Positions 1 through 64,000 of a stretch of DNA of 64,000 nt are shown one piece after another. The notes beneath the pieces are model-generated. The model saw only the letters and a list, made by a program, of their open reading frames with translations. It was not told where the DNA came from and did no database searches. A program made the translations under genes and the position numbers. The stretch comes from Myxococcaceae bacterium (GTDB lineage Bacteria; Myxococcota; Myxococcia; Myxococcales; Myxococcaceae). The stretch covers positions 1-64,000 of the forward strand of contig JAEUJQ010000044.1 in the NCBI GenBank assembly GCA_016793095.1, given 5' to 3'. Position 1 is the first letter of the stretch. Every line of letters starts with the position of its first letter.

Positions 1-33
1 CCGCGCACACTCCTCCCCCCCACCACCCTCGGC

Positions 34-273
34 CGCGCGCAGGCCGGGTGCTCAGCCTGAACGACGGACTGGTCTCGCCACCTGGCTCGTCATCGGAGGG
101 TCGCTCGCGTGGTCGTTCACGCGCGCGCAGGCCGGGTGCCCAGGTTGAAGGACTGACGCCCTCAACGCCGAGGCGTCATCTGGGCTCGTCATGCGTGGTG
201 TCGCTGGCGTGGTCGCGCTCGCCTCGCCCTGTGGCGCTCGCGCGGCGCGCAGGCCGGCTGCCCGGGCGGAAAG
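34..273. repeat. Three imperfect copies of a GC-rich direct repeat
   Basis: The motif GCGCGCAGGCCGGGTGC, followed by a C/T-C-A-G-rich tail, occurs at about 35-60, 122-148 and 244-271, the last copy with GGCTGC in place of GGGTGC. A second shared block (GGCTCGTCAT ... GTCGC...GCGTGGTCG) precedes copies two and three at about 83-115 and 182-216. Bases 1-360 hold no gene that I can support; the reading frames here have no recognisable protein. The window starts inside this tract, so its full extent is unknown. Confidence 0.45.
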
Positions 274-360
274 AGCGCTGCGCACCCGGTCTTCTGCTCC
301 GCCTGGATGAGCGCGGTGACGCCTTCGTGGTGGAGCGTGCCCTCTCGAGGCCGTCCGGCT

Positions 361-810
361 ATGTCGGCCGCCGTGTCCTCCCCGCCGACCGAGCCTTCTC
401 GTCCCTGGTGGCGTCGTCTGGAGCGGCTGTGGGCGTTCCGGAGCCTGTTGGTGGGCGCCGGGGCGGTGCTCATCGCCCTGGTGATCGGGTGGATCGTGCT
501 GGGCCTCGGCGGCCCCACGCGGGCAGCGGCGATGCTGGGCCTCGCGGTCGCCTGGCTCTTCACCTACGTGGCGAACCGCGTCTACGCGTTTGGCGACAGT
601 GACGCGACGCTCGCGAGCAGCGGCATCAAGTTCGTCGCCATGGCCGTGGGCACCACCCTCGTGCACGGCCAGGTGGTCACCTGGCTGACCGACACCATCG
701 GCGTTCCCTTCACCGTCGCCAAGCTCGCCGGAGACGTGCTGGTCGTCACCATCCCCAACCTGCTGCTCATGCGCTTCGTCGTCTTCCCGAAGCGAGCGCC
801 CCCCGGGTGA
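361..810 (+). CDS. GtrA-like small four-helix membrane protein
   Basis: The 149-residue product has four hydrophobic helices at roughly residues 25-49, 52-70, 88-110 and 118-140. It also has the family signature of an aromatic/Asn-Arg pair after helix 2 (YVANRVYAF) and a final R-F-V-V-F. GtrA-like proteins are thought to move polyprenyl-linked sugars across the inner membrane during surface-polysaccharide or glycan modification. I chose the ATG at 361 because homology-like sequence begins after it and a weak GAGG lies 10 nt upstream; an in-frame ATG at 307 would only add a low-complexity extension. No glycosyltransferase neighbour is visible. The downstream comEC gene converges on it with only 6 nt between the stops. 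Confidence 0.7.
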   Translation: MSAAVSSPPTEPSRPWWRRLERLWAFRSLLVGAGAVLIALVIGWIVLGLGGPTRAAAMLGLAVAWLFTYVANRVYAFGDSDATLASSGIKFVAMAVGTTLVHGQVVTWLTDTIGVPFTVAKLAGDVLVVTIPNLLLMRFVVFPKRAPPG

Positions 811-816
811 GGCCGG

Positions 817-3264
817 CTACCACCGTCTCGGGGCGAGGCGCCGCGCGTGGCCGGCCTCCTTCGGCCCGAAGGTCTCGACCTGCACCTCACGGCCGTCGCT
901 GCGGAAGGTGATCGCGCCGTCGCGGTCGGTGCGGTAGCAGCGCGCCCCGGCCCGCTCCCAGCGGGACACCACCTCTTCGCGGGGAAACCCGAAGCGGTTG
1001 TGACGACCCACACAGAACACGACGTGGCGCGCGCGGGTCTGCGCGACGAAGGCGGGCGTCGACGACGTGTCAGAGCCATGGTGCGGCGCCTTCACCACCG
1101 TGATGGGGCCGGGGTCTCCGAGCAGCTCCTCGGCGACCTCCTCGATGTCCCCGGTGAGGAGGAAGGAGATCTCGCCATGGGTCAGCTTCAGGACGATGGA
1201 CCGATCGTTCTCGTCCTCGATGGTCGAGCGATCGACCGGCGGGCCGAGCACCTCGAGGCGAACGTCTCCGAGGCGCAGACCCTCATGACCGCGCTCAACG
1301 AGCTCGACCTCAGCCTCGTCGGCCACGGCCAGCAGATCGGTGGTGAGCGGACCCGGCGGCGAGGGAGACAACCACAGCCGCTTCGTCGGGACCTGCTCGA
1401 GCGTCGAGGTCAGGCCCAGCGCATGATCCGGGTGCGCGTGGCTGAGCACCGCGAGCTCCAGCGTCTTGATCCGCTTCTGTCGCAGGAACGGCAGCACGAA
1501 CCGTCGCCCGGTGTCCGTTCCCTGAGGCACCCCGCCGCCGTCGATCAAGACGTGCTGGCCCCGGTGGCTCACGACCGTCGCGTCGCCCTGGCCCACGGCG
1601 AGGAAGGTCACCTCGAGATCCGAAGCAGGCTGCGTCGGGGCGAGCAGGTGGAACGCGGCCGCCAGCGGCGTGGCGAGCGCGAGCCACCGCCAGCGCCCCT
1701 TGACCAACACGAAGCAGGCGAGGCCGAGCCACCACAGCACCGCCAGCACGAGCGACGGAGCGGCCAGCTCCCAGCTCGAGAAGGGCAGGGCGGCGAACCA
1801 CTCCGCGAGCGCGAGCAGCACCGAGGCCAGGCGGGTGCCGAGCCAGAGCACCGGAGGCGCCAGCGACGGCGCCACCACGAAGACCGCCGCCGCGCCCGCC
1901 GCGAGCAACGTCAGCGCGCCCGACACCGGCATCGCCACCACGTTGGAGACGAGCCCCGCCAGACCGATCCGCTGGAACGTCATCGCGATCAGCGGCGCTG
2001 ACACCACCGTCACCGCCAGGCTCGCCAGCGCCGTCGTCAGCCCTGCTTCGTTCCACTTCCACACCTTCAGCCGCAGCCCCTGGGCCGCCGCTGGCGATGG
2101 GACGGGGATCGGCACGAGCTGCCGCAACGTCGGGGTGAGCAGGACGAGCGCCAGCACCGCCGAGAACGAGAGCTGCAGTGAGAGATCGAAGATCGCCGAC
2201 GGATCGAGCGCGATCATCACGGCGCCAGCGAGCGCGAGCGCGTTGAGCCCATCGGAGCGACGCCGCAGGGTGTTCGCGAGCAGCAGCACCGAGCACATGA
2301 CGGCAGAGCGCACCGCCGGCGCCTGGAGGCCCGTGAAGACCACGTAGCCCCAGGTCAGCGGGAGCGAGAGCGGAGCCGCCACCCGGCGGGGCTCGACCCG
2401 GCGGAAGAAGCGACCTGGCGCGCGGATCGCGAGCCAGCGCAGGAGCCCGAACAGCGCGAAGGCGAGCACCGCGACGTGCAGCCCGCTGACCGACAGCACG
2501 TGCGCGAGCCCGCTCTTCGCGAAGTCCTCCTCGATCTGCTCGTCGAGCGTCGCACGGAGCCCCGCCGAGAGCGTGAGGAAGAGGGCCGCCGACGCCGCGT
2601 CAGGAGCCACCTTCACCGTGGCCACCTCGATCGCCCGGTGGGTCGTCGTCAGCCACCGCCGCCAGGCCGGGGCCGGCGCGAGCTTGACCAGGCGGCTCCC
2701 CTCGAAGGAGCCGGTCCATGGCTGTCCACGGGCCAGCGCACGACGAAACCCGTTCCACTCTCCCGGGTTCGAGGTGGGCACCACGGGCTTCAGCTTCGCC
2801 TCGAGCGCCACCCGTTCGCCCACCTCGATGGGCGGTGAATCGAAGGCGAAGAGCAGGGCCCGAACCCGCGATGGCTCCCCAGAAAGGCGCGAGACCGCCA
2901 GCAGCACCTGCTGGCCTCCCTCCACGCGTCGCGCCGCCTCCACCTCGCCCTCGAGCCGGACCCGACGCCCCGGCTCCACCAACGGGGCATCAGGTTGCCC
3001 GTGCACCGACGCCAACCACCCGCCCAGCCCCAGCCAGGCGAGCAGCATCGTCGCTCGCGCGAAGTCCCTGCCCTGTCGCCAGAAGGCCAGGCCCGCACAG
3101 GCGAGCAGCCCCGTCAGGAACAGCCAGGGCGGGGGCTCCGTTTCAGAGGCGATCACCACCCCGAGGAGCAACCCCACCACCGGAAACACCGCCGGGCGAT
3201 TGCCCAGCGCCCACCACGTCCAGCCACCCATCGCCCACCCCCAACCCGCCGCCCACCACCACAC
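817..3264 (-). CDS. comEC: ComEC/Rec2-type DNA uptake channel protein
   Basis: The product is about 815 residues, the usual size for ComEC. It has N-terminal hydrophobic segments and a soluble OB-like stretch (about residues 90-200). The central multi-helix Competence domain opens with a GLAHVLSVSGLHVA motif. The C-terminal metallo-beta-lactamase-like domain contains LIDGGG, LSHAHPDH and a late APHHGSD. ComEC forms the inner-membrane channel that passes single-stranded DNA into the cytoplasm during transformation; the C-terminal domain is a proposed nuclease. The furthest start is GTG at 3264; an ATG at 3231 is possible and would lose only part of a Trp-rich leader. It is divergent from cdnL across a 126-bp gap. 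Confidence 0.9.
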   Translation of the reverse strand: MWWWAAGWGWAMGGWTWWALGNRPAVFPVVGLLLGVVIASETEPPPWLFLTGLLACAGLAFWRQGRDFARATMLLAWLGLGGWLASVHGQPDAPLVEPGRRVRLEGEVEAARRVEGGQQVLLAVSRLSGEPSRVRALLFAFDSPPIEVGERVALEAKLKPVVPTSNPGEWNGFRRALARGQPWTGSFEGSRLVKLAPAPAWRRWLTTTHRAIEVATVKVAPDAASAALFLTLSAGLRATLDEQIEEDFAKSGLAHVLSVSGLHVAVLAFALFGLLRWLAIRAPGRFFRRVEPRRVAAPLSLPLTWGYVVFTGLQAPAVRSAVMCSVLLLANTLRRRSDGLNALALAGAVMIALDPSAIFDLSLQLSFSAVLALVLLTPTLRQLVPIPVPSPAAAQGLRLKVWKWNEAGLTTALASLAVTVVSAPLIAMTFQRIGLAGLVSNVVAMPVSGALTLLAAGAAAVFVVAPSLAPPVLWLGTRLASVLLALAEWFAALPFSSWELAAPSLVLAVLWWLGLACFVLVKGRWRWLALATPLAAAFHLLAPTQPASDLEVTFLAVGQGDATVVSHRGQHVLIDGGGVPQGTDTGRRFVLPFLRQKRIKTLELAVLSHAHPDHALGLTSTLEQVPTKRLWLSPSPPGPLTTDLLAVADEAEVELVERGHEGLRLGDVRLEVLGPPVDRSTIEDENDRSIVLKLTHGEISFLLTGDIEEVAEELLGDPGPITVVKAPHHGSDTSSTPAFVAQTRARHVVFCVGRHNRFGFPREEVVSRWERAGARCYRTDRDGAITFRSDGREVQVETFGPKEAGHARRLAPRRW

Positions 3265-3304
3265 TCGCCAGAAACCGCCGTTCGGAGCGTAGGGATGTAC
3301 GGGT

Positions 3305-3333
3305 TTGTAGTCAACCCCAACCTGTGGTATAAA
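3305..3333 (+). promoter_or_regulatory. Sigma-70-type promoter with extended -10 for cdnL
   Basis: TTGTAG at 3305-3310 is followed after 17 nt by TATAAA at 3328-3333. A TG dinucleotide at 3325-3326 is placed one base before the -10, which makes an extended -10 element. It lies about 50 nt before the cdnL start. This AT-rich patch stands out in very GC-rich surroundings. Confidence 0.65.
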
Positions 3334-3390
3334 TGATCACTCCCGAACCGGAACGGACGGGAAATCCACAGTCAGAACAAGGAGTTGTTG

Positions 3391-3879
3391 ATGTTCAAGC
3401 CAGGCGACAAGGCGGTCTATCCCGGACACGGCGTCGGGGAAGTGGTGGGCATCGAGCACACTGAGGTGGCCGGCCAGCGACAGAGCTTCTACGTGCTCAA
3501 GATGCTGGAGAAGAACGGCGGCCGGTTCCTCATCCCCATCAACAAGATCGGCCAGGTCGGCCTGCGCGAGATCATCAGCGAGGACGACGTGAAGCAGGTC
3601 TACGCGATCCTCAAGGAGAAGGACATCTCGGTCGACTCCACCACCTGGAACCGCCGGTACCGGGAGTACATGGAGAAGATCAAGACGGGCTCGGTCTTCG
3701 AGATCGCCGAGGTCTTGCGCGATCTGTACCTCCTCAAGGGTGACAAGGACCTCTCGTTCGGCGAGCGCAAGATGCTCGACACCGCGCGGTCGCTGCTCAT
3801 CAAGGAGCTCGCGTTCGCGAAGGGCGTCACCGAGCAGGACATCGAGAACGATCTGAAGAAGATCTTCAACATGGCCTGA
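3391..3879 (+). CDS. cdnL: CdnL, CarD-family RNA polymerase-binding regulator
   Basis: The 162-residue protein has an N-terminal Tudor-like RNA polymerase-interacting module (about residues 1-65: FKPGDKAVYPGHGVGEV, then a REIISEDDVKQV segment) and a helical C-terminal DNA-binding domain. The stretch from DISVDSTTWNRRYREYMEKI through GERKMLDTARSLLI appears almost unchanged from Myxococcus CdnL as I recall it. CdnL stabilises open complexes at housekeeping promoters, including those for rRNA, and is essential in Myxococcus. The start is the ATG at 3391, 6 nt after AAGGAG; two TTG codons just upstream (3385, 3388) are ignored for that reason. A strong promoter precedes it. Confidence 0.96.
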   Translation: MFKPGDKAVYPGHGVGEVVGIEHTEVAGQRQSFYVLKMLEKNGGRFLIPINKIGQVGLREIISEDDVKQVYAILKEKDISVDSTTWNRRYREYMEKIKTGSVFEIAEVLRDLYLLKGDKDLSFGERKMLDTARSLLIKELAFAKGVTEQDIENDLKKIFNMA

Positions 3880-3923
3880 GCGGCACCTTCGCCTCCAGCT
3901 CGTTCGCGGGAGGGAGCAGGACG

Positions 3924-4637
3924 GTGAGCGAGAACGAGCCAGCATCGACTCCAACGCCTGAAGGCGCCTCGCCGGCCCCGCTGCCGCCTCCCACCGCGGT
4001 GGAAGAGCGGCGTGATGATCGTGAGCGGCGCATCGCCGAGCTGGAAGCGCGGCTGGCCCGCCCGACCGCTGTCGGCGTCACCCCGCTCGTCGCGGCCGTG
4101 GCCCTCGCGTTCTCGGTGTACCTGATCTGGGGGCAGCGGGCTGATCTCGAGTACCAGTTCACCGCGCCGAAGGACGCGATCGATCTCGGCAGCGAAGGGG
4201 CCTATCGCTTCGATCTCGCCCAGTCGAACCGGTACGTGCAGGTTCACGGGGCGCCATCGCCACGGGGCTGGTTCTTCATCGAGCGCAACACGACGGTGAT
4301 CGTCGTCGGCATCATCGACACGCCGATCATCCTGCGGCGGCCGACGCTGCCCACCGAGAAGTGGAGCCCCGGAGAGACGCCTCCGCGGCCCGATGCCCGG
4401 CCGTTCACGGTGAAGGGGCGGCTGCTGTCGAAGGACGACGCCCCGCCTCGCTACATCGACGCCTTCGCGGAGTACGAGAAGTGGTCCGGCGCGCCGGCGA
4501 AGTGGATCCTGCTGCAGGAGGACAAGCCGGGCGGCGACCTGGGAGGTCAGGCGTGGGTGGCAGTGCTGGGGGCCTTCGCGGCGCTCAACGCGTGGCTCCT
4601 GGTCCGCGGCACCATGCGGTTCTTCAAGCGGGGCTGA
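3924..4637 (+). CDS. Unknown two-helix membrane protein with periplasmic domain
   Basis: I do not recognise this 237-residue protein. It starts with a Pro/Glu/Thr-rich disordered segment (1-30), then a short charged helix with coiled-coil character (about 30-45). A transmembrane helix (about 50-70) leads to an exported domain of about 140 residues that includes an RNTTVIVVGIIDTPI core. A second helix near residues 210-230 ends in RFFKRG. The start is GTG at 3924, with GGGAGCAGG just upstream. It follows cdnL by 44 bp on the same strand and may be co-transcribed with it. It converges on the FHA-TPR gene. Confidence 0.7.
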   Translation: MSENEPASTPTPEGASPAPLPPPTAVEERRDDRERRIAELEARLARPTAVGVTPLVAAVALAFSVYLIWGQRADLEYQFTAPKDAIDLGSEGAYRFDLAQSNRYVQVHGAPSPRGWFFIERNTTVIVVGIIDTPIILRRPTLPTEKWSPGETPPRPDARPFTVKGRLLSKDDAPPRYIDAFAEYEKWSGAPAKWILLQEDKPGGDLGGQAWVAVLGAFAALNAWLLVRGTMRFFKRG

Positions 4638-4660
4638 CGTCGAGCGCCAGGCCCGAACAC

Positions 4661-4690
4661 CACCGGCTGTGCTGGTGGAGCACCACCAGG
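4661..4690. terminator. Overlapping hairpins between convergent genes
   Basis: CCACCGGC (4661-4668) can pair with GCTGGTGG (4672-4679), with one G-U pair and a 3-nt loop. The same right arm, CTGGTGG (4673-4679), pairs perfectly with CCACCAG (4684-4690). The two stems exclude one another. No U-tract follows, so this is a weak, possibly bidirectional, terminator candidate between the convergent genes ending at 4637 and 4741. Confidence 0.35.
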
Positions 4691-4740
4691 CGAGCGACGA
4701 TCGACGGCCACCCGGTTCGGAGCTGCTCGAGCGACGTCGC

Positions 4741-6303
4741 TCAGTCTCCGAAGGCGTCGTCGATGCTGGCCTTGCTGGGCGGCTTCTTCGGCGCAGGCTT
4801 TGGTGCCGCCGGGGCGGGCGCCTCTTCCTCCGCGCCGCCACCGCTCAGGCTCGCGAGTGCGCTCTTGGCCTTGGCGTTCGACGGGTCGTTCTTCACCGAC
4901 GCGGCGTAGGCCGACTTCGCCTTCTCGTCGTCGCCGTTCGCCTCGTACTGCTTGCCGACCAGGAAGTAGAGGTTGCCGAGGTGCTTGCGGATCTCCGAGC
5001 CGTACTTGCCCCAGCCGCTGGAGAGCTGCTCGTCGAGCGCCAGCGCGCGGGTGAACTCCTTGATGGCGACGGTGCCGTTGTTCGAGAGCAGCGCTTCCTG
5101 TCCAGCGTCGTAGGCGGAGATGAACTTGAGCAGCTTGTCCGACAGCTCCTTGTCGCCAGCAGACTTCGCGAGCTCGAGGGACCCCTCGGCGTTGCCCCGC
5201 TCGTAGGGCGCCAGGATCTGAGAGCGCTTGCCCCCCTTGGCCGCGTTCTCGTCCTCCTCCTGTCCCGCTGCGGCACGAGCGGCGGGGCGCCTGGGGGCGG
5301 CGACCCGATTCACGACGGGCGCGGCACGAGCGGGCGCGACCGACGGCGCGACGCCGGGCACGGACTTCACGATCGCCGGAGCGCCCTCTTCGATCGCGGG
5401 CTCTTCTGCCGGAGCGGCCTCCTCTGCGGGGGGAGTCGGCGCAGGCACGGCCTTCACCCGCACACCGCCCTCGGCCTGCTTGCGCTTGAGGGCTTCGGCG
5501 ATGGGATCGTCTGGCGTGGTGGCCGCGGCCACGACCGTCCCCTTCGGGCGCTTCTCGGTCGAGGCAGTCGGCGAGCCTGTGGCGAGGCGGATCAACGCGA
5601 AGGCGAGGACGGCGGCGAGCCCGAAGCCCACGGCGCCCGCGAACACGGCGATCTTCACCATCCGGTTCGGGCTGAGGGTGCGCGACGGGCCGCTCGTGTG
5701 TGAGGACGGCCGCGCCACCACGGCGGTCGGCACGCGCGCCTTGCCGGTCGAGGTCGGCGCTGCCGGCTTCTCGCCCTTCTGCATCGGCCCGCGGAGCCGG
5801 AGCAGGGCGTTCCCGAGGGCGAGGGTGTCGCCGATCTTCACCTCCACCTCGCTCGCGATCCGCGTCTTGTTCACGAACGAGCCGTTCTGCGACCCCAGGT
5901 CCTTCACGAAGAACTGATCACCGATCCGCCGCACCTGCGCGTGCCGCCGGGAGATGGACGGGTGCTGCAGTCGCAGGTCCGACACGGATGCGCGGCCGAT
6001 GACGACGGTGCCCTGCTTCATCTCGAGCAGCTGGCCCGCACCCGGCCCGCGCTCGACGTACAGAAAGGCCGGCTTGTAGGTCTGCTCGCCCATGCCGTAC
6101 GACGCCTGCATCTCCTGATCGGCGTTCTCCGTGTCGTACACGGCGGTTGGAATCGCCTCTTCTGCCTTCTTCAAGGGACGCCTCACTCCGGTGGTGCTGC
6201 TGGGGTACTGCGGAACCCGCTGCGGGCGGGGATCATCTGCGCGAAGAATGTTCTCCTCGGAGATGGGAAAGTCGGGGTCAGGACGCTTCGGCTGCTGCGG
6301 CAT
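4741..6303 (-). CDS. FHA domain protein with transmembrane helix and TPR-like C-terminus
   Basis: The protein has 520 residues. An N-terminal Pro-rich segment leads to an FHA domain (about residues 80-165) with the phosphothreonine-binding signature: GRASVSD, SISRRHAQV, then LGSQNGSFVNK. After a linker, one transmembrane helix lies near 205-230. An Ala/Pro/Glu-rich spacer follows, then TPR-like helices from about 340 to 480, and the tail is low complexity. It probably reads Ser/Thr-kinase signals (abundant in myxobacteria) in the cytoplasm and presents the TPR part across the membrane. I chose the ATG at 6303 because a CTGGAG site lies 6 nt upstream; longer in-frame codons run into cysS and code for nothing recognisable. 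It is divergent from cysS. Confidence 0.85.
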   Translation of the reverse strand: MPQQPKRPDPDFPISEENILRADDPRPQRVPQYPSSTTGVRRPLKKAEEAIPTAVYDTENADQEMQASYGMGEQTYKPAFLYVERGPGAGQLLEMKQGTVVIGRASVSDLRLQHPSISRRHAQVRRIGDQFFVKDLGSQNGSFVNKTRIASEVEVKIGDTLALGNALLRLRGPMQKGEKPAAPTSTGKARVPTAVVARPSSHTSGPSRTLSPNRMVKIAVFAGAVGFGLAAVLAFALIRLATGSPTASTEKRPKGTVVAAATTPDDPIAEALKRKQAEGGVRVKAVPAPTPPAEEAAPAEEPAIEEGAPAIVKSVPGVAPSVAPARAAPVVNRVAAPRRPAARAAAGQEEDENAAKGGKRSQILAPYERGNAEGSLELAKSAGDKELSDKLLKFISAYDAGQEALLSNNGTVAIKEFTRALALDEQLSSGWGKYGSEIRKHLGNLYFLVGKQYEANGDDEKAKSAYAASVKNDPSNAKAKSALASLSGGGAEEEAPAPAAPKPAPKKPPSKASIDDAFGD

Positions 6304-6387
6304 GAGAACTCCAGAAGACAGTCGTCGGGCTGACGAGGTATCGCACATCTGACACCATGAGTTTCCTCCAGGTAAAGTCCCCACCCC

Positions 6388-7866
<1,479 letters not shown>

Positions 7867-7907
7867 AGGGAGAGGGAGCCTGCGTCGTTGGCCGTCTCGA
7901 TGTCCGA

Positions 7908-8065
7908 GCGCAGCGAGCCGGTCGGAGCTCACACCGGGTCGGTCGGAGTTCGCAGCGAGCGGGAGGTCGCAGCGAGTCGGTCGGAGCTCGCACCGAGTCG
8001 GTCGGAGGTCGCAGCGTCGGTCGGAGCTCGCACCGAGTCGGTCGGAGGTCGCAGCGCCGGTCGTC
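7908..8065. repeat. Degenerate tandem repeat of about 18-21 bp units
   Basis: The unit is close to GTCGGAG(C/G)TCGCA(C/G)CGAGTCG, repeated about seven to eight times with small indels. The clearest copies lie between 7979 and 8060. Frames on both strands stay open through it but encode only Arg/Ser/Glu repeats with no recognisable start or domain, so I treat it as intergenic. It fills the gap between cysS and the end of the convergent protease gene; no hairpin terminator is obvious in 7867-8108. Confidence 0.6.
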
Positions 8066-8108
8066 GGTCGCGCGACGCCATGCGAGACGGACCCGCGTCC
8101 CGGCGCGG

Positions 8109-9548
8109 TCAGCGGCGGCGGCGCAGGCCTGCCAGCGCGATCAGCGACAGGAGCGAGACGCCGTCGATGCTCGCGCAGCCCGTCTTCGCGACCGGCGCGG
8201 CGATGGTGGCCTTGCCGATGAGGATCTGCGGCTTCGGGGGCTCCTGGCAGAAGCGGAACCCGTTCCACCCGTTCGAGCACGAGTAGCCGTCGGGGCAGTC
8301 ACCCTGGTTGCGGCAGGTGAGCTGGCAGGTGGACTCGACCTGGCTGGGCCCGGTGCACACGGTGTCCATGCCACAGAAGTTGGTGCCGATGCGGCACGGC
8401 TCTCCCGCCGAGACGAGGGGGAGCTGCTTCTTCAAGCAGAAGCCGCTGAGGCACTCGAACCCCGCTGTGCAGTCGGTGGGCTGGAGGCAGGCGCGGGTGC
8501 AGTAGGGCTGCAGGTTCTGCGGGTCATTCCGGCACTCCCGGTTCACGCACTGGGTGGCCATCGTGCAGTCGCTGCCCTCCCGCACACAGTCGGGATCCGG
8601 GTCAGCGCAGGTGGTGGTCGCGCAGAGGCCGTTCGGGCCGCAGTCCGGGCAGTCCGGGTCTACGCCGCCCTGGAGCCCCAGGCACACCGAGCTGCAGATG
8701 TTGTCCTTCGCGCACACGCAGTCGAAGTCCGGCGTGTTGCAGTTGGTCGCGCAGCGCCCATCGCGATCGCAGGACGGCGCCTCGTACATGCTGAGGTACA
8801 TCTGCACGAACGGGGTGAACGCGTCGACCCGCGTATCGGCTCCGTAGGTGCAGTTCTGCGACACGGTGAAGCTGTGAACACCGACCTGCCGCTCGACGCC
8901 ATCGGGGAACGTGTAGAACGTGGGGCCGCCCGAGTCGCCCTGACAGATGCCCTTCGAGGTGCTGTCGCCCATGAAGATGAGCTGCGGGGTCAGCTGGGAG
9001 ACCGTGAGGCCGACCTGCCGTCGGGTGCCGCTGCCCGACCCTGGCGAGGTGTTGCCGTAGCCCACGGCGCGAATCGGCCGGCCCTGGGTGCCGTTCATCG
9101 TCTGGTTGTTCCACGGCTTGGGGTTCACGTTCGGGGGCGCGCGCTCGAGCAGGATGATGGCGATGTCGCTGCGCAGCGACTGGCTGTTCGGATCCCAGTT
9201 GGGGTGCACGTTCCAGCGGAGGGCCCGGTGGGTGTTCACCCCGAACTGGATCTGCGTGTCGCTCGGGGCGTTGTGGGCGAGCACCGAGCGCGCCGAGTCC
9301 ACGCAGTGCGCGGCGGTGAGCAGCGTGCGCGAGCCGATGAGCGTCGCCGAGCAGATGCCCATCTGCCCCGACGCCTCCGTCATGATGAGCTGGAAGACGT
9401 TGCTGTCGTTCGGCGCGAGCGTGCCACCGACGATGGCGCCTCGCTGGCGGGCGATGGGCGGCAGCTCCGAGGTGTCGCCCTCGAGGGTGGGGCCGCAGGC
9501 GGCGGCAGAGAGCAGGACGACGAGAGCGGCGAGGCGACGAACGATCAT
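8109..9548 (-). CDS. Trypsin-like serine protease lipoprotein with Cys-rich stalk and sorting tail
   Basis: The 479-residue precursor has a signal peptide with lipobox Cys18 (LSAAAC) and a chymotrypsin-fold S1 domain. The mature start motif IVGG is at 39-42 and the catalytic residues are His81 (TAAHC), Asp128 (SDIAII) and Ser206 (GDSGGP). A long Cys-rich region (about 250-430, C-x(n)-DC repeats) follows, and the protein ends in GCAS, a hydrophobic helix and RRRR. That tail resembles MYXO-CTERM, a sorting signal for myxobacterial surface proteins. The IVGG motif sits two residues after an Arg, which suggests zymogen processing. It is the second gene of a pair; its ATG overlaps the stop of the first (ATGA). 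Confidence 0.9.
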   Translation of the reverse strand: MIVRRLAALVVLLSAAACGPTLEGDTSELPPIARQRGAIVGGTLAPNDSNVFQLIMTEASGQMGICSATLIGSRTLLTAAHCVDSARSVLAHNAPSDTQIQFGVNTHRALRWNVHPNWDPNSQSLRSDIAIILLERAPPNVNPKPWNNQTMNGTQGRPIRAVGYGNTSPGSGSGTRRQVGLTVSQLTPQLIFMGDSTSKGICQGDSGGPTFYTFPDGVERQVGVHSFTVSQNCTYGADTRVDAFTPFVQMYLSMYEAPSCDRDGRCATNCNTPDFDCVCAKDNICSSVCLGLQGGVDPDCPDCGPNGLCATTTCADPDPDCVREGSDCTMATQCVNRECRNDPQNLQPYCTRACLQPTDCTAGFECLSGFCLKKQLPLVSAGEPCRIGTNFCGMDTVCTGPSQVESTCQLTCRNQGDCPDGYSCSNGWNGFRFCQEPPKPQILIGKATIAAPVAKTGCASIDGVSLLSLIALAGLRRRR

Positions 9549-10996
9549 GGGGTGTTCCGGCGGCGGCGAAGCAGCGGGAGCATCAGCACGAGTGCGCCCA
9601 GCAGTCCACCGGGAGCCGCGCTGCAGCCCTTCGCCACCACGCCCAGCTCACTCGACACCCCGGGGACGCGCCGGGGCATGAAGTCCACGTTGAAGGGCCG
9701 GCAGTAGCGCCCACCCATCGATCCGCCCTCGCACACCGAGCGGTCGTCGCAGTCCGCCGCGCTCGTGCAGGGCAGCACGCAGCGGGTGACGCCGTTCAGC
9801 GGCCCGTTGCAGGTGCTGGTGACGCAGAAGTCGAGCAGCGCCGAGCACGACTCGAGCAGAACGCGCTCGGGTCGGCGGGGAATGCGGCAGGCGCCGGCCT
9901 CGCACTGCATCGTGGCTGGACAGTCGCTGGTCTGCGCGCACGTCCGGCTGCAGTACGTGTCGCGGTTCTGGACATCGTTCACGCACTGTCTGCCGCGACA
10001 CTGGGTGGCCGCGCTGCAGAGCCCGCCTTCGGCGACACAGTCGGTGTCAGCGCGGGGACACTCGGCCTGCGCACAGACGCCATCAGCAGCGCAGTTCGCG
10101 GGACAGTCGCGGTCGCGCGCGAAGTCCTGGCACTCCGCCGAGCACTGGCCGTCGTTCGAGGCACAGGCGCAGTCCTGATCGATCACCGCGCAGCCCGGCT
10201 TGCAGAGGCCGTCGTAGTCGCAGGTGGGCGTCTCCCAGGCGGCCTTGGTCATGCGGATCCAGTCCACGACGGTGTCCACGCGCATGTCCACGCCGAAATT
10301 GGTGCAGCCCTGATCGCCATAGCTGACGACGCCGATCAGCTTCTCTCCCGTCGTTCCCGGCAGCACCATGAACCCGGGGCCACCCGAGTCGCCCTGACAG
10401 GTCTGCTTGCCCTGCGCGCCCGACTCGAAGCTCGCTGCCATCACCCGGCGCAGGGGAGTCGTCACCTCACGCTTGGTCCCTCCGCCGGACTGGGTCGCGC
10501 CATCGGTCACCCCGAAGCCGGTGTGCCGCACGGGCGTCCCGAGCATCGCGTCGGTGAGCGGCCGCTCGTTGATCTCCAGCAGCGGGACATCGGTGACCGC
10601 CCGCTCCAGCTGCAGCAGACCGAAGTCGTTGCGCTGGCCCGAGTATTGGGGGTGCGCGAACTGGCCCACCACCCGCATCGTCGAGGTGGGGTTCGAGGCG
10701 ACGGTGCCGAAGGCGACGGAGTAGGGCGCGTTGCGGCCCTGCGCGTAGATGCAGTGCGCCGCCGTCAGCACCGTCCTGGGGCCGATGAGCGAGCCGGTGC
10801 AGTAGCTCGAGAAGCGACCGCCGAAGCCCACCACGAGCGCGACCACGGCGGGATCTCCCATCGCGACCGTACCGCCGATGATCTCCTGCTGCGTCGCGGC
10901 CGTCGTCATCTTCTCTTGCGACGAGAGCTCGACCTGGCCGCAGGCGCTCCCGAGGACGGCGCCGGCCAACACCGTGGAGAAGACGTATGACTTCAT
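9545..10996 (-). CDS. Trypsin-like serine protease lipoprotein, paralog of the next gene
   Basis: The 483-residue precursor has the same architecture as its partner. The signal peptide has lipobox Cys19 (LGSAC). The S1 domain has IIGG at 39-42, His81, Asp124 and Ser204, and a Cys-rich stalk follows. The end is GCSAAPGG, a hydrophobic helix and RRRR. The ATG at 10996 follows ACGGGAG; upstream in-frame codons are not needed. The stop overlaps the partner's start by 4 nt, so the two proteases are probably made in similar amounts. They look like a tandem duplication that has diverged in the protease surface loops. Likely role: secreted or surface proteolysis, for example in predation; substrate unknown. 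Confidence 0.9.
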   Translation of the reverse strand: MKSYVFSTVLAGAVLGSACGQVELSSQEKMTTAATQQEIIGGTVAMGDPAVVALVVGFGGRFSSYCTGSLIGPRTVLTAAHCIYAQGRNAPYSVAFGTVASNPTSTMRVVGQFAHPQYSGQRNDFGLLQLERAVTDVPLLEINERPLTDAMLGTPVRHTGFGVTDGATQSGGGTKREVTTPLRRVMAASFESGAQGKQTCQGDSGGPGFMVLPGTTGEKLIGVVSYGDQGCTNFGVDMRVDTVVDWIRMTKAAWETPTCDYDGLCKPGCAVIDQDCACASNDGQCSAECQDFARDRDCPANCAADGVCAQAECPRADTDCVAEGGLCSAATQCRGRQCVNDVQNRDTYCSRTCAQTSDCPATMQCEAGACRIPRRPERVLLESCSALLDFCVTSTCNGPLNGVTRCVLPCTSAADCDDRSVCEGGSMGGRYCRPFNVDFMPRRVPGVSSELGVVAKGCSAAPGGLLGALVLMLPLLRRRRNTP

Positions 10997-11017
10997 GTGG
11001 CTCCCGTTGCTGCATCG

Positions 11018-11042
11018 CGTTGTCGGAAGGGACCCGACAACG
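11018..11042. promoter_or_regulatory. Perfect 9-bp inverted repeat upstream of the protease operon
   Basis: CGTTGTCGG (11018-11026) and CCGACAACG (11034-11042) form a perfect inverted repeat with a 7-nt spacer, 22 nt before the protease start. It could be an operator for a dimeric regulator or a hairpin in the mRNA leader. The rest of the 226-bp divergent region (10997-11222) holds no gene; I could not fix a promoter with good spacing. Confidence 0.4.
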
Positions 11043-11222
11043 ACTGTGACGGTGCGCGCCGTGAGCAAGGTGTGTGCCCCGGTCTTTTCGTTCGTCGATC
11101 CATTGGGTTACGCAGGCGCCTGGAAGCGCAGCCGGACAGCGACGCCTTGATCTGCCTCGGATTGGGACAGTTCATACTCCACTGATCTGTCAGGCTTCTT
11201 GTGTTGTAGCCTCCCGGCCCTC

Positions 11223-12494
11223 GTGACGACGCTTCTCAAAGGGGCCACGCTCGTCGAGATCGAGCCGCCATCGGTGGAGCAGGCTGATCTCCGAATCGAC
11301 AAGGGCCGGATCGTGGCACGCGCGACGGCGCTCGAGCCGCTGCCGAACGAGGAGATCACGGATCTCTCCGGGCGGGTGGTGATGCCCGGGCTCGTGAGCG
11401 CCCACCACCACCTGCACGCAGGGCTGCTCCGGGGGCTCGCGAGGGAGGCGACGGGGTTTCAGGCCGAGCAGGCGCTGCTGGAGCGGCTCGAGAACGCGCT
11501 CAGTCACGACGACATTCAAGCCGCGGCGGCGGTGGGGGGCCTCGAGGGGCTCTGCTCGGGCACGACGACGGTCTTCGCGCTGCACGCCTCGCCGCGGGTG
11601 GTGCCGGGCTCGCTCGCGCGGGTTGCGCACGGGCTGAATGACACGGGCATTCGGGCGGTGGTGGCGTACGAGGTGTCGGATCGGGCCGGCGTGGTGAGCC
11701 GCGAAGAGGCGCTCGACGAGCTCGCGGGGTTCATCAGCCGGGCCCGCGGGCGCTTCCGTGGCGCGATTGGCCTCTCGCACCTCGCGCAGACGCCCAACGA
11801 GGCGCTGGCCGCGGTGAAGGCGATCTCGGGCGCGACCAGGGCCCTCACGCTGGTGAACGTCGCCGAAGATCCAGCCGAGGAGCAACGCAGCCTCGAGGCG
11901 TTTGGCGCGCCGCCGCTCGATCGGCTGTTCGAGAAGGAGCTCATCAGCGAGGCGACGGCGATCTCACAGGCCGTGCACCTCTCCTGGCCACAGTTGTCCG
12001 ACCTGATGGCGCGCGGCGCGTGGCTCGTGCACTCCTCACGCAGCAACATGAACACGCAGACCGGCCTGGCGACGCCCGCGAAGTTCGGCGTTCGGGCCTG
12101 CCTGGGGACGGACGTGATGAGCCTCGACACGCTTGCCGAGGCCCAGGTCGCGTCGCTCCGCAGCCGCGACGCCAGCCAGCCCATCGACATCTTGCGCTTC
12201 GTGGCGAACGGCCACCGGCTCGCGTCGCAGGCCTTCGGCGTCACCATCGGTCCACTGCGGGAGGACGCGGTGGCGGACCTCGTCGTCCTCGACTACCAGC
12301 CGCCGACGCCCCTCTCCTCCGAGTCGCTGCCTTCCCACCTCCTTCACGGCATGGCCTCGCAGCATGTCGAGTCGGTGATGGTGGACGGCATGTGGCGCCT
12401 GTGGAAGCGCAAGCCCCTCTCCGTTGACGTGGCCGAGCTGGCCCGCCACAGCCGCGAGGCCGCCTCCGCCGTCTGGTCGCGCCTCGGTACGTGA
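11223..12494 (+). CDS. SsnA-like amidohydrolase (metal-dependent deaminase superfamily)
   Basis: The product has about 423 residues and the composite beta-sandwich plus TIM-barrel layout of amidohydrolases. The first metal site is in PGLVSAHHHLHAG, followed by a His in ALHASP, a His in AVHLSW, and Asp in GTDVMSLD. The motif LVHSSRSNMNTQTG with the GTD downstream most resembles SsnA, a family seen beside selenium-dependent molybdenum hydroxylase genes in enterics and clostridia; the substrate is unknown. Chlorohydrolase/guanine-deaminase-like members are an alternative. The GTG at 11223 is my choice; a TTG at 11199 is also open and neither has a good ribosome site. The selenocysteine peroxiredoxin follows after 40 bp on the same strand. 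Confidence 0.75.
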   Translation: MTTLLKGATLVEIEPPSVEQADLRIDKGRIVARATALEPLPNEEITDLSGRVVMPGLVSAHHHLHAGLLRGLAREATGFQAEQALLERLENALSHDDIQAAAAVGGLEGLCSGTTTVFALHASPRVVPGSLARVAHGLNDTGIRAVVAYEVSDRAGVVSREEALDELAGFISRARGRFRGAIGLSHLAQTPNEALAAVKAISGATRALTLVNVAEDPAEEQRSLEAFGAPPLDRLFEKELISEATAISQAVHLSWPQLSDLMARGAWLVHSSRSNMNTQTGLATPAKFGVRACLGTDVMSLDTLAEAQVASLRSRDASQPIDILRFVANGHRLASQAFGVTIGPLREDAVADLVVLDYQPPTPLSSESLPSHLLHGMASQHVESVMVDGMWRLWKRKPLSVDVAELARHSREAASAVWSRLGT

Positions 12495-12534
12495 AGCTGG
12501 CGGCGCGGGGGCGCCCGCGTTAACTCCCGCCACG

Positions 12535-13071
12535 ATGGTTGCTCTTCCTCTGCTGGTGCTCATGGCCACGCCCTCGATTGGAGACCTCGTCGCCGACTTC
12601 ACGGTGAAGGACGTGGACGGGAACGAGCTGACGCTGTCGAAGCTGGTGGACCGTGGGCCAGTCGTGGTCGCCTTCTACCCGAAGGCCTTCACCGGCGGTT
12701 GAACGCGCGAGCTCTCCGCGTACCGGGACCGGTATGCCGACATCACGAAGAGCCAGGGAACGGTGCTCGCCGTGTCGGGTGACGACGCAGTGACCGCGAA
12801 GAAGTTCCGCGAGAGCCTGAAGGCGCCGTACCCGTTCGTGAGCGACGAGCGCGGCGTGCTGATGAAGCAGTTCGACGTGAAGTACCCGCTGGTCACGGTG
12901 GCGAGGCGGGTCACGTTCGTGATCGGGCAGGGCAGGAAGGTGCTCGCGGTGCAGGAAGGCGCCGACGCCCTCGATCCTTCCGGTGCGGTGACCGCTTGCA
13001 GCCTCGAGAAACCGAAGGCACTTCAGCTCCTGCTCGGGACAGACGGCGGTTCGCCCTCGTCCGGCCCTTGA
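12535..13071 (+). CDS. Selenocysteine-containing peroxiredoxin (UGA recoded at codon 56)
   Basis: Read through the in-frame TGA at 12700-12702, the gene encodes a 178-residue thioredoxin-fold peroxiredoxin of the AhpC/TSA-BCP type. The universal active-site pattern P-x3-T-x2-C appears as Pro49-Thr53-Sec56 (FYPKAFTGG then U-TREL), and Arg124/Arg125 (TVARRVTFVIG) supplies the conserved Arg. Every residue around the TGA fits the family, and the frame stays open and homologous after it to the TGA stop at 13071. Sec would be the peroxidatic residue; Cys155 is the only Cys, so the resolving partner may be external thiol. The start is ATG at 12535, giving a short hydrophobic leader; an in-frame ATG at 12562 would give a cytosolic form. 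A standard caller would report two fragments. Confidence 0.88.
12718..12737 (+). promoter_or_regulatory. Bacterial SECIS-like stem-loop for the recoded UGA
   Basis: GCGTACC (12718-12724) pairs with GGTATGC (12731-12737), six Watson-Crick pairs and one G-U. The loop is GGGACC (12725-12730), or GGAC if one more C-G... pair closes. The loop begins 22-23 nt after the TGA and starts with G. Bacterial SECIS elements are short stems inside the coding region with a small G-containing apical loop about 16-37 nt after the UGA, recognised by SelB, so position and loop fit. Folding energy was not computed. Confidence 0.72.
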
Positions 13072-13183
13072 ATCGTTCTGCGACTCGAGCCGTCAGTCGC
13101 GATGCTTGACGGCCGCGCGGGTGTGGGTTTGGGTGCGCGCCCGATTCCAACCCGGGCCGGTCCGGGTCACCTCAGGAGAATCC

Positions 13184-14278
13184 ATGAACCTCAAGGCGCT
13201 CTCTCTCGGGATCGCGATCGGCTTCGCGCTCGCCGTCGTGCCCTCATGCGGAACCCCGGCTGGAAACTGTGGCCCCAACAACTGCACGGGCTGCTGTAAC
13301 GCCGGCGCCTGCGTCACACCTGACAAGCTGACGGACGCGGCGTGCGGGAGCTCAGGCAACGCGTGCTCGAACTGCACGGCCATGAGCCAGGTCTGCAACA
13401 TGGGCACGAAGTCGTGCTTCGGGGGCAGCACCGGTGGTGGGAGCGCAGCAGGTGGCTCGGCTGGCGGGGGCAGCACGGCCGGCGGCAGCACCGCTGGCGG
13501 GAGCACGGGTGGTGGCAGCACGGGTGGCGGGAGCACCGCAGGAGGCAGCGCAGGCGGTTCGGTTGTTCGCCAGCCCTGCGACCTCATCACCAACCCCACC
13601 TGTCCGACCGGCGCAGAGTGTGTGCTGAACGACATCAACGGCTCCGCGGGCACCTGCATCCCGGGCGCGTGCAGCCTGCTCGCGCAGGACTGCGCCGGCA
13701 ACACGAAGTGCATGATCATTCCCGTCGGTGACGGTGGCGTCGAGCGCGTGTGCACGCCGTTCACGCTTGGAGACGCAGGGACCGCCGACAACGGCCAGTG
13801 TCAGCTCTCCGTGCCCGACTCGTGTCAGCGCGGAGCCCAGTGTGTTGGCTTCCAGGGCGGCGGCACGCCCACCTGCCGTCGGTTCTGCGGTCCCCTCAAC
13901 ATGTGCTCGCCGGGCTCTGACTGCGACTTCGGCGTCAGGTTCGCCGCCGTGCAGAACGGCACGAGTGAGCTCCACCTCGTCTGCTCGCCCGCTACGCCCT
14001 GCAACCCGTTCGATCAGACCCCCTGCGCCGCGACGGACGCCTGCCAGCTTGGCACGAGCGGCACCCCCGTCTGCCGTCCGGCCGGCATGGTGATGAACGG
14101 TGGAACGTGCACGAACATGGCGTTCTGCGCTCGCGGCCTCCAGTGCGTCGCGGCGGCGGCCGGTGGTATGTCCGGCGTGTGCCGCGCGTTCTGCAACGTG
14201 GACGGTGGCATGCCGTCGTGCGCGGCGGGGATGTGCCAGAACAACATGGGAACGGGTCTGGGCACCTGCTCGATGTGA
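13184..14278 (+). CDS. Cys-rich lipoprotein with Gly/Ser/Thr-rich stalk
   Basis: The 364-residue secreted lipoprotein has lipobox Cys22 (VVPSC). It contains a short Cys-rich module (about 25-80, with CTGCC and a CSNC pattern), then a Gly/Ser/Thr linker of about 40 residues made of GGS(T/A) repeats. A larger Cys-rich domain with paired C-x(n)-C motifs runs to the end (SM*). I know no enzyme function; the layout is that of a myxobacterial surface protein on a flexible stalk. The ATG at 13184 follows AGGAGA by 4 nt. A terminator-like hairpin lies just behind the stop, so it is probably monocistronic. Confidence 0.8.
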   Translation: MNLKALSLGIAIGFALAVVPSCGTPAGNCGPNNCTGCCNAGACVTPDKLTDAACGSSGNACSNCTAMSQVCNMGTKSCFGGSTGGGSAAGGSAGGGSTAGGSTAGGSTGGGSTGGGSTAGGSAGGSVVRQPCDLITNPTCPTGAECVLNDINGSAGTCIPGACSLLAQDCAGNTKCMIIPVGDGGVERVCTPFTLGDAGTADNGQCQLSVPDSCQRGAQCVGFQGGGTPTCRRFCGPLNMCSPGSDCDFGVRFAAVQNGTSELHLVCSPATPCNPFDQTPCAATDACQLGTSGTPVCRPAGMVMNGGTCTNMAFCARGLQCVAAAAGGMSGVCRAFCNVDGGMPSCAAGMCQNNMGTGLGTCSM

Positions 14279-14300
14279 CGCCTTCCTGAGCTGAACTTGC

Positions 14301-14342
14301 CCGGGCTCCTGCTCATCTCGAGTGGGAGCCCGGTTGCTTTCG
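14301..14342 (+). terminator. Rho-independent terminator after the Cys-rich lipoprotein
   Basis: CCGGGCTCC (14301-14309) pairs perfectly with GGAGCCCGG (14325-14333), and the 3' side is followed by TTGCTTTC. A 9-bp GC-rich stem, 15-nt loop and partly T-rich tail fit an intrinsic terminator for the gene ending at 14278. The next gene starts at 14350. Confidence 0.7.
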
Positions 14343-14349
14343 AGAGACC

Positions 14350-15324
14350 ATGCGCCAGCCCTTCCACGCTGCAGTGCTCGTGACTCGACGGCCCGACGAC
14401 GCGACCGAGCTGGACCAGGTCGAGACGGCAGCAGCAGACCTGGGGCTCGAGGTGCCGGCCGCGCACCCGCAACCGTCGATTGAGGTGCCTGATCCGAAGA
14501 CCCTCGCCTCCCTCGAGCGGGTGTTGCGGGCCCGGCACCATCGCTTCGAGGTGGTGCGGTGGAAGGGTGAGGCCGAGCTGATCTTCGCGTGGAAGGTGCT
14601 GGGGACCGCGCTGATGAAGATCCTGGACGGGCACGGCCCGATCACCCTCTCGGCCGCGCAGCGGGCGCGAGTCAAGGCGCTCTTCTTGCGCACCCGCGCC
14701 AGCGCGGACGCCCGCTACCTGCTCGCCTGCGACTGGTCGCCGCGGCTCGCGAGGACCCTCGCCTTGCCCTCGCTTGCCGTCGGCGCTGACGACGACGACG
14801 ATCACGACCTCGACTGTATGTCGTGTCTGAAGCTGGGCGTTGCGCTGGCTCAACCTGCGGCGCAGCGCCAGGCGGCCCTGCTTCGAGGTTGGGCGAAGGA
14901 GTCGCCTGACGTGTACACGCTTCGGCGGGCGCTCGTCGGGATCTCGCCACAGGCCGCGGTCGAGGTCCTGACGCGTTCGCTCGCCAGCCCGCGTCTCAGC
15001 GATCCTCGCGTGCTCGCCAATGCCCAGTTCCTCTGGGCGCAGTGGGGCGGCGGGCTGCGGGGCGCTGATCGAAAGCGGTTGGGCGAGGCCCTGGGTCGGA
15101 GCTTCGTTCAGCACCTCCCGCCGCGCGGCACCCGTGCCTTCGTGCGGAAATGGCGCGATTGTCTCTGGTCCCTCGACGGCACCCAGGAACGCTTGTTGGA
15201 CGGAAGCGACGAAGGCGAATCAGCCCTGGGGCCGGAGAGCCGGCTCCTCATGCGCCACGTCAGCAGCGCGCTCCGCGAACTGGGGCACGACGTCGAGGCC
15301 GACCTCGCCTCGGAGTTGCCCTGA
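14350..15324 (+). CDS. Unknown cytosolic protein, 324 residues
   Basis: I do not recognise this protein. It has no signal peptide or membrane helix. Residues 1-75 look like an alpha/beta domain with charged surface. Residues 85-140 are helical. An acidic run of five Asp followed by CMSC at about 150-160 separates it from a helical, repeat-like second half (Leu/Ala/Arg-rich). Codon use matches the neighbours, so the ORF is probably real. The start is the ATG at 14350, immediately after a terminator; no clear ribosome site is seen. It converges on the desaturase with 6 bp between the stops. Confidence 0.6.
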   Translation: MRQPFHAAVLVTRRPDDATELDQVETAAADLGLEVPAAHPQPSIEVPDPKTLASLERVLRARHHRFEVVRWKGEAELIFAWKVLGTALMKILDGHGPITLSAAQRARVKALFLRTRASADARYLLACDWSPRLARTLALPSLAVGADDDDDHDLDCMSCLKLGVALAQPAAQRQAALLRGWAKESPDVYTLRRALVGISPQAAVEVLTRSLASPRLSDPRVLANAQFLWAQWGGGLRGADRKRLGEALGRSFVQHLPPRGTRAFVRKWRDCLWSLDGTQERLLDGSDEGESALGPESRLLMRHVSSALRELGHDVEADLASELP

Positions 15325-15330
15325 GACGGG

Positions 15331-16311
15331 TCACGCCTGCCCAGGCTGTGGCGCAGCCCCGAGCGTGATCACGGGCGTCGCCTCGGGGGTGGGGGCGGTC
15401 TTCGGCGGTGGCGGCGTGCGCCAGGCGTTGAACTTCGTCTCGGCCGAGAGCTGGGCGCGCTGAGCGTCCGTGTACTTGAGGTAGCAGTACTTCGTCTGCT
15501 CGCTCGGCAGGCGCAGATCGCTCACCACCCCGAGCCACGCCAGCGCCTTGAGGATGTAGAAGGTCGCGTCGATCTCCCACCAGAACCAGCCCTGGTTGGC
15601 GGTGTTCTGGTGGAAGTGGTGGTTGTTGTGCCAGCCCTCACCCATCGTGAGGAGCGCGAAGAAGAAGTTGTTCCGGCTGGTGTCCGTCGTCACGTAGCGA
15701 CGGGAGCCGAAGATGTGCGTGAGCGAGTTGATGGTGAAGGTGCCGTGCCACAGCGCGACGGTCGAGACGACGCCCGCCCAGAACGCCCACGGGAGTCCGC
15801 CGATCGCATACGTCACCGCGAGGGCCACCATCGGCGGCACCATGAAGTGCTCGTTCAGCCAGACGAGCTCGGGGTACTTCGCGAAGTCCTTGATGGCCGA
15901 GTAGTTCGTCGGCTCGTACTTCTTCACCAGGATCCACCCGATGTGGCTCCAGAAGAAGCCCTTGCGGGCAGGCGAGTGAATGTCCTCCTCCTGGTCGCTG
16001 TAGCGGTGGTGGTGCCGGTGGTTCGCCGCCCACCAGAGCGCCCCCTTCTGCGCGCTCGTCTGCGCGAGGAACGCGAGGATGAACTGGAACACCCGGTTCG
16101 TCTTGAAGGCGCGGTGCGCGAAGTAGCGGTGGTACCCAGCGGTGATCGCGAACATGCGCACGAAGTAGGCGCCGACCGCGACGGCCACGTACTCCCACTT
16201 GAAGGGGATGAGGAAGGCCAACGGCAGCATCGCGTGCCAGGCGATGAAGGGAATGCAGGCGACGAGGTTGATCTCGTGGGGTTGGTTGGAGGGCGTGTTC
16301 GCGGTCGTCAT
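15331..16311 (-). CDS. Acyl-CoA/fatty-acid delta-9-type desaturase
   Basis: The 326-residue integral membrane di-iron desaturase has hydrophobic helix pairs around three histidine boxes: HRYFAH (61-66), HRHHH (98-102) and HNNHH (near 235). It would introduce a cis double bond into acyl chains, as stearoyl-CoA desaturases do, to tune membrane fluidity. The Pro/Thr-rich C-terminal tail is unusual but not part of the fold. I chose the ATG at 16311; a GTG at 16329 is in frame and adds six residues. It lies 68 bp downstream of the M50 protease gene on the same strand and may be co-transcribed with it. Confidence 0.93.
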   Translation of the reverse strand: MTTANTPSNQPHEINLVACIPFIAWHAMLPLAFLIPFKWEYVAVAVGAYFVRMFAITAGYHRYFAHRAFKTNRVFQFILAFLAQTSAQKGALWWAANHRHHHRYSDQEEDIHSPARKGFFWSHIGWILVKKYEPTNYSAIKDFAKYPELVWLNEHFMVPPMVALAVTYAIGGLPWAFWAGVVSTVALWHGTFTINSLTHIFGSRRYVTTDTSRNNFFFALLTMGEGWHNNHHFHQNTANQGWFWWEIDATFYILKALAWLGVVSDLRLPSEQTKYCYLKYTDAQRAQLSAETKFNAWRTPPPPKTAPTPEATPVITLGAAPQPGQA

Positions 16312-16379
16312 GTCCACCCCGATCAACACGAGGTGCCGTCATCCGATCGTCAGCCCGGCGTCGAAAACCGTGAGCCGTG

Positions 16380-17801
16380 TCATCCGTTCGTCATCGAGAG
16401 CTTCGCGAGCCAGGCCTCGAAAGAAGGGTGCCCGTGCAGGGTCGCGAGATCGGGATCGGTGCGGGCGGCGTCGGCATCGGCATAGCCGTGCAGGCGCGCG
16501 AGCTCGAGGTACTGGAGGGCGGCCTCGACGTCACGCGCCCGCGCCCGGTTGCACGCCGCGGTGTACGCGCTCGAGGGCCTCGGCTCGGCGGCGAAGGCGC
16601 CCTCGGCCATCTCGGCGGCGCGGGTCCACTGCTCACGCAGGTAGAAGACCCGCTCGGCCGCGAGGAAGGCGTGCGCGAGCGAGACCCCGGGCAGCGCGCG
16701 AACCTCGTCTCCCCGACCCAGGCGAAGCAGCGTGCCTGCGAACTCGGCGCGCACCAGCGGCTGCGAGCTCACCCGCGCGGCTTCAGCCCACAAGGGCAAG
16801 GCAGTCTCGTCGTCGCCGGCGAGGGAGTGCGCGGCCGCGAGCGCTTCGGGCGGAATCGGAAGCCCCTCGACCTGGCGGAAGTGCCTCAGCGCCTCCTGCG
16901 CGTCCGCCGACTTCACGGCCGCCAGCCCGAGGACCAGGTGGGCGCGGGCGCTCGCTACCGGCGGTGCGTCGATGGCCTGAAGTACGCGCTGGGCGAGCTC
17001 CTTCGCGTCCGTCAGCCTGCCCTCGGTGAGCGCCGCCGCGGCCCGATCGAGCTCCAGCAGCAGCGGGTGGCCCGCCTCGGGGATCGCGCCCTGGCGCCAG
17101 GCCTGGATCACCGTCATCGAGCGGAAGCCCCACAACCCGAAGAGCAGGCCGAGAATGGGCGCCTTGAGCAGGAATGATCCGCCCAGGCCGATCGCCGCGA
17201 AGGTGAGCGTCATGAGCTGCGCGTAGAGGAAGCCCTTGCGCCCGAAGATCCGCATCAGGATGACCCGGGCGATGTGGCCGCCGTCCAGCGGCTCCACGGG
17301 GAGCAGGTTCACCAACGCCCAGAAGAGGTTGGCGAGGAAGGCCCCCTTCAGCGCGTAGAGCACGAGCCGTGGCATTCCCCCCAGCGACTCCAGCCCCCAC
17401 CCGAGCGCTCCCGCGAGGATGCCGAGGGTGAGCCCGGCGGCGGGCCCGGCGAGCGTGAAGAGCACCTCCCGGTGCCACGCGATCTCCCCCGGCGCGTTCG
17501 GCATGGTGCGCCCGCCGAGCCCCAGCAGCTGGACGGTCGGTCGCCAGCCCCACGCGCGCCCCGCCACCGCGTGTCCCAGCTCGTGCACCAGCACCGAGAG
17601 CGAGATGATCACGCCCCACACGAGCATGACGAGGACGAGCGTCGCCCCACGCTCGGGATGCTGTGGCGCGGCGAGGACCGTGCCCGGCCACTCGGCGACG
17701 TTGCGCTCGCTGTTGGCGAAGCTCCACGCGAGCAGGGTCGCGATCAGCAGGTGGCTGAAGTGGACCTGAACGGGGATGCCGGCGAGCCGGAACCTGAACA
17801 C
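16380..17801 (-). CDS. M50 (site-2 protease-like) membrane metalloprotease with TPR-like tail
   Basis: The 473-residue protein has an N-terminal multi-helix M50 domain with the zinc motif HELGH at 73-77 and the third-ligand motif NLLPVEPLDGG at 164-174 (normally N-x-x-P-x-x-x-x-D-G). A soluble helical half (about 240-470) follows, with alternating Ala/Leu/Glu helices that look like tetratricopeptide repeats. M50 enzymes cut within the membrane, often to release regulators; the substrate here is unknown. The start is a GTG at 17801 without a clear ribosome site; the MFRFRLAGIPVQVHFS opening is typical of the family. Confidence 0.88.
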   Translation of the reverse strand: MFRFRLAGIPVQVHFSHLLIATLLAWSFANSERNVAEWPGTVLAAPQHPERGATLVLVMLVWGVIISLSVLVHELGHAVAGRAWGWRPTVQLLGLGGRTMPNAPGEIAWHREVLFTLAGPAAGLTLGILAGALGWGLESLGGMPRLVLYALKGAFLANLFWALVNLLPVEPLDGGHIARVILMRIFGRKGFLYAQLMTLTFAAIGLGGSFLLKAPILGLLFGLWGFRSMTVIQAWRQGAIPEAGHPLLLELDRAAAALTEGRLTDAKELAQRVLQAIDAPPVASARAHLVLGLAAVKSADAQEALRHFRQVEGLPIPPEALAAAHSLAGDDETALPLWAEAARVSSQPLVRAEFAGTLLRLGRGDEVRALPGVSLAHAFLAAERVFYLREQWTRAAEMAEGAFAAEPRPSSAYTAACNRARARDVEAALQYLELARLHGYADADAARTDPDLATLHGHPSFEAWLAKLSMTNG

Positions 17802-17858
17802 GAGGCAGTCGTAGCACCCCGGGCCCCGGGTGATCGCGTCGTGTACGTCGCCCTCACC

Positions 17859-20800
17859 TCAGGGGGCGCACTCGAACACCGTCTTGCGCAGGTCGCCGTC
17901 CTGCCAGACGAGGCCGATGCTGGTGTCCGTGAGCGGCACCACCGCGACGTCCGTGCGTTGGTCGAACTGCTGGCCGAGGTTGAGATCGTACGTCTGCAAG
18001 CCTGCGTCCGAGGCGAAGACGCCGTACTTGAGGCGCAGCCAGGTGTCCTTGTTGAACACGCCCACGACGCCTGGCCCGGGGAACGCCACACCCGCGGTCG
18101 AGCCGGTGACGTGGCCTGCGCTCGTCGGGGCATTGGTCGACTGCACCTCCTCGAGCGAGCGCCAGCCCTCGAGCGCGCCGTCCTCCGTGATGAGCAGCAC
18201 CTTGAGGTCGTCAACCCCGACCGAGCTGGTGTTCGAGTTGACGACGAGGCGGTACCGCTGCCCATCGAAGACCGGCGCGTCGAGCCTCGGGCGCCGGCCG
18301 TTGAGGGGGGAGGTCGCGCTGTTGAAGCCCCACGTCATCGGCGCGGGCAGACTCGGCGCCGTCAGCGCGAGGTCGTAGATCATCCAGCGCACGTGGGTGG
18401 TGTTGCTGATCGGCGCCTGGGCCTGGTTCACCCAGGCGAACAGCACCGAGCGGCTCCCGACCGCCACTGCCGTCAGCCCGGTGTTGTTGTTGGGCTCGGT
18501 GAGGTTGAGCGAGCTGCGGGCCTCGTTGGGCGGCAGGTTGTAGACGCTGCGCACGCCGTTGACGCCGCCGTCAGGGTTGATCGTCGAGAACCGCAGCTGC
18601 CACGGGGGGTTCGCTCCGATGCCCGCGTTGTCCCACCACGTCGCCACCCATTGGCCGCTCGTGGGGCTGAACGCCAGGGAGGCGCGATCATGGCGCAGCC
18701 CGCCGCCGTTCTGGCTCGTCAGGTCCTCGCAGTAGATGGTGCTGCCCGTCCATGAGGTGTCCGCCCACGCGAGGGTGCCCTGGGTGACAGGCCCGAGCGA
18801 GGTGTCGACGAGGGCGAAGCCGGCGCGCGACGTCCTCACGTCGCCTCCCACGCCCGTCTGGCAGCAGGTGGCGAGCGGGTTCGGGTACGAGGCGAGGAGG
18901 CCGCCGATGGCGATCGTCGAGGCGCCGGTGGCGATGATGGGCCGGGCCGCCTGCTTGCCGTAGAACAGCGGGTTCGGGTTGCAGAACTGCCAGGCGGTCG
19001 TCGACTGCATCACCGGGACCGGACCGGTGACGAGCGTGAACGCGGGCGTCGAGAGCTTGTAGACGTCGATGGAGCCGTTCGTCTGGTGACTGGCCGCCGC
19101 GACGAAGACGTCGGCGCCGACCCGCCTCGCCGACGGGGCGCCTGCGCGGGCGGGGTACAGGCCGCCGGTCGAGAGCACGCCACGCGCGCCCGTGCGCTCG
19201 CGCCACAGCGCCTCATCGACGACGCCATTGCAGTTGTTGTCCTTCCAGTCACAGAGCTCTGGCGCCGAGGGGAAGATCGTGTTGTCGGTGTCGTCGCAGT
19301 CGTCGGCCGAGCCTCCGCACTGGCGCGGGTAGCGACCGTCGCCGTCGAAGTCCACGGCGATCGTCTGGTAGCTGCAGACCCGCAGCACCGCGTCGCAGGT
19401 GTCGCGCGTGCAGGGGTTGGTGTCGTCACAGGGGCTCAGGCCGGCGACGCATCGGCCGGCGCGGCAGGCCTCGGTGCCGTTGCAGAAGTCGTTGTCGATG
19501 CAGTCGATGTCGGCGCGGCAGCCGCCGTCGAGGGGCACGGTGCCGGCGTCCCGCACGCCCGCGTCACTGCCCCCGACGCAGAGGCTCGCGCCGCGGCAGC
19601 GGTTCTGCTGGCAGCACTGGCCCTGGGTGGTGAAGCAGTCCACGTCGCTCAGGCACTCGAAGACGCACACGCCCGAGCCTCCGCAGACGAGGTTGAAGGG
19701 CGCACAGGCCGACTGGAGCGTGCAGGGAGCGCCGTAACCGGTCGGCAGCCCCGCGTCGCCCGCCAGCCCCTGGGGCACGCAGAGGTTCTGTCGGCAGGTG
19801 TAGCTGAGTGGGCAGTCGCGATCGTTCAGGCACTCGGGAATGCAGAAGCCCTGGCTCGAGCAGCGCTCCCCGGGCGCGCACTGGCTGTTGAAGAGACAGC
19901 GGTGGCCGCCGTCGGTGCTCCCGACGACGCCGCCGTCGAAGGGCGGGAAGACGCACGCGCCGCTCTGATCGCAGACGTACCCGCCCGGACAGTCACGCGT
20001 CGCCGTGCACTCGGGAATGCACAGGCCCTGCGGCCCGCACTTCTCACCAAGGCGGCACTGGCTGTTGTAGACGCAGCGGGTGCCCGCGCCGGCGTCGCCG
20101 CTCGCAGCGCCGCCATCGAGGCCGGGCAGCACACACTCGCCACGCGCGTTGCAGACGAAGCCGAAGACGCAGTCGCGGCTCTGGGCGCACTCGGGGATGC
20201 AGACGCTCTGGGCGCAGCGCTGGCCGATCGGACACTGGCTGGTGAAGGTGCAGGTCGTCAGCCCCGCGTCCGCCACCGTGGGGACACAGGCCCCGGCGTC
20301 GGAGCACGCGAAGCCGCTCGAGCAGTCCCGGGCGCCGAGACACTCAGGTGCGCAGGCGCCGTTGGTGCACTTCTCGTTGAGCGCGCACTCGCTGTTCAAG
20401 CGGCACGCCCCTGCGACGGTCGGCCGCCGGCACTCGTACTGCTGGCAGACGAAGCCCGCGCCCAGCACGGCGCAGTCGCGATCGAGGAGGCACTGCTCGA
20501 CACACGCGCCCTGGGCCGAGCAGGTGAGCGGCGTGGGGCACTCGGACGTGTAGCGGCACTCCCGCCCGAGGCCCCCATCGTTGGCGCGGACGACGCAGAC
20601 GCCACGGTCGCAGAGCTGCGAGGTGCTGCAGTCCCGCCCGGTGATGCACTGGGGCCCGCAGAGCCCCCCGATGCAGAAGGCGCCAGCGCCCCCGTCCGCA
20701 CACTGGGAGTTGTACTCGCAGCGCGCGGTGGGGCCGGGCGTCAGCTGGTTCGTCACGCAGCGCCCGAAGCTGCAGGTCGCGTCGGTCGGGCAGTCTGGTT

Positions 20801-21296
20801 GACCGAAGCACTCGGGCGCACAGGAGCCGGCGCGGCAGGCGAGGAAGAGCCCTCCGTCCGTCTGGGGGCAGTCGCTGTTGCGCTGGCACGTCTGTCGCGC
20901 GGGCGGAAAGCCGCCGTCGGCGGTGGTGCTCTCGGGCCACACGCACTGGTTCGCCACGCAGCGCTGGCCCTGCGCGCAGTCTGACAGCCCCAGGCAGCCC
21001 TTGCGGCACGTGAAGTCGTCGCCGCACAGCATGCCTGCAGGGCAGGGCAGATCGCGGCACGACAGCTGCGTACAGACGAGGGTCGGCGGATCGCCCTGGG
21101 CCTGGCAGTCGGAGCCCATCGGGCAGTCACGCCCCGTCGTGCAGGGCTGGTGACACCGACGGAAGACGCAGACGAGCGGGGCCTGGCAGTCGGAGTTGAG
21201 CAGGCACCCCTCGGCCAGCTTCGACGGCGCGCGCTCATCGCGCGTCACACAGGACAGCAGGAGGAGCGCGATGGCTCCGGAACACAGCGTGCGCAT
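17859..21296 (-). CDS. Giant Cys-rich lipoprotein with MopE-type metal-binding motif
   Basis: The 1145-residue lipoprotein has lipobox Cys16 (LLLSC). Residues about 30-570 hold some ten to twelve repeats of about 45 residues, each with the pattern C-x-N/S-x-x-C ... C-x-x-x-x-C ... RDC-x-x-G-x-x-C, joined by DGG linkers. Next comes a MopE-type segment (FDGDGRYPRQC, DDCDDTD, LCDWKDNNCNG), known in other proteins for Ca/Cu binding. The C-terminal 400 residues look like a beta-rich (propeller-like) extracellular domain. Function unknown; probably a surface or adhesion protein. I start at ATG 21296, where the signal peptide begins; the frame is open further upstream but not protein-like. It shares a 272-bp divergent region with the first GAF gene. 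Confidence 0.85.
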   Translation of the reverse strand: MRTLCSGAIALLLLSCVTRDERAPSKLAEGCLLNSDCQAPLVCVFRRCHQPCTTGRDCPMGSDCQAQGDPPTLVCTQLSCRDLPCPAGMLCGDDFTCRKGCLGLSDCAQGQRCVANQCVWPESTTADGGFPPARQTCQRNSDCPQTDGGLFLACRAGSCAPECFGQPDCPTDATCSFGRCVTNQLTPGPTARCEYNSQCADGGAGAFCIGGLCGPQCITGRDCSTSQLCDRGVCVVRANDGGLGRECRYTSECPTPLTCSAQGACVEQCLLDRDCAVLGAGFVCQQYECRRPTVAGACRLNSECALNEKCTNGACAPECLGARDCSSGFACSDAGACVPTVADAGLTTCTFTSQCPIGQRCAQSVCIPECAQSRDCVFGFVCNARGECVLPGLDGGAASGDAGAGTRCVYNSQCRLGEKCGPQGLCIPECTATRDCPGGYVCDQSGACVFPPFDGGVVGSTDGGHRCLFNSQCAPGERCSSQGFCIPECLNDRDCPLSYTCRQNLCVPQGLAGDAGLPTGYGAPCTLQSACAPFNLVCGGSGVCVFECLSDVDCFTTQGQCCQQNRCRGASLCVGGSDAGVRDAGTVPLDGGCRADIDCIDNDFCNGTEACRAGRCVAGLSPCDDTNPCTRDTCDAVLRVCSYQTIAVDFDGDGRYPRQCGGSADDCDDTDNTIFPSAPELCDWKDNNCNGVVDEALWRERTGARGVLSTGGLYPARAGAPSARRVGADVFVAAASHQTNGSIDVYKLSTPAFTLVTGPVPVMQSTTAWQFCNPNPLFYGKQAARPIIATGASTIAIGGLLASYPNPLATCCQTGVGGDVRTSRAGFALVDTSLGPVTQGTLAWADTSWTGSTIYCEDLTSQNGGGLRHDRASLAFSPTSGQWVATWWDNAGIGANPPWQLRFSTINPDGGVNGVRSVYNLPPNEARSSLNLTEPNNNTGLTAVAVGSRSVLFAWVNQAQAPISNTTHVRWMIYDLALTAPSLPAPMTWGFNSATSPLNGRRPRLDAPVFDGQRYRLVVNSNTSSVGVDDLKVLLITEDGALEGWRSLEEVQSTNAPTSAGHVTGSTAGVAFPGPGVVGVFNKDTWLRLKYGVFASDAGLQTYDLNLGQQFDQRTDVAVVPLTDTSIGLVWQDGDLRKTVFECAP

Positions 21297-21568
21297 GCGA
21301 AGCCCCCGGACACAGTTGGTGCCTGCGTTCAGCCTAGCGCGCACCCGGCGTTGACACGCGGTGCTTCTTTGCGAGCGCCGAGCTGTCGCCGCCCGGTTCT
21401 CCATGGCCGACGCCAACCCGTAGAGCAGCACCACCGGCGGGGGGCTGGCCACCTCGAGTAGGGCCCGGCGTGCCCGCGGGCGACCAGGTGCACTCTCGAG
21501 CGGCGATCCGCTGGCATGATTCGGTCCCGCTGAGTAGCGTTTCCCCGGTCGCACCCTGAAGGCGCCCC

Positions 21569-22717
21569 ATGAGAGAGCGAATCGACGCGTTGGAGGGGAT
21601 CGAGCGCGACTGGGCTGCCTACGACGGCGAGGTCCTGTCCGGCGCTGATGACCCGACGCTGCAGACGATCGTGAGCGAGCTGGCCGCCGAGCTCGAGGTT
21701 CCGATCGCGATGGTGTCTCTGGTCTTGCGGAGGACGCAGTTGTTCCGTGCCCACGTGGGCCTCAGCGGCGAGCTCGAGCGGCTCCACGCGACGGACCGCG
21801 ACGTGTCGTTCTGTCAGTTCGTGGTTCGCGACGGGCAACGGTTCGAGGTGAACGACGCCCAGACGGACGACCGCGTGCCGCAGACCCTGGTTCGGACGCT
21901 CGGCGTTCGCGCCTATCTCGGCTTCCCGCTGAAGGTCGGAGACGTGATCGTCGGCTCGCTGTGTGGAGTCGACACGCGGGCCCGTTCCTTCACCGACGCG
22001 CAGAAGGTACGGCTCGCTGCGTTGGCGGCGCAGGCTCAGGCGCGCCTCGCCGAGCTGGGACGGGCCCCCCGCGCTCCAGCTCCGGTCGTCGCCAGCGCGA
22101 TGCAGCCCGCGATCGCCGAGCTGAGGAACGTGGTCGCCCCGCTCGTCTCCGGAGTGCCTGCGGCGCGGGTGGCGAGCGAAGAGCTCAAGGTCGCCCTCCG
22201 CGCCCGGGGAGCGCTGCCTGAATGGGCGACGCGGACCGCCGAGGCCGCGAGCGATCTGGGCGAGATCCTCGGTGAGATGGCGGACGCCACCAACCGGCTC
22301 CGGCCGATTCTGCAGGCCGTGCAACGCACCGTGGGAGAGGCGACCCGCGCGACGACCGCGGAAGAGACCGTTCACCTCGCGGTCGAGATCGCGCGGCACC
22401 ACCTCCGCCACGTCGGAGGCGTGAGCCTCGGGCGCGTGCCCGGCGACGCGCTGAAGGCGCCCGTGGGCGTCGCGGTGAGCGCGGCTGCGGCGCTGCTCTC
22501 GTCCCTGGGGCTCGCCCTGCAGAACGCCGGGCGTCGGTCGGGCGTCAACGTGCTGGCCGAGCGCAGCGGCGAGGTCGTGGCGATTCGCTTCAGCGCCGAC
22601 GTGCCCGCCGATGTCTTGAAGCGGTGCGCCGACGAGGTCGCCGTTCACTTCCCTCAGGGAGACCCCGCCATCTCCGCCTCGGGATCGGCGCTTTCCCTCG
22701 TCTTCGCCCTTGGTTGA
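21569..22717 (+). CDS. GAF-domain protein with degenerate histidine-kinase-like half (copy 1)
   Basis: The 382-residue soluble protein has a GAF domain at about 20-165, with the typical DRDVSFCQFVV, D-x-x-x-DDR and GSLCGVDTRAR motifs. The C-terminal half (about 175-382) is helical and resembles a kinase dimerisation plus ATPase region, but the H-box reads A-E-L-R-N and has Ala where the phospho-His should be; I see no N-box or G-box. A signal-sensing, non-kinase regulator is likely. SD-like GAAGG precedes the ATG at 21569. The next gene is a close paralog, 89 bp downstream. Confidence 0.82.
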   Translation: MRERIDALEGIERDWAAYDGEVLSGADDPTLQTIVSELAAELEVPIAMVSLVLRRTQLFRAHVGLSGELERLHATDRDVSFCQFVVRDGQRFEVNDAQTDDRVPQTLVRTLGVRAYLGFPLKVGDVIVGSLCGVDTRARSFTDAQKVRLAALAAQAQARLAELGRAPRAPAPVVASAMQPAIAELRNVVAPLVSGVPAARVASEELKVALRARGALPEWATRTAEAASDLGEILGEMADATNRLRPILQAVQRTVGEATRATTAEETVHLAVEIARHHLRHVGGVSLGRVPGDALKAPVGVAVSAAAALLSSLGLALQNAGRRSGVNVLAERSGEVVAIRFSADVPADVLKRCADEVAVHFPQGDPAISASGSALSLVFALG

Positions 22718-22729
22718 GCTGTGCGACAG

Positions 22730-22751
22730 GGTGTCAGGTCGGACTGACACC
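22730..22751. promoter_or_regulatory. Perfect 8-bp inverted repeat between the GAF paralogs
   Basis: GGTGTCAG (22730-22737) and CTGACACC (22744-22751) pair perfectly around a 6-nt loop, 13 nt after the first GAF gene and 55 nt before the second. There is no U-tract, so an operator or processing hairpin is as likely as a terminator. Confidence 0.4.
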
Positions 22752-22806
22752 GGCCTGGCGAAGATCGGCGGGCAGCGTCCGAGCGATTCCGATACGTTGT
22801 CGTCCG

Positions 22807-23958
22807 ATGCCCCTGAGAATCGATGCGTTGGAGAACCGCGACCGCGACTGGTCGGCCTACAGCGGGGACGTGCTCTCAGTCAGTGACGATCCGAGGCTGC
22901 AGGCGATCGTGCAGCAGCTCGCCGCCGAGCTCGACGTGCCGATGGCGACGGTGACGCTCGTCTTGCAGCGCGTCGGGCTGTTCCGGGCGCACTTCGGCCT
23001 GTCGGGCGATCTGGACCGGCTGCGGGGCATGGACCGCGACGTGACGTTCTGCCAGTTCGTCGTGCGCGACGGCGAGCGGTTCGAGGTGAAGGACGCTGCG
23101 GTCGATGATCGGGTGCCGAAGACCCTGGTCGAGACCTTCGGGGTCCGCTCCTACGTCGGCTTTCCGGTGAAGGTCGGTCCGACGGTGGTGGGCTCGCTGT
23201 GTGGCGCCGACGTCAAGCCGCGCACCTTCACCCCCGCGCAGGCGGCGCGGATCGAAGAGCTCGCGGGGCGCGTCTCTGAACGGTTGACCGAGCTCGCCAG
23301 CCATCGGGACCGGGTGCCCGCATCCGCGGTGGCGAGCGCGATGCAGCCGGCCCTCGCCGAGCTGAGGAACGTGCTCTCTCCGCTCGTCTCAGGCGTGTCC
23401 GTCGCCCGCATCGCGGCCGAGGAGCTCAAGCTGGTGCTCCGTGCGCAAGGCGCGCTGCCCGAGTGGGCCTCGCACGCGGGAGAGGCGGCGAACGATCTCG
23501 GAGACGTGCTCGGTGACATGTCCGAGGCGGCCGATCGGGTGCGACCGATCCTCCACGCGGTGCAGCGCATGGTGGGAGAGGCGACGCGAGCGACCACCGC
23601 CGACGAGACGGTTCGGCTGGCGGTGGAGATCGCGCAGCACCACCTGCGGCACGTCGGCGGCGCGAAGGTGGGCGAGGCGCCGGCCGACACGCTGCGGGCG
23701 CCGGTGGGCGTCGCGGTGAGCATCGTCGCTGCGCTGCTGTCGACCCTCGGTCTGTCGCTGCAGAGCGCCGGGCTGCGCTCTGGGGTGAGCGTTCGCGCCG
23801 AGCGCACCGGCGCAGTCGTCACCGTGCACGTGAGCACCGCGCTGCCCCCTGCGCAGGTGCAGCGGTGCGTGGACGAGGTGGCGGGTCACTTCCCCGATCA
23901 CGATCCAGCGCTCTCGGCTTCGGGGTCGGCGGTCGCCGTCGTCTTCCAGCTCGCCTGA
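22807..23958 (+). CDS. GAF-domain protein with degenerate histidine-kinase-like half (copy 2)
   Basis: The 383-residue tandem paralog of the preceding gene is collinear along its whole length: RIDALE at the start, the GAF core with DRDVTFCQFVV, and the AELRN motif (again no His) in the second half. Both copies end in a similar A-S-GSA pattern. The two keep the same degenerate positions, which argues that the loss of the phospho-His came before duplication. The ATG at 22807 aligns with copy 1's start; a longer in-frame ORF upstream is the tail of copy 1 read in another frame. Likely partners of a signalling pathway that is not in this window. Confidence 0.82.
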   Translation: MPLRIDALENRDRDWSAYSGDVLSVSDDPRLQAIVQQLAAELDVPMATVTLVLQRVGLFRAHFGLSGDLDRLRGMDRDVTFCQFVVRDGERFEVKDAAVDDRVPKTLVETFGVRSYVGFPVKVGPTVVGSLCGADVKPRTFTPAQAARIEELAGRVSERLTELASHRDRVPASAVASAMQPALAELRNVLSPLVSGVSVARIAAEELKLVLRAQGALPEWASHAGEAANDLGDVLGDMSEAADRVRPILHAVQRMVGEATRATTADETVRLAVEIAQHHLRHVGGAKVGEAPADTLRAPVGVAVSIVAALLSTLGLSLQSAGLRSGVSVRAERTGAVVTVHVSTALPPAQVQRCVDEVAGHFPDHDPALSASGSAVAVVFQLA

Positions 23959-23983
23959 GCTCCGCCTTTCGAGGTCAGTTGCG

Positions 23984-24014
23984 GGGGCTTCCCTCTGTCC
24001 GGTAGGGGAGCCCC
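23984..24014 (+). promoter_or_regulatory. 11-bp hairpin covering the dusB ribosome-binding site
   Basis: GGGGCTTCCCT (23984-23994) pairs with AGGGGAGCCCC (24004-24014), with one G-U pair and a 9-nt loop. The right arm contains the AGGGGAG Shine-Dalgarno sequence and ends at the base before the dusB ATG. If it forms, it would hide the ribosome site; it could also serve as a weak terminator for the GAF gene ending at 23958. Confidence 0.5.
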
Positions 24015-25082
24015 ATGTTGCCGATCGGTCCGTACGCCCTGAAGAACCGCTTCATCCTCGCGCCGATGGCCGGGGTGTCGGAGATGCCCTTCCGCACCAT
24101 CGCCTTCGAGCAGGGCGCGGCGCTGTGCCCGACCGAGCTGGTGAGCGCGCAGGGCCTGTTCCGAATCAACACCCGCACGCTGCGCTATCTGCGGTTCAAC
24201 GCGAAGGTGGAGCGCCCGTACTCGCTGCAGATCTTCGGCGGCGAGCCCGAGGTGATGGCGCAGGCGGCGGTGATCGGGAAGCAGCACGGCGCGCAGATCA
24301 TCGATCTCAACATGGGCTGCCCCGTGAAGAAGGTGACGAAGAGCGGCGCCGGGTCTGCGCTCATGTGCGACCCGCCGCGCGCAGGTCTGCTGGTGAAGCT
24401 GATCCGCGAGGCGACGGGGCTGCCGGTGACCGCGAAGATCCGGTCCGGCTGGGACTCGACCAACCGCAACTTCCTCGAGATGGCCGACGCGCTCGGGAAG
24501 GAAGGCGTGGCCGCGCTCGCCGTGCACCCGCGCACCCGCGCCCAGGGCTACTCCGGCAAGGCCGACTGGAGCGTCATCGCCTCGCTCAAGCGGCACGTGG
24601 GCAACGCCTTCCCTATCATCGGCAACGGGGACGTGAAGACCGTCGAAGACGCGACGCGCATGCTCGAGACGACGGGCTGCGACTACGTGATGATCGGCCG
24701 CGGCGCCCTGGGGAACCCGTGGCTGTTCCGTGAGCTGCTCGGCGGGCCGAAGCCCACGCGCGAGGAGCGGGCCACGCTGGTGCTGCGCCACTTCCGCGAA
24801 CACCTGGCCTTCGTCGCGCACGAGCGGGTGAGCCGCGAGAAGCTGTCACCCGAAGAAGAGGCCCAGCGGGCCGAGCGGGCGGCCGTGCACAACTTCCGAA
24901 AGCACCTCGCCTGGTACGCGCATGGGCTCGCGGGCGCCTCGCACTTCCGCAACCTCGTCAACCGCCTCGACACGAAGGCCGAGGTCGAGAGCGCCGTGGA
25001 GCAGTTCTTCCTCGGCGCCGAGCGCGATGTTCACGCGCCGCCTGAGGAGTACGACGTGGACTATCGGACCGCGCTCGGTTGA
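24015..25082 (+). CDS. dusB: tRNA-dihydrouridine synthase B
   Basis: The 355-residue FMN enzyme reduces uridines in the tRNA D-loop. The TIM-barrel opens with IGPYALKNRFILAPMAGVSE. The catalytic Cys102 lies in NMGCPVKKV, the phosphate/FMN-binding parts are in HPRTRAQGYSG and GNGDV, and the MIGRGALGNPWLF motif is followed by a helical tRNA-binding domain. Length is normal. The ATG at 24015 directly follows a strong but hairpin-masked AGGGGAG. The converging small gene ends 3 bp after the stop. Confidence 0.96.
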   Translation: MLPIGPYALKNRFILAPMAGVSEMPFRTIAFEQGAALCPTELVSAQGLFRINTRTLRYLRFNAKVERPYSLQIFGGEPEVMAQAAVIGKQHGAQIIDLNMGCPVKKVTKSGAGSALMCDPPRAGLLVKLIREATGLPVTAKIRSGWDSTNRNFLEMADALGKEGVAALAVHPRTRAQGYSGKADWSVIASLKRHVGNAFPIIGNGDVKTVEDATRMLETTGCDYVMIGRGALGNPWLFRELLGGPKPTREERATLVLRHFREHLAFVAHERVSREKLSPEEEAQRAERAAVHNFRKHLAWYAHGLAGASHFRNLVNRLDTKAEVESAVEQFFLGAERDVHAPPEEYDVDYRTALG

Positions 25083-25085
25083 CCG

Positions 25086-25379
25086 TCACTCGCCGAACTG
25101 CGCCTCGACGCGGCCGTCTTCACAGACGGTGATGAAGGTGGTGCCGCCCTTCGCGCGCGGAACCTGCCACCGCAACTTCCAGCAGCGGCCGGTCGTCTTC
25201 GGGTCGGCGCCCGTCCGGTCGAACTCAGCGGCCTCGAGGTACTGGCGCGAGAGATCGATCTTCTTGTCCTTCGCGTGGGTCTTTGCCTTCACGATCGCCT
25301 CCTCCATCGTGAGGTGGGGGGCGTCGCCGGCAGCGCCGGGCGTACCGAGGAGGACGAGGGCGGCGAGGGTCGAGAGCAT
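25086..25379 (-). CDS. Small secreted protein of unknown function
   Basis: The 97-residue product has a signal peptide (about 1-18, ending AAGDA). Its mature domain of about 75 residues starts with a helix (MEEAIVKAKTHAKDKKIDL) followed by strands with a Cys pair (GRCWKLRW ... VCEDG). The size, helix-then-sheet order and final strand FITVCEDGRV recall PepSY/small periplasmic folds, but I cannot assign a family. The start is the ATG at 25379. Confidence 0.65.
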   Translation of the reverse strand: MLSTLAALVLLGTPGAAGDAPHLTMEEAIVKAKTHAKDKKIDLSRQYLEAAEFDRTGADPKTTGRCWKLRWQVPRAKGGTTFITVCEDGRVEAQFGE

Positions 25380-25507
25380 GCGGGCATCTGAGCGTTCGCG
25401 CGCGTGACGCGCAAGGCGGCCCCGGGCTGGTTCAGTCTGTCCCGCTGGACGGCGCGCAACGGCGGGGGCGCTGTGGCATCAGAGCGCCACACGAAAGGAC
25501 GAACACC

Positions 25508-25930
25508 ATGACGACGGACACGGCGGGCTCGGCAGCACCACCGAAGGGCCTTCACCTCGGGGCGTGGGCTGCCCAGGCGTTGCTTGCGCTCGCGTTCCTT
25601 ACCGCGGGAGCGATGAAGCTCGCAGCGCCGCTCGACGAGCTGGCGAAGAACATGGCGTGGATCCCTCATGTGCCGGGCTGGCTGGTGCGGTTCATCGGCG
25701 CGAGCGAGGTGCTCGGCGCGCTCGGGTTGATTCTGCCCGCGGCGACGCGCATCAAGCCGGTGCTCACGCCCATCGCCGCCGCGCTGCTCGTCGTGGTGAT
25801 GGTGCTGGGCGCCGCCACCCACGTCGCGATCGGCGAGGCCGAGCGGATCGTCGTGAATGCAGTGATGGGCGGCCTCGCGGCCTTCGTCGCGTGGGCGCGG
25901 TTCAAGCCGGCGGCGATCGCGGGGAAGTGA
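25508..25930 (+). CDS. DoxX-like four-helix membrane protein
   Basis: The 140-residue protein has four hydrophobic helices (about 18-36, 52-78, 83-105 and 110-128) and the DoxX signature: F-L-x-A-G-x-x-K-L near the start and F-I-G-x-S/A-E-x-L-G-A-L-G in the middle. DoxX-like proteins are linked to thiosulfate oxidation in archaea and to redox stress in bacteria; the role here is unknown. AAAGGACG lies upstream of the ATG. Its last 29 bp overlap the converging AAA gene. Confidence 0.85.
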   Translation: MTTDTAGSAAPPKGLHLGAWAAQALLALAFLTAGAMKLAAPLDELAKNMAWIPHVPGWLVRFIGASEVLGALGLILPAATRIKPVLTPIAAALLVVVMVLGAATHVAIGEAERIVVNAVMGGLAAFVAWARFKPAAIAGK

Positions 25931-26918
25931 AGGGCGCCGCGTCGCTGGTGGCGGTGCCGTCTTCGTGCAGGGCGACCCGCAGCTCGAAGCGGCGCAGGAA
26001 CGCCTCGTCGAGCAGCTCGGGCCGGCTCGTCGTCGCGAGGAAGAGCACCCGCGGCGGCATCGGCGTCAGGCCCTCGAGGCGGTTGTTGAGCTCGAGCAGG
26101 GTGGTGGCGCGCTCGTCGACGAGGCCCTTCTCGTCGGGCAGGACGCGTCGGGTCGCAAAGGCGTCGACGTCGTCGATGGCCACGATGCAGGGCTGCGAGG
26201 CGGTGGCGACCTCGAACACCCTGCGCATCCGCGCCGCGCCGACCCCGACGAAGACCTCGACGAACCGGGAGCCGGGCAGGGCGTAGAGGGGCAGCCCCGC
26301 GTCGAACGCGGTGCCCTTGAGCAGCGACGTCTTCCCGGTTCCGGCGGGGCCGGTGATGAGGATGCGCCTCGGTCCTGGAGCGGCCGCCTGCGCGGCCTTC
26401 GCGGCGTCGAGCAGTTGCTGCCTCGCCGCTTCCAGCCCTCGGAGCGTCACCGGCTGCAGGTTCGCGACCGGCGCCGGCTCGAACTTCAGCAGGTCGGTGC
26501 CCTTCGACTGGAAGTTGCGCATGAAGAAGAGGAAGAAGACGAACAGCAGCAGGATCGGAACGAACTGAGTCACGATCCCCGACCAGAGGCCGCTGCCCTC
26601 GTCCTTGAACACGACGGCCGCCCCACGGGTCTGCAGCGAGGTGAACCGGCCGAGCGGCTGCTTCCCGGTCTGAAAGCGGGTGCCGTCGCGCATCCGCACC
26701 GTGCCCCGCGCGTCGCCGCCCTCGACCGTGACGTCCACCCGCTCCACCCCGTCGAGCTCGACCGCCTCTTCGAGCGCCGTCCAGGCGAGCAGCGCGGCGT
26801 CGTCGTCGCGCGTCTGGAACACCCGGTACAAGCCCACGAACAGGACCATCAGCACCAGCCACAGGATCAGCGTCTTGTACCGGGAGCGCACGACACCTTC
26901 ATGCCCCGAGCCGGGCAC
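25902..26918 (-). CDS. FtsH-like membrane AAA protein lacking the peptidase domain
   Basis: The 338-residue protein matches the front of FtsH. Two membrane helices (about 17-34 and 118-133) flank a small periplasmic domain. The AAA core has Walker A GPAGTGKT (190-197), Walker B IVAIDDVDA with Asp250 in place of the catalytic Glu, the pore motif FVGVG (223-227), and an SRH-like ATTSRPELLDEAFLRRFE. It stops soon after, with no lid and no M41 HEXXH zinc protease. The tail is Ser/Pro-rich. The start is GTG at 26918, or a GTG at 26891 with a better GAAGG. It lies 7 nt behind the PaaK-like gene, so they likely share a transcript. The Walker B change suggests slow or absent ATP hydrolysis. Confidence 0.85.
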   Translation of the reverse strand: MPGSGHEGVVRSRYKTLILWLVLMVLFVGLYRVFQTRDDDAALLAWTALEEAVELDGVERVDVTVEGGDARGTVRMRDGTRFQTGKQPLGRFTSLQTRGAAVVFKDEGSGLWSGIVTQFVPILLLFVFFLFFMRNFQSKGTDLLKFEPAPVANLQPVTLRGLEAARQQLLDAAKAAQAAAPGPRRILITGPAGTGKTSLLKGTAFDAGLPLYALPGSRFVEVFVGVGAARMRRVFEVATASQPCIVAIDDVDAFATRRVLPDEKGLVDERATTLLELNNRLEGLTPMPPRVLFLATTSRPELLDEAFLRRFELRVALHEDGTATSDAAPFTSPRSPPA

Positions 26919-26925
26919 GAAGTCG

Positions 26926-28206
26926 TCAGTCGTAGCGCTCGGTGAGCGCCACGAGCGTGCCGGCCCGAGCGGCCTCCACGACCAGCCGCTGGCGCTTCTT
27001 GCCTGCGAAGCGCCTCGTCAGGGGATCGAGCGCACACAGCGTCGTCGCGACGTGGTGCTCGAGCTCACGCGCCCGGGCACGGTAGAGGTCAGGGTCGAAG
27101 CGCACCTCGAAGCGAAGCACCGCGCGCCCTTCATGCGCCGCGATGGTCCAGCGCGGAGGCCCGAGATCGACGCTCTTGACGTGCCCCAGCCTCGTCATCG
27201 GGTGCAGCGTCTTCTCCACCTCGGGCAGCGCCTCGAGCACGTCGCGCACGTCCACGGCGTTGCAGACGAACGCTCCATCGAGCTCAAGGCCGTGCCGGCG
27301 ACGGCCGAGCACCTTGAGCCCGAGCTGTCCGGTCGCGCGGCAGAGGGGACCGGCGATGGCGACGTCGTGAGTGTCATACCGGATGAGCGGCATCGTCGTG
27401 ACGAAGGGCGCCAGGGAGGTGAAGACGAGGCGGCCGGCGGCCCCGCGCTTCGCCGGACGATCGGCGTCGAGCGCGAGCAGCTCCACCAGCATCGGCGGCT
27501 GCCCTGCGTGGAGCCACCCGCACGCGGCGCAGGTGGTGAAGGGCGTAGGGAACTCCGAGAGCGAGTAGTTGTCGAAGACCCGCGCGCCGAACCGCTGCTC
27601 GACGAGGTGGGTCCACGTCGAGGAGAGGCGGTACGAGAACGTGCCGATGAGCTCGACCCCGAAGCTGCGCGGGTCGACGGCGCGGTCCGCGAGGTAGCTG
27701 GTGAAGACCTTGATGGGCCCCGACCCGATCACCATGGCGGTGACCCGCCGACCATCGGGTTGTGGGTGGCGGAGCGTGGTCTCCAGCATGGCGAGCGCGT
27801 TCGCGTCGTGGAGCCATGGCAGCATGAGCTCGTTGCGTCCCTCGAGCCGCTTCGGCAGTCCGTGGTGCACCGAGACGACCGACAAGGTCCAGCCGGCCTC
27901 GTCGGGCGCGATCGCCGCCGCGCGCGCAGAGGCCTGAAGCTCGGCCGCGGTTCGGGGCACGTTGAGGGGATCGGTGTACTGCTCACCGCGGGTGGTGCCC
28001 GACGAGACCACTCCCAGGCCCGCGGGCCGGGCTCCGACGATCAGCCGGGCCTGGTGCTTCGACGCGGTCGCCTTGTCGATCAGCGGGAGCCGCGAGAGCT
28101 GATCGATGGTGCGAACGGAGCGCCAACGCTCGCCCCAGCGCTCCTGGTAGAAGGGCGCCTGCACGGCGTGCTTCAGCGTGTCGATGAGGAGCTGATCGAG
28201 CGTCAC
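26926..28206 (-). CDS. PaaK/CapK-like adenylate-forming enzyme
   Basis: The 426-residue protein belongs to the phenylacetate-CoA-ligase-like branch of the ANL superfamily. The ATP-binding P-loop is VVSSGTTRG near residue 67, a NYSLSEF segment gives the adenine-binding part, and IRYDTHDVA is the hinge-side Asp motif. The C-terminal lid is Arg-rich and ends at RYD. The substrate is unknown; a CxxC pair (CAACG) in the middle is typical for the branch. The start is GTG at 28206, which overlaps the stop of the repeat peptide (GTGA), so translation is likely coupled. Confidence 0.82.
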   Translation of the reverse strand: MTLDQLLIDTLKHAVQAPFYQERWGERWRSVRTIDQLSRLPLIDKATASKHQARLIVGARPAGLGVVSSGTTRGEQYTDPLNVPRTAAELQASARAAAIAPDEAGWTLSVVSVHHGLPKRLEGRNELMLPWLHDANALAMLETTLRHPQPDGRRVTAMVIGSGPIKVFTSYLADRAVDPRSFGVELIGTFSYRLSSTWTHLVEQRFGARVFDNYSLSEFPTPFTTCAACGWLHAGQPPMLVELLALDADRPAKRGAAGRLVFTSLAPFVTTMPLIRYDTHDVAIAGPLCRATGQLGLKVLGRRRHGLELDGAFVCNAVDVRDVLEALPEVEKTLHPMTRLGHVKSVDLGPPRWTIAAHEGRAVLRFEVRFDPDLYRARARELEHHVATTLCALDPLTRRFAGKKRQRLVVEAARAGTLVALTERYD

Positions 28207-28451
28207 TTCCCGTCGAAGCCGCTCTGAAGCTGGTGCGCTGCGAGGGCTCCCGTCTCAGTGGACGAGACCCGCGCGCCTGTCTCGGTCGCTGCGACGGTAG
28301 CTCCAGTCTCAGTGGTGGCGACGCGTGCGCCGACCTCGGTCGTGGCGACGCGTGCGCCGGTCTCGGTCGAGGCGACGGAGGCGCCGGTCTCGGTGGAGGC
28401 GATGCGGCTGGAGGGGAGGGAGACGCGGGAGGAGAGGTTCTTGATGGACAT
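28203..28451 (-). CDS. Small protein with six 9-residue TETGA repeats
   Basis: The predicted 82-residue peptide starts MSIKNLSSRVSLPSS and then has six near-identical 9-residue units of the pattern V-A-(S/T)-T-E-T-G-A-R, ending AAHQLQSGFDGK. The repeats come from a 27-bp DNA repeat and stay in frame. It has no signal peptide or membrane helix. The ATG at 28451 has GAAGG a few bases upstream; its stop overlaps the next gene's GTG. Regular Thr/Glu repeats next to an adenylate-forming enzyme could mean a modified peptide, but nothing shows that. I cannot exclude a non-coding repeat. Confidence 0.55.
   Translation of the reverse strand: MSIKNLSSRVSLPSSRIASTETGASVASTETGARVATTEVGARVATTETGATVAATETGARVSSTETGALAAHQLQSGFDGK
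28243..28404. repeat. Six tandem 27-bp repeats inside the small repeat-protein gene
   Basis: Copies are anchored on (G/A)(T/C)CTC(A/G)GT at 28252, 28279, 28306, 28333, 28360 and 28387, exactly 27 bp apart. Being a multiple of 3, copy-number change would keep the frame. There are no spacers, so it is not a CRISPR array. Confidence 0.85.
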
Positions 28452-28530
28452 GAGGGCCTTCAGAGCGAGCGGCGTGCCGGACCAACCTCGTCGGGATTCC
28501 ATGGACTTCCAGCGACAGGAGGTCCCGCGT

Positions 28531-28569
28531 GTAGCCCGGCCAGTCACAGGCTGTGAAGGGCCTGGCTAC
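28531..28569. terminator. Long imperfect hairpin between two genes
   Basis: GTAGCC-C-GGCC-AG-TCACA (28531-28548) pairs with TGTGA-AG-GGCC-T-GGCTAC (28552-28569): 15 base pairs in three blocks with mismatches between them and a 3-nt loop. It lies 31 nt behind the stop of the propeller gene (28600) and 80 nt before the repeat-protein start, and TCTTTC follows on the + side. The rest of 28452-28599 holds nothing that I can name. Confidence 0.55.
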
Positions 28570-28599
28570 TCTTTCGCGGCCCGGTGTGCGGTTTCGTCC

Positions 28600-31425
28600 T
28601 CAGACTCGCCTACGTCCGGCCCAGAGCAGCACGAAGAGTCCCAGCAGGGTGGGTCCGAACCCATCGAGCGCCGCACAGCCGCAGCTCGCCGGGATGAAGA
28701 GGATCGGCGCCCGCAGGCCTGCGTCCCCGCTTCCACCAGCGTCAAGTGCGCCTGCATCGCTTCGTCCGCCGTCACTGCCTCCGTCCGGCTGACCGGCATC
28801 TGGCTGACCGGCATCAGCGCCTCCATCGATCGTCAGGCCCGCGTCGATTTCTCCGCCGTCCATGCCGTTCCCGGCGTCCGCTCCCGCGTCGGGCGTGCCT
28901 GCGTCGATGTCGGGAAAGCCAGAGTCTGTCATCTGCCCTGCATCTGGTCCGCCAGCGTCCGGCGTGCCTCCATCGGGCCCCCCAGCGTCGGGCCCGGCGT
29001 CTGGCGGTACGCCTGCATCCGCCCCTGCGTCGAGCACCCCGGCGTCGCAGGGGATGTCGATCGCCGCCAGGCCACCGGCGGGCGTGATGCCGACCGAGAA
29101 GAACCTCCCTGCCACGCCCAGCTTGCGGTCGGCGCAGTCGAGGCCCAGGTCAATCACCTCGGCAACGCCGGTGTTGAGGAGGGGGTCTTGCTGGCCGAAG
29201 ACATCGAACCCCCGAACCGAGCCAGTGCTCAGGTCCGCCGCGATGAGGAGGCCCGCGTCCGTGAGTCTGAAGCCGGCCGCGTAGAGCGTGTTGCCGGTGC
29301 TGAGGAGCGCCTGCGCTCTGGAGGCGATCCGCAGGTTGGGCGCCGTCAGCACGCCCGCGTCACGATCGAAGAGCGCGAGGGTGGGCTGCTCGTTGACCCC
29401 CCTCCAGGTGTTGACGAATTGAAACTGCCCGCCCAGCGCCACGCGATCGCCTGCGATCTGAACGGCCTCGACACCCTCGCCGATGGCGGGGTTCCATGGC
29501 GTGAGCCCGAACGTCTGCAGGTCGAACGCCGCCGCGTGGCCCCTCGTCACCCCGCGACTCGTCCCGAAGTTCCCCACCCAGTAGCTCGTCGGGCCCTCGA
29601 CGGCGATCGAGGTGACGCTCGAGTTGAACAAGGGGTCGACGCCCAGCGGCTGGCCATTTGCGAGATCGAGCATCGCTCCGTAGGCGCGGGGCAGGCCGTT
29701 CACCTGGGTGAAGACCCCGCCGATCAGCACCATGCCCTGCGCGATGGCCACGGCATCGACCTCGCCATCGACGCTCGGGTCCCAGGTCAGGTTCACGTTT
29801 CCGCTGGCCGTCACGATCGCCACGTTTCCGCGTGGCAGCCCGTTGATCTGGCCGAAGTTGCCTGCCACCACGAGCGCGTTGCCAAATGGCGTCAGCGCGG
29901 ACACGCGCGTGCCGAAGCTGCCGCCGGTCACGGACGGGCTCCACGGCTCGAGGGTGCCCGTCGCCGCGTTGACCGAGGCCAGCGCCGCCCTCGCTGTGTC
30001 ACGAGTGCCCGTGAAGTCACCCGCCAGGTAAAGACTGGTCGGCAAGGTCGTGACCGACCGCACCAGGCCGTTCAGCGAGATGGGCCAGGGCGCTGGCGCT
30101 CCGTTGGCGAGGAAGAACGAGTCCGCCCGGCCGGGCGGGTAGCCCACGACGAACAGCCGGGTGGCGTCGCGCGCGAGGCCCAGGATCGACCCGCCGTCGA
30201 CGGGAGCGTTCCACGGCAGCACCTGGCCCGCGTCGGTGTCCACGAGAGCCAGGCCACGCCGCGGCGCGCCCGACACCGTGTCGAACGTCCCCGCGATGAA
30301 GACCGAGTCGGCCGAGTTCGGCAGCACCGCCCGGACGAAGGCGCCGGGTCCAGCGATCGTGGGTCGCCAGGGCAGCAGGTTGCCCGCGACGTCGAACGCC
30401 GCCACGCCGCGCTGGGTCTGCCCCGCCGCGGTGTCGAACGAGCCGTTCACGTAGAGCCGCGATCCCTCCGTGGTCAGGCCCGTCACCCAGCACCCGCCGG
30501 TGAGGTTCGGATTCCATGGCTGCAGGCCACCATCGGTGCCGATCGCTGCCACGCACTCCCGCGACTCACCGTTGACCAGGAAGAACGTGCCCCCGAGGTA
30601 GACGACGGGGCCGAGCGACTCGAGCGCGAAGACGGGTCCGACGATGGTGGGTGCCCAGCCACGCACCACCCCATTCGGCGAGAGCTCGGCGACCGCGGTC
30701 CGGTTCTGGCCATTCACCTGCGTGAACGCTCCGGCGAGGTAGACGGAGCCCAGGGTGCGGTGAATCGCATAGACGGCGCCGTTGCAGTTCGGGGCGAAGC
30801 CCGGATCGACGCCGAGATCGGGGAGCAGGTGCGCGACGTTGGTGCGGCGCAGCCCGCCCACCGAGCTGAATGCTCCACCGAGGTAGAGGCCTCCCGAGCC
30901 ATCGGGCTCGACCGCGAACACCTGTCCCGCGACCTCGGGGAAGTGGCTGGCGGCCCCGCCATCGAAAGACGACGGGAAGGCGCCGCCGGTCGTCGGGCCT
31001 ACCGACCTGAAGGATCCCCCGACGTACCAGCTCGAGCCGAGGTGCTCGACCGCGTTCACCGGCCCGTCGAAGGCCCAGTCGGCGAGCGGCCAGCCATCGT
31101 TCGCAGGGATGGGAACGATCTGCTCTGAGGACTCGAAGGCGCCCGTGCGCGCGCGTACGTACCAGATCCCCGGAGACAGGCGCCTGAGGGTCGCCGAGTG
31201 CGTCGTCGTCGCGACGTTCGATGCGACCAGCCGGTCGGGGTAGGCCGCGAACGACGGCGCGGGCGCGTTCCCCCAGGCGACCTCGGTGCGGCCTTGCGCC
31301 ATGCTGGTCCACGTGAGGGTGACCTGACGTCCCCCCACCGTCACGTTGACCGGGCCCAGCTGGCCCCACGCCGCCCCGGCAGCGAACGCGCAGCACACGG
31401 CGAGTACTCGCTGAAGCCACGGCAC
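28600..31425 (-). CDS. Secreted propeller-type protein with DAG-rich stalk and sorting tail
   Basis: The 941-residue precursor has a signal peptide (AFAAGAAWGQ). A fibronectin-III-like module (about 25-110) is followed by more than ten repeats of about 45 residues, with the pattern GGxFTxVNGxxRxxVAxLxxxG then WNP. These repeats resemble the delta-60/DUF5122 beta-propeller family. Residues about 780-890 are Asp/Ala/Gly/Pro repeats (DAG, PDGG). The end is CGCAALDG, a hydrophobic helix and GRRR, a MYXO-CTERM-like tail. Probably anchored or released at the cell surface; ligand unknown. The start is GTG at 31425; no strong ribosome site. Confidence 0.85.
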   Translation of the reverse strand: MPWLQRVLAVCCAFAAGAAWGQLGPVNVTVGGRQVTLTWTSMAQGRTEVAWGNAPAPSFAAYPDRLVASNVATTTHSATLRRLSPGIWYVRARTGAFESSEQIVPIPANDGWPLADWAFDGPVNAVEHLGSSWYVGGSFRSVGPTTGGAFPSSFDGGAASHFPEVAGQVFAVEPDGSGGLYLGGAFSSVGGLRRTNVAHLLPDLGVDPGFAPNCNGAVYAIHRTLGSVYLAGAFTQVNGQNRTAVAELSPNGVVRGWAPTIVGPVFALESLGPVVYLGGTFFLVNGESRECVAAIGTDGGLQPWNPNLTGGCWVTGLTTEGSRLYVNGSFDTAAGQTQRGVAAFDVAGNLLPWRPTIAGPGAFVRAVLPNSADSVFIAGTFDTVSGAPRRGLALVDTDAGQVLPWNAPVDGGSILGLARDATRLFVVGYPPGRADSFFLANGAPAPWPISLNGLVRSVTTLPTSLYLAGDFTGTRDTARAALASVNAATGTLEPWSPSVTGGSFGTRVSALTPFGNALVVAGNFGQINGLPRGNVAIVTASGNVNLTWDPSVDGEVDAVAIAQGMVLIGGVFTQVNGLPRAYGAMLDLANGQPLGVDPLFNSSVTSIAVEGPTSYWVGNFGTSRGVTRGHAAAFDLQTFGLTPWNPAIGEGVEAVQIAGDRVALGGQFQFVNTWRGVNEQPTLALFDRDAGVLTAPNLRIASRAQALLSTGNTLYAAGFRLTDAGLLIAADLSTGSVRGFDVFGQQDPLLNTGVAEVIDLGLDCADRKLGVAGRFFSVGITPAGGLAAIDIPCDAGVLDAGADAGVPPDAGPDAGGPDGGTPDAGGPDAGQMTDSGFPDIDAGTPDAGADAGNGMDGGEIDAGLTIDGGADAGQPDAGQPDGGSDGGRSDAGALDAGGSGDAGLRAPILFIPASCGCAALDGFGPTLLGLFVLLWAGRRRV

Positions 31426-31495
31426 GGAGAGAGGAGAGCCTCAACGACGCTCCACGTCCAGCGCTGAGCGCGCCGTCAGGTGTGGCTGACAGGTC

Positions 31496-33643
31496 TCAGC
31501 TGCTCTTCTCGACCCGGCAGATGCCGGACCGGAAGGCCGGGAAGCCGCTGATCGGATCCCGCTTGTCGGGGCTGATGAGCCGGTTCGGGTTGGCGTCCGC
31601 GAAGCCGGCGGCCATCACCGCGCACTCTCTCTGCACGTCGTCGGTCACCACCACGGTGAGCTCGATGGCCCCGTAGGGTGACGTCACCTTGACGGGCATG
31701 CCGGTGGACAGGCCGAGCGGCTTCGCCGCCGAGGTGTGAATGGTGATCTCCGCCGTGCGCATGCGGGCGTTGATGCTGGGCACCTCGTGGAACTGCGAGT
31801 TGATGTACGCGCGGGCGCGGGGCCCGGTGACGAGGCGCAGCGGGAACTCGGGGGTCGGCGTCTCGGTGGGAGGGGTCCACTCAGGCAGCCCCGGGAAGCC
31901 AGCGCGCTCGAGCAACTGGCTCTTGAACTCAGCGCGGCCCGAGAGCGTGGCGAACTTCGGCTCTGCGACCGTCGGCTGCGGCCGCGGCTGCTGCTCGGGG
32001 TCGTGCATCCACCGCAGGTGCCGCTGCTTCGACGCCTCGTGCATCGTCTCCCAGGGGAAGTACTGGCCGATCCCGAGCTTCTTCGCGAGCCCCGTGATCA
32101 CCTTCCAGTCGGGCCAGGCGCGGTGCTGGGGCGCGACGATGCTCTGCGCTGCGACGCGGTCCTGATCGTCCACGTCGGGTGACTCCGCGAAGGTCGTCGC
32201 GGGCAGCACGACGTCGGCCAGCTTCGCCGAGTACGTGAAGAAGGGATCCACCACGACGAGCAGGTCGAGCTTCTCGGCAGCCTGCTCGAGGGCCTGGGTG
32301 CCCTGCGACGTCACCAGCGCGTTGCTCGCGAGCAGCATCACCGCGCGAATGGGGTAGGGCGTGTCGCGCAGCACCGCGTCGGCCAGCAGCTGCCCCTGCG
32401 CCTCGCGGTTGAACATCTCGTAGAGCGGGTAGGCGTCGCGGCCCAGGGCGCGGGCCTTCACCGGCGGAGGGATCGGCTCCGGCGTGCCGAGATCGTACAG
32501 CGCCGGCAGCATCTCGTCGGCGAAGCGGGGGCCGGGCGGCGTGAGGATCGACTTCGGCTCCTGCGTACCGTCGAAGCGCCCGCACAGCACCTCGAGCGAG
32601 CTCATCGCCCGCAGCGTCTGCACGCCGTTCTCGTGATGCTCGACGCCCAGCCCGCCCCAGACGCCGGTCGGCCCCTCCTGCGCCATCATTCGCGCGATGC
32701 GCTCGACGTCGGCCGCGGGCACGCCCGTCAGCCGCTCCACCTCGGGTGGCGTGTACCGCGACGCGTGGCCCTTCAGCTCCTCGAGGCCGAGCGTGTTCGC
32801 CTCCATGAACGACCGGTCGTACCAGCCGTTCTCCAGCACGCAGCGGATGAGGCCCAGCGCCAGCGCGCCGTCGGTGCCGGGGCGAATGGGGACCCACAGC
32901 GTCGCTTCGCGGGCGAGCCCCGTGCGCACGGGATCGATCACGATCAGGTTCCCGCCGTCGGCCTTCTTCGCGATCACGTGCAGGAAGGGCGGCGCGGTGA
33001 CGCCCGGGTTCGAGCCCCAGAGCACCATCGTCTTCACCCGCCGCACGTCGGAGGCGTACTTGCTGCCGACGGTGAGCGCCTGGCCCATGCGCAGCGACGC
33101 CTCGCACAGGCTCGCCACCGTCGAGACGTTGGGAGAGCCGAACGCGCGCGCGAACCGGTGCAGCCAGTTCACCAGCGGGTGCCGCACCATCGGCCACCCC
33201 GTCTGGATGAGGAACGCCTCGGGGCCGTACTTCGCCTTCACCGCCTCGAGGCGCTTCGCCACCTCGCCCAGCGCGTCGTCCCAGGACACCTCGTGAAACG
33301 CGTCGGCCCGGCGCACAATCGGGTGCTGGAGCCGCGCGCCCGAGTGCACCATCTCGCGCAGCGCGAAGCCGTGCTCGCAGATGAAGCCCTTCGTGCGTGA
33401 CGTGAGATCGCCCTCGACCTTCTCGAGCCGCGCGCCCTTCGTGTGCCCGATGATCCCGCAGTGCATCAGGCAGAAGCGGCAGGTGCCCTTCGTCGCGGCA
33501 GTGGCCTCCGTGCCCAGCGCTCCCACCCCCAGCACGCCCGCGCCCGCGAGCGCCGCCCCGATGGGCGCCGCCTTCATCAGCTCGCGCCGGCTGAACCGCT
33601 TGCGCACGACGGCGCTCAGGGCTGGGCGCTTGGGCTCGCTCAT
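31496..33643 (-). CDS. Tat-exported molybdopterin oxidoreductase, DMSO-reductase family
   Basis: The 715-residue protein has a twin-arginine signal with RR at 19-20 (SRRELMKAAP). A [4Fe-4S] site follows: Cys55, Cys58, Cys62 and Cys89 (C-x2-C-x3-C-x26-C). Cys180 in VASLCEAS is a candidate Mo ligand (Cys, not Sec). The later half has MGD-binding segments (GSNPGVTAP, VVVDPFFTYSA) and a C-terminal beta domain (LVTGPRA). The neighbours NapG-like and NapH-like suggest electron supply from quinol; no NapB or NrfB-type haem protein is in the window. The substrate is unknown (nitrate, thiosulfate/polysulfide and others are possible). The ATG at 33643 overlaps the upstream stop (ATGA) and GGAGGGGACC precedes it. 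Confidence 0.88.
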   Translation of the reverse strand: MSEPKRPALSAVVRKRFSRRELMKAAPIGAALAGAGVLGVGALGTEATAATKGTCRFCLMHCGIIGHTKGARLEKVEGDLTSRTKGFICEHGFALREMVHSGARLQHPIVRRADAFHEVSWDDALGEVAKRLEAVKAKYGPEAFLIQTGWPMVRHPLVNWLHRFARAFGSPNVSTVASLCEASLRMGQALTVGSKYASDVRRVKTMVLWGSNPGVTAPPFLHVIAKKADGGNLIVIDPVRTGLAREATLWVPIRPGTDGALALGLIRCVLENGWYDRSFMEANTLGLEELKGHASRYTPPEVERLTGVPAADVERIARMMAQEGPTGVWGGLGVEHHENGVQTLRAMSSLEVLCGRFDGTQEPKSILTPPGPRFADEMLPALYDLGTPEPIPPPVKARALGRDAYPLYEMFNREAQGQLLADAVLRDTPYPIRAVMLLASNALVTSQGTQALEQAAEKLDLLVVVDPFFTYSAKLADVVLPATTFAESPDVDDQDRVAAQSIVAPQHRAWPDWKVITGLAKKLGIGQYFPWETMHEASKQRHLRWMHDPEQQPRPQPTVAEPKFATLSGRAEFKSQLLERAGFPGLPEWTPPTETPTPEFPLRLVTGPRARAYINSQFHEVPSINARMRTAEITIHTSAAKPLGLSTGMPVKVTSPYGAIELTVVVTDDVQRECAVMAAGFADANPNRLISPDKRDPISGFPAFRSGICRVEKSS

Positions 33644-34263
33644 CGTGGTCCCCTCCGCAGCTGCCCGCCCGGCCCCCGGCGCAGCGGCTCCGGCTTCGGG
33701 GGCTCGGTGCCGATGGGCTCGATGACGATGGCCGACGCCTGATCGGGGCAGGCCTCCTCGCACAGCCCGCAGCCCACGCACGCGTCGGCGTGGAAGAGCG
33801 GCGCCTTCTGCGGGCCGACGAGCTCCACGGCTTTGTCCGGGTACGGACACACCTGGTAGCAGAGCCGGCACACGCCGGTGCCGTTCCAGGGCAGGCACTT
33901 CGGCCGGTTCAGCACCGGCACGCCCATCCGCACCTCCTTCGCGATCACCTGCGCGTCGGCGGCGATGGGCAGCAGCGCGTCGGTCGGGCAGACCTGCGTG
34001 CACTTCATGCACAGCACGCACGCGCGGTCGGACAGCTCGAGGATCGGCGTGGCCTGATCGAGCGAGAACGTGCCGGGGAATCGGATGCACGCCGTCGGGC
34101 ACACCTCGGCGCAGCGGAAGCAGCCGATGCACGCCTGCTCGAACTGGCCCGGCGGCAGGGCGCCCGGCGGGCGGATCTTCTTCGGGTTCGCGCGCGCGCG
34201 CTTTGGCACGACCGCGAGGGAGATCGCGGCGGCGACGGCTCCGATGAGGCCACGGCGGTTCAT
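33640..34263 (-). CDS. NapG-like ferredoxin with four Fe-S clusters
   Basis: The 207-residue protein has an N-terminal MNRRGLIGAV leader, a twin-arginine-like signal as in NapG/MauM ferredoxins. It carries four Cys groups: C45-x2-C-x2-C-x3-C, then ACVLCMKCTQVCP, CLPWNGTGVCRLCYQVCP, and ACVGCGLCEEACP. It would carry electrons to the molybdoenzyme in the periplasm. The start ATG at 34263 overlaps the NapH-like stop and the stop overlaps the molybdoenzyme start, both ATGA. Confidence 0.9.
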   Translation of the reverse strand: MNRRGLIGAVAAAISLAVVPKRARANPKKIRPPGALPPGQFEQACIGCFRCAEVCPTACIRFPGTFSLDQATPILELSDRACVLCMKCTQVCPTDALLPIAADAQVIAKEVRMGVPVLNRPKCLPWNGTGVCRLCYQVCPYPDKAVELVGPQKAPLFHADACVGCGLCEEACPDQASAIVIEPIGTEPPKPEPLRRGPGGQLRRGPR

Positions 34264-35198
34264 GTGCCTGGCTTCTCCCGGGGCTTGCGTAGCGCGGAGG
34301 GCGTGCCCAGCTTCCACGAGAGCGCCTGCGTCGGACACGAGGCGATGCACTTGCCGCAGCGCTCACAGCCGCCGTCGAGCTTGTCCGTCATGGGCAGCTG
34401 GCCCAGGTTGCAGACGACGTCGCAGACGGTGCAGTCGGTGCACTTCGGAATGTCGCGGTGCACCCGCAGGGGAGACAGCGCCCCGAGCGTCGAGAACATC
34501 GCCCCGCCGGGGCACAACGAGCGGCAGAACCCCGCCCGCGAGACGAAGGTGTCGAAGAGGAACGCGCCGCCCACCACCAGCGCCCCCGCGCCGAGGGAGC
34601 CGAAGAAGAGCGCCCGGAAAACCTCCCGGCCGATGATCGCCGGCGGGTAGAGGAGCGGCAGCAGCTGCGTGCCCGCGAGCGCGCTCAGCAGCACCACGCC
34701 CACCATCGCCACCCGCGCCGTCACCCGCGGCACCTTGACGTCCTTCAGCGGCACGCCCAGGCGCGAGAGGAACCAGCGCGCCGCGTTGCTCGCCGCGAGG
34801 ATCGGCAGGTAGGGGCACGCCCACCCGCAGAAGAAGCGGCCCAGCAGCACCACCAGCACCAGACCGGGGAGGAGTGTCCACACCATCGGCCAGGACACGC
34901 CGCGGTGCACCGCGACCCCGAGCCACATCAGCGGATCGACCAGCTCGATGCCGAAGAGGGCGATCGAGGTCGGCGCGCCCACGAAGGGCACCTCCACCAC
35001 GGGCAGCCAGCCGATCAGCCGCGCCCAGGGTGAATCCGCAGCGAGTCCGGCCCCTTCCACCGAGACCGCCCGGAGGTGCAGCAGCGGCAGCCCGAACGTC
35101 AGCAGCACCGAGAAGCCCAGGAACAGTCGGCGCACGAGCTGGTTGCGCCGCCCGTGGCGCAAGGTGATGTCGAGCGGCTGGAGCAGACGGCGGGGCAT
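34260..35198 (-). CDS. NapH-like membrane polyferredoxin
   Basis: The 312-residue membrane protein has about four to five helices. It has the NapH/NosR-type cysteine motif FCGWACPYLP on the membrane side, a CRSLCPGG motif later, and two C-terminal ferredoxin clusters (CTDCTVCDVVC and CERCGKCIASCP). In Nap systems NapH takes electrons from quinol and passes them to NapG. The ATG at 35198 is my choice; upstream GTG/TTG codons are open but lack support. First gene of the three-gene operon and divergent from recJ across 129 bp. Confidence 0.88.
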   Translation of the reverse strand: MPRRLLQPLDITLRHGRRNQLVRRLFLGFSVLLTFGLPLLHLRAVSVEGAGLAADSPWARLIGWLPVVEVPFVGAPTSIALFGIELVDPLMWLGVAVHRGVSWPMVWTLLPGLVLVVLLGRFFCGWACPYLPILAASNAARWFLSRLGVPLKDVKVPRVTARVAMVGVVLLSALAGTQLLPLLYPPAIIGREVFRALFFGSLGAGALVVGGAFLFDTFVSRAGFCRSLCPGGAMFSTLGALSPLRVHRDIPKCTDCTVCDVVCNLGQLPMTDKLDGGCERCGKCIASCPTQALSWKLGTPSALRKPREKPGT

Positions 35199-35327
35199 CG
35201 GCCAGCGGATCCTGTGCGAACCCGAGGCCACTGCCAACTCGTCGTTGGGGGAGAGAAACGAGGGTAAGGTTCGAGATTTCCTTGCGATCTTCGGTGAGTG
35301 TCAGGGGGCCGTGCTAGGTGGAGCCGT

Positions 35328-37064
35328 GTGAGGGACATCGCGCGACCGACGAAGTGGGTGTGGCCGACCGGGGACGAGGAGGGCGCAGCAGCGACGCTCT
35401 CGAGGGAGCTCGGCGTGCACCCCGTCGCAGCCCGGGTGCTGACGAACCGGGGCTACCGCAGCCCCGAGGCGGCGCAGGCGTTCCTGACTGACGCGCTCAC
35501 CGCCCTGCCCGATCCGTTCCGCATGAAGGGCCTGCCCGCCGCGGTAGAGCGGCTCCTGCGCGCCATCTCCGCGCAGGACAAGGTGACGCTGTGGGGCGAC
35601 TACGACGTCGACGGCGTCTGCTCGACCGCGCTGCTCACCACCTTCCTGCGCGACGTGGGCCTCGAGGTCCGCACGTACATTCCCCACCGGTTGGGTGAGG
35701 GGTACGGCCTCAACGCCACCGCCATCGAGAAGCTGGCGCGCGAGGGCACGAAGCTGCTCGTCACCCTCGACTGCGGCATCACCTCGCACGCCGAGATCGC
35801 GAAGGCGAACGCGCTGGGCCTCGAGGTGATCGTCGTCGATCACCACGCGGTGCCCGAGACGATGCCGCCAGCGCTGGCCGTGCTGAACCCGCTCCAGCCG
35901 GGCTGTGACTACCCGACGAAGTGGCTGTGCGCGGGCGGGGTGACGTTCAACCTCTGCATGGCCCTGCGCAAGGCGCTGCGGGAGCGCGGCCACTTCGCGA
36001 CGCGGCCCGAGCCGAACCTGAAGCAGCTCCTCGATCTCGTCGCGCTGGCGACGGTGGCCGACGTGGTGCCCCTCACCGGCGCGAACCGCATCTTCGTGCG
36101 CCACGGCCTCGAGGTGCTCACCAACGCCAGCCGGCCGGGCGTGCGCGCGCTGAAGGAGGTCTCGCAGCTCGCCGGCATGCGCATCACCGCGGGGCACGTC
36201 GGCTTCCGCCTGGGGCCCCGCATCAACGCCGCCGGCCGCCTCGACGACGCGTCGCTTGGGCTGCAGCTGCTCCTCTCGAAGGACGTGCCCTCGGCGCGGC
36301 CTCTGGCGCAGAAGCTCGACGCAGCCAACGCCGAGCGGCAGCAGATCGAGCGCGCCATGTTGCAGGGCGCGGTGGAGCAGGCCCAGGGCTTCGTCGATCG
36401 CGGCGCGAAGGGGCTCGTGATCGCGCAGGAAGGCTGGCACCCGGGCGTGGTGGGCATCGTCGCCTCGCGGGTGGTCGAGCGCTTCCACCGGCCCACGGTG
36501 ATGATCGGCTCGTACGACGGCACCTGGCGTGGCTCCGCGCGCAGCATCGAGGGCTTCCACCTGTACGACGCGCTCAAGCGCTGCTCGGGCGATCTGTCGA
36601 AGTTCGGGGGGCACAAGGCCGCCGCGGGGTTGTCCATCGATCCCGGCCGGGTCGATGCCTTCCGCACCGCCTTCGAGCAGGTGACGGGCGAGCTGTTGTC
36701 CGAGGACCAGCTCATTCCCCGGCAGCGCGTCGACGCGGTGGTGCAGCCGAAGGAGCTCGACGTGAAGGCGGTCGAAGCCCTGCAGGCGCTGGCGCCGTTC
36801 GGCATGGGCAACCCGGAGCCAGTGCTCGCCGCGCGGCGGCTGGTGACGTCACCGCGGGTGCTCGAGAACAAGCAGCCCGGCCTGCCGGGGCACCTCAAGC
36901 TGTCGCTCGAAGCGGCGCCGCAGCTCGACTGCATCGGCTTCGGGTTCGCCGAGCTCGCGCCCCTCACCGAGGCCCCGGTCGATCTCGCCTTCCAGGTCGA
37001 GGTTGATGAGTACCTGGGTCACCAGCGGGTGGGGCTCAAGCTGAAAGCACTGCAGGCGAGCTGA
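35328..37064 (+). CDS. recJ: Single-strand-specific exonuclease RecJ
   Basis: The 578-residue protein is the 5'-3' single-strand DNA exonuclease of recombination and repair. Motifs: WGDYDVDGVCSTAL near residue 88 (metal site), Asp171-His172-His173 (VDHHAVPE), and DHHA1 motif FGGHKAAAG near residue 427. The C-terminal OB-type domain has MGNPEPVLA. Length is normal. I start at GTG 35328 because AGGTGGAG lies 4 nt upstream; GTG 35298 would add ten unremarkable residues. Confidence 0.94.
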   Translation: MRDIARPTKWVWPTGDEEGAAATLSRELGVHPVAARVLTNRGYRSPEAAQAFLTDALTALPDPFRMKGLPAAVERLLRAISAQDKVTLWGDYDVDGVCSTALLTTFLRDVGLEVRTYIPHRLGEGYGLNATAIEKLAREGTKLLVTLDCGITSHAEIAKANALGLEVIVVDHHAVPETMPPALAVLNPLQPGCDYPTKWLCAGGVTFNLCMALRKALRERGHFATRPEPNLKQLLDLVALATVADVVPLTGANRIFVRHGLEVLTNASRPGVRALKEVSQLAGMRITAGHVGFRLGPRINAAGRLDDASLGLQLLLSKDVPSARPLAQKLDAANAERQQIERAMLQGAVEQAQGFVDRGAKGLVIAQEGWHPGVVGIVASRVVERFHRPTVMIGSYDGTWRGSARSIEGFHLYDALKRCSGDLSKFGGHKAAAGLSIDPGRVDAFRTAFEQVTGELLSEDQLIPRQRVDAVVQPKELDVKAVEALQALAPFGMGNPEPVLAARRLVTSPRVLENKQPGLPGHLKLSLEAAPQLDCIGFGFAELAPLTEAPVDLAFQVEVDEYLGHQRVGLKLKALQAS

Positions 37065-37249
37065 TCTCGCCCAGGCCAGGCAACGGAGTCGCCCGGCGGT
37101 CGTTCACGCCGATCACTCGCATCGACGGGTGGAGTTCACGCCGCAAGGTGCTTCCGGGTCGGGTGCGGCTCCCGGTGACTTCCCTGGCCTCGCCAGGCGC
37201 GAGGGCGGTCGGGCCAGCGTGAGGGACGAGGGGTTCAGCGGGCGCCGTC

Positions 37250-40200
37250 TCAGCGGCGGTTCAGCGCCAACTCATAGAAGTACGCGGTATTCGACTGAAT
37301 GCCGGGCACGCCCGAGTTGATGTTGATCGGGCTCGCTGCGGGTCCGATGTCGATCCAGGTGGTCGCGCTCGAACCCGCCGCGCGGAGCACTCCGGTGCCG
37401 GTGCCAGAGCCGCCCGCGCCCGTCATGGTGCCGAACCGGTACTCGACGTCACCGTTCGCGCGGAGGACGACCTGGAAGTTGAGGTCCGTCGTCAGGCCCG
37501 TCGTCAGCGTCCAGATGCTCCAGTTCTCCCACGACACCACCACATCGCCGTTCGGCTCTTGCCGCCAGTAGGTCGCGCCGCCCATGTTGGCCGTGCCGTC
37601 GAGGTCGTCCCAGAAGGGAGCGATCGCAAAGGGGGGATCTTCAGCGGTGATCGGCTCAGGGTCTGGCAGGTTGGAGCCGCACGCGTCGAGGAACAACCCG
37701 AAGAAGCTGCAGCCCGTGAAGGCGTAGGGCACGACGAAGCCGTTCGATGACACCGTGATGGTGCTCGTCTCGAAGCCGTAGGTCTTGATCGGCGTGGGCA
37801 GGTTGAGCACCGCGAGCCCCTCGTCGGCGGCGGGGATCCCGCTCGCGACCGCCGTGTACGTGATCCGCGTGCCGGAGCCGGCGAGTGACTGAAAAGCCTG
37901 AGACGAGGAGGCCGGGGCTTCGTACATCCAGCAGGACGCATTCCGCAGGCCGGGCGACCCACGCTGTCCGCTCTGCCCGAAGACCGGGCGCGCCGCAGGA
38001 CAGAAGAAGCGCGTGGACGCAGTGTCGTAGACGACCCACGGACTGCGCATGTCCTCGAGGCCGTACGCGCGCCCGAGGGGAAGCGTGGCCGACAGGGTGC
38101 CCGTCGCCGATGGGAACCGGGTGTACTCGTTGCCGCCGATGCCGATGCGCACGAACCCGCCCGTCGCGGGAGGCGTGAAGGTCGCGGGGTACACCGCGGC
38201 GGCGTTCACTCGGGGCTCGAAGCCTCCATCCGGCAGCGCGATACCTGCGGCAGGTGCCGGGTCACCCAGATCGCTCGCCTGCCCGACGACGATCCGGCCG
38301 AAGGGCGGGAGGATGGTGCCCATGGGGATCTGCCAGCTCGAGACCCCGCCGAAGTCGATGTCCCAGCCACCGAGATCGACCCCGGCGTCGGCGTTGCTCG
38401 CGATCTCGATCCACTGGCCGTTGGTGATGCCCGTCGCCGGGCGATAGTGCACCTCGGTCACGAGGAACTGGTTCAACGGGTAGTTCGCCTGCCCTTCGGC
38501 CTCCATCACGTCTCCGTTGATGAGGGCGAGGCCCGCGTACGGTGTTCCCTCGATTCGCAGTGGCGCCGGCAGCATCTGGGGCCCGAAGAGCCGGTAGACG
38601 TCTCCTGCAGCGACGGGCATCGATGGGCCGCTCTCGTCACTCTGGCTGTTGTTCACCACGCCCACCGCGCCAGCGCCCTGGACCTTGAAGAAGTCCTGAT
38701 AGGCGAGCACGACGCGGCCGTTCGAGTGCACCTGCGCCTGGAAGGTGAGGCGGGCGTCGATGGGACCATTGGTCGGGCGTACCCGCGTCCACTGCACGAT
38801 GAGCCGCCGCGCGTCGGCGACCCCGTCGATGCGCCAGTGCACCTGGCCGTCGGCGACCACCAGGTTTTGCCAGTAGGGAGCGACCGCCAGCGGCGCCAGC
38901 GCCGCGCCGAGCTGCGTGTCATTGTCGGCTCGCCCTGAGACCGCGGTGGTGGACGTCGTCAGGTTGAACCACCCGTACCGCGAGATGTTGAGGCGGGTCC
39001 CGTTGATGCGGGTGCCGAAGAGCGTGGCCTCGAAGGGCGCCGGCAGCAGGACGTTCGAGGCGTTGGTGGTCGCTCCGAAGGAGACCGCCGTGCCTGTCCC
39101 GCGAATGTCGATGAACGCTTCGCCTGCCGGGTTCTTCTCGACGTTCTTGAAGCCCGCGACCGCGGTCGGCGCTCCGAACGTGGTGCCCGTGACGGTGTTC
39201 GGCGCTCGCACCGGCAGCTGCCTCGAGAAGGTGAAGGCCGCCGCCGCTGGGGGCAGGGTGACGTCCAGCGTGCGCGCGATGGGCGCCTGGCCGGTGCCGT
39301 TGTCGGCCTCGAGGCGATAGGTGATGCGGGTGAGGCCGGCGCGGCCATTCGGCAGGACGACCAGCTGCCCTGAGTCCGCGTTGCCGGTGAACTGCCGGTA
39401 GAAGCCCGCGCCGGTGCTCGAGGTGATTCGGACGTTCCGGGCGTTGGTGACGCTCCAGCGCAAGGTGACGGCCTCGCCGGGCGTCGCGATGGAGGTCTTG
39501 TCTGCGACGAAGAAGTTGTAGGCGAGCGGGCCCACGCCCTCGATGGTCCGGGCCTCGCGCGCCTCAGCCCCGCGACCGTTGCGCACCACGAGCTCGATGC
39601 GGGTGCTCTGCGTCGGCGCGCTCAGCGTGTACGAGCCGGAGGTCACCTCGGCCTGGCTCTGGGCCTGCCACGCGCGTCGGCCATCGACGATCAGCTCGGC
39701 TGACTCGCCGCCAGTCGCCGTCCAGTTCACGCCGAAGGTGGAGCCCGTCAACGCGTACGACGGGACCGCGAACGAGGTGATGCGAACGCCGCCGCCGACG
39801 GGCACCTCGAGCGCTCTGCTCGCCGTCCCACCCATGCCCCGGGCCTCGAGCACGTACGTCAGCACGCCGTCAGGCGGGCTGTTCGCAGGCACGGTGTCCG
39901 TCGTGGTGCCACCCGCCACGTCGCCAGCCGGGATCATGATGGGTGAGGCGGAGCCGACCCGCGTGAGCGTCAGGCTGGTCGCGGAGGCAGTTCGCCACCG
40001 GAGCGTCACCGCCGCACCGGGCGCCGGTGGGGCTCCTACGAGCTCGAAGCTCACCACCGTGGGCGCCACCGACACCGTCGTCGTCGTCACCTTGTCGTCC
40101 GCGGTGAGCCGGTAGGTCGTCGTCGAGTTGGGTGACACCCGCGCCGAGCCCGACTCGAGCTGGGCGCCGATGTCGAGGCGTGGTCCACCGACCTCCTCGA

Positions 40201-40648
40201 GCGTGACGGCCGTCGCGCCCGGAGCATTCCACACGAGGGTCGCCGACCCACCGGCCTCGATGGTCGAGGGCACAGCGCTGAAGAGCGCAGCCCGCGCCCT
40301 CCGGCGGACTGAGACCGAGGTCGCCCGGCTGTCGCTGCCTCCCGCACCCTGTGCCGTCATCAGGAAGATCGCGTCGCGGCTGAGCGGAAGGGTCAGCCGC
40401 CCGGACAGCCGGCTCGCGCCGAGGTCGAGCGGCCCCACCCCTACCTGTTCGATGGTGACGTCCGTGGCGTTCGCGGTGCCCCACTCCAGCGTGACCGGCT
40501 CTCCCGGCGTCGTCAGCACACTGGGGCTCACGGTGAACGCGGTGATGGAGGCCGGCGCTGGCGCGGGCAGCGGCGCCTGCGGCCGGTTGGGACAGGCGGT
40601 GAGGCCGATGAGGGCGAGCGCGAAGGCGCAGGTTCGGAAGGAAGTCAT
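37250..40648 (-). CDS. Giant Ig-like / lamin-tail lipoprotein (paralog A)
   Basis: The 1132-residue lipoprotein has lipobox Cys19 (LIGLTAC). The first half has five or six Ig-like beta modules of about 85 residues, each starting near TxFxVxPxxxxxGexVTLxW. The second half has a nidogen-like segment (VAPYWQNL), a lamin-tail-like domain (TEVHYRP, then GQWIEIASNADAGVDLGGWD) and a second nidogen-like segment (IAPFWDDLD). It ends ELALNRR. Third gene of the paralogous operon, 7 bp after paralog B. Function unknown; likely surface adhesion or matrix. It is followed by a 185-bp convergent gap with nothing that I recognise. Confidence 0.85.
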   Translation of the reverse strand: MTSFRTCAFALALIGLTACPNRPQAPLPAPAPASITAFTVSPSVLTTPGEPVTLEWGTANATDVTIEQVGVGPLDLGASRLSGRLTLPLSRDAIFLMTAQGAGGSDSRATSVSVRRRARAALFSAVPSTIEAGGSATLVWNAPGATAVTLEEVGGPRLDIGAQLESGSARVSPNSTTTYRLTADDKVTTTTVSVAPTVVSFELVGAPPAPGAAVTLRWRTASATSLTLTRVGSASPIMIPAGDVAGGTTTDTVPANSPPDGVLTYVLEARGMGGTASRALEVPVGGGVRITSFAVPSYALTGSTFGVNWTATGGESAELIVDGRRAWQAQSQAEVTSGSYTLSAPTQSTRIELVVRNGRGAEAREARTIEGVGPLAYNFFVADKTSIATPGEAVTLRWSVTNARNVRITSSTGAGFYRQFTGNADSGQLVVLPNGRAGLTRITYRLEADNGTGQAPIARTLDVTLPPAAAAFTFSRQLPVRAPNTVTGTTFGAPTAVAGFKNVEKNPAGEAFIDIRGTGTAVSFGATTNASNVLLPAPFEATLFGTRINGTRLNISRYGWFNLTTSTTAVSGRADNDTQLGAALAPLAVAPYWQNLVVADGQVHWRIDGVADARRLIVQWTRVRPTNGPIDARLTFQAQVHSNGRVVLAYQDFFKVQGAGAVGVVNNSQSDESGPSMPVAAGDVYRLFGPQMLPAPLRIEGTPYAGLALINGDVMEAEGQANYPLNQFLVTEVHYRPATGITNGQWIEIASNADAGVDLGGWDIDFGGVSSWQIPMGTILPPFGRIVVGQASDLGDPAPAAGIALPDGGFEPRVNAAAVYPATFTPPATGGFVRIGIGGNEYTRFPSATGTLSATLPLGRAYGLEDMRSPWVVYDTASTRFFCPAARPVFGQSGQRGSPGLRNASCWMYEAPASSSQAFQSLAGSGTRITYTAVASGIPAADEGLAVLNLPTPIKTYGFETSTITVSSNGFVVPYAFTGCSFFGLFLDACGSNLPDPEPITAEDPPFAIAPFWDDLDGTANMGGATYWRQEPNGDVVVSWENWSIWTLTTGLTTDLNFQVVLRANGDVEYRFGTMTGAGGSGTGTGVLRAAGSSATTWIDIGPAASPININSGVPGIQSNTAYFYELALNRR

Positions 40649-40655
40649 GTGGGCC

Positions 40656-43600
40656 TCAGGGAACGCGCGTGAAGCGGATGGCCATGTTCGAACGGATGTT
40701 CGGCCGGTTGACGCTGTAGACCAGCGCTCTCGAGGGGGCCGGCCCCTCGGCCTCCAGCCAGATGGTCGCGTCGTTGCCGCTGCCGTAGTTCGCCGACGAG
40801 CCGCTCGTCATCGTCGCGTAGTGGAACTCGATGTTGCCGTTGTCGAAGAGCTTCACCTGGAAGGTCAGGTCGTCATTCGACGCGAAACGCTCGGCCCGGT
40901 TCCATTGGATCACCCAGTGCGGCAGAGGCTCGTTCGGGTCGCTCATCGCGTCGAAGCGCTGCCGGAGAATGCCCGAGCCCGGCCTGGCTGAGAGGAAGCG
41001 CAGGTCGTCCCAGAAGGGCGCGATCAAGGCGCCGGTGTCGGGCGAAGTCGAGTCTGGCGACACCTTGTTCGTGTAGTTGCTGCCGCCCGTGAAGACGCCG
41101 CCGTCTGGCAGGCCTGGCACCAGCCAGCCGTTGGTGTCGAGCGTCACCCGCGGAGCAGGTCGCCCGAAGAGGTTCACCGGGGCCGACGACAGATCGATCG
41201 TCGCCGTGGAGTCATCCAGCGAGGAGAGGGGCACGGCGCTGCCCGTCATCGCGATGTCTTTGAAGTTCACCGCGATGGTGGACATCGTGTACCCGATGCA
41301 CGCGCCCTCGCCGCTGGCGCCAGGTGTCCCGCGCTGGCTGGGCGAGAGGTTGCCGAACGTCTGCGACGCCCGCGCGCTGCAGAGCGCCGAGCTGAAGGGC
41401 TGGCTGGCGCTGGCGCCGCGGTTCACGAACGGTCCGCGATCGACGGTCAGCGAGACGCCCTGGGCGGGGGCCGGGTAGACGAGGTCGTTCCTGAAGCCCT
41501 GTGCGTTCGACACCCGCACGTCGCCAGGTCCTGCGGCGAGCGCGAACGTGGGGACCGCGACCGTGCCCGCCGGCAGCCCGTCGTTGCGGTCTCCGTCCGC
41601 GGTCGCGGCGATCACGAGGTAGCCGCGGGGAGGAATGGCGCCAGTCGGCAGCGAAGCGAGTACGCCGCCGTCGGTGTTGCCCAGCTGCCAGCCCGTCACA
41701 TCGACGGTCGCGTTCGAGAAGTTGGCGATCTCGAGCCACTGCCCCTGCGGCACCGCCGGGTTGGGGCGGCTCATGATCTCGCTGATGAAGAGGTCGGTCG
41801 GCTTGACGATGCCGTCGAACTCCAACCACAGCCCGCCGGTGCCGATCTGCACCAGGCCCGCGCCCGGAGCGGCCAGCGTCGAGATCACCGCCGGTGATGA
41901 GGCGGCGCCCGCGAACTCCAGCCGGGTGCCTGCCGCGGGGGCGGAGGGGCTCGCGCCGCCGTCAGTTGGGGTCATCGGCGCCAGGAACCTGTAGCCGAGG
42001 TTCGCCGGGCCCTGGTACCCGATGCTGACGGGCACGGGGGTCAGCGTCATCGTCTGGTACTCGAACGTGACGGCGCCGGCCTGGTGGAGGCGCACCTGGA
42101 ACGTCAGCGAGGACGACGGCTGACCACGAACCCGTACTCGGTTCCACTGCACGATCAGCAGGCGATTGGGGGCGGCGCCGCGCAGCTCCCAGAAGACCGC
42201 TCCCGTGCCCAGCTCGAGGTCAGCCCAGAGCGGCGCCACGAAGCTCTCGGGGACGCTCGCGGTGCTGGCGGAGGGGATCGCCTGAGGAACCGGGCGGCTG
42301 TTGGTGAGCGCGCCACCCGCGAACTGGATGAACCCGTTGGTCGACACCCAGGCCGTCCCCTCTTCGCGCCGGCCTCCGATGAACGTCTCGAAGTCGATGG
42401 GGGTGAACGAGAGCAGGGCGTCGTTGGCGTTCGCCGGGAACTCGAGGCGCGTGCCCGTCATCGAGATGTCCACGAAGGTGGTGGACCCCGTCGTCTCACG
42501 CGCCGTCGGAGTGCCGAAGCCGATGAGCTGCGCGCCGGGTCCGCCGACGGTCCACGCGAGCTGGGCGGTGCCTTGCGACTGGTAGATGGTGCCGCCGTCT
42601 GCGGCGGAGGCGCTCGCGGGCGCCGTCACCGTCACCGAGGCCGTGGCCGTCAGGGTGGGCTCGAGCGTGTTGGTGGCGCGCAACACGTAGGTGGTGTTCG
42701 GGCGGTTGGGGTACACGGTGGCGGTGCCCATCGCGGCGCCTGCGCCTTCCACCGCGACCACCGTCAGCTCGCCGTTCTCGAGAATACGGGTCCGCGCAGA
42801 GCCCGGGGCGTTCCACGACAGGGTCACCGGCGTCCCACCCGTCGCGATGGTGGTGGGCATGGCGGTGAGCGTGGGCGTGGTCACGTCGGTGACGGGGGTC
42901 ACGCGGATCGTCCTCGTCGCGCTCGCGCCGCTGGCAGACGAGATGGCGGCGACGGTGTAGGTGGTCGCTGCCGCCGGCGCAGGGATCAGCACCGAGCCGC
43001 TGGCGGCCACCGCACCGTTGGGCGAGCGATAGACGATCGTGCTCCCGTCGCGCACTTCGACGCGATCGGCGAACGCGGTGGTCCACGTGAGGGAGAACGA
43101 CAGATTCTCCTTCACGTAGGGAGGAGCGGTGAGCGTGAGGATCTCGGGGGCGGTGCCGTAGAAGACCGACACCGTCTTCGTCTGGAGCGGCCCCCGCCCC
43201 TCGACCTCGAGCACGTAGTTCACCGCTGAGCCGTCGATCTGCTCGCCCAGCGTGTCGGAGAACGAGCCCATCGCGACGTCGGCCGCGGTGGTGATCTCTC
43301 GCAGCACGCCCCGGCCTGGACTCGACAGCTTCACCTTCGACGCGTTCGTCGTCTTCCATGTCAGCGAGATCATCTCGCCCGGCCGTACCTGTGGCTTCGA
43401 GGCGACGAACTCGGTGATCGCCTGCCCGCGCACCACGGTGGCGGTCCGGGTGATGCCGTCGGCGGTCAGCACCCAGCTCGACTCGGTCTCGGCTGGATCG
43501 ATCTCGACGGTGCCAGAGGTCGTCTGGCCCCTCAGATCGATCGCCTGTCCGCCCATGGGCGCGATCTGCAGGGCGCGCGCGCTCGGAGCGTTCCACACGA

Positions 43601-44009
43601 GCAGGCCCTTCTGTCCGGCGGGGATCACCGGCGGGTAGGCGGTGAAGACGATGGAGGACGCCTCGACGCCTTCGACGTTGACGCTCGCGACCGAACTGGC
43701 GCGGGCGCCGCGGGCGTTGCGCGCCGAGATCACGAAGACGGTCGCCTCGGTGACGGGCACCTGCACCTCTCCTGAGGTCTTGTCGGCGGCTCCCGCGAGC
43801 GCGCCACGTGAGAGATCGACGAGCTCGACGGTGACAGCGTTCTCAGTCTCCCATGTGAGGGTGACGAGGCCTCCGCGCGCGACGGTGGTCGGCGTGGCGG
43901 TGAAGCGCACCACGCGCGCCGGGTTCGGGAGCGGATCGGGCGCAGGGGCGGTCGGGCAGCCGGTCAGGACGATGAGGCCGAGGGGGAGGAGTAGCTGACG
44001 GAAGCTCAT
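40656..44009 (-). CDS. Giant Ig-like / lamin-tail lipoprotein (paralog B)
   Basis: The 1117-residue lipoprotein has lipobox Cys18 (IVLTGC) and the same layout as its neighbours. Ig-like modules (VxFTAxPTTVARGGLVTLTW) lead to a nidogen-like segment (VAPLWADLE), the lamin-tail motif (LFISEIMSRP, GQWLEIANFSNATVDVTGW) and a second nidogen-like segment (IAPFWDDLRF). It ends AIRFTRVP. Its ATG overlaps paralog C's stop (ATGA), so translation is coupled. The three copies are diverged, which indicates an old duplication rather than a recent one. Confidence 0.85.
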   Translation of the reverse strand: MSFRQLLLPLGLIVLTGCPTAPAPDPLPNPARVVRFTATPTTVARGGLVTLTWETENAVTVELVDLSRGALAGAADKTSGEVQVPVTEATVFVISARNARGARASSVASVNVEGVEASSIVFTAYPPVIPAGQKGLLVWNAPSARALQIAPMGGQAIDLRGQTTSGTVEIDPAETESSWVLTADGITRTATVVRGQAITEFVASKPQVRPGEMISLTWKTTNASKVKLSSPGRGVLREITTAADVAMGSFSDTLGEQIDGSAVNYVLEVEGRGPLQTKTVSVFYGTAPEILTLTAPPYVKENLSFSLTWTTAFADRVEVRDGSTIVYRSPNGAVAASGSVLIPAPAAATTYTVAAISSASGASATRTIRVTPVTDVTTPTLTAMPTTIATGGTPVTLSWNAPGSARTRILENGELTVVAVEGAGAAMGTATVYPNRPNTTYVLRATNTLEPTLTATASVTVTAPASASAADGGTIYQSQGTAQLAWTVGGPGAQLIGFGTPTARETTGSTTFVDISMTGTRLEFPANANDALLSFTPIDFETFIGGRREEGTAWVSTNGFIQFAGGALTNSRPVPQAIPSASTASVPESFVAPLWADLELGTGAVFWELRGAAPNRLLIVQWNRVRVRGQPSSSLTFQVRLHQAGAVTFEYQTMTLTPVPVSIGYQGPANLGYRFLAPMTPTDGGASPSAPAAGTRLEFAGAASSPAVISTLAAPGAGLVQIGTGGLWLEFDGIVKPTDLFISEIMSRPNPAVPQGQWLEIANFSNATVDVTGWQLGNTDGGVLASLPTGAIPPRGYLVIAATADGDRNDGLPAGTVAVPTFALAAGPGDVRVSNAQGFRNDLVYPAPAQGVSLTVDRGPFVNRGASASQPFSSALCSARASQTFGNLSPSQRGTPGASGEGACIGYTMSTIAVNFKDIAMTGSAVPLSSLDDSTATIDLSSAPVNLFGRPAPRVTLDTNGWLVPGLPDGGVFTGGSNYTNKVSPDSTSPDTGALIAPFWDDLRFLSARPGSGILRQRFDAMSDPNEPLPHWVIQWNRAERFASNDDLTFQVKLFDNGNIEFHYATMTSGSSANYGSGNDATIWLEAEGPAPSRALVYSVNRPNIRSNMAIRFTRVP

Positions 44010-47000
44010 GGCGTGCCCCCAAGGAGGCTGCGGGGCGTGAAGCGGAACGCGGTGTTCGGTAACACGGTTGGTTGATTCACGCTGATGGCGAGCGCCGCCG
44101 TTCCATCAGGGTTGTCGATCCACCGGGTCGCGCTGACGCCGTTCGCGCCCGTCATGGTCGCGTAGTGGAACTCGATGACACCCGAATCGAACAGCTTGAT
44201 CTGGAAGTTCAGCACGTCAGGCGTCGGCGAGTTTCTATTCGCATAGGTGGTGAAGTCCTTCCACTGAATGATCGTCCGATCGCCCCGACGTGCTGCGAAC
44301 GCGGCGGAGGCGGGCAGCATGAAGAGGTCAGCCCAGAACGGGGCCAGCGTCTGGATTGGAGTGCTCGAGCTCGGCAGCGTCTTGTTCGAGAAGCTGGTCG
44401 AGGAGGTGTCGACGAAGCTTGCCCACCCGTTGCTGCACACCCGCACCGAGCCATACGTCTGTCCGAAGTAGCTGAACGAGGTGGGCAGCGGGACCGAGGC
44501 GGCGCCGTCGTCGTTGAGGATGCTGAAGGTGAAGCTGATCGGGCCGGTTGCAGCCGAGATGTCCTCGTAGTTCACCGGGATCTCGCTGAGCACGTACGGG
44601 AAGCACTCCTCGTTGCGCGCGCCAGGGGTGCCGGTCTGCCCCGGAGGGCCGAAGGTCAGCGTCCGCGCGCACCTGAACGGGGGCTGCCCCGAGCGGACGA
44701 GCACGTTCTCCGGCGCCTGCACGCTGGCGCCCTGATCGACGCCGCCGTCGGGTCCGGGGCCTCCGTCCGGCAGGATGGAATTGAAGCCGCCCCAGCCGAG
44801 CCGGCTCACCACCAGCGTGCCACCGTCCGCCAGCTGCGTCGGCAGCACCAGGCGCACCGAGTCAGGCAACGTCAGCGGCAGCGCCCCGGCGCTCCACTCG
44901 AGTCGCACGCCAGCGTCTCCATTCAACCCCGGATCCATCGATTGCCCCACCACGAAGAACCCATTGGGCGGGAGGATGGTGTCGGCGGGCAGCACGAACG
45001 GGTTGGCGCCAGTGCCTGACTCGAGCCGCAGCCCGGCGACATCGACCTCGCCGTCGGCGCTGGGGTTGTACAGCTCGACCCACTGGCCCTGCGGGACGAC
45101 CTGCAGCGGCGCCGGCATCGCCTCGGTGATGAGCACGTCCGAGGGACCGAACGCGCGGGCGCGGCCGTACACCGGGATCCGCTCCTGCGCGGTCTCGACC
45201 ACGAAGCCCAGCACCGAGGGCCCCCGCAGCCGAAGCTGCCGCTGCCCAGCACCTTCGAGGTTGCCCGAGAACCACACGCGCTCGGTGTCCACTGCCAGCT
45301 CGGCGGCCGTCGAGCTGTTGAACGACACCAGCCCCTGGTACGCGTCGACCGCGTCGATGGCGCCGATGGTCGCGTCGGAGCCGTCTGCGCCCGGCCCGTC
45401 GAGCACCTCCCACGCGAAGAGGAACTTGCCCGTCTCGAAGAGCTGCACCTGGAAGGTCAGGTCCGAGCCCATCGCGCCGACGCGCTTCACCTTGTGCCAC
45501 GAGATGGTGAGCCGGCGGGGCATCGTGGCCTCGTCGAGGTTCCACAACACCCTGCCGTCGGCGCCGAGCTCGAGATCGTCCCAGAACGGCGCGAGCAGCG
45601 GCGGGCCCGAGTAGCCGACGTCGCTCAGATCCTGGTTGACGGCCAGCGCGCCGGCGCCCGCGGTGAGCGCGACGAAGCCGTTCGTCGAGACCGTGAGCTG
45701 CCTCGCCTGCCGGGTCGCGAACGGGAACACGAAGCCGTTGGGCAGGGTGATGGTGGCGGTTCCGTCGTCGCGGTTCGCGAAGAAGAGCTGCCTGGCCGTG
45801 GGCGCCATCGTGAGGTCGTCGAAAGCGGTCGCGTTCATCGCGACGGCAGGGGGAGGATTGAGCAGGCCAGGCATGTCGTTGGCCGACAGCAGGCCGACGT
45901 CCCACGTCATGGTGGTGAGCTCGCCGCGGCCCAGCAGCTCGGGGTTGATCGTGAACTGAATGGGGGCGCCCACGTCGATGAGGCGTTCCTCGACGGCCTT
46001 GTCGCCAGCCGCGTTGTACGCCTCGAACACGTAGGTGCCCTTCAGGGGGACGGTGAACTGCGTGGTGCCGTTGGCGACGCTGTTCACCCCGTCCTCGCGG
46101 AAGAACGCCGGGCCGCCCTTGAGGCGCAGCAGCAGGAAGGTCGCGTCAGCCGTCATCCACGTCGCGGTGATGCGCATGCCGGCGGTGGGCGCGGCCATTG
46201 GCACGATGAAGCTGATGATGCGCGGCGGGGCTACGGCGCGGACCAGCTTCGCCGAAGACACCTGCAGGCCGTTGAAGTCGTAGGCCACGAGCGTGAAGGT
46301 GGTGTCAGCGCTGAAGTTGCCCACCTTGAAGGAGCCGGTCGTGCTGACGCCCGCGAGCGGCGTGTAGAACGGCAGCCCGTTCGCCTGCAGCTCGATGCGC
46401 GCGGCCCCGGTGGTGCGCCACGAGAGCGTGAGGGGGCGCCCGCGGGTGCCGAAGCCCGGAGCGTCGAAGAGCTCGATCACCGGGCCCTGGCCCACGCGCG
46501 CGTCCACCGCACGCTGGGTCTGCTGGTTGGGCATGGTGGTCGTCGCGGTCAACGTGAAGCGCAGCGGGAAGCCGTCGCGCACGACAGGCACCGGGGGCAG
46601 GGGTGGCGGGCCAGCATCGACGCCGCCGTCCACGCCCCCGTCGTCGAGGCCGGCGTCAGGGTCGCTCGCTCCAGCGTCGAACACGCCTGCGTCCGCGAAG
46701 AAGGACGGCACGACGAACTCGGCGGTCCCCATCGCGACGTCGGTGGTGGTCGAGAGGATCGCGCCGAAGGTGGCTTCGGCGATCGACACCTGCTCGGCGC
46801 CCGAGGTCCTCCACGTGAGGGTGATCTTCTCGCCGGGCTTCGCGGCGGGCGGGGTCGCGGTGAAGGCGTCGATCTGCGGCACCACCGTCACCGTGGCGCT
46901 CTGAGTGGACAGCGAGCCATCCGCGCGCTCGCCGGCCAGCGTGTACGTCGTCGAGCGCATCGGGGTGTCCGTCGCCGAACCGCTCTCCATCGTCGAGAGC

Positions 47001-47464
47001 ATCATCGTTCCCGCCATCAGGCGCACGTTCCGCCCGCCGGCCGCCGACCAGATGAGATCGACGCGCTGGCCGGGCTTCACCTGCTGCGGCACCACCACGA
47101 GGAACACGGACTGGAGCCCGGCGTCCACCGCGACCTGCACGAACGAGGTGTCGCGGCCGCCTTCGCCCTCGGCCCGCAGGACGTAGAACGTCGTGCGATC
47201 CGGGCTGGCCTTCGCCGAGCCGACGCCGCTCAGCTCGTCGAACGCCACCGCCACGTTCGCGCCGGTCTGATCGACGAGCTCGACCGACTGCGCGCGCTCG
47301 ACGGTGAAGCTGAACGTCACCAGCTCGCCGCGGCGGATCGCCTGCTTGTCCACCGTGAAGGACGTGATCGCCGGCGGGTTGGGCGGCGGCTTCGGCTTGT
47401 CAGGCGGACGGCAGGCGATCGCGGGAACGATCAGGGCCAGGAGGACCCCAGTTCGGAGCTTCAT
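44006..47464 (-). CDS. Giant Ig-like / lamin-tail lipoprotein (paralog C)
   Basis: The 1152-residue lipoprotein has lipobox Cys18 (VPAIAC). It is the first gene of the operon. Ig-like modules begin ITSFTVDKQAIRRGELVTFSF; a DAG-rich spacer of about 25 residues lies near residue 275-300. The second half has a nidogen-like segment (LAPFWDDLEL), the lamin-tail motif (VLITEAMPAP, GQWVELYNPSADGEVDVAGL) and another nidogen-like segment (LAPFWADLFM). I start at ATG 47464 where the signal peptide begins. A promoter-like TTGACG/TAGACC pair lies about 90-115 nt upstream. Confidence 0.85.
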   Translation of the reverse strand: MKLRTGVLLALIVPAIACRPPDKPKPPPNPPAITSFTVDKQAIRRGELVTFSFTVERAQSVELVDQTGANVAVAFDELSGVGSAKASPDRTTFYVLRAEGEGGRDTSFVQVAVDAGLQSVFLVVVPQQVKPGQRVDLIWSAAGGRNVRLMAGTMMLSTMESGSATDTPMRSTTYTLAGERADGSLSTQSATVTVVPQIDAFTATPPAAKPGEKITLTWRTSGAEQVSIAEATFGAILSTTTDVAMGTAEFVVPSFFADAGVFDAGASDPDAGLDDGGVDGGVDAGPPPLPPVPVVRDGFPLRFTLTATTTMPNQQTQRAVDARVGQGPVIELFDAPGFGTRGRPLTLSWRTTGAARIELQANGLPFYTPLAGVSTTGSFKVGNFSADTTFTLVAYDFNGLQVSSAKLVRAVAPPRIISFIVPMAAPTAGMRITATWMTADATFLLLRLKGGPAFFREDGVNSVANGTTQFTVPLKGTYVFEAYNAAGDKAVEERLIDVGAPIQFTINPELLGRGELTTMTWDVGLLSANDMPGLLNPPPAVAMNATAFDDLTMAPTARQLFFANRDDGTATITLPNGFVFPFATRQARQLTVSTNGFVALTAGAGALAVNQDLSDVGYSGPPLLAPFWDDLELGADGRVLWNLDEATMPRRLTISWHKVKRVGAMGSDLTFQVQLFETGKFLFAWEVLDGPGADGSDATIGAIDAVDAYQGLVSFNSSTAAELAVDTERVWFSGNLEGAGQRQLRLRGPSVLGFVVETAQERIPVYGRARAFGPSDVLITEAMPAPLQVVPQGQWVELYNPSADGEVDVAGLRLESGTGANPFVLPADTILPPNGFFVVGQSMDPGLNGDAGVRLEWSAGALPLTLPDSVRLVLPTQLADGGTLVVSRLGWGGFNSILPDGGPGPDGGVDQGASVQAPENVLVRSGQPPFRCARTLTFGPPGQTGTPGARNEECFPYVLSEIPVNYEDISAATGPISFTFSILNDDGAASVPLPTSFSYFGQTYGSVRVCSNGWASFVDTSSTSFSNKTLPSSSTPIQTLAPFWADLFMLPASAAFAARRGDRTIIQWKDFTTYANRNSPTPDVLNFQIKLFDSGVIEFHYATMTGANGVSATRWIDNPDGTAALAISVNQPTVLPNTAFRFTPRSLLGGTP

Positions 47465-47550
47465 GTCACGCCTCGGTGAGCAGAGTTCGAGGGGCCATGG
47501 CGACGACAACCCCTCGTGAAGAATTGAGTTTCCGTTCGGACAAGCCGAGG

Positions 47551-47580
47551 GGTCTAGCGATGGGCCCCCTCACCCGTCAA
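47551..47580 (-). promoter_or_regulatory. Candidate promoter of the giant-lipoprotein operon
   Basis: On the minus strand TTGACG (47580-47575) is followed after 18 nt by TAGACC (47556-47551). It points at paralog C, with a leader of about 80 nt. The rest of 47465-47630 shows nothing else I can name. Confidence 0.45.
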
Positions 47581-47630
47581 CCTGGATTGCTCAGGTGCGG
47601 CCGCCACGTGTCAGGCAATGTGGGCGGGGT

Positions 47631-48350
47631 TCAGAAGAGCACCCCGACACCGGCCGCGAAGACGGTGTCGTGCATGTAGCCGCGCAGGTAGCGGGTGATC
47701 TCCACCCGCCAGGTCAGCCGCACCGTCTCGTCTTCGAGGATCGCCGGCCGTCCACGCAGCCCGACGCCGTACTGGAGGAGGAAGCGGGCGCCCTGGAGCT
47801 GCACCTCGGTCTTCTCGACCCGCACGCCGGTGAAGGCCGCGTCGACGCCGAGGCCGAGCTGCGCGAACACGCCGAGCGACTTCGTGAAGGGCCACGAGAA
47901 GGCGGGCGCGACCGTGAAGTAGTGGTTGCTGCCCCAGCCGGCGACCTGCCCGGTGCCGTCGGTGGTGACCGCGAAGCGCCAGGTGACGTCGGCGAAGAAC
48001 ATCTCGCGCAGGTACTCATCGGAGAACAGGCGGCCCCACTCCCAGGTGAAGCGCAGGCCGAAGGTGAAGCGTGGGTCCACGCCGCCGCGGCTGGCCTCGA
48101 GCAGGACGAGCCCGGCGTTGACGTCTCCCCCGATGCCGTAGTTCGGGTCGTCGATGGAGGCCAGCCGCTCGTCACGCTCCTGCGCGTCTTCGTCTTCCTG
48201 GCGGAGGCGCTCCGACTTGCGGCTCTTCTTCGGCCGGTCCGGCTCGTCGGAGGCCGCTTCGTCGTCGTAGGGCAGCGGGGCGTCGTCCTTGTCCGCCACG
48301 GCCGGCAGCGAGACACCCAGACAGAGGAGCGCGATCAGGAGTCGGTGCAT
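47631..48350 (-). CDS. Outer-membrane-beta-barrel-like protein of unknown function
   Basis: The 239-residue precursor has a signal peptide (LLIALLCLGVSLPAVA), a strongly charged Asp/Glu/Lys/Arg segment (about 20-60), and a C-terminal half made of alternating strands that ends in GVGVLF. A terminal aromatic residue is the usual outer-membrane barrel signature. It may sit in the outer membrane with a periplasmic acidic arm. The start is the ATG at 48350, 8 bp behind the metallopeptidase gene's stop, so it is likely co-transcribed with it. Confidence 0.7.
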   Translation of the reverse strand: MHRLLIALLCLGVSLPAVADKDDAPLPYDDEAASDEPDRPKKSRKSERLRQEDEDAQERDERLASIDDPNYGIGGDVNAGLVLLEASRGGVDPRFTFGLRFTWEWGRLFSDEYLREMFFADVTWRFAVTTDGTGQVAGWGSNHYFTVAPAFSWPFTKSLGVFAQLGLGVDAAFTGVRVEKTEVQLQGARFLLQYGVGLRGRPAILEDETVRLTWRVEITRYLRGYMHDTVFAAGVGVLF

Positions 48351-48358
48351 GGCGGTCG

Positions 48359-49648
48359 TCACGGCAGGGGAGGGAGGACCTTGCAGGTGGTGCCGCGCCG
48401 GGTGGTGCCGGGGCAGCTGGGCATCTTGTCGGCGCAGTCGGTGCGCATGCACTGCAGCTGCAACCGATCCATCGCTTCGCTGCAGAACGCACGTCGGAGA
48501 TCGACGTCAGCGACGTGGCTGGCGATCACCTCGGCGACCGCCTCGGGCGTGAAGGCCATCTGGTTGTTCACGTTGCGGGTGATCAGCTGGCTGAGGCCAG
48601 GCGACTGCGAGCGCTCGTCGTTGTACGCGCCCAGCAGCGCGACCTGCAGCGACTTCACCTTCGGCAGCCCGCCCGCCTTCGAGCCCGCCTGGTACAGCGT
48701 GGACGCCCACAGGTTGCCGTAGAGGTACATCTCGCGCCCGCGGATCCACATGTCCTGGTTGAAGGTCTTGAGCGCCTGCCGCAGCCCCTCGTCCATGCAG
48801 GCATCGGCGCGGCTGACGTCCCGCTGCCGTGCGTAGGCCTCGTCCGAGATGCTCACCGCCAGGATGTCGGGCCGGCAGCCCGAGAGCGAGCGGCAGGTGG
48901 TGCCGAAGCCGTGGAAGTCCGCCAGGCCCTCGTCGAGGGACTTGAGCAGGTTGAAGGCCTCGCCGCTCCAGGTGCGGATGGGCAGCGGAATGCCCTCGTC
49001 GTTGAAGACGCGCTTGCTGAAGACCTTGTGCGCGACCTCGTGGCCGATGACGCCGAGGTTCATCGGCAGCGGCACCTTGCTCTCGTTCTTGAACGGCGTG
49101 ATCGTGAACGCCTTGATGAACGAGAGGTAGAGCGCGTTGTCCGTGACCGGCTGATCGGAGTTGAGGCGCAGCTCGGTCCAGTACATCACCTTCATCTTGT
49201 TGAGCTCGTCGGGGGTCTGCGTGGGCACCTGCGACGCCGCGAGATCCTGGAAGTAGAGGTACGCGTTCTCGAAGTTCCAGTACGTCGTCACCATGTTCCA
49301 GGTGTGGAAGTCGGCCGGCCAGTACACGCCCGAGCGCTCGAGGTAGTTGCCGCGCACGTCGGCGCCCTTGTCCTTCACCAGCACCTCGTAGCGCTGCTCC
49401 TCGGTGAGGTTCTCGATGCCGCCGCGCTGCAGCGGGTCGTTCGGGTCCAGGGTGACGCGGGTGACGCCGACGAGCTCGGCGACCGCGCCCTTGAGGGTGG
49501 TGAGGTTGCCGATCGTCTGCAGCTGGACCTCGCGGGTCTCGTAGCTGCCCGTCTCGACCGGGATGATGGCCATCACGCGCACGGGCGGGGCGGGAGCAGG
49601 GCCGCACGCGAGCGCGGCGAGGCAGAGGGCAGACAGGAACGCACGCAT
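48359..49648 (-). CDS. Gluzincin-like metallopeptidase lipoprotein
   Basis: The 429-residue lipoprotein has lipobox Cys15 (AALAC). The zinc motif is His203-Glu204-x2-His207 (IGHEVAHKVF), and Glu240 in SLDEGLADFHG lies 33 residues later as a third ligand, the gluzincin arrangement. The C-terminal 60 residues have several Cys. I know no close family; substrate and whether it is active are unknown. Start ATG at 49648. The neighbour downstream is an OMP-like protein, which may be a partner. Confidence 0.72.
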   Translation of the reverse strand: MRAFLSALCLAALACGPAPAPPVRVMAIIPVETGSYETREVQLQTIGNLTTLKGAVAELVGVTRVTLDPNDPLQRGGIENLTEEQRYEVLVKDKGADVRGNYLERSGVYWPADFHTWNMVTTYWNFENAYLYFQDLAASQVPTQTPDELNKMKVMYWTELRLNSDQPVTDNALYLSFIKAFTITPFKNESKVPLPMNLGVIGHEVAHKVFSKRVFNDEGIPLPIRTWSGEAFNLLKSLDEGLADFHGFGTTCRSLSGCRPDILAVSISDEAYARQRDVSRADACMDEGLRQALKTFNQDMWIRGREMYLYGNLWASTLYQAGSKAGGLPKVKSLQVALLGAYNDERSQSPGLSQLITRNVNNQMAFTPEAVAEVIASHVADVDLRRAFCSEAMDRLQLQCMRTDCADKMPSCPGTTRRGTTCKVLPPLP

Positions 49649-49719
49649 GGCGGCGGAGCCTACACCGCAGCGCGCGTTTCGGCGCTCACTCTCGGCACGC
49701 GGCGGTCCACACGCCGTCG

Positions 49720-49748
49720 TTGCTGGGGCAGAGGCAAACCTCTACGGT
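49720..49748 (+). promoter_or_regulatory. Candidate aspS promoter
   Basis: TTGCTG at 49720-49725 is followed after 17 nt by TACGGT at 49743-49748, about 40 nt before the aspS ATG. The -10 match is weak. Confidence 0.3.
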
Positions 49749-49788
49749 GCCCGCGCTGCATCACTCCTCACAGGAAGAGCCAGAAGAC

Positions 49789-51747
49789 ATGTCGCACCAG
49801 TTCATCTCGAAGGTGAAGCGCACCCACTCCTGCGGCGCCCTGCGCGCCTCGGACATCGGCAAGGACGTCGTGCTGTTCGGCTGGGTCAACAGCCGCCGCG
49901 ACCACGGCGATCTGATCTTCATCGACCTGCGCGACCGTGAAGGCCTCACCCAGGTGAAGTTCGCCCCCTCCATCTCCCAGGAGGCGCACGACCTCGCCGA
50001 GCAGCTGCGCTCGGAGTGGGTGATCGCCATCGCCGGCAAGGTGCACGACCGCGGCACCCAGTGGTCGAAGAAGGAGAACAAGGAGGTCTCGGCGGCGAAC
50101 CCGAACCTGCCCACGGGCGAGGTCGAGGTCTACGTCACCGACATTCAGGTCCTGAACAGGTGCGAGGTGCCGCCCTTCGAGATCAGCGAGCACATCAGCG
50201 CGAACGAGGAGCTGCGCCTGCAGTACCGCTACCTCGACCTGCGCCGGCCGCCGCTGCAGAAGGCGCTCATCACCCGCGCGAAGATGAACGCCGCCACGCG
50301 CAGCTACTTCGTCGACAACGGCTTCCTCGAGCTCGAGACGCCCTTCATGGGCCGCTACACGCCCGGCGGCGCCCGCAACTTCCTCGTGCCCTCGCGCCTC
50401 AACGCGGGGAAGTTCTACGCGCTCGCCGAGTCACCGCAGCTCTACAAGCAGCTCTTCATGGTGGCCGGCTTCGAGCGCTACTTCCAGATCGTCAAGTGCT
50501 TCCGCGACGAAGATCTGCGCCTCGACCGGCAGCCCGAGTTCACCCAGATCGACGTCGAGATGAGCTTCGTCGCCCAGGACGACGTGTTCGGGGTGATCGA
50601 GGGCCTGCTCAAGCGCCTGTGGAAGGAGGTTCACGGCCTCGACATCCCCACGCCGTTCCCGCGGATGAACTTCGACGAGTCGATGGAGAAGTACGGCAAC
50701 GACAAGCCCGATCTGCGGTTCGGCATGTCGCACGTCGTGCTGAACAAGGTGATCGAGCAGTTCGGCGCCGAGGGTGGCGTCGCGCCCATGTGGGAGGCGC
50801 TGCAGCAGAAGGGCGGCCTCATCAAGGCGCTCGTGGTGAAGCCGGTGAAGCCGGGTGAGCATGACCCGAGCGTGGTGAAGGCGAAGGAAGAGGCGTTCCG
50901 CAAGGCGAACCCGAACCCGACCGCGAAGGTGCCGCCGCCCCCGCACGAGCTGTCGCGCAAGGAGATCGAGGAGACCGAGGCGTACGTGATGGGCATGGGC
51001 GCGAAGGGCCTCGCGCGCGCGAAGCTGGCCGAGAACGGCGAGTGGACGCAGGCGCCGCTCTTCAAGAACGCGAAGCCCGAGCTGAAGCAGGCGATCCTCG
51101 ACGCGACCGGCGCGAAGCCCGGAGACCTGATCCTCTTCCAGTTCGGGCCCGAGGCGAAGGTGCACACGGTGATGGCGAACCTGCGCGTCTACCTCGCCAA
51201 GCGGCTGTGGCTCATCCCCGAGTACGGCTCGGGCGGGAAGTGGAACTTCCTGTGGGTCGTGAACCCGCCGCTCTTCGAGTACGACGAGGAGACGAAGACC
51301 TGGCACGCGGCGCACCACGCGTTCACGCGGCCCATGGACGAGTGCCTCCAGTACCTGCAGCCCGACTCGTTCGATCCCGCGAAGGTGTACTGCTACCGCT
51401 ACGACGTGGTGCTGAACGGCTTCGAGATCGGCGGCGGCTCCATTCGTCTGCACGACCCGGCGGTGCAGTCGCTCGTCTTCAAGGCGCTCGGCATCAGCGA
51501 CGAGGACGCGCGCTCGAAGTTCGGCTTCCTGCTCGACGCGCTCAAGTTCGGCGCGCCTCCGCACGGCGGCATCGCGCTGGGCATGGACCGCCTCGCGTTC
51601 CTGATCACCGAGACCGAGTCGCTGCGCGACGTGATCCCGTTCCCGAAGACGCAGAAGGGCACCGATCTGATGACGGGCGCGCCCGGCGACGTGGACGAGA
51701 AGCAGCTGCGCGAGCTGTACGTGAAGAGCACGCCGCCCGCGAAGTGA
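49789..51747 (+). CDS. aspS: Aspartyl-tRNA synthetase
   Basis: The 652-residue class II synthetase has an N-terminal OB-fold (VVLFGWVNSRRDHG). Motif 2 is in FRDEDLRLDRQPEFTQIDVEMSF, a long bacterial-type GAD insertion lies in the middle, and motif 3 is in GIALGMDRL. Slightly longer than the usual bacterial length of about 590, because of the insertion. It charges tRNA-Asp (possibly tRNA-Asn as well, if the genome uses the indirect Asn route). The ATG at 49789 follows AGGAAGAG; a longer in-frame stretch upstream is not protein-like. Confidence 0.96.
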   Translation: MSHQFISKVKRTHSCGALRASDIGKDVVLFGWVNSRRDHGDLIFIDLRDREGLTQVKFAPSISQEAHDLAEQLRSEWVIAIAGKVHDRGTQWSKKENKEVSAANPNLPTGEVEVYVTDIQVLNRCEVPPFEISEHISANEELRLQYRYLDLRRPPLQKALITRAKMNAATRSYFVDNGFLELETPFMGRYTPGGARNFLVPSRLNAGKFYALAESPQLYKQLFMVAGFERYFQIVKCFRDEDLRLDRQPEFTQIDVEMSFVAQDDVFGVIEGLLKRLWKEVHGLDIPTPFPRMNFDESMEKYGNDKPDLRFGMSHVVLNKVIEQFGAEGGVAPMWEALQQKGGLIKALVVKPVKPGEHDPSVVKAKEEAFRKANPNPTAKVPPPPHELSRKEIEETEAYVMGMGAKGLARAKLAENGEWTQAPLFKNAKPELKQAILDATGAKPGDLILFQFGPEAKVHTVMANLRVYLAKRLWLIPEYGSGGKWNFLWVVNPPLFEYDEETKTWHAAHHAFTRPMDECLQYLQPDSFDPAKVYCYRYDVVLNGFEIGGGSIRLHDPAVQSLVFKALGISDEDARSKFGFLLDALKFGAPPHGGIALGMDRLAFLITETESLRDVIPFPKTQKGTDLMTGAPGDVDEKQLRELYVKSTPPAK

Positions 51748-51757
51748 GCGGGGTCCG

Positions 51758-52315
51758 TCAGCCGGTCGCGAACCAGTCGGCGGTGTCGAACTCGACGGCC
51801 TCGAACGGCTCGGCGCGCAGCGGCTCTCCGCCGTGAAACGCGCCGACGCGGAGCCACCCGCCCGCCTCGAGCCGGTTCACCTCGATGGTGCGCGCGAGCG
51901 GGTCGATGAACCACAGCCAGCGCACGCCCTCCCGCGCGTAGACGCGCGCCTTCGCGATGCGATCGATCGAGGCGGTCGAAGGAGAGAGCACCTCGAGCAC
52001 CCAGTCGGCCGCGAGGGCGAGGAACGGCTCCGACGGCAGCGCGGGCAGGCGCTCGCGCCGCCAGCCGGCGAGGTCGGGCACGAGAGCGTCGGCGCTCAGC
52101 CGGAGCTCGGGCTCATCGAGGATCCACCAGCCGCCGGGTGGGCGGGCGCGCCCGAACCGGCCGTTGATGTCGGCCCCCGCGTTCGAGGTCGTCTGCGCAT
52201 GCGGGAGCGCGGGACGGGGGAGCACGAGCAGCGCCCCGTCGATGATCTGGCCGATCATCGTCTCAGGCACCTGGTCGAGGTCGGCGAACGTCGCGGCTGG
52301 CTTCGTCTCTCGCAT
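51758..52315 (-). CDS. Uma2-family putative nuclease
   Basis: The 185-residue protein belongs to the Uma2 (DUF820) branch of the PD-(D/E)XK superfamily. The core residues are Asp81 in VPDLAGW, Glu108 in EVLSP and Lys122, and KARVYAREGVRWLWFIDP is the family's signature helix-strand. Role unknown; often associated with mobile or phage-related regions in other bacteria. The start is ATG at 52315. It is 29 bp behind the HEAT gene and may be in its operon; it converges on aspS with 10 bp between. Confidence 0.85.
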   Translation of the reverse strand: MRETKPAATFADLDQVPETMIGQIIDGALLVLPRPALPHAQTTSNAGADINGRFGRARPPGGWWILDEPELRLSADALVPDLAGWRRERLPALPSEPFLALAADWVLEVLSPSTASIDRIAKARVYAREGVRWLWFIDPLARTIEVNRLEAGGWLRVGAFHGGEPLRAEPFEAVEFDTADWFATG

Positions 52316-52344
52316 CAGCACCCGGGATCGTACCCGGTTTCGCG

Positions 52345-53226
52345 TCAGCGCGTCTTCGCGAGCAGGGCGTCGACGGCCGCGGGATCCTTCGCGCGCGCCT
52401 GGGCGAGCAGCAGCTTCGTCTCGGGCGCGTTGACGATCAAGATCGCGTCCTGCGCCTGCTGACGGACGTTGCCCGAGGACTCCGAGAAGCGCTTCACCAG
52501 CGCCCCGGCGGCGATGGCGCGCAGCTGCGGCACCTCGGCCTTCACCGGCGCGCCGGCCGGGGTCTCGAGCGCCCACTCGTTGCCGATCACCGAGAGCGCC
52601 TTGATGAGGGCGAGCTGCTCCTTCTCTGCGGTCGAGACGGCGAGCTGCCGCGCGAGGTAGTCGGCCACCACGAGGCGCCGGCACGAGCCCATGCCCGCCA
52701 GCACCGCGTCACGCGCCGCGCCGCTTCGCTGCGAGGCCGAGCGCACGAGGGCCGCCGCCGCGCCATCAGTGCCGAGCCGGCCCAGGCCATCAGCCGCCGA
52801 CCGCAGCACCTCGGTCGCCGTCGCGCCGTCGAGCGCCGCCACCAGCACGGCCTCGGTCTTCCCGTCACGTCGCGCCCCGAGCGCCTCGAGCAGGCCAGTC
52901 TGCCACGCCACCTGCGCCGACCTCGGCAGCGCGTCGTCGAGCGCCCCCTCGACGGCCAGGGCCTCGGCGAGCGCCCACGTCGCGTCGGGAATGGCGTTGA
53001 GCCGCGGCGTCACCGGCGCGAACCGGCCCCGCTTCTTCGCGTCGATGGCCGCCATCTGGGCCCGCACCGCCTGCACGGCTGTGAAGGCCTGGGGCGCCGA
53101 CTTCTTCGCCGCCGCGATGTGCTGGCGCAGCGCCGCGTCGTCTGCCGGCGTCAGCGTGATCTCCACCGCACCACGCGCGAGCGCCACCTGCGCCACCAGC
53201 ACCGTCATCAGGCTGAGCGTCCTCAC
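52345..53226 (-). CDS. HEAT-repeat-like protein coupled to the deiminase
   Basis: The 293-residue protein has a signal peptide (start M-RTLSLMTVLVAQVALARG). Helical repeats of Ala/Leu/Glu/Arg pairs follow, each of about 30 residues, which look like HEAT repeats (e.g. AADGLGRLGTDGAAAALVRSA). No catalytic motif. The GTG at 53226 overlaps the deiminase stop (GTGA), so it is likely a partner. Probably a periplasmic binding or scaffold protein; target unknown. Confidence 0.75.
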   Translation of the reverse strand: MRTLSLMTVLVAQVALARGAVEITLTPADDAALRQHIAAAKKSAPQAFTAVQAVRAQMAAIDAKKRGRFAPVTPRLNAIPDATWALAEALAVEGALDDALPRSAQVAWQTGLLEALGARRDGKTEAVLVAALDGATATEVLRSAADGLGRLGTDGAAAALVRSASQRSGAARDAVLAGMGSCRRLVVADYLARQLAVSTAEKEQLALIKALSVIGNEWALETPAGAPVKAEVPQLRAIAAGALVKRFSESSGNVRQQAQDAILIVNAPETKLLLAQARAKDPAAVDALLAKTR

Positions 53227-55079
53227 GGCGTCACCTCCCACCACTTCGTCGACGGAATCGCGCGCATCGCGTTCGTGCCGCAGTGAACTTCGCCGGCCAT
53301 GCGGTGGTACAGGTTCCAGTTCTCGACCCACTTCACCGTGTAGCCATGGGGCGCGAGCGCGTCTTCGAGGTGCTTCTGGAAGAGGTCGCGGCCGTTGATC
53401 ACCGGGCCGTGCGGGTTGGGCACGGCGACGGTCTTGTCGTCGATGACGAACAGGTTCACCGTACCGGGCTGGTGCGCCAGCGAGGTGCCCTGCACGTCTT
53501 CGTGCAGGAACGGCAGCTTGATGATCTCGGCGTCAGTGATGCCGGTCTCGCGCTTGATGATCGCCACCTGCTCGTCCACCTTCACCGCGGCCGCCGCGCT
53601 CGCCTGCATGACGTCGGTGTTCGCCAGCAGCGCCGAGATCGTCGTCACCGCGGGAACCTCGTTGCCCTGATCATCCATCCACTGCATGCCGACGAAGAGC
53701 CTCGTCGCGCCGTTGCCCCGCGTGACCTCGGCCTCGAGCATCGACTTCGCCAGGCGCGCGTCGTTGGCCAGCATGATCCACCCGCGCGGCGTGGACGCCT
53801 TGAGGAACGACACCGTCTCGTCCACGTGCCCGACGAGCAGCCACGAGGTGTCCACGTTCACGGCAGGCTCCTGGTACTTCTGGCCCTCGGTCATCGCGAT
53901 GAAGCTCCGATCAGGCGCAAAGCCCTGCACGCTGCCGCGGATCATCCGCCCCAGCGGCCACTGCTTCGTGCCTTGCGTGTAGGGAGGGATCGTCTCGAAG
54001 TTGCCGAAGGAGTTGAGCGACTGGATCTCCTCGGCGCTGTTCAGATCGATCTGCTGAATGCCAGCCACGTTCTTCCCACGGAAGCGGGTGAAGACGAGGC
54101 GTCCCGCCTCCCGCATCGGGAAGGAACGCGAGAACGGGTTCTCGATGTTGGCCGACCGGAAGAACACCCGCATGACGTGCTGGGCGCCGCCAGGGCCGGG
54201 CTTCGAGGCGTAGCCGGTCTCGAAGAAGTCCTGCGTCCACTGATCCTCGACCGCGGGGGTCTCGAGCGTCATCATCGGGCTCGCCGCGGTCACCGCCGCG
54301 CGCACGTCGGCGATGAAGCGGGTGGAGTCGGCGTCACGCGGCACCGCCGAGGCGTAGGCGGTCTCGGTGGGCAGGTTGTGGTGGAACGTCAGCACCGGCG
54401 CGACCCGCAGGCGAACGGCGTCGCTCCAGGTGCCGGGCTTCCAGTACTTCTGCTCAGGTACGGTCACCTGGAGCGTGACGTCGACGAAGCCGTCCCAGAC
54501 AGCGATCTCACGCACCACGTCCCGCCCCTCGAGCGCGATGGACAGGCCGGTCTGCAGCTCGGCCAGCGACAGGGGCAGCTCGGGGTCGATGACGGTGTAC
54601 GCGTCGCCGACGTGACGGAAGAGGCGGATCTGCTTCGCCTGGTTCGGGTCGATCACCAGCCGCGCTACCGTGCCTGCCGGCGCTTCAGGCCAGGCCTTGA
54701 TCGCCAGCGGTGCGAGATCGGCGGCGTCATCGGCGCCATTCACCACCTCGTCCGCTGCGTCGTTGCACGCGGGCAGCTGCGCGTCGGGCAGGGGGCGGCC
54801 AGAGGAATCGGTGCCGCGACACCGCGCGGCGTCGTCGTCGATGTTGGCGAGGAAGATCGCCCCGTGGGTGGCGTCCCAGGTGCTCTCGTTCTCGTCCTCG
54901 CTCGCCACGTCGAGCTCGATCACTCCGTTCCGGTTCACGTCCGCGCGCAGGTCGATGGGCGGGGTGCCCGGCTCGATGCGCACCTGCGTGGTCCCGGTCT
55001 CGAGCCGGGTGGACGGGCGCTCACACCCGCTGAAGCAGACCGCGGAGACGACAACCACCGACAGCGTGATCCTGAACAT
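53223..55079 (-). CDS. Protein-arginine deiminase lipoprotein (eukaryote-type PAD)
   Basis: The 618-residue lipoprotein has lipobox Cys19 (FSGC). It matches the animal peptidylarginine deiminase layout, without the first Ig domain. A Ca-binding middle domain (about 43-230) has ADVNRNG (46-52), then WDATHGAIFLANIDDD. The catalytic domain has Asp284 in DQWTQDFFETGY, His418 and Asp420 in VGHVDETVSF, and Cys600 in EVHCGTNAMR, all three catalytic positions present. It would convert protein Arg to citrulline, probably outside the inner membrane. The ATG at 55079 has GGAG upstream. Bacterial homologs are known but rare. Confidence 0.9.
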   Translation of the reverse strand: MFRITLSVVVVSAVCFSGCERPSTRLETGTTQVRIEPGTPPIDLRADVNRNGVIELDVASEDENESTWDATHGAIFLANIDDDAARCRGTDSSGRPLPDAQLPACNDAADEVVNGADDAADLAPLAIKAWPEAPAGTVARLVIDPNQAKQIRLFRHVGDAYTVIDPELPLSLAELQTGLSIALEGRDVVREIAVWDGFVDVTLQVTVPEQKYWKPGTWSDAVRLRVAPVLTFHHNLPTETAYASAVPRDADSTRFIADVRAAVTAASPMMTLETPAVEDQWTQDFFETGYASKPGPGGAQHVMRVFFRSANIENPFSRSFPMREAGRLVFTRFRGKNVAGIQQIDLNSAEEIQSLNSFGNFETIPPYTQGTKQWPLGRMIRGSVQGFAPDRSFIAMTEGQKYQEPAVNVDTSWLLVGHVDETVSFLKASTPRGWIMLANDARLAKSMLEAEVTRGNGATRLFVGMQWMDDQGNEVPAVTTISALLANTDVMQASAAAAVKVDEQVAIIKRETGITDAEIIKLPFLHEDVQGTSLAHQPGTVNLFVIDDKTVAVPNPHGPVINGRDLFQKHLEDALAPHGYTVKWVENWNLYHRMAGEVHCGTNAMRAIPSTKWWEVTP

Positions 55080-55124
55080 CGACACTCCGTTGTTCTTCTG
55101 CGTCCGGGCCCGAAGAGACGCGTC

Positions 55125-55154
55125 CACCTAGCCCAGCCGCACACCCGCCCACAA
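55125..55154 (-). promoter_or_regulatory. Candidate promoter for the deiminase/HEAT operon
   Basis: On the minus strand TTGTGG (55154-55149) is followed after 18 nt by TAGGTG (55130-55125), about 45 nt before the deiminase ATG. The same TTG...-N18-TAG layout occurs before the giant-lipoprotein operon, but both matches are modest. Confidence 0.3.
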
Positions 55155-55229
55155 GCCACCCACCCCGACGCACGGCGCCATGGGCTGCAGAATGGTGCAT
55201 CCCTGAGTTCGCAAGGTTAGGGAGGGTGC

Positions 55230-56600
55230 ATGGAGAGGTACCTCAAGCGCACCGAGCTGCCGGCGAGCAGTGAAGACGTGTTCGCCTGGCACGAGCGGCC
55301 CGGCGCCTTCGAGCGGCTCAACCCGCCCTTCGATCCGGTCGAGGTGGTGGAGCGGTCGGGAGGCCTCGAGGTCGGCTCACGCACCGTCATTCGCGCGAAG
55401 GTCGGGCCCGTCTCGCAGCAGTGGATCGCCGAACACACGGCCTACGAAAAGGGCCGCGTCTTCCGCGACGAGATGCAGTCGGGCCCGTTCGACGCCTGGG
55501 TCCACACGCACCGCTTCATCCCCATCGACGGTCAGCGCAGCCTGCTCGAGGACGAGCTCGACTACCGGCTGCCGATGGGTGGCCTGGGCGCGCTGTTTGG
55601 AGCTGGCTACGCGCGCCAGAAGATCGGCGCGGCCTTCGACTACCGGCACGCGCTGATCAAAGCAGACCTCGAGCGGCACGCCCTCGCGAGGGGCGCGGCG
55701 CGGCTCACGGTGGCGATCACCGGCGCGAGCGGCCTGCTGGCAGCCTCGCTCGGTCCCTTCCTCTCGACGGGGGGACACGAGGTGCGGCCGGTGAAGCGCT
55801 CGGGTGACACGCTCGACCGCACGGCCATCGACGGCGCTGACGTGGTGGTGCACCTCGCCGGCGCGGGCGTGGCGGACGAGCGCTGGACGGAGAAACGGAA
55901 GCGGCTGCTCGTGGACAGCCGGGTCTCCTACACCCGGCAGCTCGTGGAGGCGATCGCGGCCGCGAAGCGACGCCCGAAGGTGCTCCTCAGCGGCTCGGCC
56001 ATCGGCGTCTATGGCGACCGCGGCGACGAGGTGCTCGACGAGCAGGCGGCGCCAGGCGCCCGCGCGCCGACGAAGGCCGCCTTCCTCGCCGGGCTCTGTT
56101 CAGACTGGGAAGCCGAAGCGCTCGCGGCCGAGCGGCTGGGGGTGCGGGTCGCGCTGCTGAGGACCGGCATCGTGCTGACCGCGCGCGGGGGAGCGCTCGC
56201 GAAGCTGCTCCCGCCCTTCAGAGCCGGGGCCGGTGGCGCGACGGGGCCAGGCACGCAGTGGATGTCGTGGATCTCGAGCGAGGACGTGATCGGCGCGTTT
56301 CACCACGTGATGATGAACGAGGCGATCTCGGGGCCCGTCAACGTCGTCGCGCCGAACCCCGTCACCTCGAAGGACTTCGCCAGGGTGCTGGGCAGCGTGC
56401 TCCACCGACCCGCGATCGCGCCGCTGCCGTCGTTGGCCCTCAAGGTGATGTTCGGTGAAATGGCCGAGGGGACGATCCTCGCGAGCCAGCGGGTGAAGCC
56501 CGGCGTGCTGGAGCGCACCGGCTTCTCGTTCCTGCACCCGGGGCTCGAAGACGCGCTGCGCTTCACGCTCGGCCTGCCGCCCCACTCACCGCCGGCTTGA
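55230..56600 (+). CDS. SRPBCC plus TIGR01777-type NAD-binding epimerase-like protein
   Basis: The 456-residue two-domain protein has an N-terminal SRPBCC/START-like domain (about 1-150). The C-terminal Rossmann epimerase fold (about 158-450) has ITGASGLLAASL, VVHLAGAGVADERW, and SGSAIGVYGDRG, as in the TIGR01777 family (YfcH/cell-division-inhibitor-like). Members' substrates are unknown. The ATG at 55230 follows AGGGAGGG. Divergent from the deiminase across 150 bp and converges on the Gly-rich lipoprotein. Confidence 0.88.
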   Translation: MERYLKRTELPASSEDVFAWHERPGAFERLNPPFDPVEVVERSGGLEVGSRTVIRAKVGPVSQQWIAEHTAYEKGRVFRDEMQSGPFDAWVHTHRFIPIDGQRSLLEDELDYRLPMGGLGALFGAGYARQKIGAAFDYRHALIKADLERHALARGAARLTVAITGASGLLAASLGPFLSTGGHEVRPVKRSGDTLDRTAIDGADVVVHLAGAGVADERWTEKRKRLLVDSRVSYTRQLVEAIAAAKRRPKVLLSGSAIGVYGDRGDEVLDEQAAPGARAPTKAAFLAGLCSDWEAEALAAERLGVRVALLRTGIVLTARGGALAKLLPPFRAGAGGATGPGTQWMSWISSEDVIGAFHHVMMNEAISGPVNVVAPNPVTSKDFARVLGSVLHRPAIAPLPSLALKVMFGEMAEGTILASQRVKPGVLERTGFSFLHPGLEDALRFTLGLPPHSPPA

Positions 56601-56616
56601 GCGCTGGCCCTGCCCG

Positions 56617-58629
56617 TCACGGACAGCCTGCGTCGAGCGGGGGCAGAGGGCTCAACGTCACCTGGGGGCCGATGCTGCAGGACGTGGCCCCGCGGAAGAA
56701 CAGCCGACCGGCCGAGCCGCCGCCGCCGCCGCCGGCCGTGTTGGCGCCACCGCCCGTCGCCGGTCCAAGGGCGCCACCTGCGCCGCCCTCGCCGCCAGCC
56801 AACGCACCGCCGCTGCCTCCCGGCGCCGCGGTGTCGGTGTCGAACGGCCCATCGGCTCCCGAGCGCCCGTCACCACCCAGAACGCCTCCTCCTTCGCCAC
56901 CCCCGCCGCCGTTCGCAGTGATGGCCCCTCCCGAGATCGCCAACGCGGCCGCCTCGAGGATCACCATGCCGCCCGAGCCGCCGCCATTGCCGCCCTTGCC
57001 CTTGATCGCCTGCCAGTCTCCCCCGGCGCCGCCTCGCCCGGGCGCGGCGATGACGCCGTTCACCGCCAGGGTGCCCGAGGCCGAGATCTGCAAGCCGCCC
57101 CCGCCCTCCGTGAGGTTTCCCGACTGATCGCCCCCTCGACCGCCACGGCACCCGCCCCGCAGCGGAGTCGGACCCGTCTGCACCGCCGCGCTGCCCGCGT
57201 TGGTCGTCGCGGTGCCTGTGCCGGCGCCTCCCGTGCCACCGTTCGTCGCGAAGCCCGCGCCGCTGCCCCCCGAGTTGCCGAGCCCTGCAGAGGCGCCGTC
57301 CACGCCGTTCCCGCTGCCGCAGTTGATGGCTCCGGCCCGGCTCACCACGCGTCCGGTGATGCTGACGTCGCCGAACACGCCGAGAATGAGCGGCCGGTTG
57401 CCCACCACCGTGAGCCCCCCGTCGGTCGTGATGGTGAGGCCGGCGAGCGACACGAGCAGCGCTTCGGGGCCGCCTGGCTGCCGCACGATCGTCGCCTCGA
57501 AGGGCTGCCCGCGGCACCAGTTGGTGAGGCGTTGATTGCCGGTCGCGCCGGTGTCGATGATCGTCTCTCCGCAGTCCAGCACCGTCGGCGCCGGCGGCGG
57601 AGCCCGCAGCTGCGGCACGTCGAAGTTCACCGGCTGGTACGGGAAGCGGGGCAGGCAATCGCCCTCGAGCGAGCAGAGCCCCCCGTCGCAGTCGGTCCCT
57701 GCGTCCACGAGCGAGAACACGCAGCCGCCATCGGGGTTGCACTGGTTGGTGAAGGTCCGGCACGCGGTCGGCGCGCAGCTCACCCGCGACCCCGCGCAGG
57801 CGCCCTGCAGGTCGCAGCGATCCGTGATCGTGCAGGGGTCGGAGTCGTCGCAGCCCGCGTCCACCTTCGGCGCGAACGTGCAGCCGCCGTCCGTGCATGA
57901 GCCCATCGGCTCGAGGCACACGTTGCCGCTCTGCTGACAGCTCACCGGCACACCGCGGCAGCCGCCGTCGAGCTCGCAGCGATCCTGCGTGGTGCACCGA
58001 TCGGCGTCGTCGCACTGCGCGGCCATGGCCACCGTGTAGAGGCAGCCACCGTCCGTCACCGAGCACACCCCGGTCGGCGCGAAGCAGGTGGTGGGCGGCG
58101 TGACGCACTGGCGCATCTGCCCGCCGCCGCACGTGCCATTCGTGCACCGGGTGGACACCAGACAGGCCGCCGTGCTGGCGCAGGGTTGGTCGTTGCAGTC
58201 CCCGTCCGCGCAGTCGATCTGCCCGTCGAGGTCCTCGTCGAGCCCATCGGCGCAGGCGCTCTCGGTCTTCGGCGCCACCTTCTTCAGCGTCAGCTTCACC
58301 TGCGTCACCTCGGCCTTGTCGAAGGTGGCCGCCGTGAGCGGGCTCTCTTCCCGCGCGCGCGTCTGGCAGGTCTCATCGGAGAAGCCCAGCGCGCGGAGAT
58401 CGACCTGATCGGGGAAGCCACCCTGGGCGATGCCGACGTGGATCAGCCGTCGCCCCTCGAGCACGATCGGGTCGCTGTTGCGCCGGGTCCCGTTGGCGCC
58501 GATCTCGAGCTGCATGCACCTCGAGGTCGCCTGGGGGTCGATGGTGACGATGGCCACCAGGCCGGCCTCGTTCTCGCGGGGCCTACAGGCGAGCGCCAGG
58601 AGCACCAGCACACCGAGACTCCACCTCAT
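56617..58629 (-). CDS. Cys-rich lipoprotein with long Gly-rich C-terminal region
   Basis: The 670-residue lipoprotein has lipobox Cys15 (LLALAC). An N-terminal beta-rich module (about 20-110) is followed by a MopE-like DGLDEDLDGQIDCADGDC segment and paired-Cys repeats (about 130-330). A beta-rich region follows, and from about residue 430 the chain becomes very Gly-rich (GGSGGAG, GGGGGEGGG) to the end, LDAGCP. The Gly-rich part may fold as a beta-helix. Function unknown. Its ATG at 58629 overlaps the stop of the hydrolase (ATGA). Confidence 0.82.
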   Translation of the reverse strand: MRWSLGVLVLLALACRPRENEAGLVAIVTIDPQATSRCMQLEIGANGTRRNSDPIVLEGRRLIHVGIAQGGFPDQVDLRALGFSDETCQTRAREESPLTAATFDKAEVTQVKLTLKKVAPKTESACADGLDEDLDGQIDCADGDCNDQPCASTAACLVSTRCTNGTCGGGQMRQCVTPPTTCFAPTGVCSVTDGGCLYTVAMAAQCDDADRCTTQDRCELDGGCRGVPVSCQQSGNVCLEPMGSCTDGGCTFAPKVDAGCDDSDPCTITDRCDLQGACAGSRVSCAPTACRTFTNQCNPDGGCVFSLVDAGTDCDGGLCSLEGDCLPRFPYQPVNFDVPQLRAPPPAPTVLDCGETIIDTGATGNQRLTNWCRGQPFEATIVRQPGGPEALLVSLAGLTITTDGGLTVVGNRPLILGVFGDVSITGRVVSRAGAINCGSGNGVDGASAGLGNSGGSGAGFATNGGTGGAGTGTATTNAGSAAVQTGPTPLRGGCRGGRGGDQSGNLTEGGGGLQISASGTLAVNGVIAAPGRGGAGGDWQAIKGKGGNGGGSGGMVILEAAALAISGGAITANGGGGGEGGGVLGGDGRSGADGPFDTDTAAPGGSGGALAGGEGGAGGALGPATGGGANTAGGGGGGSAGRLFFRGATSCSIGPQVTLSPLPPLDAGCP

Positions 58630-59708
58630 CGCACGTCCTCCACGTCGACACCCTCGCCGAACCCGAGCACCTTGAAGGGCGCAGGCCGGGTGAGGAGGGC
58701 GGTCTCGAGCGCCTGCACCGGCTCGTCCTCCCCGTCGTCCGCCAGGCTGAAGGTGCCGTAGTGCATCGGCACGGCCAGCGCTGCGTCGAGGTCGATCGCG
58801 GCCTGCACCGCCTGGGCAGGTGACAGGTGGATCGGCCCCATGAACCACTCGGGCCGGAACGCGCCGATCGGCAGCACCGCCAGCCGCATGGGCCCCAGCC
58901 GCGCGGCGATCGCCTTGAAGTGCGCTCCATAGCCGGTGTCTCCGCCGAAGTACGCGCGCCCCTTCGTGCCCTGGAGCACCCAGGCGCTCCACAGCGTGCC
59001 GTTCGCGTCGCCCAGCCCGCGGTTCGAGAAGTGCTGGTTGGGGACCGAGGTGATCGTCACGTCGCCCAGCGACCGGGACTCCCACCAGTCGAGCTCGAAG
59101 CTCTCGAGGCCGTGCTGGGCGAGGAAGGCGCGGTTGCCGAGCCCCGCGAAGAGCTGCACCCGCGGCCAGGTCTCCACGATGCGCTTGAGCGTGGGCACGT
59201 CGAGGTGATCGTAGTGGTTGTGGCTGATCACCACCGCGTCGATGCGCGGCAGGTCCTCGAACCTGATGCCCGGCGGCCGCACGCGCTCGGGGCCCGCCAC
59301 CGAGGTGGGGCTGCAGCGGCGCGAGTACATCGGGTCCGTCAGCACGTTCACCCCGTCGAGCTGGATGAGGGTGGTCGCGTGGTTGACGAAGGTGACCCGC
59401 ATGGCCCCGGGCGCGACGTCGCGCGGCGGCGGCGGACCGAAGGGCTCCTCGCGGTACGGCCTCCAGGGGCCGCGCTGGCGCGAGGCCTGCCACTTGAGGA
59501 ACGCCTGCAGGCCGTCCAGCGAGCCGAAGGCCAGGGGCATCGCGGGCGCGTCGTACGGTGTGAAGAAGCGCTCGCCGTCGAAGTGATCGGTCGGCGTGCC
59601 CGCCCACCGCGGCGCCGAGAGCGCGCAGCCGACGCCGGCCCCTGACAGCCCGCTCACCAGCACCACACTGAAGAGCCCGAGGGCGACCCGTCGCCGGCGC
59701 GAGGCCAT
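58626..59708 (-). CDS. NAPE-PLD-like metallo-beta-lactamase-fold hydrolase lipoprotein
   Basis: The 360-residue protein has a lipoprotein signal (GVGC, Cys28). The binuclear metal site is H-x-H-x-D-H in VISHNHYDHLD, then a His in VPNQHFSNRG, an Asp in YFGGDTGYG, and a late His in VPMHYGTF. The WSAWVLQG and GPERVRPPGI segments resemble N-acyl-phosphatidylethanolamine phospholipase D rather than lactonases. I begin at ATG 59708; the longer in-frame ORF would overlap the divergent flavoenzyme start. Divergent from the flavoenzyme operon across 79 bp. Confidence 0.85.
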   Translation of the reverse strand: MASRRRRVALGLFSVVLVSGLSGAGVGCALSAPRWAGTPTDHFDGERFFTPYDAPAMPLAFGSLDGLQAFLKWQASRQRGPWRPYREEPFGPPPPRDVAPGAMRVTFVNHATTLIQLDGVNVLTDPMYSRRCSPTSVAGPERVRPPGIRFEDLPRIDAVVISHNHYDHLDVPTLKRIVETWPRVQLFAGLGNRAFLAQHGLESFELDWWESRSLGDVTITSVPNQHFSNRGLGDANGTLWSAWVLQGTKGRAYFGGDTGYGAHFKAIAARLGPMRLAVLPIGAFRPEWFMGPIHLSPAQAVQAAIDLDAALAVPMHYGTFSLADDGEDEPVQALETALLTRPAPFKVLGFGEGVDVEDVR

Positions 59709-59787
59709 GCGGGCGGTGTAGGACACCCACGAGCCGCCGCCAATCTCCTCTCGTGTCACCGGCGGGGGCGTGTAGAACGCGGGGGCT

Positions 59788-61341
59788 GTGTCCATCGCGC
59801 CGCTCGCTGTCTCAGCGCTCCCGCCGCCGCGCCAGTCGGTGCTGGAGGCCCGGGGTGCCCTCGAGGCGGTGGTGCGCGGCCGCCTCTCGACCCGCGAGCT
59901 CGATCGCCTCGCGACCGGGCGCGATCTCTGGCCGCTCACGCTGCTGTGGCTCCGGCAGGGCAAGGTGCCGCCCCCGCCCGACGCCGTGGTGTGGCCGGGC
60001 ACCGATGACGAGGTCGCCAGCGTGGTCCGGATCGCGCGCGAGCGACGGCTGGCGCTGATCCCCTTCGGCGCCGGCTCCGGAGTCTGCGGCGGAACGCTCG
60101 CCGTTCACGGCGGGGTGATGGTGGATCTCAAGCGCTTCGACACCATCGGGCCGGTGGACCCGGTCCGCCGGTGCGTGGACGTCGGCGCAGGCGTGATGGG
60201 GGAGACCCTCGAGCGCCGCCTCGCCGCGCGCGGGTGGACCCTGGGGCACTTCCCCTCGTCGATCGGCATGTCCACCGTCGGCGGGTGGCTCGCCGCGCGT
60301 TCGGCCGGTCAATTGTCGAGCCGCTACGGGAAGATCGAAGACATGGTGCTGTCGGTGCGCGGCGTGCTGGGCACCGGCGAGCGCTTCGAGACGCCTGAGC
60401 GACCCTTCGACGGCCCGGACGTCGCCCAGGTGCTGCTGGGCTCCGAGGGCACGCTGTGCGTCTTCACCGGCGCGCGGCTCCGGGTTCACCCCCGGCCCGA
60501 GGCGCGCGTCTTCCGCGCCTTCGAGGTCCCCTCGGTGGAGCGGGGCCTCGAGGCGATCCGCCGCGTCTTCCGAGAAGGGCTGCGCCCCGCGGTGGTGCGT
60601 CTGTACGATCCGTTCGACACCACCTTCGTCGGTCGCGCGAAGCCCGCGTCGCCGAGGAAGGCGCCCTCGAAGCGGAGCGCTCTCGAGGCCACCGTGCTGC
60701 CTGGCGTGCTGAAGCGGTTGGCGATCGAGACGCTCGGGCGCCCGGGCCTGGTGAACCCGCTCACCCGCCTCGCGACGAGGAGCCGGCTGATCTTCATGTG
60801 CGAGGGCGAGGCGAAGCACGCTGCCGCCGAAGATCGCGCGATCGCCGCGGCCTGCCTCTCGATGGGTGGGGTCGATCTGGGCGAGGGGCCCGGACGCGAG
60901 TGGTACCGCAAACGCTACGACGTCAACGCGCGCCTGCCGCGGCTGATGGAGGCCGGCACCTTCATCGACACGATGGAGGTCTCTGCGCCGTGGGACGCCG
61001 TCTTCGAGGTGTACGAGCGGGTTCGCGAGGTGGCTGGCGCGTATGCCCTCGTGCTGTGCCACTTCAGCCACGCCTACGCCGACGGCTGCTCGTTGTACTT
61101 CTCCTTCGTCGGCTCGGGGCGCACGGAGGCCGAGATCGAGGACCGCTACCAACAGCTCTGGCGCGCAGCGCTCGGCGCGGCGACCAGCGCAGGCGCGAAC
61201 GTGAGCCACCACCACGGCATCGGGTTGCTCAAGGCGCGCGCCTACCAGGACTCGCTCGGCGAGGGGCGGCACGCGCTCGCGACCCTGAAGCGCCTGTTCG
61301 ACCCGGACGGCATCCTGAACCCGGGGAAGCTCGGCCTGTGA
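59788..61341 (+). CDS. Alkylglycerone-phosphate-synthase-like FAD protein
   Basis: The 517-residue flavoprotein has a FAD_binding_4 (PCMH) domain with PFGAGSGVCGG, HFPSSIGMSTVGGWLAARSAG and GKIEDMVLSVRGV. The C-terminal FAD-oxidase-type cap has GPGREWYRKRYDVNARLP, HFSHAYADGCSLYF, SHHHGIG and DPDGILNPGKL. This pattern is closest to alkyldihydroxyacetone-phosphate synthase, the ether-lipid enzyme, and to GlcD-type dehydrogenases. The start is GTG at 59788. Its stop overlaps the next start (GTGA). Confidence 0.85.
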   Translation: MSIAPLAVSALPPPRQSVLEARGALEAVVRGRLSTRELDRLATGRDLWPLTLLWLRQGKVPPPPDAVVWPGTDDEVASVVRIARERRLALIPFGAGSGVCGGTLAVHGGVMVDLKRFDTIGPVDPVRRCVDVGAGVMGETLERRLAARGWTLGHFPSSIGMSTVGGWLAARSAGQLSSRYGKIEDMVLSVRGVLGTGERFETPERPFDGPDVAQVLLGSEGTLCVFTGARLRVHPRPEARVFRAFEVPSVERGLEAIRRVFREGLRPAVVRLYDPFDTTFVGRAKPASPRKAPSKRSALEATVLPGVLKRLAIETLGRPGLVNPLTRLATRSRLIFMCEGEAKHAAAEDRAIAAACLSMGGVDLGEGPGREWYRKRYDVNARLPRLMEAGTFIDTMEVSAPWDAVFEVYERVREVAGAYALVLCHFSHAYADGCSLYFSFVGSGRTEAEIEDRYQQLWRAALGAATSAGANVSHHHGIGLLKARAYQDSLGEGRHALATLKRLFDPDGILNPGKLGL

Positions 61342-62312
61342 AGACGCTCCTCCAGGCGCTCGGTCCGGTGGCGCAGGCGGTCGGCGACGGCCTCGTGCTG
61401 CGGCCCGCGTCGGAGCGGGAGCTGGTGGCGGTGCTCGCGGTGCTCCGCGACCGCCAGGCGTCGCTGGGCGCCGAGGTGATGCTCGATCGCAGCGCGCTCG
61501 CGCGGCTCGGCGCGGTTCAGGATCGCGCCATGACGCTCGAGGCGGGCGCCGGCGTCCCCGTGCGCGTGGTGGAGTCGAAGGCGAACCACGCCCGCCTCAC
61601 CCTCGGGCCCCTGTCTCCGATGGCGTGGGAGGCCTCGGTGGGCGAGCTCGTCGAGCACCCGGCGCTCGCCTTCCGCGCCGTCGTGCCCGGGCGGCTCGAG
61701 CCGATCGCCGCGGGCATCACCGGGGTGCTGGCCGATGGGCACCTGGTGCGGTCGGCGGTCGGGCCCCGGCACGCGGCGGGCCCCGATCTCGCGTCGCTGC
61801 TGGTCGGCGGCGGTGGTGCGCTCGGGCTGGTGACGGCCGCCGTGCTGCGCTTGATGCCGCTCCACGACGCCGAGCAGCGCCGGCTGTTCTCCTTCGGCAC
61901 CTTCGCCCAGGCGCTCGAGGCGACCCGGGAAGCGCTCTCTGCTGGCGTCACCTTCGCGCGGGCGGTGCTGCGCGGGCGCGCGGGCCGAACGGTCGGTGAG
62001 TACACGCTGCGCGGCGCGGCGGCGCAGGTCGATCGCGAGCTCGAGCTGCTCGCCCGCTGCGCCGAGCACGTCGGCGGGCGCTTCGAGGGGCTGGGCCGCG
62101 AGGCCGAGGTGGACGGGCCCGAGCGCGAGGCCTCCTGGGCGGACCTCGCGAGCGCCCTCGGCCACGGCGGCTCGGTCGAGCTCTTCCGGCCTGCGCTGAC
62201 GTCGGTGATCGCTCGTGGCGTCGCGGCGCACGAGTTCATCCCGCCAGGCCCGCTGTTCAAGGGCCTCCGCGCCGCGTTCGATCGCTCGCACGTCCTGGGG
62301 AGAGGGCCATGA
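61338..62312 (+). CDS. GlcE-like FAD-binding subunit
   Basis: The 324-residue protein resembles the small FAD-binding subunit GlcE: N-terminal VLRPASERELVAVL as the PCMH start, then GITGVLADGHLVRSAVG and LLVGGGGALGLVTAAVLRLMP. It lacks the usual strong N-terminal glycine loop, so FAD binding may be weak or shared. The GTG at 61338 overlaps the first gene's stop, and its stop overlaps the next ATG. Confidence 0.75.
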   Translation: MKTLLQALGPVAQAVGDGLVLRPASERELVAVLAVLRDRQASLGAEVMLDRSALARLGAVQDRAMTLEAGAGVPVRVVESKANHARLTLGPLSPMAWEASVGELVEHPALAFRAVVPGRLEPIAAGITGVLADGHLVRSAVGPRHAAGPDLASLLVGGGGALGLVTAAVLRLMPLHDAEQRRLFSFGTFAQALEATREALSAGVTFARAVLRGRAGRTVGEYTLRGAAAQVDRELELLARCAEHVGGRFEGLGREAEVDGPEREASWADLASALGHGGSVELFRPALTSVIARGVAAHEFIPPGPLFKGLRAAFDRSHVLGRGP

Positions 62313-63400
62313 TCGCCGACCGGCGCCCGGAGCAGGCCACCTCGACGTGCTCCTTCTGCCCCAAGGCCTGCCGCTTCGCCTGCCCCGTGTCGGAGGCGAC
62401 GCACAGTGAGGCGCTGTCGGCCTGGGGGAAGATGTCGGCGGCGCACCAGGTGTTGACGGGCGCGCGGCCCATGGGCGCAGACCTCGCCTCGGCGGTGCAC
62501 GCGTGCACGGGCTGTGGGCGCTGCACGGCGATGTGCAAGCACGAGAACGAGGTGGGCCTGACGCTGTTCCAGGTGCGCGGCCACGCCGTCCAGGCGGGCG
62601 TCCAGCCCAGGGGCGCCGCGTCAACCCTGGCGACGTTCCAGCAGGCGCAGAACCCGTTCGGGCGCGAGATGGGTTCCCTCGTCGCGTCCTGGCGGGCGCA
62701 GCGCCCCGTGAAGTACCCGCTCTTCCCGGGGTGCTCCACGCTCGTGAAGCGGCCGAGCCTGCTCGAGCACACCCTGGCGCTCTCGGAGGCGTTCGGCGCG
62801 CCCATGGGCGTCGCGCGCTCGGCGTCGAAGTGCTGCGGCTACCCGCTCTACGCCGCCGGCGCGATGGAGGCGTTCGGCGCCCACGCCCGCGCGGTCGCCG
62901 AGGCCTTCGAAGAGACGCCCGAGGTGGCGGTGCTGGACGCGGGCTGCGCCTTCACCCTCGTCAAGCTCTACCCCGAGGTCGGCGTCCGCCTGCCCTGCCG
63001 CGTGCGCACGGTGATCGACGTCCTGCACGAGAACCTGCCGCACGCGCCCCCGGCCCCGCCGCTCGCCGAGCGCGTCGGCTACCACGACGCCTGTCACCTG
63101 GGTCGCGGCCTGGGTCAGTACGACGAGCCACGCGCGCTGCTCTCGAAGGCCGTCACCGCGGTCGTCGAGGCGCCGTCGATCCGTCGCGAAGGCGGCTGCG
63201 CAGGCGGGGGCGGGCTGTTGCCCCGGACGATGGCCGAGACGGCGGTCGAGGTCGCGCGACGTCAGGCGCTCGAGGTCGCCGAAGAGCCGTCCGTGCTGAT
63301 CGTCAGCGGCTGTCCGACCTCGACGCGCATGTTCGAGCGCGCTGGGCGTCGCGCGATCGATCTCGTCAGTCTCCTCGAGAGGTGGGTGAGCCAGTCATGA
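62309..63400 (+). CDS. GlcF/heterodisulfide-reductase-like Fe-S subunit
   Basis: The 363-residue protein has two N-terminal Fe-S sites: Cys14, Cys17, Cys21 and Cys25, then ACTGCGRCTAMCKH. Two CCG-type domains follow: KCCGYPLYAAG and DACHLGRG, then GCAGGGGL and GCPTSTRM. This is the GlcF/LutA layout. It would take electrons from the two flavin subunits to a quinone. Overlaps ATGA with the gene before and with the lipid kinase after. Confidence 0.88.
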   Translation: MIADRRPEQATSTCSFCPKACRFACPVSEATHSEALSAWGKMSAAHQVLTGARPMGADLASAVHACTGCGRCTAMCKHENEVGLTLFQVRGHAVQAGVQPRGAASTLATFQQAQNPFGREMGSLVASWRAQRPVKYPLFPGCSTLVKRPSLLEHTLALSEAFGAPMGVARSASKCCGYPLYAAGAMEAFGAHARAVAEAFEETPEVAVLDAGCAFTLVKLYPEVGVRLPCRVRTVIDVLHENLPHAPPAPPLAERVGYHDACHLGRGLGQYDEPRALLSKAVTAVVEAPSIRREGGCAGGGGLLPRTMAETAVEVARRQALEVAEEPSVLIVSGCPTSTRMFERAGRRAIDLVSLLERWVSQS

Positions 63401-64000
63401 AGACCTTCTTCGTCGTGAACCCGAAGAGCGCCAACGGCGCCACTGGCAAGCGCTGGGGCGAGCTGTCGGCCACCATCGCGCGCTCCCTGCAGGACTTCGG
63501 CGTCGAGTTCACCCAGCGCCCGATGGACGCGGCGCGCATCACCACCAACGCGCTCAAGGCCGGGTACGAGTGCATCGTCGCCATCGGCGGTGACGGCACC
63601 ATCAACGAGGTGACGAACGGCTTCTTCGAGAACGGCAAGGCCGTGAACCCGAACGCCGCGCTCGGGGTGCTGCCCCGCGGGACGGGCGGTGACTTCCGCA
63701 AGACGTTCGGGTGGACGACCGATCTCGACGAGGCGGTTCAGCGCCTCAAGACGCCTGACACCCGGCCCTTCGACGTGGGCCTGTGCGAGTACGTGAACCA
63801 CCAGGGCCAGAAGGAGTCGCGCTACTTCGCGAACATCCTCTCCTTCGGCGTCTCGGGGCTCGTCGATCGCGAGGTGGCGTCGATGAAGGGCTTCGGCGGG
63901 CGGCTCGGCTTCTCGCTCGCGTCGCTCCGGGCCCTGACGCGGTACCGCGATCGCGCCGTGCGCCTGTCGTTCGACGGCGGCCCTTCGAAGGCGTTGCCTG
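63397..64000 (+). CDS. Diacylglycerol-kinase-like lipid kinase (truncated by window end)
   Basis: At least 201 residues are visible; the gene runs past base 64000. The catalytic domain of the YegS/DgkB type is clear: FVVNPKSANG (phosphate-side loop), AIGGDGTINEVTNG (GGDG motif), and LPRGTGGDFRKTFG. It would phosphorylate a lipid such as diacylglycerol or undecaprenol. The ATG at 63397 overlaps the Fe-S gene's stop (ATGA), so it belongs to the flavoenzyme operon. Confidence 0.9.
   Translation, partial: MKTFFVVNPKSANGATGKRWGELSATIARSLQDFGVEFTQRPMDAARITTNALKAGYECIVAIGGDGTINEVTNGFFENGKAVNPNAALGVLPRGTGGDFRKTFGWTTDLDEAVQRLKTPDTRPFDVGLCEYVNHQGQKESRYFANILSFGVSGLVDREVASMKGFGGRLGFSLASLRALTRYRDRAVRLSFDGGPSKALP

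Follow-up and report, generated by a model that had tools for sequence, protein, structure and literature searches.

Sec-containing peroxiredoxins (Prx) have been catalogued in two surveys. The first, from 2006, counts 12 and lists three of them for the myxobacterium Anaeromyxobacter dehalogenans (PMC1794560), which also appears in the Prx alignment of PMC1914089, and the 2016 survey counts 91 in 78 organisms (PMC5029168). The first-pass annotation of the locus studied here suggested a first Sec peroxiredoxin in myxobacteria; this does not hold, since the A. dehalogenans proteins had been listed in that 2006 survey. The passages of PMC1794560 consulted contain no description of the subfamily reported here, its neighbour gene or its spread in relatives of the source genome. 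A literature search of incomplete coverage returned no description of this subfamily, and no relevant paper joining selenoproteins with myxobacteria or Myxococcota by those words.

The window, which is the whole 64,000-nt stretch of DNA that was analysed (positions 1 to 64,000 of contig JAEUJQ010000044.1 from a Myxococcaceae bacterium), encodes a protein which, like those listed for A. dehalogenans in PMC1794560, is a myxobacterial TxxU peroxiredoxin. It is about 46% identical to the Anaeromyxobacter-type proteins compared. The family from which these were taken (f5), which we infer to be the Anaeromyxobacteraceae, includes a 5.0 Mb single-contig genome (G045) and its relatives, whose orthologues also carry the TGA at codon 56 and share the hairpin. 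As in PrxU of Eubacterium acidaminophilum (NF040737, peroxi_PrxU), the peroxidatic residue within the AhpC/TSA fold would be Sec, but the window protein scores only 35.7 bits against the NF040737 cut-off of 270, and therefore belongs to a subfamily other than PrxU. The PrxQ/BCP thiol peroxidases (NF006960, NF053650; PDB 5epf, 3drn, 2ywn) are nearest in sequence and fold, the match to 5epf having an E-value of 6e-21. However, the protein does not reach the equivalog cut-off of either model (56.5 of 140 bits for NF006960, 52.6 of 260 for NF053650), and instead of a Cys at +5, where it has Ser61, it has a C-terminal Cys155. The typical 2-Cys AhpC enzymes (TIGR03137) have a C-terminal resolving Cys, and Cys155 is invariant here, in a tail without a confident model; the score against this family is 45.7 of 272 bits. 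No NCBIfam model covers the window protein above its cut-off. What appears to be new is a widespread, uncatalogued subfamily, whose members have a short hydrophobic N-terminus, lack the resolving Cys of the PrxQ type and invariably carry the C-terminal Cys155.

The gene and its in-frame TGA

The coding sequence (12535..13071, + strand) runs from an ATG at 12535 to a terminal TGA at 13069-13071 and comprises 178 residues including the presumed Sec56. Its frame has a single interruption, the TGA at 12700..12702 (+), which is codon 56 and falls on the peroxidatic position of the PxxxTxxC/U motif, within FYPKAFTGG-U-TRELSAYRDRY. The Pfam model AhpC-TSA (PF00578) matches residues 15-136 of the readthrough protein, across the TGA, with 103.3 bits (cut-off 26). 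The initial reading of the TGA as replacing the peroxidatic Cys, of Pro49, Thr53 and residue 56 as the motif, and of a frame carrying on through the peroxiredoxin fold was therefore sound. The weight it had put on an Arg pair at 124/125 was half right, because only R125 (codon at 12907..12909, +), the conserved active-site Arg of peroxiredoxins, is kept in the homologues (36/36 core and 14/14 other, that is 50/50), and R124 is variable. The protein starts with a short hydrophobic stretch (MVALPLLVLMATP, 12535..12573, +), whose character is conserved in the orthologues whose N-termini were compared.

Sec and Cys forms among homologues

Homologues were searched in 60 genomes and then in 179 genomes of the phylum. 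The 50 distinct sequences retained, from related Myxococcota, consist of 36 core members (23 Sec, 13 Cys) and 14 others, and their codon 56 is TGA in 34, TGC in 15 and TGT in one, with no other codon found. The alternation is exactly at the TGA codon, which bears out the claim that the position of the TGA is beyond chance (34/50 TGA against 16/50 TGC or TGT). Twenty loci fetched later show the same two states (12 TGA, 8 TGC/TGT). Across the phylum, 112 of the 179 genomes have a match at 1e-20, about 54 of these with an in-frame TGA, the position of which is confirmed for the fetched loci only. Archangiaceae and Archangium metagenome-assembled genomes (L025-L029) are among the named records that have the TGA form. 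Two genomes carry a Sec and a Cys paralogue each (L049 and L078 in G012, L051 and L077 in G032). A TGA at the peroxidatic codon is also found in eight PrxQ-like peroxiredoxins from other Myxococcota families (L068, L069, L070, L072, L073, L074, L075 and L079), all of which are without Cys155 and have a different downstream sequence.

When the window gene was compared with its closest Sec relatives, dN/dS was 0.15-0.35 upstream of the TGA, 0.27-0.49 downstream of it and 0.22-0.45 beyond the SECIS element. The ratio stays low after the TGA, which shows that the part encoded downstream is under constraint as a protein.

A SECIS-type hairpin following the TGA

A bacterial SECIS (bSECIS) hairpin, GCGUACCG-GGAC-CGGUAUGC, lies at 12718..12737 (+), with an 8-bp stem and the GGAC apical loop at 12726-12729. 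PMC13188914 states four limits for such elements (bSECISearch model), and the hairpin lies within all of them: a 4-nt loop with G first (GG), an 8-bp stem, a spacing of 23 nt after the UGA and a fold energy of -11.3 kcal/mol for the 20-mer. Relative to the bacterial SECIS consensus, apical loop, leading G, stem length, spacing and energy are thus ordinary, and the element of the window subfamily is unusually invariant in sequence. Across 22 sequences, 98.9% of the pair cells are paired, but no pair has changed on both sides; covariation gives no support because the hairpin is too conserved in sequence.

The pairing itself has to be read against the conserved peptide AYRDRYA, as random synonymous coding of this peptide gives 8/8 pairs in 14% of cases and at least 6 pairs in most. 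Pairing alone is therefore weak evidence, and it is the choice of codons and the contrast between Sec and Cys forms that carry the argument. Codons +6 to +12 are spelled near-identically in the 23 core Sec homologues, with GCG in 23/23, CGG at +8 in 23/23 and TAT in 15/23, the usage of CGG being 0.29 and that of the rare TAT 0.05. CGG at codon +8 is found in all 23 Sec forms versus 3/13 Cys forms (Fisher 1.1e-6, with kinship ignored). Judged by these codons, constraint acts on the hairpin in the Sec forms, and among the Cys forms the hairpin decays.

A SECIS covariance model searched against the source genome finds the window site with E=1.7e-15, the next best site having 0.09. All 12 held-out Sec forms score between 60 and 77 bits; in 7 of them the hairpin is a variant whose loop has six bases and whose stem is shorter. 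Among the Cys forms, L099 and L101 reach 65 bits, inside the Sec range, which is what a recent Sec-to-Cys replacement would leave.

Selenocysteine machinery and the decoding of UGA

The source genome, an assembly of 8.8 Mb in 93 contigs with a completeness of 98.65%, contains the selA, selB, selC and selD on which the first-pass annotation had made its reading depend. Its one tRNA-Sec scores 70.3 bits, over the Rfam gathering score, and is also found by ARAGORN, with the anticodon UCA; selB (324 bits), selA (559 bits) and selD (380 bits) are all above curated cut-offs. selA is present in 21 of the 22 genomes with a Sec orthologue, the source genome included. The exception, G030, has the TGA form with no selA or tRNA-Sec found, in an assembly that is 87% complete and in 900 contigs. 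No tRNA-Sec was detected in G014, G018 and G051, where assemblies are fragmented or the filters were strict.

No selenoprotein other than the peroxiredoxin was identified in the source genome by looking at FdhA and SelD and by the SECIS-model search, which gave no further convincing candidate; this model need not detect an unlike SECIS. SelD is a Cys form, and the FdhA match has no in-frame stop, so a Sec formate dehydrogenase was rejected as the reason for the machinery. Two genomes of the same genus (G002 and G004) have selA and tRNA-Sec and no close orthologue of the Sec56 peroxiredoxin, and the genus therefore probably has other selenoproteins.

In draft genomes, an in-frame stop often comes from a Cys codon that has mutated, leaving a pseudogene, or has been miscalled as TGA. 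For the window gene there is virtually no chance of either, since the same TGA is conserved in dozens of independent genomes; purifying selection downstream of it and the presence of both the SECIS element and the sel genes argue in the same direction. The sequencing error against which the locus was to be checked is excluded by the same conservation. With a suppressor tRNA or a reassigned code, the UGA could also be read as another residue such as Cys or Trp, and UGA-to-Cys would fit the alignment as well because homologues have Cys at position 56. However, all eight window genes checked end in TGA as an ordinary stop, by which global UGA reassignment is excluded. A tRNA-Sec with a UCA anticodon is present together with SelA, SelB and SelD, and the hairpin is constrained in one set of forms and decayed in the other, all of which makes such decoding very improbable. 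UGA-encoded Sec is almost certainly what the gene specifies, a reading supported by position, conservation, machinery and SECIS, each of them established from sequence. In the mechanism we propose, SelB would bind the hairpin at 12718-12737 and, together with Sec-tRNA(Sec), read the UGA at 12700-12702 as Sec56, and under selenium scarcity translation would stop at this codon and leave an inactive 55-residue fragment.

Genomic surroundings

Upstream of the peroxiredoxin lies a conserved neighbour in the same orientation, an SsnA-like amidohydrolase (11199..12494, +, start codon uncertain; NCBIfam Se_ssnA, TIGR03314), which adjoins the peroxiredoxin in genomes with Sec and with Cys forms. Its product scores 261.9 bits, below the TIGR03314 cut-off of 455.5. 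yqeB is absent from the source genome, and the SsnA-like gene is therefore no evidence for a selenium-dependent molybdenum hydroxylase; this link was rejected also on account of the score and of the gene's occurrence beside Cys forms.

The stretch before the start codon (12505-12534) shows no evident Shine-Dalgarno sequence, and a scan of the region gave no sigma-70 consensus or promoter and no terminator match. A possible -10-like TA, tentatively assigned, is found at 12521..12522 (+), 14 nt before the ATG. In the orthologues, a TA stands at -12/-13 in 20/36, and within -18..-8 in 27/36 versus 7/36 within -30..-20. This clustering hints, tentatively, at a nearly leaderless mRNA.

The region 8109-11068 (minus strand) encodes, side by side, two trypsin-like proteases whose tails are Cys-rich; in several related genomes, their relatives adjoin the SsnA-like gene and the peroxiredoxin. 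Downstream of the peroxiredoxin, 13184-14278 encodes a Cys-rich protein with Gly/Ser repeats, which is conserved in the nearest relatives.

Cys155 and the resolving step

In many PrxQ enzymes the resolving Cys follows the peroxidatic Cys by five residues, and in typical 2-Cys Prx the resolving Cys is C-terminal. In the core homologues the +5 position is occupied by T, S, Q, K, E or A. The sole other Cys of the window protein is Cys155 (codon at 12997..12999, +), which is present in 36/36 core homologues, whether they have Sec or Cys at position 56, and in 20/20 of the loci fetched later. An AlphaFold model, built from six sequences only, shows a sound core peroxiredoxin fold, with pLDDT below 50 for residues 143-178, which include Cys155. 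The best PDB match of Foldseek is Bcp1 (3drn, E=4.4e-12), and its further matches include Mycobacterium AhpE and other enzymes of the 1-Cys type.

From family knowledge, a Sec56 selenolate activated by Thr53, Pro49 and Arg125 would reduce the hydroperoxide. Cys155 would then most likely resolve the resulting selenenic acid by forming a selenenylsulfide, and the enzyme would be recycled by a thioredoxin-like reductant, both of these steps being proposals. The main rival to this role of Cys155 concerns the resolving step only: the enzyme could work as a 1-Cys type, with an external thiol directly resolving the selenenic acid and Cys155 serving as a structural, oligomer, membrane or metal contact. 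The structural matches to AhpE and other 1-Cys Prx, the position of Cys155 in a tail without a confident model and the eight PrxQ-like Sec paralogues that lack it all favour this alternative. Against it are the invariance of Cys155 in the core group, the lack of any further Cys in the window protein and the distance of 99 residues between Cys155 and residue 56, roughly where typical 2-Cys enzymes have theirs. Given these arguments, a 1-Cys mechanism is possible but rather unlikely, and Cys155 is probably, with some reservation, the residue that resolves the Sec56 selenenic acid.

Probable replacement of Sec by Cys and its implications

On the midpoint-rooted protein tree, the Sec label requires 8 changes, 7 of which are forced by well supported branches. 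Within the core group, Sec forms occur in the deeper branches; they are also present among several PrxQ-like paralogues of other families, and the Cys forms are scattered among them. Eight Cys orthologues (L044, L045, L046, L077, L078, L099, L101 and L110) retain 7-8 hairpin pairs, which are likely to be fossil SECIS elements left after Sec-to-Cys replacement. The simplest reading would be an ancestral Sec enzyme that was repeatedly replaced by Cys; because the tree is midpoint rooted, this direction is only inferred. An overall picture, in which this Myxococcota subfamily would be distinct and ancestrally a selenoprotein with a Sec56-Cys155 selenenylsulfide cycle, would be exported or held at the membrane through its short hydrophobic N-terminus, would have a nearly leaderless mRNA and would have changed from Sec to Cys several times, is speculative and doubtful as a whole.

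Sec peroxiredoxins are already a known kind of enzyme, to which the window gene adds a well-supported member. Gene callers probably truncate it or call it a pseudogene, and NCBIfam has no model for it, so that in many genomes of myxobacteria this conserved antioxidant selenoprotein easily goes unnoticed. The Sec and Cys versions found in close relatives form a natural series for studying what makes a single enzyme retain or lose its Sec.
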